DNA from: a virus
Virus record (IMG/VR): IMGVR_UViG_3300048922_000158
Location: 1 to 27,965 of that record
DNA length: 27,965 nt
Strand: one strand, 5' to 3'
Made by a program: the position numbers and the translations under genes. Position 1 is the first letter of the stretch. Each line of letters opens with the position of its first letter. Below the pieces are notes generated by a model. That model was not told the DNA's origin and did no database searches. It worked only from the letters and a program-made list of their open reading frames with translations. This document shows, one piece after another, positions 1-27,965 of the stretch.

Positions 1-877
1 CAGCTATAATTTGCAGTAATTCCTCCATGACAGCTTTGGTTAAATAGCCACCTCTCCAATGAAAGGTTAGAACTTTTCCTTTTTTAATTGCTTGTTGGCA
101 ACGTTTTGCTACATCTTCCAGCTTGGTAAAAGAAAGCTTTTTCTCTTTATAATAAAAATGACTATCCTCGTTACACCCAGGAGCTTTGTATATCAAAGCT
201 TCGTGATCCTTAAAAATACTCTTATCATCCAAATTAAAATAGTCATATCTCACTTCTTTTTTCCCTAATGTATTATCAAACGTAGCATCTAAATGATACC
301 AAACTCCATTGATACGAATCACATTCCATGCATGACGATATTTGATGTTCTTATCCGGATTGTTTTCAGAAATAACAACAATACAAGGAATAGACAATTG
401 ATCGCAAAGAATCTTCACAGATTTTGCGATTCCTTCACAAACGCCCACCCCCTGCCCCAATGGGCCTAGAATTTCATGTGAATATTGTTTCTTCAGCTTA
501 TCGTAAGTGACATTTTCACAGATGAAGTCATGGATATATTGCTCCTTTTCCCAGTCACTTTTATCCATTACCACCCGGGCAAGCTTCTCCACTCTGGCTC
601 TCATTGCTAGTTGATGCTCTTTGATTTTATTCTTATCAAACAAGTATTCCGGTTTTATCTTTACCAACGTAGAATCCTCATAGTAAGAGTATCGAAATGT
701 TGGAGCATAAAATATCTCCGGGCAATCAAGCTTTAACTTGTTAAAAATGTCGCTCAGCTCTTTTCCATCGACTCTTTGAACATCGAAGCTTAGTGAAAGC
801 GACTCCAGACCAATCTTCATGACCTGATAAATTTTTTGTTGCTGCTTATCCAACTGACTATAATAATATAATTCCAT
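1..877 (-). CDS. Transglutaminase-like domain protein, 3' end cut by window edge
   Basis: The reading frame runs from an ATG at 877 off the left edge, about 292 codons visible, with a GAGGT ribosome site just upstream. The middle of the protein shows the three parts of a transglutaminase-like (papain-fold) active site in order: Cys in GVCEGIAKS, His in RHAWNV, and Asp in HLDATFD. A segment resembling EKEQYIHDFICENVTYD precedes the Cys, as is usual for this superfamily. No signal peptide or membrane segment is seen in the visible part, so it is probably cytoplasmic. Substrate is unknown; members act as proteases, amidases or peptide-modifying enzymes. The C-terminus lies outside the window. 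The family assignment is firm; a specific function is not. Confidence 0.85.
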   Translation of the reverse strand, partial: MELYYYSQLDKQQQKIYQVMKIGLESLSLSFDVQRVDGKELSDIFNKLKLDCPEIFYAPTFRYSYYEDSTLVKIKPEYLFDKNKIKEHQLAMRARVEKLARVVMDKSDWEKEQYIHDFICENVTYDKLKKQYSHEILGPLGQGVGVCEGIAKSVKILCDQLSIPCIVVISENNPDKNIKYRHAWNVIRINGVWYHLDATFDNTLGKKEVRYDYFNLDDKSIFKDHEALIYKAPGCNEDSHFYYKEKKLSFTKLEDVAKRCQQAIKKGKVLTFHWRGGYLTKAVMEELLQIIA

Positions 878-910
878 TTTACCTCATTTACCATTTCTTC
901 TTTTTAGTAA

Positions 911-986
911 TACAAAATACCAAATCATATTTGAACTGTATTCGTACCGTCATGGCAGTTCAAATCGCCGTAAGTAGTATTTTGTA
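911..986. repeat. Nested inverted repeat upstream of the transglutaminase-like gene
   Basis: Two perfect 10-bp inverted repeats are nested. The outer arms are TACAAAATAC (911-920) and GTATTTTGTA (977-986). The inner arms are ATTTGAACTG (929-938) and CAGTTCAAAT (956-965). No T-tract follows on either strand, so it does not look like a terminator. It lies 34 bp upstream of the start of the minus-strand gene and overlaps a candidate promoter, so an operator is the simplest reading. A small repeat element is the alternative. Confidence 0.6.
935..963 (-). promoter_or_regulatory. Candidate promoter inside the nested dyad
   Basis: On the minus strand a -35-like TTGAAC (958-963) is followed after exactly 17 bp by a -10-like TACAGT (935-940). 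Each hexamer matches the sigma-A consensus at 4 of 6 positions, so this is weak on its own. Both hexamers lie mostly within the inner repeat arms, so a protein bound to the dyad would cover the promoter. It would drive the transglutaminase-like gene. Confidence 0.3.
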
Positions 987-991
987 GTTTA

Positions 992-1185
992 TTAATATTG
1001 AGTTATCCTATATATCCAATCAAATTTAATTGTAGCAAAACAAACTGCTCCTTTATAAACTTTTTTGTAATCAAAATAGTTTCCGGCTTCTATAGATACA
1101 TGATGAAACTCCTTCATATTATAATCCTTTTCTTTCATTGCTTCAATGACTTCTGCTTTTTACCCTTAATTACAATTTTCTCCAC
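992..1185 (-). pseudogene. Small unknown gene broken by a one-base frameshift
   Basis: A textbook ribosome site (AGGAGG, 6 nt spacer) precedes a GTG at 1183-1185. Translation gives MEKIVIKGKK and then stops after 16 codons. The -1 frame, entered at a run of five A on the minus strand (1157-1161), continues for 54 sense codons: it begins AEVIEAMKEKDYN, includes SIEAGNYFDYKK and KGAVCFATIK, and ends DWIYRITQY at a TAA (992-994). Adding one A would give a continuous 64-aa protein. I do not recognise the family. Shorter translation from the internal ATG (48 codons) is possible but has only a weak ribosome site. A sequencing error in the homopolymer is the main alternative to a real mutation. The gene lies between the PTS operon and the transglutaminase-like gene, on the same strand. 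Confidence 0.55.
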
Positions 1186-1236
1186 CTATATCCTCCTAAA
1201 TATTGTATTTTGATCTCTTCCATTATTCACACAAAA

Positions 1237-1264
1237 AAAATGCCTATCATTTGACAGGCATTTT
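1237..1264 (-). terminator. Intrinsic terminator of the PTS operon
   Basis: A 12-bp stem with one G-U pair on the minus strand (arms 1237-1248 and 1253-1264), a 4-nt loop and an eight-T run follows about 40 nt after the stop codon of the EIICB gene. It is the natural end of the PTS transcript. Confidence 0.85.
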
Positions 1265-1304
1265 CTTACATGAAACATGATATTAATATTTATGTAGCAG
1301 AAAC

Positions 1305-2738
1305 TCATTCACACATCTTCTTAAATTCATCAGCCACAAACTGTACCTGGGTTCCCACAATTACTTGCAGGCTGTTCTTTCCAGGTCTGATTACCCCTGT
1401 TACACCTGATGATTTTATCATCTTTTCATTTACTTGCGCCTGATCTATTATTTCAAGCCTTAATCGCGTAATGCAGTTATCAATGCTGGTAATATTGCTC
1501 TTCCCCCCTACTCCTTCTAAAATGATCGCAGCAATCTGGGTATAATCATGATTGGAAAGAGTTATTTTTGTTTCATTTGCATCCTCATCTTCTCGTCCTG
1601 GAGTCTTAAAGTTAAATTTCGTAATTGCCAAACGGAATATAGAATAATAAACAGCAAAATAAGCAAGACCAAGTGGAATAATATAAAGTGGATTCAAAGC
1701 CATTGGAGCTTTAAAACTTAAAACCCAGTCAACAAAACCAGCACTGAAGTTAAATCCGGTACGAACTGGAAGCAAAGAACAGATTGCCAATGAAATACCT
1801 GTCAGGATTGCATGAATCAAATATAGACCTGGCGCAAGGAACATAAATGCAAATTCCAAAGGCTCTGTTACTCCTGTAAAGAAAGAACATACGGCGGCTG
1901 CCAGCAGTAATCCATATACACTTTTCTTCTTTCCAGGCTTTGCTGTATGGTACATAGCTAGAGCTGCCCCTGGAAGACCAAACATCATAACTGGGAAGAA
2001 GCCTGTCATATACTGCCCTGTCTGCCCCAAAGTACCAGTTCCGGCCCAGAAATTCCCAAGGTCATTTACACCGGCAACATCAAACCAGAATACAGAGTTC
2101 AGTGCATGGTGAAGCCCTACCGGTATCAAAAGGCGATTGAAGAAACCATATAAGCCAGCCCCTACAGCTCCCATCCCTAAAATTCCTTTTCCGAATATAA
2201 CCAGCCCTGTATATAAAACAGGCCATACAAAGAACAGGACCAAACAAGCTACCAGAGAGACCAGTGCCGTCACAATGGCTACCGAACGCTTTCCACTAAA
2301 GAATGCCAGAGCATCGGGAAGCTTCGTATTCTTGAACCTGTTATAACAGGTGGAACCGATGATTCCTGATACAATACCAATAAACTGGTTGCTGATTTTT
2401 CCAAAAGCAGCATTTACCTCACTGACATCAATCCCTTTTAACATGGCAACAACTCCTGGAGATAAAATAGTCTGAATCATCAGCCAGGAAACAATTGCTG
2501 CCAACGCCGAGGTTCCTTCGTGATCGTCTGACATTCCTACGCCAACACCAATGGCAAATAAGATAGCCATGTTATCAATAATAGCTCCGCCTGCTTTAAT
2601 CAAAAATGCTGCAATGGCGCTATTGGCTCCCCAGCCGGTGGGGTCAATCCAATACCCGATCCCCATCAAAATGCCTGCCGCAGGCAGACACGCTACTGGA
2701 AGCATTAATGATTTCCCCAGTTTCTGTAAATACTTCAT
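1305..2738 (-). CDS. PTS glucose/N-acetylglucosamine-family EIICB permease
   Basis: This 477-aa membrane permease imports and phosphorylates a hexose of the glucose/GlcNAc class. The EIIC part (about residues 1-390) is strongly hydrophobic and has the family motifs NRLLIPVGLHHALN (201-214) and GVTEPLEF (289-296), whose Glu lies in the sugar-binding region. The EIIB domain follows, with the phosphorylated Cys at C422 in NCITRLRL. No EIIA domain is fused; the separate EIIA gene just upstream supplies it. The ATG at 2736-2738 was chosen because a strong ribosome site (GGGAAGGGAG) lies directly upstream; a frame 15 codons longer would ignore it. Sequence resembles NagE more than PtsG, but the exact sugar cannot be fixed from sequence alone. 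Expression is expected to be controlled by the antitermination leader at 4202-4283. Confidence 0.9.
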   Translation of the reverse strand: MKYLQKLGKSLMLPVACLPAAGILMGIGYWIDPTGWGANSAIAAFLIKAGGAIIDNMAILFAIGVGVGMSDDHEGTSALAAIVSWLMIQTILSPGVVAMLKGIDVSEVNAAFGKISNQFIGIVSGIIGSTCYNRFKNTKLPDALAFFSGKRSVAIVTALVSLVACLVLFFVWPVLYTGLVIFGKGILGMGAVGAGLYGFFNRLLIPVGLHHALNSVFWFDVAGVNDLGNFWAGTGTLGQTGQYMTGFFPVMMFGLPGAALAMYHTAKPGKKKSVYGLLLAAAVCSFFTGVTEPLEFAFMFLAPGLYLIHAILTGISLAICSLLPVRTGFNFSAGFVDWVLSFKAPMALNPLYIIPLGLAYFAVYYSIFRLAITKFNFKTPGREDEDANETKITLSNHDYTQIAAIILEGVGGKSNITSIDNCITRLRLEIIDQAQVNEKMIKSSGVTGVIRPGKNSLQVIVGTQVQFVADEFKKMCE

Positions 2739-2850
2739 AAAGTAACTCCCTTCCCTTTGTCCTTCCGGACATTTTTTATCCACTCCTGCATTACTGCAAG
2801 TTTAGATTTCACCCCTTCAGAATCTTTTTATTCAACCCATTCCCCTACCT

Positions 2851-3342
2851 CTACAACTCAATGATAGGTTCCAGCTCTTTAACCTGCATCCCACTATGGC
2901 ATACCATGTTGGGGTAGCATGATGTATTGCAGACAATAACAGGCGTTATCAACTCATAACCAGCCTCTTTTATTGCCTTCCTGTCAAATTCCAAGAGAAG
3001 CTCTCCTTGTTTCACATGGTCCCCCTGATTTTTAAATGAAGTAAAATGGTCTCCTTTTAAATGGACCGTATCCAGTCCAACATGGATAATTACTTCCGCG
3101 CCTTTTTCAGATGTAACGCTGACTGCATGCTTTGTCTGGAACATAACTGAGACAACTCCGTCAAAAGGTGCCACGATTCTCCCCTTTTCCGGAACGATAG
3201 CAACTCCTTTTCCCAAAATCTCCTGACTAAAAGCAGGGTCATTTACTTCACTTAGAGGAATCGCCTTTCCCTCCACAGGCGCCAATACCCACTCTTTCTC
3301 ATTTTTGTCGCCTAGAAAGATTTTTTTTAATGAACCAAACAT
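2851..3342 (-). CDS. PTS EIIA component, glucose family (Crr-like)
   Basis: This 163-aa soluble phosphocarrier passes phosphate from HPr to the EIIB domain of the neighbouring permease. The EIIA-Glc fold is clear: APVEGKAIPL near residue 21, IVAPFDGVVSV, the supporting His H72 in QTKHAVSV, and the phosphorylated His H87 in IIHVGLDTVHLKG. The length fits the stand-alone family. The C-terminus is unusual, with three Cys (138, 142, 148) in NTSCYPNMVCHSG where stand-alone EIIA proteins usually have none. It is the second gene of the operon, 14 nt after the antiterminator, and a 112-nt spacer without recognisable features separates it from the permease gene. Confidence 0.92.
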   Translation of the reverse strand: MFGSLKKIFLGDKNEKEWVLAPVEGKAIPLSEVNDPAFSQEILGKGVAIVPEKGRIVAPFDGVVSVMFQTKHAVSVTSEKGAEVIIHVGLDTVHLKGDHFTSFKNQGDHVKQGELLLEFDRKAIKEAGYELITPVIVCNTSCYPNMVCHSGMQVKELEPIIEL

Positions 3343-3356
3343 AGATTAACCTCCAC

Positions 3357-4184
3357 TTAAACTCCTAATCTTTTGATATGAATTGCCAAACATGCAATCT
3401 CCTCATCTACTAACTGATAATGATATGTTTCTAATATGTAATCCCTAACTTTGAGACTGCACTCATATTCATACGGGTACATCTTAGATATTGCATGGCT
3501 AAATCCTTCATCTAGATAGTTTGATGGCTCTTTGGCGACAATCCTCTGAGAAAGAAATCTTAAATGGCTGATGAATTGCTGATAATTCAAAGATGTCTCA
3601 TTCAGTTCCCTAGAAAAATGTTCTTTCACAAGTTTAACCACATCTCGTATCAGATTTGTAATACCAATGGTATCCCGCATTGCACTATTGAGTTCAGCAT
3701 TTACGATATGAAGCGCAATGGAGCCCGCTTCATCAACCGGAAGCATGACTCCCACCTTACGCTCAATTAAAGCAATTGCATATTCTCCAATCAGATACTC
3801 CTCTTTGTAAAAGGTCTTTATTTCACTAAGGAGAGGATTTGAAAAATCCATCTTTTGTTTAAAACGATGAATCGCAAAATTTATGTGATCCGTCAGTGTT
3901 ATGTATATATTCTGATTTAAACTTCTGTTTAAAACACTTTTTGCATAGTTGATAATCTCCGTTGAAACCTGAAGATGTTCCAGGGGTAGATTTACAAGAA
4001 GCTCCTTAAACTGATCCATACTTTTTTGATTGTCTAAGCGATACACCTTACTAACCTTATCTTCTGCAATCTCTTTGCCTGGCCTTGCACCGAATCCAAT
4101 TCCCCTACCAATGACAATTATCTCTTTCCCATCAATATCCAGAGCACTTACAATGTTATTGTTAATAATCTTATCAATCCGCAT
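3357..4184 (-). CDS. BglG/LicT-family transcriptional antiterminator
   Basis: A 275-aa RNA-binding regulator. Residues 1-55 form the co-antiterminator (CAT) domain, beginning MRIDKIINNNIVSALD and including VIGRGIGFGARPG. Two PTS regulation domains follow, with all four conserved His visible: H100 (LTDHINFAI) and H159 (ALHIVNAE) in PRD1, H207 (ISHLRFL) and H269 (LAIHIKRL) in PRD2. In this family PTS phosphorylation of these His sets dimerisation, so the protein binds its RAT RNA only when the cognate sugar is available. A matching RAT and terminator lie directly upstream, so it probably controls its own operon. The ATG at 4182-4184 follows AGGTGAGG; an in-frame GTG nine bases upstream belongs to the ribosome site. 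LicT, SacT and GlcT are the alternatives within the family. Confidence 0.92.
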   Translation of the reverse strand: MRIDKIINNNIVSALDIDGKEIIVIGRGIGFGARPGKEIAEDKVSKVYRLDNQKSMDQFKELLVNLPLEHLQVSTEIINYAKSVLNRSLNQNIYITLTDHINFAIHRFKQKMDFSNPLLSEIKTFYKEEYLIGEYAIALIERKVGVMLPVDEAGSIALHIVNAELNSAMRDTIGITNLIRDVVKLVKEHFSRELNETSLNYQQFISHLRFLSQRIVAKEPSNYLDEGFSHAISKMYPYEYECSLKVRDYILETYHYQLVDEEIACLAIHIKRLGV

Positions 4185-4201
4185 AAACCTCACCTGTGAA
4201 T

Positions 4202-4260
4202 AAAAAAAACCAATCTTAATTCAAAAAACAGAATTCTGTTTTCTAAACTAAAATTGGTTT
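4202..4260 (-). terminator. Leader terminator controlled by antitermination
   Basis: On the minus strand the arms 4236-4260 and 4207-4231 pair over 25 bp, with only four G-U wobbles and an AATT loop, and run into eight T. The stem lies between the promoter and the antiterminator gene. Its 5' arm overlaps the RAT site by a few bases (4256-4260), so the two structures are mutually exclusive. Confidence 0.92.
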
Positions 4261-4283
4261 TGCCTGCTTGCCAGTAACAACCC
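4256..4283 (-). promoter_or_regulatory. Ribonucleic antiterminator (RAT) site
   Basis: The minus-strand RNA reads GGGUUGUUACUGGCAAGCAG followed by GCAAAACC. This matches the LicT/SacT-type RAT layout: a G-rich arm, a UUACUG internal loop, then GCAGGCAAAACC. It overlaps the start of the terminator stem. Binding of the unphosphorylated antiterminator would block terminator folding. Match to the family pattern is by eye. Confidence 0.88.
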
Positions 4284-4305
4284 ATTTCGTTATTAAGTTT
4301 TTTTA

Positions 4306-4334
4306 AGCATATCAGTTTTATTTGAAAAAGTCAA
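4306..4334 (-). promoter_or_regulatory. Sigma-A promoter of the PTS operon
   Basis: The minus strand carries TTGACT (4329-4334), a 17-bp spacer and TATGCT (4306-4311). Transcription should start near 4299, about 15 nt before the RAT site. No clear catabolite-response element was found near it. Confidence 0.82.
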
Positions 4335-4349
4335 CAATTTATTTATGCA

Positions 4350-4775
4350 AAACACGGTATTTCAAATACAACATGCACATAAATTTACTTGATACTTTAC
4401 ATTTATTATCTATTTTATTATATTATTAGCTATATCATTCCACTTTTTAGTTACTTTCGCTCAAAAACATTTTTATTTAATTATTATTCATCTAAAACAC
4501 ATTGTATTTTGTGGGTATTAGTAGCCATTAACCTAATTTAATGTTCTATATTTATTCTCTACGCATATCTTTTTGCTTTATTTCGTATTACTTTGTTATC
4601 CTTGCAATAAAGCAAAAATCCCCGAAACATAAGAGTTTCGAGGATTTTAACATTTTTATAATAGAGCTTATTATCTCTTTGATAAGTACAAACCCCCATT
4701 ATATATAGAAGAAACAGCCTTTTGTAAGCAACCTGTAAGAAGTTCAGTTATCAATAGCCTTGAACAAGTTCAGTG
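4350..4775. other. AT-rich gap holding the host/prophage junction
   Basis: No gene of credible length is seen on either strand. The stretch lies between the promoter of a host PTS operon and the last prophage gene, so the prophage attachment site should be here. The part next to the amidase has a 12-bp palindrome TGAACAAGTTCA (4761-4772) and a 9-bp direct repeat AAGTTCAGT (4740-4748 and 4766-4774). These are candidate integrase-arm or core sites, but the other prophage end is needed to define att. No tRNA gene was recognised here. Confidence 0.5.
4615..4648 (-). terminator. Terminator downstream of the prophage lysis genes
   Basis: A 14-bp stem with one wobble position (arms 4615-4628 and 4635-4648) and a 6-nt loop is followed by five T on the minus strand. 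It is about 130 nt after the amidase stop and would end the prophage late transcript before the host PTS operon. A short T-rich stretch on the plus strand means it could also work weakly in that direction. Confidence 0.75.
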
Positions 4776-5543
4776 TTAAAATTCTCCTATTTTCTGCACA
4801 CCGTCTTTATCGGTCACATATAGTGCACACTCTAATCCATGCCCGACCCTTGGTTCAAAATAATAATCCTTGCCATTAATCACCTGCCAGTTTGTAACAG
4901 CATACCCATCATCATTAAAATAATATTTATGACTATTAATAACCCGCCATGAAGATTTATAATAGGTGGTCTTACTATCTGCATACCACCAACCGTTTTT
5001 ATCCTGATTCCACCCCGGTACATATTTAGTCGGTCTTGTTACCAGTGCTGCTTTAAATGCTTCCCATGTGTGCTGTGTGTGATTGTAGACATAAGGATTG
5101 GGGCATATCTTCCCTGTCACATCATGGTGACGAATTACATGGTCCGCAGGTATATTGTACTTTGCCATCAGATCCTTGGTCAGCGCAATGGCTGCCTGTA
5201 CCGTGGCTTCCTCAAAGTACCAGTCCCGGCTCGTGTCTGCCAGGGAACCTTTATTTCGTACACATAATTCAATACCTAAGCTATTACCATTACGACAATC
5301 AGGATGTATGTACTTCTTTGCTCCACAATGCCATGCGATATTGTTATCTACAACAGACTGCCAGATCTCCCCGCTAAATCCCACATAATAATGAGCACTG
5401 GCTCCAATGTACTGAGAAGCATAGTATTTGCAGTTTGCTTCTGCCCCACCTAAAGCACCAACATAGTGAATTACAATATACTTGATACGGTCTGCCTGAC
5501 CGTTACCGTAGTTGTAAGGTGTTAATGATTGATGAATTTCCAT
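4776..5543 (-). CDS. Phage endolysin: N-acetylmuramoyl-L-alanine amidase with cell-wall-binding repeats
   Basis: This 255-aa lytic enzyme cleaves the bond between MurNAc and L-Ala in peptidoglycan. The Amidase_2/PGRP catalytic domain covers about residues 10-155. Its zinc ligands are visible: H26 in IVIHYVG, a His of the pair H139/H140 in RHHDVTGK, and C147 in KICPNP; K145 matches the catalytic Lys of T7 lysozyme. After a linker, residues 175-235 hold aromatic repeats of the choline-binding/CW_binding type (GWWYADSKTTYYKSSW, HKYYFNDDGYAVTNW, KDYYFE), which should target the host wall. No signal peptide is present, so release depends on the holin. The ATG at 5541-5543 follows GGAGG with an 8-nt spacer. 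It is the last gene of the late module, and a hairpin lies just before its ribosome site. Confidence 0.93.
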   Translation of the reverse strand: MEIHQSLTPYNYGNGQADRIKYIVIHYVGALGGAEANCKYYASQYIGASAHYYVGFSGEIWQSVVDNNIAWHCGAKKYIHPDCRNGNSLGIELCVRNKGSLADTSRDWYFEEATVQAAIALTKDLMAKYNIPADHVIRHHDVTGKICPNPYVYNHTQHTWEAFKAALVTRPTKYVPGWNQDKNGWWYADSKTTYYKSSWRVINSHKYYFNDDGYAVTNWQVINGKDYYFEPRVGHGLECALYVTDKDGVQKIGEF

Positions 5544-5565
5544 GATAGAATCCTCCAAAAGAAAA

Positions 5566-5587
5566 GGTCTAGGATTAACCCTAGACC
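5566..5587 (-). terminator. Attenuator-like hairpin between holin and amidase genes
   Basis: A perfect 8-bp stem GGTCTAGG/CCTAGACC with a 6-nt loop is followed on the minus strand by TTTTCTTTT and then directly by the amidase ribosome site. The interrupted T-tract suggests partial termination. It may also act on translation, as it lies within 10 nt of the ribosome site. Confidence 0.6.
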
Positions 5588-5602
5588 CATAATTGCAATA
5601 AA

Positions 5603-6019
5603 TTATTCAGTTACGGCTTTCTTCTTTAAAACGTCTATAGCTTTTGCCAGAACTCCCGGAAGTGGAAGCCCCATAAGCCCGGCATTTTCTGTGATAGAAA
5701 TTAACTCATTGGCTATGAATCCTATTATTACAGCGTCTCTTATGTAATTGGTGCCAATGACCAAATCTAGGCGGTAGGCAATCAAAACAAAGAAAAGAAT
5801 CATACCTTTACGACACAGACCTTTAAAACCTGCTTTTGATTCTAATGCCCCGGTTTCGGTCTTAGTGCTACTTTTAAACACTCCAGCCACAACAAGACCA
5901 GTAATAAAATCAATAGACATGAAGAGTACCAATGTTGCAATGCCAGTATCCCAACCCCCAAATAATGATGCGACAAAACTACCTACCACCCCTGCGGTAG
6001 TACACAGTGCATTTTTCAT
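5603..6019 (-). CDS. Phage holin, TcdE / phage_holin_4 type
   Basis: A 138-aa membrane protein expected to form lesions in the cytoplasmic membrane and release the endolysin. Hydrophobic segments are seen at about residues 8-24, 26-47, 72-90 and 95-110. The pattern LFMSIDFITGLVVAG, followed by a charged stretch with SKAGFKGLCRKG, is typical of the TcdE/phage_holin_4 family, and the length fits. The ATG at 6017-6019 follows GCGAGGAA and is placed 4 nt after the stop of the XkdX gene. A frame 28 codons longer would overlap that gene and was rejected. The position next to the amidase supports the role. Confidence 0.88.
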   Translation of the reverse strand: MKNALCTTAGVVGSFVASLFGGWDTGIATLVLFMSIDFITGLVVAGVFKSSTKTETGALESKAGFKGLCRKGMILFFVLIAYRLDLVIGTNYIRDAVIIGFIANELISITENAGLMGLPLPGVLAKAIDVLKKKAVTE

Positions 6020-6023
6020 ATTC

Positions 6024-6170
6024 TTATTCCTCGCCCTTCTTTTCATAAACCTGTCCTGTGATCTCCTGAAACTCGTCCGCTGTGATCCATTTGCCAACAG
6101 CATTAATTACCCAGGCTAAGGACCATAACTTCGCAACGTAGAAACTCTTTACTTTCTCATACTTACTCAT
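6024..6170 (-). CDS. xkdX: XkdX-family small phage protein
   Basis: A 48-aa protein too short for most ORF cut-offs. It begins MSKYEKVKSFY, continues through LWSLAWVINAVGKW, and has ITADEFQEITGQVY near the C-terminus. This matches the XkdX family (small, Trp-rich N-terminus, IT..E(F/Y)..ITG..Y ending), found between tail-fibre and lysis genes in PBSX-like phages. Function is unknown. Its ATG overlaps the last codons of the upstream gene by 8 nt, and the GGAGGT ribosome site lies inside that gene, so the two are probably translationally coupled. Confidence 0.87.
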   Translation of the reverse strand: MSKYEKVKSFYVAKLWSLAWVINAVGKWITADEFQEITGQVYEKKGEE

Positions 6171-6624
6171 GACGTACCTCCGTTTCAACACCTGATATCA
6201 TCTGCAAATATGCAACCTGTGCATTTAATCCCGTGATCTCTTCCCTTTGTGACTTTACCTCATCCTGAAGACTGGGAGTCCTGTACTCCACAATAACAAC
6301 CGAGTCCATAATCTCTTTGTTTATGTATTTGGGTTTGCCCTCTTCATCGGTTTCCTGTACCTGCTCAATGCCAATGGGGAAGGAAGAATTTAAGGACATT
6401 TGTCCGGTATAGATTAAATTATTTTGTGTCCATTGTTCCACCCCATTTACATCATATTTTATAACTGTGGAGTTTTCGGTAAGATTTTTGTGCATGACCT
6501 GTAAATCATTTGATCCTATGATGATTGCAACCTTGGCAGTATACCCGCTTAAATCGTTTAGGCTACAACTGCCGTTTGCTATGCTATAGGTAGTATTTCC
6601 TACCTTGATACTTTCATTTTTCAT
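6163..6624 (-). CDS. Unrecognised tail-fibre-associated protein
   Basis: This 153-aa protein has no family that I recognise with confidence. The N-terminal 90 residues look like a beta-rich domain (IKVGNTTYSIANGSCSLNDL, KVAIIIGSNDLQVM). The C-terminal 45 residues are charged with heptad-like spacing (LQDEVKSQREEITGLNAQVAYLQM) and could form a coiled coil. An AAGGAGG ribosome site sets the ATG. It sits 14 nt after the tail fibre and before XkdX, where fibre-tip or fibre-linker proteins are common in PBSX-like phages. Role inferred from position only. Confidence 0.8.
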   Translation of the reverse strand: MKNESIKVGNTTYSIANGSCSLNDLSGYTAKVAIIIGSNDLQVMHKNLTENSTVIKYDVNGVEQWTQNNLIYTGQMSLNSSFPIGIEQVQETDEEGKPKYINKEIMDSVVIVEYRTPSLQDEVKSQREEITGLNAQVAYLQMISGVETEVRHE

Positions 6625-6638
6625 TATAATTTCCTCCT

Positions 6639-8903
6639 TTATGAATTTGTTAAATACGTACAGTTAACCGAAATACTACTACCTGCGGATGGGGTAAAAT
6701 TTTGATTCGGTGTAAACCTTATTATACCGTCGGTACTCATACCACAATTACTAGTAAGCCACTGTGGAGTGGCGCACATGCTTACACTTATAGCAGTTGT
6801 AGGAAATCCAAAAACTGAATAAACTGTATTTGCTGATAACGAAACACTAAGAGTTATTGTAATCATAACGGTTACCATAGCGGCACCTGCTGCATTTCCA
6901 TGTCTAACATATCCACCGGAAATTGTTCCCCAAGTACAAGATAATCCAGAAGATATTACACCAGATATCTGTGTACCGTTTTCATTAGTGATAGAGCCTG
7001 CGGAATGGCAACGCTCTTTTAATGCGGTCGCTTGGGGTTGAGTACTTGTTTTCTTAATGGTACCACCATATTCTGCATGAAGCCCGACTACATTATTAAT
7101 AGAAGAACCGCTCCAGTATAATGAATTGCCATCACTACCGTGGGACATAAGTGCAATACCTCTATTTGATACTTCGCATGAAGATACCTCGAATCTAGTC
7201 TGATCAAATGAAAAACCCGACCAAGTTGAATTTAATACACATCGACACCAAGATACCAAAACAAAACCGCTTACTACACCATATACTGCATTGCTCGCTG
7301 TTGTGGTAAAATTTATTCCACGTATTTCAACAACTGTGCATGAGTTGTCAACTATGCTTACATCTGTAATACTACACACTGTAGATATTTCAGTAGGTTT
7401 AGAACTCTTTAGACGAATGCGACCATTATAAAATCCAGTAATTACTACCCTCTCATCATATGAACCGTCAGTAATTTCAATAATAGCGACGTGTGATCCT
7501 AAATCTTTAGGTAATGAATTAATTACATACTGTATAGTTTTATATGGCCTTGCACTTGTACCGTCACCTGAATCATCACTGCCTGTCGTGGCTACATATA
7601 ACGTTGTATCGAATTGTAATGTACTAATAACTGCACCGTAAGGGTTCACTACAACTCCACCCCTGTCTGCTCTGTAACGTCGAGTTGTTGCAATTATGTT
7701 GTTTCTGTCATACGACAATTCACTGTTTATTGCTGAAAAAACTCCGATGTTAAGACCTGTACCTAATAGAGTCCCAAAGTGCGCCCGTGAACTGTTAACT
7801 ACATAAGCCCCTATGTCCGTATTACCTGTTATTGTAATAACACCTGAAATAAATAAACAGCTGTTTAAATTCGAACATAGTGAAACTGTGGCCCCACCGA
7901 TTGAGTATGTTCCGGTAGTCAAAACATTAACAGTCAACCGGGAATTAAAGTAACCGCTTTCCACTGCCGCTATCCATTTAGTAGTCAAAGTGTAAGTAGT
8001 GCTATCAATACTTCTGCATAATAGTTCACCGTGTGTTACAAGTATCCCACCCGAAACAGTTATGTTGCCTTGTAACAATAATCGCAAATCCCCAGTGTAT
8101 CCATAAATTGTAACGTCCTCATTGTATGTGCCTGTGGAAACAATAATTGAAGCAGTAAATCCATTCAACACTTTTGGGATCTTGCTAAGTGCAAAATTAA
8201 TGGTTCGGTATGGTTTTGCAGAAGTTCCGTCCCCTAAGGTATCACTGCCAGTTGTAGCCACGTATACCGTCATATCTGAATCAAGTGGCTTAGTATCCTC
8301 TATGTACTTCTTAACCTTGCCAAGAAAGACCTTTGTTGACTCTCCAGCACTCGGTACCGGGTATTTTGTATCTATGGGTTCAAGGGTTTCTATGACGGTT
8401 TCGGAGATATCACTATCAAAGTCAAGTTTGTTCATTATATCCCCAACTGTTGCAACTGCTGCCGGGTCAACTTCAAGATTGACGATCTCTGAATTGCTTA
8501 CCCTTGCAACCAGTTTTATATATGCACCCGATACCGCTACACCGTTATATGCTGGCATATAACAATTACCTGACGTTTCAATCGTGACAGCGAAAAGAAC
8601 TTCGCCAACATCGGGATCAGTGGCATATAAGCCGATTGAACGTAAATAATACCCGGTCATAATTTCATCATTTCTAACTGCTGCTTCCACTTGCACCGTA
8701 ATTTCACTTGGGCGACTTACTTTAGATACCAATACACTCTGTTTGGTATCGCTAAGTTCGGTCAAGTCCTCCAACTGGTTTATTTCATATCTGGTGCTTG
8801 ATGTAGTAATTCGTGTAAACTTAATACCATTTGTTCCAGACAGCATTTTTGCAATAAGAATCTGACCTTGTTTTGTGGTAATAAGCTGTGAAAATTGTGC
8901 CAT
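6639..8903 (-). CDS. Tail fibre / tailspike with two beta-helix modules
   Basis: A 754-aa host-recognition protein. Residues 1-155 resemble the N-terminal module of phage tail-collar fibres (MAQFSQLITTKQGQILIAKM, YYLRSIGLYATDPDVGEVLF), which docks on the baseplate. Two modules then start with nearly the same sequence: VYVATTGSDTLGDGTSAKPY at about 213 and LYVATTGSDDSGDGTSARPY at about 435. This YVxxxGsDxxGDGtsaxPYxTI pattern opens right-handed beta-helix (pectate-lyase/NosD-like) folds. Each is followed by short Gly/Ser/Val-rich repeats. The last 100 residues are Ser/Thr-rich and probably form the tip. Enzyme activity on surface polysaccharide is possible but no catalytic site could be assigned. 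It follows the YmfQ-type gene and has an AAGGAAGGTG ribosome site. Confidence 0.85.
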   Translation of the reverse strand: MAQFSQLITTKQGQILIAKMLSGTNGIKFTRITTSSTRYEINQLEDLTELSDTKQSVLVSKVSRPSEITVQVEAAVRNDEIMTGYYLRSIGLYATDPDVGEVLFAVTIETSGNCYMPAYNGVAVSGAYIKLVARVSNSEIVNLEVDPAAVATVGDIMNKLDFDSDISETVIETLEPIDTKYPVPSAGESTKVFLGKVKKYIEDTKPLDSDMTVYVATTGSDTLGDGTSAKPYRTINFALSKIPKVLNGFTASIIVSTGTYNEDVTIYGYTGDLRLLLQGNITVSGGILVTHGELLCRSIDSTTYTLTTKWIAAVESGYFNSRLTVNVLTTGTYSIGGATVSLCSNLNSCLFISGVITITGNTDIGAYVVNSSRAHFGTLLGTGLNIGVFSAINSELSYDRNNIIATTRRYRADRGGVVVNPYGAVISTLQFDTTLYVATTGSDDSGDGTSARPYKTIQYVINSLPKDLGSHVAIIEITDGSYDERVVITGFYNGRIRLKSSKPTEISTVCSITDVSIVDNSCTVVEIRGINFTTTASNAVYGVVSGFVLVSWCRCVLNSTWSGFSFDQTRFEVSSCEVSNRGIALMSHGSDGNSLYWSGSSINNVVGLHAEYGGTIKKTSTQPQATALKERCHSAGSITNENGTQISGVISSGLSCTWGTISGGYVRHGNAAGAAMVTVMITITLSVSLSANTVYSVFGFPTTAISVSMCATPQWLTSNCGMSTDGIIRFTPNQNFTPSAGSSISVNCTYLTNS

Positions 8904-8924
8904 TTATTTGCACCTTCCTTCTTT

Positions 8925-9461
8925 TTATTCAGTACTAATTATTTCTGTAAAGACTACCCCACCCCCATATTTTCTATTTCCATCAACATTACAAAAAATC
9001 TGATTATTAATTGTGGAAGTGATATTACACGGAAACATAGTATTAATGATATATTCCAATTCTTCTACCTGTCCAAACAGTTCTAATTCAGTATTTAGGG
9101 TCATTGTATAACCTTCTGTAAAATTATTAGAAATGGTAAAATTTGTACCATTACAAAGAATAGTGAGTTTTTGCAACAGTATCTTCCAAGTGTAAGGAAT
9201 GGTGTTGAACCACTTACTTTGAACTCTTGAACGTCTACTTTCAAGGGTATCTTCACTTGAAGGGTATATGTTAAGAAGTTTTTCAAACCGGGAAATACCG
9301 TAATTGTCAGAGGTTGCAATAAAATGATTATACAAAACCCTGTCAGTTGCTTTCCATACAATAAGGAAATCGGGATTTTCAGCTTCCAGTGCCGTAACAC
9401 TTTCTTTATAATTCTGCATAAATGGTGGCAAATATGGAACAAGGTCAACTTCTCTTATCAT
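8925..9461 (-). CDS. xkdU: YmfQ/XkdU-type (DUF2313) baseplate-associated protein
   Basis: This 178-aa protein has the layout of the YmfQ/XkdU (DUF2313) family, which sits in the baseplate next to the J-like protein. It starts with VDLVPYLPPFMQNYKE and has FEKLLNIYPSSEDTLESRRSRV near residues 59-80, where a short helix leads into the conserved RR.RV segment. The C-terminal half is beta-rich and variable. The ATG overlaps the stop of the baseplate J gene by 4 nt (ATGA), showing tight coupling, and a GGGGGAGGTG ribosome site lies inside that gene. Family assignment rests on sequence pattern and gene order. Confidence 0.85.
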   Translation of the reverse strand: MIREVDLVPYLPPFMQNYKESVTALEAENPDFLIVWKATDRVLYNHFIATSDNYGISRFEKLLNIYPSSEDTLESRRSRVQSKWFNTIPYTWKILLQKLTILCNGTNFTISNNFTEGYTMTLNTELELFGQVEELEYIINTMFPCNITSTINNQIFCNVDGNRKYGGGVVFTEIISTE

Positions 9462-10660
9462 GAAGACACCTCCCCCATTGTAGGGATTTGATACCTTGTC
9501 AAAGTCATATTGTTAGTGCTGCCGTTTATTTTAGTGTTAGATATATCAATAATACCTTGTACCATTAATATCCTTGTTTCAATCTGACTGATTCTGACTA
9601 CAGTATAATTGCTTTCAGCCCATGATTTTCTAAGTTCCAATAGGTAGGCACTAACTGCTTCTTGAATAGCTGTTTTTGTGTTTGACCAATTGTACCCTTC
9701 ATCAAAAATCACATCTGTGGTTACGTTTAAATCAACTGCTTCTGCACTTCTTACACTGACCACATGACCAATTGGTGCAAGTCCATAACCTTCCCCGGCA
9801 TTCTGTACCGGATCAATAACTGTCTGAATACTATCCAGTAACACAGTTGTAGCTGTCCCATAATCAAGGGAATTAATGACTGTAAGTAAAACTGTACCCC
9901 CAATGGTCAATTTCTTCTCAAATGAAGCCATATAAACGGCTGAAAGCCATGTTGCAACATCTGCATCCACTTCACTGATAACAGAATTGTACCACTCTGT
10001 TACATTTGCACTGGGTATCATGTCAGCCGGGCGAATATCACCATTCCACACCCGTGAAACTTTAACATCTCCAACACCGTCAATACTTTTAACCTTGGCA
10101 AGATAATCTGCACGATTACCACCGAAATTCTGTTCATTGAAGCTATCAAAATATCGTTTTCTTAATACTTCGGTATCTTCATCATCTTCTCCCGGTATTA
10201 ATATTTCAGTAAGAGTTGCAGTTTTCAGCCCACCAATATATTCCATAGGAATCATATCACCTAAATATTGGTTACCAATAATGCCCGCTGTCTCACACTT
10301 CACCTGATACTGTCCCGGTGCAATCTGTTCTGTCACCATATAGTTTAAATCACCTATATTGAACTTCTGACCAGTTAGGTTAATTGTTGTAGGTGTGAAC
10401 TCTCCTTTCAATATTGCATTTGTAGCTAAGTCCGGGGTAATTCCCCTTTCCTTACACAATAGAATAAGAAAATCCCTTGCTGCCGTATCACCATAAGAAT
10501 TGTTAATTAAATATTCCAATTCAATGTATAGGTTTTGAAGTTCAATGGCAGTTGCACTATGGGTATCATAGATTAAAGAACTGGGACGTTTATCAAGTTT
10601 GTCTGATACCCTGTCAAGCATTCGCTGCACTATCACTTCATATGTTTGTACTTCATACAC
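9458..10660 (-). CDS. xkdT: Baseplate J-like protein (XkdT)
   Basis: A 400-aa baseplate wedge protein related to P2 gpJ and PBSX XkdT. Typical segments are RPSSLIYDTHSATAIELQNLYIELEY near the start, the PGEDDEDTEVLRKRYFDSFNEQNFGGNRADY segment about residues 155-185, and VKVSRVWNG, followed by a conserved central domain that ends VIFDEGYNWSNT. It joins the tail hub to fibre-bearing parts of the baseplate. The start is a GTG whose first base overlaps the last of the upstream TAG stop, with AAGGGGGTG upstream; an ATG two bases downstream is out of frame. It is flanked by XkdS-like and YmfQ-like genes as in PBSX. Confidence 0.92.
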   Translation of the reverse strand: MYEVQTYEVIVQRMLDRVSDKLDKRPSSLIYDTHSATAIELQNLYIELEYLINNSYGDTAARDFLILLCKERGITPDLATNAILKGEFTPTTINLTGQKFNIGDLNYMVTEQIAPGQYQVKCETAGIIGNQYLGDMIPMEYIGGLKTATLTEILIPGEDDEDTEVLRKRYFDSFNEQNFGGNRADYLAKVKSIDGVGDVKVSRVWNGDIRPADMIPSANVTEWYNSVISEVDADVATWLSAVYMASFEKKLTIGGTVLLTVINSLDYGTATTVLLDSIQTVIDPVQNAGEGYGLAPIGHVVSVRSAEAVDLNVTTDVIFDEGYNWSNTKTAIQEAVSAYLLELRKSWAESNYTVVRISQIETRILMVQGIIDISNTKINGSTNNMTLTRYQIPTMGEVSS

Positions 10661-11070
10661 TAGATATTCACCCCCTTATCAGCTTTAAAATCACCCAAAA
10701 CGGTATGTACCGTAAATGATGTATGTACCACACCTTTTATATCAGTATCATGTTCGTAATCTGTTACACTGGAAATTCTTGAATCAGTTAATAACGCTTC
10801 TGTTATTCTTCTTTCTAGTTCTGGGCAAACATAGGTGACTGGTTCACCATATAAGTCAATTGTTTCAATACCATAATACCAAGGGTAAATAATGTATTGA
10901 TACCGTTCAGTACTTAATATCCTAAATACTGCCTGTTTCATAGCTTCTACCCCATCAGCAAAACCCCTGATAGAATCACCGTCTGTACTTAAATCCATTC
11001 TATACACTTTGCTTGGTTGTTCTTGTATTTCAAAATCCTGATCTAAAAAGCCAACTGTTGACGGTATCAT
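10660..11070 (-). CDS. xkdS: XkdS-like (DUF2634, gp25-like) baseplate protein
   Basis: This 136-aa protein fits the XkdS/DUF2634 family, distantly related to the T4 gp25 / P2 gpW lysozyme-like baseplate proteins. Visible family parts are YRMDLSTDGDSIRGFADGVEAMKQAVFRIL, YQYIIYPWYYGIETIDLYG and a C-terminal strand ending GDFKADKGVNI. It should be part of the baseplate inner ring. The ATG overlaps the stop of the upstream DUF2577 gene (ATGA). Order XkdR-XkdS-XkdT is kept. Confidence 0.88.
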   Translation of the reverse strand: MIPSTVGFLDQDFEIQEQPSKVYRMDLSTDGDSIRGFADGVEAMKQAVFRILSTERYQYIIYPWYYGIETIDLYGEPVTYVCPELERRITEALLTDSRISSVTDYEHDTDIKGVVHTSFTVHTVLGDFKADKGVNI

Positions 11071-11462
11071 GTTCCAACCCTATCCCATACAATAAATTTC
11101 TGCCCTCCTTGCTGCCTTATCAGGATAACTGCATCACCGACAACCAAGCTGTTATGAACGGTAATTTCTTTTTTTCCAGTTATTCCGTGATTATGAGATG
11201 CAAAAGAAAACTCTCCACTTCCACCACTTTTATTTTCTGTTGACCAATTCACCATGATTGTTGTTTTAAAGTCTGTCACATTTCTTGAAAGAATAAGTTG
11301 TGTTTCACCAAGTATCATTTTCTGTTCCACATTGATTTTTAGCGGTGATGCAGATAAAACTTCACCAAAGTATATGTATACTGGTTTAGTTGCTTCCACC
11401 GCTTCCACCGCTGATTTCTTCATGGTCTTTACAAATTCAACTGCATCAGGCAACAAATTCAC
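11067..11462 (-). CDS. xkdR: XkdR-like (DUF2577) tail protein
   Basis: A 131-aa protein with the DUF2577 pattern: an N-terminal helix (VEAVEATKPVYIYFGEVLSASPLKI), a central beta region, a His-containing turn (ASHNHGITG) and a closing VGDAVILIRQQGGQKFIVWDR. DUF2577/XkdR proteins lie between the tail hub and the baseplate; their role is structural. The start is uncertain: no ATG is available. The GTG at 11460-11462 is itself part of the GGGGGTG ribosome site, so TTG at 11451-11453, nine bases downstream, may be the real start. The reading frame overlaps the hub gene by 17 nt if the GTG is used. Confidence 0.85.
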   Translation of the reverse strand: MNLLPDAVEFVKTMKKSAVEAVEATKPVYIYFGEVLSASPLKINVEQKMILGETQLILSRNVTDFKTTIMVNWSTENKSGGSGEFSFASHNHGITGKKEITVHNSLVVGDAVILIRQQGGQKFIVWDRVGT

Positions 11463-12435
11463 CCCCTCTTAATGTTAAATCCATCCAATGTTCATTTTCT
11501 TTATAGACGTGTCTGCATTTCTCCACAAGCATGAAATTTTTCAGTTTCACATCACCAAAATCTAAGTTAATAACCACCATTGAACCCGCCCTAACCCGAT
11601 TATCTCCAATAGCGTTTGTGATTTTCAGATTACGGGTCTTTTTGTTATACAGGGAAAGCAGCGAATCCGCTTTTGCCTTTCCGTTCTCACCTTTTTGCAA
11701 GGTATCAAAATACTGTAAAATCCCCCATTTTTTTATATTGTCAGAGTCTTGTGTAATATACACTTCCCTATAACCAGTAGCTTCATTGTCATAGGTCAGT
11801 TTAATTTTGTTATATGTGTTATCATCAATAGATGACGTATAATCAAAGTTTTCACCTGTTTCTTCGTCAATCATCAGGTATGCTCCCGGATCACCAACAT
11901 ACATTGATGACAGTGCTTTTAATGTTAATTTCCCAAAATCGTCATACAAAATGAACATTACTTTGGTATTGGATATAGTTAAGTCAAGAGCATTTTCAAT
12001 CATTTCAAAAAGTGAAGTATTTTCCTCAACCCTTGATTTTATTATGTACCCTGTACTTTCAAGCATTCCAACATTTAAGGTATAGTCATCAGCAATCATT
12101 CTCACAAACTGATCTGCTGTCTTGTTTTCATACACCTTTGTATCTTTATTTTTCAAATATCGTAACTGGTCATAAGCTGTGACAGTAATGATTTTATCTT
12201 TGTTTCGCTGTTGCTTAAACACAAAACCAAAGAAAACACTTTCACCGTCAACCTTCATTCTTACTGAACTACCTTCGGAAAAATCAAGAATATCATCTTT
12301 TAGGACTTTAAAAGTCAATTTTCCGGGGGTACTTCTTCGCTCTGTTGACCACTCAATTCCTTCTTCTATTGCAGGTTGAAATATTTTTGTGCCTTCTTCA
12401 TTTCCAATCAAAAGTTCAACATTCAGTTTAAGCAC
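11446..12435 (-). CDS. xkdQ: XkdQ-like tail hub protein (gpD/gp27 type)
   Basis: A 329-aa (GTG start) tail hub protein. The family's pattern of small split-barrel domains is visible: IFQPAIEEGIEWSTERRSTPGKLTFKVLKD, then VRMKVDGESVFFGFVFKQ near residue 58, VTAYDQLRYLKNKDT near 84, and a C-terminal DNRVRAGSMVVINL with VEKCRHVY. It caps the tail tube and links it to the baseplate. The start is unusual: the GTG at 12433-12435 lies within the AAAGGGGGTG ribosome site, leaving almost no spacer. A CTG at 12424-12426 sits at the spacing used by other genes here. There is no in-frame ATG near the start. Confidence 0.87.
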   Translation of the reverse strand: MLKLNVELLIGNEEGTKIFQPAIEEGIEWSTERRSTPGKLTFKVLKDDILDFSEGSSVRMKVDGESVFFGFVFKQQRNKDKIITVTAYDQLRYLKNKDTKVYENKTADQFVRMIADDYTLNVGMLESTGYIIKSRVEENTSLFEMIENALDLTISNTKVMFILYDDFGKLTLKALSSMYVGDPGAYLMIDEETGENFDYTSSIDDNTYNKIKLTYDNEATGYREVYITQDSDNIKKWGILQYFDTLQKGENGKAKADSLLSLYNKKTRNLKITNAIGDNRVRAGSMVVINLDFGDVKLKNFMLVEKCRHVYKENEHWMDLTLRGGEFVA

Positions 12436-12443
12436 CCCCTTTC

Positions 12444-13133
12444 TTATGTTACCGGAATAGTCAAAACCTGACCTGGGTATATCAAATTAGGGTTACCACC
12501 AATGGTCCCCTGATTTGCATTATAGATAATGGTATATTTTGAACCATTACCATAAAATTTCTTTGCTATGTTAAACAAACAATCACCTTTTACTACTGTA
12601 TACGCTTGTGAAACTGTCGGTGCGGGTGAATTATTGTTTTCTCGTGGGGGTTCAGTACTTGCCGTTGGTTTATTTTCTGCAATTGTGATGTTTACTGTTT
12701 TAGTGCCGTAGTCCTTCCATTGTTTCAGGCTGAATTTCACTTTGAAGTCAAAGCCATTTTTTGCTTCTTCTGTGATTTTATAATCTTCCAATGATACCTT
12801 GATGTTTGTATTCAATAATCTTTTTCCTTCTGGAAGTTGCCTACATACAAGAAACTGAAATGGTCTTTGACTTGTTTTTAATTCTTCAAAAATGTCCATG
12901 AAGTATCCAGCATTTTTAAAGCCAGATTTATAAACTGCATAAGGGTGTTTCACTTGAGGTATTTCACACTCAAATTCAATATCCGTCAACCCTGCCCTTT
13001 TCAGAATATTGATTTCCCCTTCATTAATGAGATTCACTGTTTTATTGTTATTATTAATTTTTATCTGCATCTTGTCAGGGGTGACAGGTAACAGACAATT
13101 TTTTAAGTATACATCATATCCACTTTTTGCCAC
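12444..13133 (-). CDS. xkdP: XkdP-like LysM tail protein
   Basis: This 229-aa protein resembles XkdP, which lies between the tape measure and hub genes of PBSX-like phages. Residues 1-150 form a beta-rich domain (LLPVTPDKMQIKINN, INILKRAGLTDIEFECEIP, FKVKFSLKQWKDYGTK). A Pro/Asn/Ser-rich linker follows (about 155-175), and then a LysM domain (YTVVKGDCLFNIAKKFYGNG to YPGQVLTIPV, about 177-227). The LysM part probably contacts peptidoglycan or aids assembly. The GTG start at 13131-13133 directly follows the tape-measure stop (TAAGTG), with GGGGTG upstream. Confidence 0.9.
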   Translation of the reverse strand: MAKSGYDVYLKNCLLPVTPDKMQIKINNNNKTVNLINEGEINILKRAGLTDIEFECEIPQVKHPYAVYKSGFKNAGYFMDIFEELKTSQRPFQFLVCRQLPEGKRLLNTNIKVSLEDYKITEEAKNGFDFKVKFSLKQWKDYGTKTVNITIAENKPTASTEPPRENNNSPAPTVSQAYTVVKGDCLFNIAKKFYGNGSKYTIIYNANQGTIGGNPNLIYPGQVLTIPVT

Positions 13134-15869
13134 TTACTCATGCACCCCTTCCGTAATGCTGTCAATAGCTTCATTAACTGAATCCGTAAAACCTGACATA
13201 AATCCATCAAGATCATTACCGTTTTTAATTGTATTCTGCATTCCTGACTGGTCAATATTGACTTCTGCAACGGTATATCTATTCACTGCTTCCTGTTCTG
13301 CAATGTCACGTAAATACTTTAAATCTTCTTCTGTAATGTCCATTGCATCTTTTATACCACCTGTATCTTCTGCAATGGTGTCAAGGTTCCCGGCTACACC
13401 TGAACCATTCAACGCTGACGCATAATCATCTTCGTTAGGTATATCTGTACTACCAAAAATATCCGAAAGGTTAAAATTTGAAACTTTATCAGCAATACCA
13501 TCACCCCATGCAGCACCCGCATCAAAAGCATTGGAAGCCCATCCATCTTGAAAAGTGTCAAAGGTTGACATACCTTTATCAAATGCATCGGCTACTGACG
13601 TGTATTCCTGTTTATTCCCGGCTGCTTCTGCTGATTTAGCTGCATATTCATCCGCTGCCGATGTAATACCTGAATAATCAAAGTCTACAAATGGTAATTT
13701 ATTTAAGGCTTCGGCTATACCACCAATAACAGTTAATGCTGTTGAAAGTAGATCATAAAACCATGACTGTACAGATGAAATTGCATTGTTAAAAGCTACC
13801 GTCATATTAGTTGCCAATGCTCCAATGGCACTACCAATACCTAGTGCAATATTTGCAACGGTCAAGCCCAAGTTTTTGAAGAACTGAATTACTACATTGA
13901 TACCACCAGTTATTACACCAAATCCTGACGATGCAACCCCAGTCATCTTTGCTATTGCATTTGCTATTGCGAAAATAATTGCAATCAAGGCAATTATTAA
14001 AATAATTATCCACACAATAGGACAGGCATACATTGCACTATTTAATCCCATCTGTGCAGTCGCTGCTCCCCAAGTTGTACCTGAGAATAACACCATAGCT
14101 GCGGAAGCAAGCAATTTTGCTAAGGTCATGACTACGGTTGCTGCTGCACTTGCCAACTCCATACCCTTTACAATAGCAAGATAAGCTGCATATACAGCCA
14201 ACGCACCTATAACCCCATAAATGATAGGACTAATTATTGACCAGTTATCAGTTATAAAACTACCGACTGTACCAATCAGGTCAAAGATATTCAAGACAAT
14301 GTTTGCGAGTACCGCCATTGCTTCGATTGCACCCTTCACAAACTTCTGAAAGGATTCACTATTGGCTATATCATTCAACCTTTGAAGTACGGGCTGAAAA
14401 GCCATAATTGCGGTATTCTGCATGGACTGCCAAACCTGTCCCCAAGTCATAGGCATTTGTTCAAACTTGGCATTAATATCATCAGAAGCTGCAAAGATTG
14501 CTGCTTTTACAACGTCCGCTGACAATTCACCTTCTGATGCCATTTCACGAATTTTGCCAATAGGGACGTTAAGATAATCCGCTATGTTCTGAATCAAATT
14601 AGGGGCTTGTTCAAAGATACTGTTTAATTCATCACCACGTAAGACACCTGAACCAAGTGCCTGTGATAACTGTAACATGGCATTAGATGCTTCCGTTGTT
14701 GATGCTCCGGCAATAGTCATCTGTTTTTGGATAAGGTCAGCAAATGCAACCACTTCTGTTGAACTACCAAAAGCATCCTTTGCATTATTACCGAAACGGG
14801 CAACTACACCAGCCATTTCAGTGAAAGAACCACGTGCATCCTGCGCTGCTGCATATACCATATTTACCAGTTCATCCGTACTTTGCAAACCGTCATTCAT
14901 CATGTTCAATCTTGACGTTGTCTGAACAAGTTCATCAGAAATGTTCAAAGCCCCACCAGCCGATTGGATACTGATATAAGTTGCAGCCACACCCTTAATC
15001 GCATTAGTTAAACTATCTGCCTCACTTGTTCCTTCTTGAATTTTCTCATTAAATCGCCCTTGTTCATCAACATTGTCTCTAATGTATCGTTCTGTATTGC
15101 TAATAGTTTGCGATAACTTCAAATACGCATCGTTTGCAGCACTCACATCCATATTATCCATTGCAGAATTTAGGCTGTTCTGTGCCTGTAACGCTTGATT
15201 CAATTGGGAACGTAATTGTTCCAGTTCTGCATTTGCAGTATCAGTTCCTATGTTTACCGGATTATTCTCAATCTGCTGAATATGGTCACGAACCATATCA
15301 ATTCTAACCGCCAAACTGTTCAAGTTTTGGAATGCTTCTGGTGGAAAAATCATAGTATTGTAAGCCTGTCTTGCAATACTATCTTGTGTACTGCTTAACT
15401 GCTCCAACATTGAATTAGTACTTTGAACTTCCTGACGGAATCGGTCAATGCCTGTACTTGTGAATACATCCAAGCCGTCCGTTTCCCATTGAATGGGAAT
15501 TTCAACAGGGTCAGGGGGTGCATTTGGCTGAATAGGTGTTTCAAGTGGTGGCGGGTTTTCTATAAGTGGTTCAGGAAGGATCGGCTCTACTGGAACAGAT
15601 ATGGGTTCTTGATTCCCACCAGTCACCATAGGTGAGGTGACATCAGGGGCGGTCTGATTATTCAGTTCTGCGTTCAGTTGGTTCAGTGCAGCAGTTGCTT
15701 GATTGATTTCATTTCTTGCACCTTCCAGTGATGATGTATCAATATCAGCATTCATACTCTGCTGCATATCAGCCATAGATGACACAGCAAGGTTTACAGA
15801 ATTAATAATACCGTAAATCACATTAGTAAATTGATCGTTTAGTTCTATACCTGTTTGAATGGATGACAC
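13134..15869 (-). CDS. Tail tape measure protein
   Basis: A 911-aa protein that sets tail length and travels through the tube at injection. Residues 1-300 are helical, Asn/Gln-rich, with a Pro-rich block near 85-125. The conserved tape-measure N-terminal domain is at about 300-500 (ARGSFTEMAGVVARFGNNAKDAFG, LSQALGSGVLRGDELNSIFEQAPNL). Strongly hydrophobic segments occupy about 505-690 and could span a membrane. The start is GTG at 15867-15869 with an AGGTG ribosome site; a nearby ATG is out of frame. It starts 7 nt after the frameshifted chaperone extension, exactly the place expected. At about 1.5 angstrom per residue the tail would be roughly 130-140 nm (a rule of thumb, not a measurement). 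Confidence 0.93.
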   Translation of the reverse strand: MSSIQTGIELNDQFTNVIYGIINSVNLAVSSMADMQQSMNADIDTSSLEGARNEINQATAALNQLNAELNNQTAPDVTSPMVTGGNQEPISVPVEPILPEPLIENPPPLETPIQPNAPPDPVEIPIQWETDGLDVFTSTGIDRFRQEVQSTNSMLEQLSSTQDSIARQAYNTMIFPPEAFQNLNSLAVRIDMVRDHIQQIENNPVNIGTDTANAELEQLRSQLNQALQAQNSLNSAMDNMDVSAANDAYLKLSQTISNTERYIRDNVDEQGRFNEKIQEGTSEADSLTNAIKGVAATYISIQSAGGALNISDELVQTTSRLNMMNDGLQSTDELVNMVYAAAQDARGSFTEMAGVVARFGNNAKDAFGSSTEVVAFADLIQKQMTIAGASTTEASNAMLQLSQALGSGVLRGDELNSIFEQAPNLIQNIADYLNVPIGKIREMASEGELSADVVKAAIFAASDDINAKFEQMPMTWGQVWQSMQNTAIMAFQPVLQRLNDIANSESFQKFVKGAIEAMAVLANIVLNIFDLIGTVGSFITDNWSIISPIIYGVIGALAVYAAYLAIVKGMELASAAATVVMTLAKLLASAAMVLFSGTTWGAATAQMGLNSAMYACPIVWIIILIIALIAIIFAIANAIAKMTGVASSGFGVITGGINVVIQFFKNLGLTVANIALGIGSAIGALATNMTVAFNNAISSVQSWFYDLLSTALTVIGGIAEALNKLPFVDFDYSGITSAADEYAAKSAEAAGNKQEYTSVADAFDKGMSTFDTFQDGWASNAFDAGAAWGDGIADKVSNFNLSDIFGSTDIPNEDDYASALNGSGVAGNLDTIAEDTGGIKDAMDITEEDLKYLRDIAEQEAVNRYTVAEVNIDQSGMQNTIKNGNDLDGFMSGFTDSVNEAIDSITEGVHE

Positions 15870-15875
15870 CGCCCA

Positions 15876-16070
15876 TCACCTACCTTTCTTTTTAGCTTTC
15901 TTTTCAGCCCTTTTCTTTTCTTCCTTATCCTTTTCCACTTTTATTTTTATAGATGCAATAACAAAAGCTTTTTCTTGCTCATCCATTTCCAAAAAAGTAG
16001 AAGGTAGTATGTGAAGTTTGTGAAGGGCATAGTAAGCATAATTCGCTTCACCATCCCCTTCTTCTATTAG
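15876..16070 (-). CDS. -1 frameshift extension of the tail assembly chaperone
   Basis: This reading frame has no start codon of its own and is entered by -1 slippage from the upstream chaperone gene. It adds 64 residues, beginning LIEEGDGEANYAYYALHK, continuing PSTFLEMDEQEKAFVIASI and ending in a Lys/Glu-rich tail (KDKEEKKRAEKKAKKKGR) before TGA. The joint product would be about 207 aa. The position between the chaperone and tape-measure genes matches the lambda G/GT arrangement, where the minor longer product binds the tape measure while the major short form binds tail-tube subunits. No initiation signal for separate translation is seen. Confidence 0.85.
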   Translation of the reverse strand, partial: LIEEGDGEANYAYYALHKLHILPSTFLEMDEQEKAFVIASIKIKVEKDKEEKKRAEKKAKKKGR

Positions 16071-16076
16071 TTTTTT
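16022..16076 (-). promoter_or_regulatory. Programmed -1 ribosomal frameshift signal
   Basis: The minus strand has the slippery heptamer A AAA AAC (16070-16076), in frame with GCA AAA AAC, directly followed by TAA TAG. Eight nt after the heptamer a candidate stimulatory hairpin begins: outer stem GAAGGG/CCCTTC (16056-16061 with 16022-16027) and inner stem AAGC/GCTT (16045-16048 with 16034-16037). The heptamer and spacing are canonical; the hairpin was found by eye and is modest in strength. Confidence 0.82.
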
Positions 16077-16498
16077 GCTTCATCTACCTTGTCATCAAAA
16101 GACTTGGCGAATCCCTGAAACTTCTGCATCCAAGTGGTAAATTCCTGGTATTCTCCTGCATCATCCACCATAGCAAAAATCAAATCTTCTGGATTCATTG
16201 CACCATATGAATCCTGTAATTCCTTATCATACAGGTCAGGGGAAACAGTAGCTGCAACAATCATTTTGGACAGATACATTGAAGTATTCAATTTAGGTCT
16301 GAATAAGTTCGGCTTTCCTGTAATCTGAACTTCCATGGTACAAGAATCACGCAACGTTTCATTTTCCTTTGAACCAATGTGCCTAAACTCCCATTTAAGG
16401 GCTTCACCGTTTTCATCCATTAAGGAATCTGTAGGTGCATACATTTCATTTTTCTTTTCAACTTTATTTACTTTCATAAAATGACTAAATTTTGACAT
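16067..16498 (-). CDS. xkdN: XkdN-like tail assembly chaperone, short form
   Basis: A 143-aa XkdN-like protein, the major product of the chaperone gene pair. It starts MSKFSHFMKVNKVEKKNEMY and has a segment LKWEFRHIGSKENETLRDSC followed by NTSMYLSKMIVAATVSPDLYDKEL; this looks like the family's central domain. It should keep tube or tape-measure subunits soluble before tail assembly. It lies between the tail tube and tape measure, as in PBSX. The stop TAA directly follows a slippery run, so a share of ribosomes makes the longer form. A GAGAGG ribosome site precedes the ATG, and the gene begins after a terminator, so its level should be lower than that of the tube protein. Confidence 0.9.
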   Translation of the reverse strand: MSKFSHFMKVNKVEKKNEMYAPTDSLMDENGEALKWEFRHIGSKENETLRDSCTMEVQITGKPNLFRPKLNTSMYLSKMIVAATVSPDLYDKELQDSYGAMNPEDLIFAMVDDAGEYQEFTTWMQKFQGFAKSFDDKVDEAKN

Positions 16499-16535
16499 TT
16501 TTTGTTTTTCCTCTCTATTGTTGGTTGGGTAATAA

Positions 16536-16578
16536 AAAACCCTTATATGGTCTTATATAAAAGTCACACAAGGGTTTT
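16536..16578 (-). terminator. Terminator after the tail tube gene
   Basis: Arms 16565-16578 and 16536-16549 pair over 14 bp with two G-U wobbles on the minus strand, with a short inner helix in the loop, and end in a run of T. It directly follows the tail-tube stop codon. Since nine or more tail genes lie beyond it, termination must be partial, which would favour sheath and tube over later products. Confidence 0.8.
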
Positions 16579-16585
16579 AAACTGT

Positions 16586-17068
16586 TTAGTTAGTAAGAAA
16601 TCCAGTTAAATTTGCAAATGACTCTGGCATGGAGAAATCTTCAAAAGTTCCTTCAATTTCTTCATCCAAATATTCACCATCCGCATCAAATTTTGCAAGC
16701 ACTCCACCATCTGTATTGCAATCGTAAAGAATAATGGTCTGTCTTCCCGCTTTACTAGTAGGATCATCATTGGTAATTTGCATTTCAAAATACACATCTT
16801 CACCAGTGTTTTTATAGTCAAGTAATGCCTGACGTAACACTGATTGATTGTAATGTGCCGTTCCTGAAAACGTACCTTCCATTCCACATGATTTATGACC
16901 CGCCATGATTGCACCAAGGCGGGGTACTGTGGTTTTGGTCTTTTCAACCTGTACTTCCATTTCAATCATCTGCATGAAGTTATATCTACGTGAACCCATT
17001 GTGATATAACATTCAGCTAACTTTGCAGCAACTGTGTCACGAGCTTTCATATTAATGTTATTCTGCAT
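16586..17068 (-). CDS. xkdM: Tail tube protein (XkdM-like, DUF2001)
   Basis: This 160-aa protein is the major tail tube subunit of the XkdM/DUF2001 family. The start (MKARDTVAAKLAECYITMGSRRYNFMQM) and VEVQVEKTKTTVPRLGAIMAGHKSCGMEGTFSGTAHYN are typical, as is the size. The remainder is beta-rich, fitting the Hcp-like barrel of tube proteins. It is next to the sheath gene, 17 nt downstream, with an AAGGGGTG ribosome site. Both are needed in large amounts, and a terminator follows directly. Confidence 0.92.
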   Translation of the reverse strand: MQNNINMKARDTVAAKLAECYITMGSRRYNFMQMIEMEVQVEKTKTTVPRLGAIMAGHKSCGMEGTFSGTAHYNQSVLRQALLDYKNTGEDVYFEMQITNDDPTSKAGRQTIILYDCNTDGGVLAKFDADGEYLDEEIEGTFEDFSMPESFANLTGFLTN

Positions 17069-17085
17069 TCTTTTTCACCCCTTTC

Positions 17086-18393
17086 TTATGCAACCGTTAC
17101 AGTCATATATAATTTACTCATTGCGTTCACTACCTCTATTACACCATTAACTACAACAGATTTTTTTGTACCCCCTTGTGCAATAGAAACAGCCGAATCA
17201 GTAAAGTTTTCAATGGCACCAAGTTCTTGCAATGTCTTACGAATCTTTACCAAATCAGACCAAAGGGACATTCTACCGGATGGTGTATTTGGCACAGTCC
17301 CCAAATATTTAGTGTTAAACAACACCGCATCATCATTTCCCAACTGGTCAATGACTCTGATAGTTTGATTGTCCTTAAACACGTCCCCCTGGGTATCGGA
17401 AGTGGTGACCATACTGTTAACATCTTCAAGTACCCGCATATCAGAATTTACTCGGTGAAGTACCAATTCACCCGCCTTGATTGCTGCAATTAACTGATTC
17501 TGTGTATAAGCAGTATTTATAGAAAAAGTCCCATCATATTTTTTATTTTGACAGGACTTATTAACCTCACAACCACACTCTACACCAGTTACCCAGTATA
17601 CAAGGGAAGCTTCTGACCAATCTACGTCACTTGTTTTATTCTTTACATTAATGACACCCATGTAATCGGCAGCATAATTGTAAATGACTAACTGGAATTT
17701 GATCCCCAGTTCGTCACGTAATCGTTTGTTGAATGCTACATACAGTTTTTTTGTAATATCATCTGTAACTACAACCCCCATGGTGTTGTAAGTGTAAGAT
17801 TCCACCTTGTCCAAATATGTCTGATGTGCAGTTCCGTCAACCGTTCCATTTGTACCGCCTGTCAGGGGTGTGGATGCCGTTACTGCAAGTACTGCATCTT
17901 CCTTGAACATCAAATAATCATTTGCTACAAGGTCTGCTGCTTTTGTGACTGTCTGCACATCAACCTTCACTGTCCCAAGGTGTGTTACCACATCAAACTT
18001 TGCAGAATCATCTGCATTTACCTGAATTACAATTTTTAGGTCATTTCCACGTGTACCACTGTACAATGCAGTGGCAAATGTATTTGTTGCCTTATTACCA
18101 CCACTATTTAAACGGTATGCATATAATGTCCTTGCACCAAGAAACAAATCTGACAGACCTTTTAATTTGTCATTATCATAGGGATAACCAAAAAATTTCA
18201 AACTGTTTTTCTGGAAATCTTCATTAGTAACTTCAAACACTTCATTTTCAATACCCCAGTCCAGTTCAAGGGGCATGGTTGCAATACCTCTATCAGATAA
18301 TGCTGCGGATGCGGATGCTGCCGAAACAAAATTGATATATGTACCAGGGAGCGTTTTATTTTGTGTAGTAAAACTTCCACCACCTAAAGCCAT
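17086..18393 (-). CDS. xkdK: Contractile tail sheath protein (XkdK-like)
   Basis: A 435-aa tail sheath protein; its presence shows the phage has a contractile tail. Family features: LPGTYINFVSAASASAALSDRGIATMPLELDWG at the N-terminus, GARTLYAYRLNSGGNKA near residue 88, YNTMGVVVTD, VYWVTGVECGCEVNKSC and the C-terminal RVIDQLGNDDAVLF region, which in sheath proteins forms the inner contact domain. Length is typical of PBSX-type sheaths. An AAGGTAAGGTG ribosome site precedes the ATG. It is followed by the tube gene and preceded by a small unknown gene. Confidence 0.95.
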   Translation of the reverse strand: MALGGGSFTTQNKTLPGTYINFVSAASASAALSDRGIATMPLELDWGIENEVFEVTNEDFQKNSLKFFGYPYDNDKLKGLSDLFLGARTLYAYRLNSGGNKATNTFATALYSGTRGNDLKIVIQVNADDSAKFDVVTHLGTVKVDVQTVTKAADLVANDYLMFKEDAVLAVTASTPLTGGTNGTVDGTAHQTYLDKVESYTYNTMGVVVTDDITKKLYVAFNKRLRDELGIKFQLVIYNYAADYMGVINVKNKTSDVDWSEASLVYWVTGVECGCEVNKSCQNKKYDGTFSINTAYTQNQLIAAIKAGELVLHRVNSDMRVLEDVNSMVTTSDTQGDVFKDNQTIRVIDQLGNDDAVLFNTKYLGTVPNTPSGRMSLWSDLVKIRKTLQELGAIENFTDSAVSIAQGGTKKSVVVNGVIEVVNAMSKLYMTVTVA

Positions 18394-18597
18394 TTATTTC
18401 ACCTTACCTTTCATATATTCTTTAACCAGACTATCAACAGTTTCTAAATCGTATTTTTTCTTTTCGTCAAGAATGGCATCCACCAAATCCTTGTTGTTGC
18501 TATACCTTGCAGATGCAAGAATCTGTTCCTTGCTGAACTCAATTAGAACACTTTGAACTTCTATTGTCGCATCCTCCACCTTTTTCCTTCCCGTCAT
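18394..18597 (-). CDS. Small unknown protein upstream of the sheath gene
   Basis: This 67-aa charged protein begins MTGRKKVEDATIEVQ and includes FSKEQILASARYSNNKDL with a Lys-rich end. I do not recognise a function. Helices seem likely in the second half, and small proteins of this kind often lie before the sheath gene in PBSX-like phages of Clostridia. The ATG at 18595-18597 has AAGGAAGGTG at good distance and overlaps the previous gene's stop region; the in-frame GTG nine bases earlier is part of the ribosome site. Its stop abuts the sheath gene start within a few bases. Confidence 0.8.
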   Translation of the reverse strand: MTGRKKVEDATIEVQSVLIEFSKEQILASARYSNNKDLVDAILDEKKKYDLETVDSLVKEYMKGKVK

Positions 18598-18598
18598 A

Positions 18599-19021
18599 TT
18601 AATCACCTTCCTTCACATCGGTGCTTGATTCTATTGCTTCCATAGGTGTATTTTCCTCCAACCTGTAAACAAAACAATCATAATTTACAAAGAAGTTCAG
18701 AACACCGTCAATTACTTCATATTTCATGGCTGTTCCACGTGTTGAATCACCATCTAAGGTTATATATTCCAAAGACCACATCAGTCTTTCCGCAACAGAG
18801 TTACACTCCCGTTGTTTGTCTTCTAATTCTGGAAAATATTGAATCACAAACTGGTTTTGTCTGAAATACCGCTTTCCAAGAAATAGTTCAATTGTTGGGT
18901 TCAAACATGAAATATAAAAGCAAGGTTCCACAAGATCTTGTTTGATTTCCTCCATGTGTATTTCATAACCAAATTCAGCATCAAGGTTGATGCTGATTGC
19001 TTCAATGATTGAATTTATCAT
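18599..19021 (-). CDS. XkdJ-position tail terminator / DUF6838-like protein
   Basis: A 140-aa protein starting MINSIIEAISINLDAEFGYEIHMEEIKQDLVEPCFYISCL. The pattern of an N-terminal helix, EQDLVEPCFYI-type strand and FVIQYFPELEDKQRECNSVAERL resembles phage tail-terminator-like proteins (DUF6838), which cap the tail tube and join it to the head. The position between the gp10-like protein and the sheath fits. The ATG at 19019-19021 follows AGGGGGGTG at 8 nt; an in-frame GTG nine bases upstream is part of the ribosome site. The ATG overlaps the end of the previous gene by 4 nt (ATGA-like coupling). The role is inferred from family pattern and location. Confidence 0.8.
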   Translation of the reverse strand: MINSIIEAISINLDAEFGYEIHMEEIKQDLVEPCFYISCLNPTIELFLGKRYFRQNQFVIQYFPELEDKQRECNSVAERLMWSLEYITLDGDSTRGTAMKYEVIDGVLNFFVNYDCFVYRLEENTPMEAIESSTDVKEGD

Positions 19022-19593
19022 TTTATACACCCCCCTAAATACTTTTTAATTTTATTTTCAAGTACCCTTGGGGCAATTTTTTGAAGTTCCTGTTCAGAAA
19101 TTGTCATCATGAACTGCCCTTTAACCCACCCCTTGTGATTAGCTGTTCTGTGACCGTATTCAACATAAGATGCGTACTCAACCGGATTTACAATTTCAAT
19201 TACATAGGTGTCACCAAAATGATTTACCGTCAAAGATTCAGCGAATCCTTTTGCTGATGAATTTTTACTTGCAGTCCACCCACGTCTTAACGTACCGCCT
19301 TTTTTCCCTGTTTGGGGTTGAAATGAAACCTGTTTCTTTCGCGCTTTTACCTTAAATTTAACATCTTCACCTTTTTTTGTTGTGAAATTCACTTCCCGTG
19401 CGGGTAAGTCTGCTATAAAAGAAACTTTATTATCGTATTCCCCTACCGGGGTTCTTTTAATAACCAACCTTAATAACCTTGCAGCAAGTTCTTTTGCGCA
19501 TGATTCCACAAATACATCAGGGTCTTGAAGTTTTTCCAACTGCTTTCGAAATTCTTTAAGTCCCTGTATATCAAACCGCCCCATTTTTCCCAT
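19018..19593 (-). CDS. HK97 gp10-family / XkdI-like head-tail protein
   Basis: A 191-aa protein of the HK97 gp10 (tail-completion) type. It has GRFDIQGLKEFRKQLEKLQ and VESCAKELAARLLRLVIKRTPVGEYD, the usual helix-then-KRTPVG motif, followed by GGTLRRGWTAS and NPVEYASYVEYGHRTANHKGWVKGQFM; the last is a strong family signature. It acts at the head-tail joint or tail completion. The ATG at 19591-19593 shares a base with the upstream stop (TAATG), and an AAGGGGTG ribosome site is 8 nt away. It is a member of a tightly packed run of four connector genes. Confidence 0.9.
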   Translation of the reverse strand: MGKMGRFDIQGLKEFRKQLEKLQDPDVFVESCAKELAARLLRLVIKRTPVGEYDNKVSFIADLPAREVNFTTKKGEDVKFKVKARKKQVSFQPQTGKKGGTLRRGWTASKNSSAKGFAESLTVNHFGDTYVIEIVNPVEYASYVEYGHRTANHKGWVKGQFMMTISEQELQKIAPRVLENKIKKYLGGCIK

Positions 19594-19976
19594 TAAGTCC
19601 ACCCCTTAAATAAATCAAGAATAATTTCTTGATGGGTTTGGTACACTGCCGGGATTCCACTTGATTTATAATCACTCGTAACCCCTGTTTGTGTAACTGT
19701 AATTTTTGAGTTAGCTTTGATTACAATATCAGGGGAAAGAAATAGTTTTGTTGTCTGTGCAACTGATGCTGCGGATTCACTTTGAACTGCGGTCTGTAAT
19801 CGTTCAAAAGACAATTTACAAGGTTGATTTTCCAACACAATTACATCTTGATAATTGGTCAACTTTGATTTTTCGTCCTTCACCTTCCGATGCTCCGTCA
19901 CCACTAACATACCCTGATAGGTTCTTTCAATGGCTTTTCGTGCAGCTTTCTGTGCTGCTTCCATGGCGGTCACCAT
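19593..19976 (-). CDS. XkdH-like (DUF3599-type) head-closure protein
   Basis: A 127-aa protein with AARKAIERTYQGMLVVTEHRKV at the start and a beta-rich rest (LENQPCKLSFERLQ, ITVTQTGVTSDYKSSGIPAVYQTHQEIIL). It resembles the XkdH/YqbH-type head-closure or connector proteins of PBSX-like phages in size, order and strand pattern. It overlaps the upstream gene by 7 nt and abuts the gp10-like gene. The start may instead be the ATG four codons in; the AAGGATAAA site favours the one given. Family call is moderate. Confidence 0.75.
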   Translation of the reverse strand: MVTAMEAAQKAARKAIERTYQGMLVVTEHRKVKDEKSKLTNYQDVIVLENQPCKLSFERLQTAVQSESAASVAQTTKLFLSPDIVIKANSKITVTQTGVTSDYKSSGIPAVYQTHQEIILDLFKGWT

Positions 19977-20365
19977 TTTATCCTTCTGAATGCTGCAAAT
20001 TCAGTCTTTCCATAAGATAAAAGATAATTGATGAAAGTGTTCAACCTTTGTTCAGGTGTAAGACTACCCGTACCAACAGCAAAGACGGTATTTGTATCCC
20101 CGGTCTGTATCTGCTTGACCGCATAATCAAAATCAAAATCTGTAAGGTCTGACGGTGCAAAAGTTTTCTTAGAAAGCAGAAATTCCCCCACTACCATATC
20201 AATGGCAATGTAGTCCAGTTTTGCGGGTACGTCTTTTTGATTAGTTTCATTCTTTATGGTATTGCGTACCTTTTCAATACAAAAGGTCAAGGCAAATTCA
20301 TCACTTGTCTTGACCCCATAACCAAATGATTTCAACCGTTCTGTTGCAGTATTAACATCAAACAT
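19970..20365 (-). CDS. Head-tail connector, XkdG/YqbG-position adaptor protein
   Basis: A 131-aa, mostly helical protein: TATERLKSFGYGV, IEKVRNTIKNETNQKDVPAKLDYIAIDMVVGEFLLSK, then a short linker and LNTFINYLLSYGKTEFAAFRRIKW. This is the layout of gp6/gp15-type head-tail adaptor proteins, and it lies first after the capsid block in the connector run. The ATG follows CAGGTG. Its 3' end overlaps the XkdH-like gene by 7 nt. Confidence 0.8.
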   Translation of the reverse strand: MFDVNTATERLKSFGYGVKTSDEFALTFCIEKVRNTIKNETNQKDVPAKLDYIAIDMVVGEFLLSKKTFAPSDLTDFDFDYAVKQIQTGDTNTVFAVGTGSLTPEQRLNTFINYLLSYGKTEFAAFRRIKW

Positions 20366-20385
20366 TATCGGTCACCTGATCTTTC

Positions 20386-20682
20386 TTATTTTCTGCTTCT
20401 GCGTTTACTTTCAACAGAAGTGGTTGCAATCAGTGCTTCATCAGTTAATTTTTGTTCGGTACCATTTACTGGATCAGCATTTTCACTTTTTGGTTGTTCA
20501 GTCTGTTCAAGTTCTATAATATCTGATTCACCTGATACCTCATGTCCAAGTTCTTTCAGTTTTGCAATCAGTGCTTCATCATTGGTTTCAATGACCCCTT
20601 TGACAAATTTGCAAAGTGGTTTGTTATTCTCAACATCCCAAATCATATTGGGTGTTAAGTTTTTCTTTTTAACTGTAAACAT
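20386..20682 (-). CDS. Small capsid-adjacent protein with internal repeat
   Basis: A 98-aa protein that I cannot assign to a firm family. The N-terminus (MFTVKKKNLTPNMIWDVENN) is followed by a helix NDEALIAKLKELGHEV, which resembles the end of a HeH/SAP/LEM-like fold as in the YqbF protein found at this place in related prophages. A Glu/Gln/Ser-rich linker and LTDEALIATTSVESKRRSRK with a basic tail follow. A 20-bp exact in-frame DNA repeat encodes the two DEALIA parts. The GTGAGG ribosome site is very close to the ATG. Confidence 0.75.
   Translation of the reverse strand: MFTVKKKNLTPNMIWDVENNKPLCKFVKGVIETNDEALIAKLKELGHEVSGESDIIELEQTEQPKSENADPVNGTEQKLTDEALIATTSVESKRRSRK
20424..20581. repeat. 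20-bp exact direct repeat within a small phage gene
   Basis: TTGCAATCAGTGCTTCATCA occurs at 20424-20443 and again at 20562-20581, 138 bp apart, which is 46 codons in frame. Both copies encode DEALIA on the minus strand. Confidence 0.95.
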
Positions 20683-20704
20683 TTACCTCACCACACCTTT
20701 CTGA

Positions 20705-21670
20705 TTATGTAGTTGTAAGACCTGTAATAGCACCATGTAAAAATGCAGGTGAGTGTGCAAGTCCAATCTGACCATAAATCTGAATCTTATCCGTTGCGCC
20801 AACCTTTGCAAGTGGTTCTTCAAAGAAATTACCCTTGCCCGGTACAGGCTGAAATACTGGAGCAATATGTGCCATATCAGCAAGTAAAATTGAATCTTTC
20901 TTGATGAATGGGTTCCAACTAACACCCATCTTGAAGAAATCAGTTTCAATTTCAGTGATGTTGTAACCACCAACATTACGTGTTGCGGGAAGATTTGCAC
21001 CAGTCTGACTTGCATAAATATCAGAAATCACCTGTTTCTGAAATGCACCACAAAACAGCACAATGTTGTTGAAAGTAGCACCGTTTTCAGCCATTTCCCT
21101 GAATAACTGGTTAAGCATAGATTTACTTAACAACGTTGTACCCGCTGCAATAGATGTACCAGTTGCAGAAGTACAAAGTTCAAGCATACCACGTGTTTTG
21201 TTTGCTTCGTCGGCTGCGATTGATTTGTGGTAAGTACCGTTTAAGAAAGAAAATTCAACGTCTCGCGCAATCTTGACAAGTTTCTGCTGAATCTGAAATG
21301 CTTTTTCATTATTTGGGTTTGCGGTCTGTCCAGAAGTATTAAGACCAGATAATCTACCACTGTTTGACTGTTTGGCATAAGTCAAATCAATAGTTTCCTG
21401 ATGAATCTGAACAACGTTTGTTTCCTGTTCACGTGCGATCAGCTTAGATGCAGGTGCAATTTCAGAAGCCTGTTCTGAAATACTCGGCTGTTCTGCATCC
21501 GGTAAGTCATAAACAACACCAGTTGCAAATTCATAATTTTCAGTCTGCTTTCCACCAGTTAAACCACCAATCATTGATAAGAATGGGGTCTGTGAAGGGT
21601 CAGCAGAAAATAAATCTCCCGCATAGTTGGGAAGATTATAAGTTGTACCAATACCTGTTACCTGTGGCAT
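20705..21670 (-). CDS. Major capsid protein, SU10-like / DUF5309 family
   Basis: A 321-aa major capsid protein of the SU10-like (DUF5309) branch of HK97-fold proteins. The N-terminal segment NYAGDLFSADPSQTPFLSMIGGLTGGK followed by FATGVVYDLPDAEQPSISEQA is typical. Further on are TIDLTYAKQSNSGRLSG, KLVKIARDVEFSFLNGTYH (an E-loop-like and spine region), NNIVLFCGAFQKQVISD and a C-terminal VFQPVPGKGNFFEEPLAKVGATDKIQIYGQIGLAH. Size fits a capsid with a separate scaffold protein, found just upstream. An AAAAGGTG ribosome site precedes the ATG. Capsid family and order are clear; triangulation number cannot be told. Confidence 0.9.
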   Translation of the reverse strand: MPQVTGIGTTYNLPNYAGDLFSADPSQTPFLSMIGGLTGGKQTENYEFATGVVYDLPDAEQPSISEQASEIAPASKLIAREQETNVVQIHQETIDLTYAKQSNSGRLSGLNTSGQTANPNNEKAFQIQQKLVKIARDVEFSFLNGTYHKSIAADEANKTRGMLELCTSATGTSIAAGTTLLSKSMLNQLFREMAENGATFNNIVLFCGAFQKQVISDIYASQTGANLPATRNVGGYNITEIETDFFKMGVSWNPFIKKDSILLADMAHIAPVFQPVPGKGNFFEEPLAKVGATDKIQIYGQIGLAHSPAFLHGAITGLTTT

Positions 21671-21712
21671 ATTTTTTCACCTTTTAACCTTTCATAATTA
21701 AAATTTTTATAG

Positions 21713-22369
21713 TTACATCAGAACAGTTCCATCAGTTTCAAAGGCTTCCTGTTTGATTTTAATAACCTCTAACTGATTACCATTCTTTCTAGCTTCGGCA
21801 AGTCTTGTTTCATAGCCTGCCTGAGTAGAATTAGGTACAGTTGTTGATGTTCCTGGCTGAAATCCTGTAAATGTCTGCTGTGTTTGTGTCTGGTTCGGTA
21901 CTTCAAACAGGAACTTAGTTCCTTCATCGGCAGTCAACTTGTCAATCTGTTCCTGTAACCCCTTCACATTTCCGTCCTTGTCTAGTTTGGAATCCGTAAG
22001 GTCAAGCAACGCTTTAACCGCCTTAACATTTTTTGCATTTGCCCCGTTCAATACCTTTTCAACAGCAAAATCAATTTTCAACTGGTTCATTTCAGATTCA
22101 TGGGTTGCTGCTGCATCTGTATTTGCTTTCTGCAAGTCTGCAATCTGTGTTTTCATTACTTCTGCGTCACCTGTAGATGCCTTCAAAGTTTCAAGCTGTT
22201 TATCACGATCTGAAATCTGTGTTTTCAGCCCTGTATTTTCAGTCTGTAAATTTTTGATTTCAGAGGTAGATGCAGTTTTTGCATTTTCAATGTCAATACC
22301 ATTGATTTTGATAACTGAATCAACCTGTTCTTTACTTAACCCCAAATCTTCTAAATCTTTTCTTGTCAT
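21713..22369 (-). CDS. Phage scaffold protein, GP20 family
   Basis: A 218-aa scaffold protein of the phage minor structural GP20 family. Residues 1-30 (MTRKDLEDLGLSKEQVDSVIKINGIDIENAK) lead into a long coiled coil (about 30-105: LQTENTGLKTQISDRDKQLETL, DLQKANTDAAATHESEMNQL), then DFAVEKVLNGANAKNVKAVKALLDL, the family's most conserved segment. A low-complexity Gln/Thr-rich C-terminal tail (QTQTQQTFTGFQPGTSTT) and a short final helix follow. It forms the inner core during procapsid assembly and is then lost. It is directly upstream of the capsid gene and follows a region with two terminators. Confidence 0.9.
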   Translation of the reverse strand: MTRKDLEDLGLSKEQVDSVIKINGIDIENAKTASTSEIKNLQTENTGLKTQISDRDKQLETLKASTGDAEVMKTQIADLQKANTDAAATHESEMNQLKIDFAVEKVLNGANAKNVKAVKALLDLTDSKLDKDGNVKGLQEQIDKLTADEGTKFLFEVPNQTQTQQTFTGFQPGTSTTVPNSTQAGYETRLAEARKNGNQLEVIKIKQEAFETDGTVLM

Positions 22370-22463
22370 ATTCTGACCATCCTTTCAATTACGTTTTTCT
22401 ACGTGTTCACTCACACATGAATAGTTGGTTTGTACGGTTTTACGTCTTGCCTACCCGACCAAT

Positions 22464-22494
22464 AGAAAAGGCACCCTGTATGGATGCCTTTTCT
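22464..22494 (-). terminator. Second hairpin upstream of the scaffold gene
   Basis: Arms 22482-22494 and 22464-22476 pair over 13 bp with one G-U on the minus strand and a 5-nt loop. Only four T follow, inside the stem, and no long T-tract is seen, so termination would be weak. It could also protect mRNA 5' ends after processing. Confidence 0.55.
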
Positions 22495-22646
22495 GCTGTC
22501 ATTTAATTCATGACTGGAAGATAATTTAGATCACCTTATCCTTTCTTTAAGTTTTAGTTGGTTCAATACCTTAAAAACCCCTTCTAAATTCATATAACCG
22601 CCATATGTCATTGAAAGTTAATTCTATGATAACTTGTTAGGGTATG

Positions 22647-22673
22647 AAAAAAGCACCGTCATACGACTGTGCT
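22647..22673 (-). terminator. Terminator after the MuF head protein gene
   Basis: The minus strand has arms AGCACAGTC and GACGGTGCT (22652-22673) with one mismatch and a 4-nt loop, followed by six T. It starts 2 nt after the stop codon. It separates packaging and portal genes from scaffold and capsid, which are needed in larger amounts. Confidence 0.72.
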
Positions 22674-22674
22674 A

Positions 22675-23736
22675 TCAAGCGGTTTTAATAAAGGTCTTTT
22701 CCCATTCTCTATAAGTCATGTTTGCGGGTATGTAAAGAATTTTTCCATCTTCACCCCTTGCAGCACGTTCACCCACAATATCAAATTCATCATCAAAATA
22801 TGGGACGGTGGTTGTTCTGCACCAGACATGGAAGGGTGGAGCAGTGACCCCAATTTCATATTCTGACATATAAAAAAATGGTTCCTTTTCGTTTCTTCCC
22901 TTACCGTCCATGTCCCGGCAAATTTCAGAAGTGTGAGAATCCAAGGTTGCAACTATTTCATATTTTTCAACTCCCAATTCATTAAATGAATCCTTTTGGG
23001 CTGCACTGCTAAAAAAGGCTTCTTCTGTCATGATCAACCGCCCAGCATTGGTCTTTGATGTTTTCATCTTCCGAGCAATAGCGTCAATAGCCTTTTGTGG
23101 GTCTTGCCCTAATATGATATTCCGGGTCAATTCTGTATTTAGTTCTTTAACCAGTTTCTGACGATTCCCCCATATGGTTTCTGAAAAGCTTTTACCATTA
23201 ACCGCCCAAGGTTTATTGATTACCTTAGAAATAGTCTTGTCATCAAGTGTGGCAAAATCCCAACCAACACCTACCCCCTTCTGAATCTCATAAGCAGTGT
23301 GGTAATATCCACTGGTGTATACATTCCGCATTGTCTTATCAATAGAATCAAGCTGATTGCCAAACATGACTTCAAAACTTTGTTGTATATGTATTTTTAA
23401 GGCTTCCAATCTGCTGATATGATATCGGGAAGAAGCATTTTCAAGTTGTTTTATCCAAGTACCGTTTATAGCGTTTTCTTCACCATACTGGATATACTGG
23501 TTTATATCCCATTTCAATTCTTCCAGTTCTTTACTGGTCAACATCTTGCGAGCTTCTTGAAGGGTAATTTTATTATTGTCTGCAAATCGTAAATACCACG
23601 CTAAAAGCTGACCTTCAATTTGCTTTTGTGCTGCTCTGTACTGCTTTTCAATATCAGCATAGCATTTTAAACCTATACTGTTTTGTGATTGTTCAAGAAG
23701 TTCAAAACGCTTTTTCCAGTATTCCCTATTCTTCAT
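22675..23736 (-). CDS. MuF / SPP1 gp7-like minor head protein
   Basis: A 353-aa minor head protein. Residues 1-180 are helical and charged, with a segment NITLQEARKMLTSKELEELKW typical of SPP1 gp7-like proteins. The MuF domain is at about 200-315: NIILGQDPQKAIDAIARKMKTS, AGRLIMTEEAFFSSAAQ, ATLDSHTSEICRDMDGK and PPFHVWCRTTTVPYF. It usually goes into the procapsid with the portal and has a role at DNA ejection. The ATG overlaps the portal gene by 11 nt. No toxin domain is fused to the C-terminus, which ends after GEDGKILYIPANMTYREW. Confidence 0.92.
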   Translation of the reverse strand: MKNREYWKKRFELLEQSQNSIGLKCYADIEKQYRAAQKQIEGQLLAWYLRFADNNKITLQEARKMLTSKELEELKWDINQYIQYGEENAINGTWIKQLENASSRYHISRLEALKIHIQQSFEVMFGNQLDSIDKTMRNVYTSGYYHTAYEIQKGVGVGWDFATLDDKTISKVINKPWAVNGKSFSETIWGNRQKLVKELNTELTRNIILGQDPQKAIDAIARKMKTSKTNAGRLIMTEEAFFSSAAQKDSFNELGVEKYEIVATLDSHTSEICRDMDGKGRNEKEPFFYMSEYEIGVTAPPFHVWCRTTTVPYFDDEFDIVGERAARGEDGKILYIPANMTYREWEKTFIKTA

Positions 23737-25246
23737 CTACACCACCGCCTTGATTCCCCTGATTAGGATCACCGAGGTTGTCTTGATTGAAAGGGTCATA
23801 CTGTGAAGCCATTTCTTCCTGTTCTTTTTTCTTCTGATCTGCAATTCGTTTCAATTCAAGTTGTGGGTCATCTACCCAAGGGTGTTGACCAATAATTGTT
23901 TCATCAGACAGAATACCAACAGAAGCCTGACAGTTTGTAATAGCTTCTGATTCATTAATGAGAATATCCCGGTTGAAAATAACGGTCACATTCTCATTTT
24001 CAAAATTTCCCTGACCCGTATTAGCAAGGTGTGCATTGACAAACCAAAGTATATCTTCAAACGCTGCCTGATACTCTGTTTCTGTATCATTGGCATCAAT
24101 GTCAATATCACTGTACATACTCTGAATATTCATCTGATTAGCATTACCACCAAGACGGTCATCTTTGGCATCGTACCCCATTGCATTTTCAATCAGGGCT
24201 TTTTTGAATACTTCCACAATAGTTTTGTAATTATCTGCATTAACTGTGATTTCCAGAGTATCAACTCCCCCTTTGGTTTCACCGTCATACCTAACCTTAA
24301 CCGCACCAAAGGTTGCAAGATTTTTCCTAAAGTCCCCCAGGTCTGTACCATCATAATTTTTGATGACCAAAATAGTATTACGAGCATCTTCTTGCATATT
24401 ATTTTCAAAGTCCGATAGCATAACATTAATACCATCTTGCAATGATTTCACCCTTTTCAAAAGTGGCATTTCTGTTTCATTACACTTCAATGGAATCAAT
24501 GGTATCTTTGACCAATTAAACATTCTCTCTATACCGTCATTACTGGAAGCAGTTACATAACTGTCATCTTGTGAATCAACTGTCATATCAGGTATTAAGG
24601 TCATACCATCAAGTATATATTTGTGGATTCCATTCATATCATAAACTTCAACCTTTTCAATGATTACTGGTATATTCTTATCATACCCAGTAACCAAATA
24701 TAACCTGACTGCACCTTGTAGTTCAGTGTGTTCGGGATCTTTCCAAAATGGAAGGATTTCATAAGCGGGGAATAACCTGAAAGTAAATTTACCTTGTTCA
24801 TTGTAGTATGGGAACAGCCAAGTGATACCACCGTTATATACCGCCTTACCACTGTTTTTCAAAGTTTTCATGAACCGCTTATTGAACACCTTTTTAAGAA
24901 GTTCAAGATACTGTTTATTTTCACATTCCAATGCAAAAGGTTGACCAAACAAGTAATTTGCTTTTTGATTAACCATTTTTGCATATTGGTTATCAACAAC
25001 CCTGTTATTTGGTAAATTTTCAACAACTTGCAGTTTCCCATTGTCACCTATCATGGTTCTTTTGCGAGTCAGTATGTCATGCTCATTGTCATAATACAAA
25101 TGACCCTTAATTTGCATAGTCCTTTCAGGTGAACCTTTCCAACGTATAATACACTGTTCAATGTATTCTTTATTTGACATATCTGCATTAATTCCATAAA
25201 GTATGAACTGTGATATTCTATCAAGTAAATTATTAAGTCCGTTCAA
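23726..25246 (-). CDS. Portal protein, SPP1 gp6 family
   Basis: A 506-aa portal protein of the SPP1 gp6-like family. Family segments include RISQFILYGINADMSNKEYIEQ, GHLYYDNEHDILTRKRTMIGD, the conserved PNNRVVDNQYAKMVNQKANYLFGQP (about residues 78-102) and FRLFPAYEILPFWKDPEH. The helical stem region lies around 330-400, and the tail is Gln/Asn/Gly-rich. It forms the dodecameric channel and docks terminase. The start is a TTG at 25244-25246 with AAAGGGGGTG at proper spacing; no in-frame ATG is near. It sits 17 nt after the terminase large subunit gene. Confidence 0.94.
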   Translation of the reverse strand: MNGLNNLLDRISQFILYGINADMSNKEYIEQCIIRWKGSPERTMQIKGHLYYDNEHDILTRKRTMIGDNGKLQVVENLPNNRVVDNQYAKMVNQKANYLFGQPFALECENKQYLELLKKVFNKRFMKTLKNSGKAVYNGGITWLFPYYNEQGKFTFRLFPAYEILPFWKDPEHTELQGAVRLYLVTGYDKNIPVIIEKVEVYDMNGIHKYILDGMTLIPDMTVDSQDDSYVTASSNDGIERMFNWSKIPLIPLKCNETEMPLLKRVKSLQDGINVMLSDFENNMQEDARNTILVIKNYDGTDLGDFRKNLATFGAVKVRYDGETKGGVDTLEITVNADNYKTIVEVFKKALIENAMGYDAKDDRLGGNANQMNIQSMYSDIDIDANDTETEYQAAFEDILWFVNAHLANTGQGNFENENVTVIFNRDILINESEAITNCQASVGILSDETIIGQHPWVDDPQLELKRIADQKKKEQEEMASQYDPFNQDNLGDPNQGNQGGGVDEE

Positions 25247-25263
25247 TTGTTTTCACCCCCTTT

Positions 25264-26598
25264 CTAATCAAAACTAAATGTGTCACCCCTGCTAATAGAT
25301 TCCACGGCATACCGCAGTGCATCCATCAGGTGGTTAAAATCGTCTATCGGTATATTCAGCTTCTTCCCTGTCTTAGTGTCAGTACTCCAAGTATAGTTGC
25401 TGATCTCTGTGATAAAGTTTACACACCTTGGATGCACGATAATATGATAATCTTGAATGAAGTCAATACCGTTTTTAATACTGTCCTTACCTTTACGGGC
25501 TTTTCTAATATGGTCAAGCCCCAATACCCGCAAGCGGTCAATGCTCTTTGGTTCAGCAGAATCAGCAGTGATCTTTTCTTTCAAATAACCCATTCGCTGT
25601 ACTTCTTCGGCAATGGCTTCATTACTCATTCCGGGCTGATACATTTCATCAAATACCCAAATGGTCTTGCTTGCCGTATCAATGAATCCACAAAACAGTG
25701 CAGAAGGGTCATTTGTATATCCAAAGTCAAGACCAAAGGCAGTTTTCACACCTTGAACTTTTTTAACTTCATCAATACTAAACAGCTTTTCTTCCCAATT
25801 CTCATATACAAGACCGTCAACAATACCCCAGTCACCAAGCCCGGCTACTTTATATCGCCTTGGGTTCTGTTTCCGCATAGTTTCAAAAACCTTTAAATCA
25901 GCCTTATCCAACCATTCATTACATTTATAATTGGTTGTCATGGCAATGGTTTCATCGTCCGGGGTATCAAAGAACCGCTTTTTTATCCAGTGGTGTTCAT
26001 TCCATGGGTTCAATGTCAAGGTTATTTGTTTGAACAGTCCCGGTGGAACAGTACCACGAATGGATTCATCCAACATATCAAAGTCAGCTTCTGAACTAAT
26101 TTCATATGCTTCTTCAATCCACATCCAACATAAACAACCAATATCAACTGTAATACTTGTTACTTTCAGCGGATCATCAAGACCCCTGAAATATATCTTT
26201 TGTCCTGTTGGAATGTATGTCATTTCAAGGGGTGATTCTTTTATTTCCCAAAATGCATCAACCCCTAACCTGTGAATAGCCCACTTTAATTCAGTAAAAC
26301 ATGAATCTTTTATTGTTCGGAATGTTTTTCTGACAACTAATAAGTTAGCATCAGGATATTTCATCACGTTGGTGATATACCATAGGGCGGTTGTCTTGGA
26401 CTTCTTAGATGCACGTGAACCCTTGCACACCCTGTATCTGCCTTTCCACCGCCAAAATGAACCATACCCCTTACCGACTACTTCCGGTAGCTTCACACTG
26501 TTTTTATAGTTGTTTTTTTGGGGTTTATAATCTTCGGGGTACATAATATATTTCATGTACCCGAAAACGTGTTGCGAAGATATTTTTTGCTTAACCAT
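25264..26598 (-). CDS. xtmB: Terminase large subunit (PBSX XtmB-like)
   Basis: A 444-aa DNA packaging motor. The ATPase domain has a Walker A-like GSRASKKSKT (60-69) and a Walker B CLCWMWIEEA (155-164) with the catalytic Glu. LTLNPWNEHHWIKKRFF (about 193-210) holds the coupling motif. The nuclease domain shows three acidic sites: D291 in GLDFGYTNDPSA, D346 in ITADSAEPKS, and D426 in DDFNHLMDALRY. All are of the PBSX terminase family. The ATG at 26596-26598 has a GGCGGTG ribosome site. It follows the small subunit by 13 nt. Packaging mode (pac or cos) cannot be settled here. Confidence 0.95.
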   Translation of the reverse strand: MVKQKISSQHVFGYMKYIMYPEDYKPQKNNYKNSVKLPEVVGKGYGSFWRWKGRYRVCKGSRASKKSKTTALWYITNVMKYPDANLLVVRKTFRTIKDSCFTELKWAIHRLGVDAFWEIKESPLEMTYIPTGQKIYFRGLDDPLKVTSITVDIGCLCWMWIEEAYEISSEADFDMLDESIRGTVPPGLFKQITLTLNPWNEHHWIKKRFFDTPDDETIAMTTNYKCNEWLDKADLKVFETMRKQNPRRYKVAGLGDWGIVDGLVYENWEEKLFSIDEVKKVQGVKTAFGLDFGYTNDPSALFCGFIDTASKTIWVFDEMYQPGMSNEAIAEEVQRMGYLKEKITADSAEPKSIDRLRVLGLDHIRKARKGKDSIKNGIDFIQDYHIIVHPRCVNFITEISNYTWSTDTKTGKKLNIPIDDFNHLMDALRYAVESISRGDTFSFD

Positions 26599-26611
26599 AG
26601 GCAATCACCGC

Positions 26612-27115
26612 CTAATCTTCAAGAGTATCTTCACCTGATATTACAACAGGAACGGCAACGTTTATATCAATCTTATCATTCCACATCCCCAGGTGCTTAC
26701 CTAGTAATTCAAGGGCTTTTAGTTTAGGTGAAATCTTTACTTCCCTTTCAACCATTGAACCAGTGTCACTTACTGATTTCTTATACTTCATGGATTCAAT
26801 ACAGGAAAGGTCATCATCTAACGCACTGCTTTTTATTCTCCCCTGACTATCAACAATGTCAGTCATCTTCACAAACGCAACCTTGGCAAGTTCTAAAACA
26901 ACTCTGTCCTGATTCACACCTGTTCGTTTAGACCGTTCAGCCATAGTCTTACTAATAGCTTCCTGAACCATAACATTTGATAACAAACGTGATGATTGTT
27001 CTTGTGCCGTTTTTACTGAATATCCTGCCCGTATTGCTGCCTGTGTACCGTTTAGGTCAATCAGGTATTCATCTACAAACCGCTGTCTTTGATCACTTAA
27101 CTCTCTTTTTGCCAT
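26612..27115 (-). CDS. xtmA: Terminase small subunit (PBSX XtmA-like)
   Basis: A 167-aa DNA-recognition subunit. The Terminase_2 N-terminal domain is clear: MAKRELSDQRQRFVDEYLIDLNGTQAAIRAGYSVKTAQEQSSRLLSN, with a helix-turn-helix over AAIRAGYSVKTAQEQ. Then a helical segment (VVLELAKVAFVKMTDIVDSQG) and KLKALELLGKHLGMWNDKIDI, the oligomerisation end. The start is set by an AAGGGGTG ribosome site 8 nt from the ATG at 27113-27115; an in-frame GTG nine bases upstream is part of that site. It is the first gene of the late block after two tandem terminators. Confidence 0.94.
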   Translation of the reverse strand: MAKRELSDQRQRFVDEYLIDLNGTQAAIRAGYSVKTAQEQSSRLLSNVMVQEAISKTMAERSKRTGVNQDRVVLELAKVAFVKMTDIVDSQGRIKSSALDDDLSCIESMKYKKSVSDTGSMVEREVKISPKLKALELLGKHLGMWNDKIDINVAVPVVISGEDTLED

Positions 27116-27152
27116 GCGGTACACCCCTTTCTTTCAAATTTTCTAATCAAAA

Positions 27153-27189
27153 ACCCCTGAAAGTAGGAGATTTAGCACCTTTCAGGGGT
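27153..27189 (-). terminator. Terminator upstream of the terminase genes
   Basis: A perfect 11-bp stem (arms 27153-27163 and 27179-27189) with a 15-nt loop is followed on the minus strand by five T. It is 37 nt before the terminase small subunit start, so a late promoter would have to be within or before it, or antitermination must allow read-through. Confidence 0.78.
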
Positions 27190-27224
27190 CAGATAAAAGC
27201 ACATATAAATTTACGTATAAAAAT

Positions 27225-27252
27225 AGCAGAAGAAAAGATTTTTTCTTCTGCT
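27225..27252 (-). terminator. Terminator after the DUF1492-type regulator
   Basis: A perfect 12-bp stem AGCAGAAGAAAA/TTTTCTTCTGCT with a 4-nt loop, then ATTTTTA on the minus strand, lies 66 nt after the regulator stop. Together with the hairpin at 27153-27189 it forms a tandem pair that separates early from late genes. Confidence 0.8.
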
Positions 27253-27317
27253 AACAGTTGTGTCAGTATAAACAATAACATAGTTACCATAATTTGTAAA
27301 ATACTACTTGGTAGGTT

Positions 27318-27767
27318 TTATGTTAAATAATATAGGTTTATATAGGTTTCTTCAAACTCTGCAAGTGCTTTTTTATGTAATTCTAACACATAAGAATAAG
27401 ACTTTCTCATTTCTCCGGATGCAATCTTAATACTTTTGAACTGCACATAGATTTTGTATAGTATGTTTATATAATTCTTATCTTTTAACCCTCTAATTTC
27501 CTGTATAATCTGATTCTTAGCATCACTAAAAGTTTCTATTTCAGCATTTATTTCATCGTTCAGTGTCATATATCGTACAACTGAATTACCGATAGAATCC
27601 CCTGACATAGAAGTCTGCACCCTATCCCTACTATAATCAATTCCCCCGGTACTGCAAGCATCCGTTTTCATATCATCGAGACGTTCTAAGTCCTGATTAA
27701 TCATCATGTCTATGATTTCAAGCTGTTGCAAATACCTTTTCGCAGACAACTTCTTTTTTTCACTCAT
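27318..27767 (-). CDS. DUF1492 / RinA-ArpU-like late transcription regulator
   Basis: A 149-aa protein of the DUF1492 type. The N-terminal 110 residues are helical (SAKRYLQQLEIIDMMINQDLERL, LNDEINAEIETFSDAKNQIIQEI). The last 40, with SIKIASGEMRKSYSYVLELHKKALAEFEE, look like the sigma-70 region 4 helix-turn-helix found in ArpU/RinA-type regulators, which turn on phage late genes. A cluster of GTAACGGTT repeats lies just upstream, and two terminators lie between it and the terminase genes. The start follows AAAGGTG; an in-frame GTG nine bases before the ATG at 27765-27767 belongs to that site. That it activates the late operon here is inference. Confidence 0.82.
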   Translation of the reverse strand: MSEKKKLSAKRYLQQLEIIDMMINQDLERLDDMKTDACSTGGIDYSRDRVQTSMSGDSIGNSVVRYMTLNDEINAEIETFSDAKNQIIQEIRGLKDKNYINILYKIYVQFKSIKIASGEMRKSYSYVLELHKKALAEFEETYINLYYLT

Positions 27768-27790
27768 ATTTTTCACCTTTCCCTTTCAAG

Positions 27791-27878
27791 GTAACGGTTA
27801 GTAACGGTTGATTTTCACTTAAAAACACAACAAAACCCTTATTCTATCTGGCGGTAACACTTGGTAACGGTAACGGTT
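27791..27878. repeat. GTAACGGTT direct-repeat cluster upstream of the regulator
   Basis: Copies of GTAACGGTT on the plus strand begin at 27791, 27801 and 27870, with diverged copies at 27854 (GTAACACTT) and 27864 (GTAACGGTA). The first pair is 10 bp apart, as are 27854 and 27864, so bound proteins would face the same side of the helix. The cluster lies between 27768 and the right edge, upstream of the regulator. It could be an operator or iterons, or the remains of a repeat-rich coding end. Confidence 0.7.
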
Positions 27879-27965
27879 AACCCCTATATTCTATATATTT
27901 TACTTTTTATATATTTTATTTTAATATAACTAAAAAGAACCTATTAAGAACTTACGACCTAACCG

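Follow-up and report, generated by a model that had tools for sequence, protein, structure and literature searches.

Organization of the chaperone locus

The window, that is, the whole stretch of DNA that was analysed, comprises 27,965 nt of virus record IMGVR_UViG_3300048922_000158 and carries on its minus strand an ORF located between the tail tube and tape measure genes of a contractile-tail module (Table 1). The ORF matches PF08890, Phage_TAC_5 (XkdN-like tail assembly chaperone), with an E-value of 2.7e-41 and 141.1 bits against a cut-off of 27, and the alignment places ORF residues 5-142 on profile positions 2-135 of 135. PHROG 389 is matched as well (E 8e-39). These two matches, together with a gene position flanked by tail tube and tape measure, bear out the tail assembly chaperone identity that had been proposed in an earlier note on this DNA. 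The only solved relative is Bacillus subtilis YqbN (PDB 3klu), whose sequence is matched by the profile at E 2e-38. The AlphaFold model of the chaperone (mean pLDDT 82) matches the 3klu fold with an E-value of 4e-6 and TM scores of 0.61/0.72.

Beyond the tube, sheath and tape measure genes, one side of the locus encodes a LysM protein, a YqbQ-like protein, the sheath initiator, Baseplate_J, a Mu Gp48-like protein, the tail fibre, holin and amidase, and the opposite side encodes the tail terminator, an HK97 gp10-like protein, capsid, scaffold, a Mu F-like protein, portal and terminase. The module is a PBSX-type contractile-tail module, and a passage of PMC9406221, citing Pell 2013, already takes XkdN as the tail assembly chaperone of PBSX. 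Since cellular relatives were found mostly in Lachnospiraceae genomes, the host of the window phage probably belongs to this family. Elsewhere in the window, positions 1305-4193 hold a PTS sugar transporter (EIIC/EIIB, EIIA) and a BglG-like antiterminator that resemble host genes; the boundary of the prophage is therefore probably located somewhere from about 4194 to 4776. An amidase endolysin carrying a choline-binding repeat is encoded at 4776-5558.

Table 1. Features of the chaperone locus, in window coordinates.
Feature	Position	Strand	Details
Tail sheath protein (contractile tail)	17086-18393	-	PF04984, PF17482, PF17481
Tail tube protein	16586-17068	-	immediately upstream of the chaperone ORF; PF09393, E 1.6e-49
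Tail assembly chaperone ORF, zero frame	16067-16498	-	143 aa, ATG to TAA; PF08890, PHROG 389
Shine-Dalgarno-like element AAGGTA (consensus AAGGTG), probable	16085-16090	-	8 nt upstream of the heptamer
Slippery heptamer A_AAA_AAC	16070-16076	-	register GC/A AAA AAC/TAA TAG; fits a tandem -1 slip
Zero-frame stop TAA	16067-16069	-	directly 3' of the heptamer
Extension, -1 frame	15876-16070	-	64 codons plus TGA (15878-15876)
Hairpin, predicted stimulatory	16022-16061	-	starts 8 nt past the heptamer
Tape-measure Shine-Dalgarno AAAGGTAGGTGAT	15875-15887	-	overlaps the extension end; read from sequence
Tape measure protein	13134-15869	-	GTG start; PF20155, E 1.1e-47; PHROG 1068

The chaperone ORF ends, on the minus strand, with GAT GAA GCA AAA AAC TAA TAG. 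The A AAA AAC abutting TAA TAG that the earlier note had described is thus present and in the right register, as is the 64-codon -1 frame, which begins with the C of AAC (CTA ATA GAA GAA GGG GAT ...) and would bring the fused chaperone and extension to 207 aa. Within the window, the extension has no ATG, GTG or TTG before codon 29, which is also its first ATG. Its last codons, AAG AAA GGT AGG TGA, include the Shine-Dalgarno sequence of the tape-measure gene. The extension does end just before the tape-measure start, with 6 nt between its stop and the GTG; the 7 nt given earlier is the offset.

Conservation of the slip site and of the -1 frame

The string AAAAAAC occurs 8 times in the window, against about 16 copies expected, and is therefore not rare, so the significance of the heptamer rests on its register, position and conservation. 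A_AAA_AAC and the extension frame are kept in all 26 of the first relatives examined (55-100% identity), and the heptamer is also found in phage relatives at 22-40% identity (phiC2, phiCDKH02, MissE2, phiOH2, Osiris, Abouo and PBP180). Among 118 distinct junctions, 116 carry A_AAA_AAC, one carries A_AAA_AAG (L064) and one A_AAA_AAA (L162), both of which are slippery heptamers as well. Close relatives, in which a loss of the heptamer or of the -1 frame would have spoken against the earlier note, retain both essentially universally. The zero-frame stop lies 0 or 1 codon past the heptamer in 132/132 junctions of the near set. Family matches were obtained in 36 of 299 sampled Bacillota genomes; 42 family loci were read from these, and A_AAA_AAC was present in 41 of them. 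The one exception, the distant relative L218, has no stop-adjacent A_AAA_AAC but an A_AAA_AAG that precedes the zero-frame stop by about 18 codons.

Codon use was counted over 75 clusters at 80% protein identity. The slip codons are without synonymous variation, with GCA for Ala141 in 72/72, AAA for Lys142 in 75/75 and AAC for Asn143 in 74/74 clusters, whereas elsewhere in the chaperone conserved Lys, Asn and Ala positions use mixed codons. Judged by codon use, the slip codons are conserved as RNA and not as protein.

Selection on the -1 frame was estimated from pairwise dN/dS over the first 46 extension codons. The median dN/dS is 0.10 in the -1 frame; the two alternative frames give 1.5 and 2.3, and the chaperone's own final 46 codons give 0.13. 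By this measure, purifying selection acts strongly on the -1 frame. An alignment of 28 extension sequences, reaching down to 29% identity, has L1, P23 and A35 invariant. The Lys/Glu-rich end, called unusual in the earlier note, turned out to be the family consensus. AlphaFold predicts one helix over extension residues 31-63, preceded by two shorter helices (mean pLDDT 81). A search for PDB relatives of the extension returned only designed-helix and coiled-coil matches by sequence and none by fold. Exchange of the extension with other chaperone families was considered and rejected, as 131 of the 132 upstream ORFs match the XkdN profile and the exception is a fusion with a deletion (L149).

Two in-frame fusions were found. 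In Streptococcus phage EJ-1 (L034, 1914-2510) the chaperone and extension form one 198-aa frame owing to an additional A upstream of the heptamer, which the near-identical MismyG and Javan336 lack; it is possibly a natural long-only allele or a record error. In the metagenome contig L110/L149 (L110, 3001-3600) the end of the chaperone has been lost through a deletion, which brings the remainder into one frame with the extension. Given the extra base in the one and the deletion in the other, the fused forms are the exceptions, and both are isolated.

Elements flanking the heptamer

The hairpin that the earlier note had placed 8 nt after the slip site was recovered by folding the 60 nt past the heptamer, which gave -20.8 kcal/mol, compared with an average of -8.7 for 200 dinucleotide shuffles (z -5.2; 0/200 as good). 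A synonymous-recoding test was then applied to the 64 nt after the slip, using 100 recodings per junction at 132 junctions. The near set has a median z of -2.9, with values below zero in 93% of junctions, versus -0.3 and -0.5 in control stretches of the same genes. At distant loci (n=53) the median z is -2.1 (p 1e-8; control -0.1). Covariation was analysed in an ungapped alignment of 74 sequences, where the outer stem has compensatory changes at columns 10/47 (A-U to G-C in 14) and 14/43 (G-C to C-G in 9, U-G in 7). Paired cells make up 77% of the hairpin alignment, against 40-52% in slid registers. On these comparative data the hairpin is selected as RNA, beyond what coding predicts. The RNAalifold consensus stem has 4 pairs only, the inner part is variable and the outer stem can pair one base over in some members; therefore, no single fixed hairpin structure is claimed.

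Upstream of the heptamer, in the near clade, the Lys codon five codons before the slip AAA is AAG in 98 sequences and AAA in 4 (50:3 over clusters), counts that are not independent because the sequences are related. Other conserved Lys columns have mixed codon use, unlike this AAG-biased Lys. The AAG codon is usually followed by GTG to give AAGGTG, and the window has AAGGTA. The best anti-Shine-Dalgarno pairing falls at -15/-14 in most near-clade sequences, and the pairing compared with recodings has a median z of -0.8, with controls from -0.2 to +0.2. No such trend was seen in distant relatives (p 0.31). These data suggest that AAGGTG/AAGGTA is a probable, rather than proven, clade-specific stimulator of the dnaX type, confined to the near clade.

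Probable frameshifting, its alternatives and known systems

The arrangement is very probably explained by programmed -1 ribosomal frameshifting, through which the chaperone would be made as 143-aa and 207-aa forms. This two-product reading, put forward in the earlier note, is supported by very strong comparative evidence, from which we infer that frameshifting occurs. Most ribosomes would read GCA AAA AAC and end at the adjacent TAA, giving the shorter form; a minority would slip one base back at A_AAA_AAC and translate the 64 further codons, giving a longer form that ends just before the tape-measure start. The slip would be aided by the hairpin and probably by the upstream Shine-Dalgarno-like AAGGT element, and the predicted junction is EAKN-LIEEGDGEANYAYY. 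By analogy with lambda gpG/gpGT, the two forms together may act as chaperones of the tape measure, bring in subunits of the tube and afterwards depart from the tail, in which case the shared part would bind the tape measure and the extension would recruit the tube protein. For lambda, a passage of PMC5009743, citing Levin 1993 and Xu 2004-2014, assigns tape-measure binding to the shared part and recruitment of the tube to the extension, with both gone before the tail is complete. In the Clostridioides difficile phage phiCD508, an XkdN-like chaperone was not detected in virions by mass spectrometry, as would be expected of a chaperone (PMC11948020).

The long form could instead arise by transcriptional slippage on the A6 run, whereby some of the mRNA molecules would carry one A more and the junction would read EAKK-LIEEG. 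This is compatible with the conservation of the A run in every member and with the fact that an added A reaches the same -1 frame, and yet six A is short for transcriptional slippage. Relatives do not have a longer run (one A7 in 118), and RNA-level conservation extends to the C next to it and to the hairpin, which stands at the spacing of a ribosome; this fits tandem ribosomal slippage and makes slippage of the polymerase very unlikely. Less probable still is an extension made as a separate small protein with its own start, via coupling or re-initiation. Several phage records annotate the distal part alone, and six PHROG families of short proteins of unknown function match it, as such a protein would have them, but the conserved residues L1, I2, D6 and A12 begin at the first post-slip codon, ahead of every normal start codon in the window, and the zero-frame codons of the heptamer are invariant. 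Least credible is a gene that normally has a single 207-aa ORF, interrupted here by a stop that stems from a recent mutation or from erroneous sequencing. The annotation of EJ-1 as one 198-aa ORF and the in-frame fusion of contig L110/L149 could be read in this way; the split arrangement is, however, nearly universal across Bacillota, and the two fusions are accounted for by one extra base relative to MismyG/Javan336 and by a deletion. Conservation was the ground for rejecting both a separately started extension and a mutated or misread stop. Counted against ribosomal frameshifting were the weakness of the heptamer in E. coli, where A_AAA_AAC is less shifty than A_AAA_AAG (PMC5009743), the 4-pair RNAalifold stem and the fused EJ-1 and L110/L149.

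The locus shares with the XkdN-like chaperones (PF08890; PBSX XkdN, YqbN) the family, fold (3klu), gene place, heptamer and -1 extension, and nothing essential differs; the near clade adds the AAGGTG-like element, which shows no trend in far members. The parallel with lambda G/GT drawn in the earlier note is sound for arrangement and mechanism, as gene order is shared, the extension ends at the tape-measure gene in both, and -1 slippage yields two products in lambda and very probably here. It does not extend to sequence, since hhalign detected no homology between either part and lambda G or T, with a probability of about 0.2% in both cases. Lambda further differs in its non-contractile tail and its longer extension, compared with 64 aa here. 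SPP1 and HK97-type phages also have non-contractile tails, and the tail-chaperone -1 frameshift is common to SPP1 gp17.5/gp17.5*, the HK97-type chaperones and the present system. SPP1 gp17.5/gp17.5* slips at a different heptamer, U_UUU_UUC (PMC6316719), and frameshifting in HK97-like chaperones has been measured at 6-7% (PMC3711429). The E. coli dnaX signal consists of an upstream Shine-Dalgarno-like element, an A-rich heptamer and a downstream hairpin (PMC3711429). The A-rich heptamer and the downstream hairpin have counterparts here, and the Shine-Dalgarno-like element probably has one in the near clade, but dnaX is an unrelated gene and uses A_AAA_AAG in place of A_AAA_AAC.

Tail-chaperone frameshifting is well known, so the finding itself is expected. 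In the open-access literature we found no statement of a frameshift in the XkdN family and no direct measurement of its long product, although the frameshift may be reported in subscription literature. What is added here is a family-wide heptamer rule and a possible variant signal that includes the Shine-Dalgarno-like element. Taken jointly, and as a tentative reading that we consider possible, the XkdN family of Bacillota may have nearly fixed A_AAA_AAC, with at most one codon between heptamer and stop in almost all cases; phages of Lachnospiraceae may have added a Shine-Dalgarno-like stimulator, giving a dnaX-like three-part signal; and selection may have favoured this heptamer, weak in E. 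coli, for a low, precise ratio of the two forms. This raises the question of why AAC has been retained, given that in E. coli slippage is stronger with AAG.

The finding is useful in that the near-invariance of A_AAA_AAC offers a simple criterion by which the long form can be recognized in prophages of Bacillota and in PBSX-like particles. It is also useful because none of the annotated phage records examined (0/11) links extension and chaperone by a frameshift, and because PHROG families 20560, 33439, 10943, 5646, 28231 and 2722, all of unknown function, match the extension. In several of the phage records the distal part is annotated as a separate hypothetical gene, and the six PHROG families are probably gene-caller fragments of the frameshift product. 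A further observation on annotation is that the XkdN-like chaperone is labelled 'portal protein' in phages phiCDKH02 and MissE2 (L028, 2001-2441; L030, 1998-2402), which looks like a misannotation.
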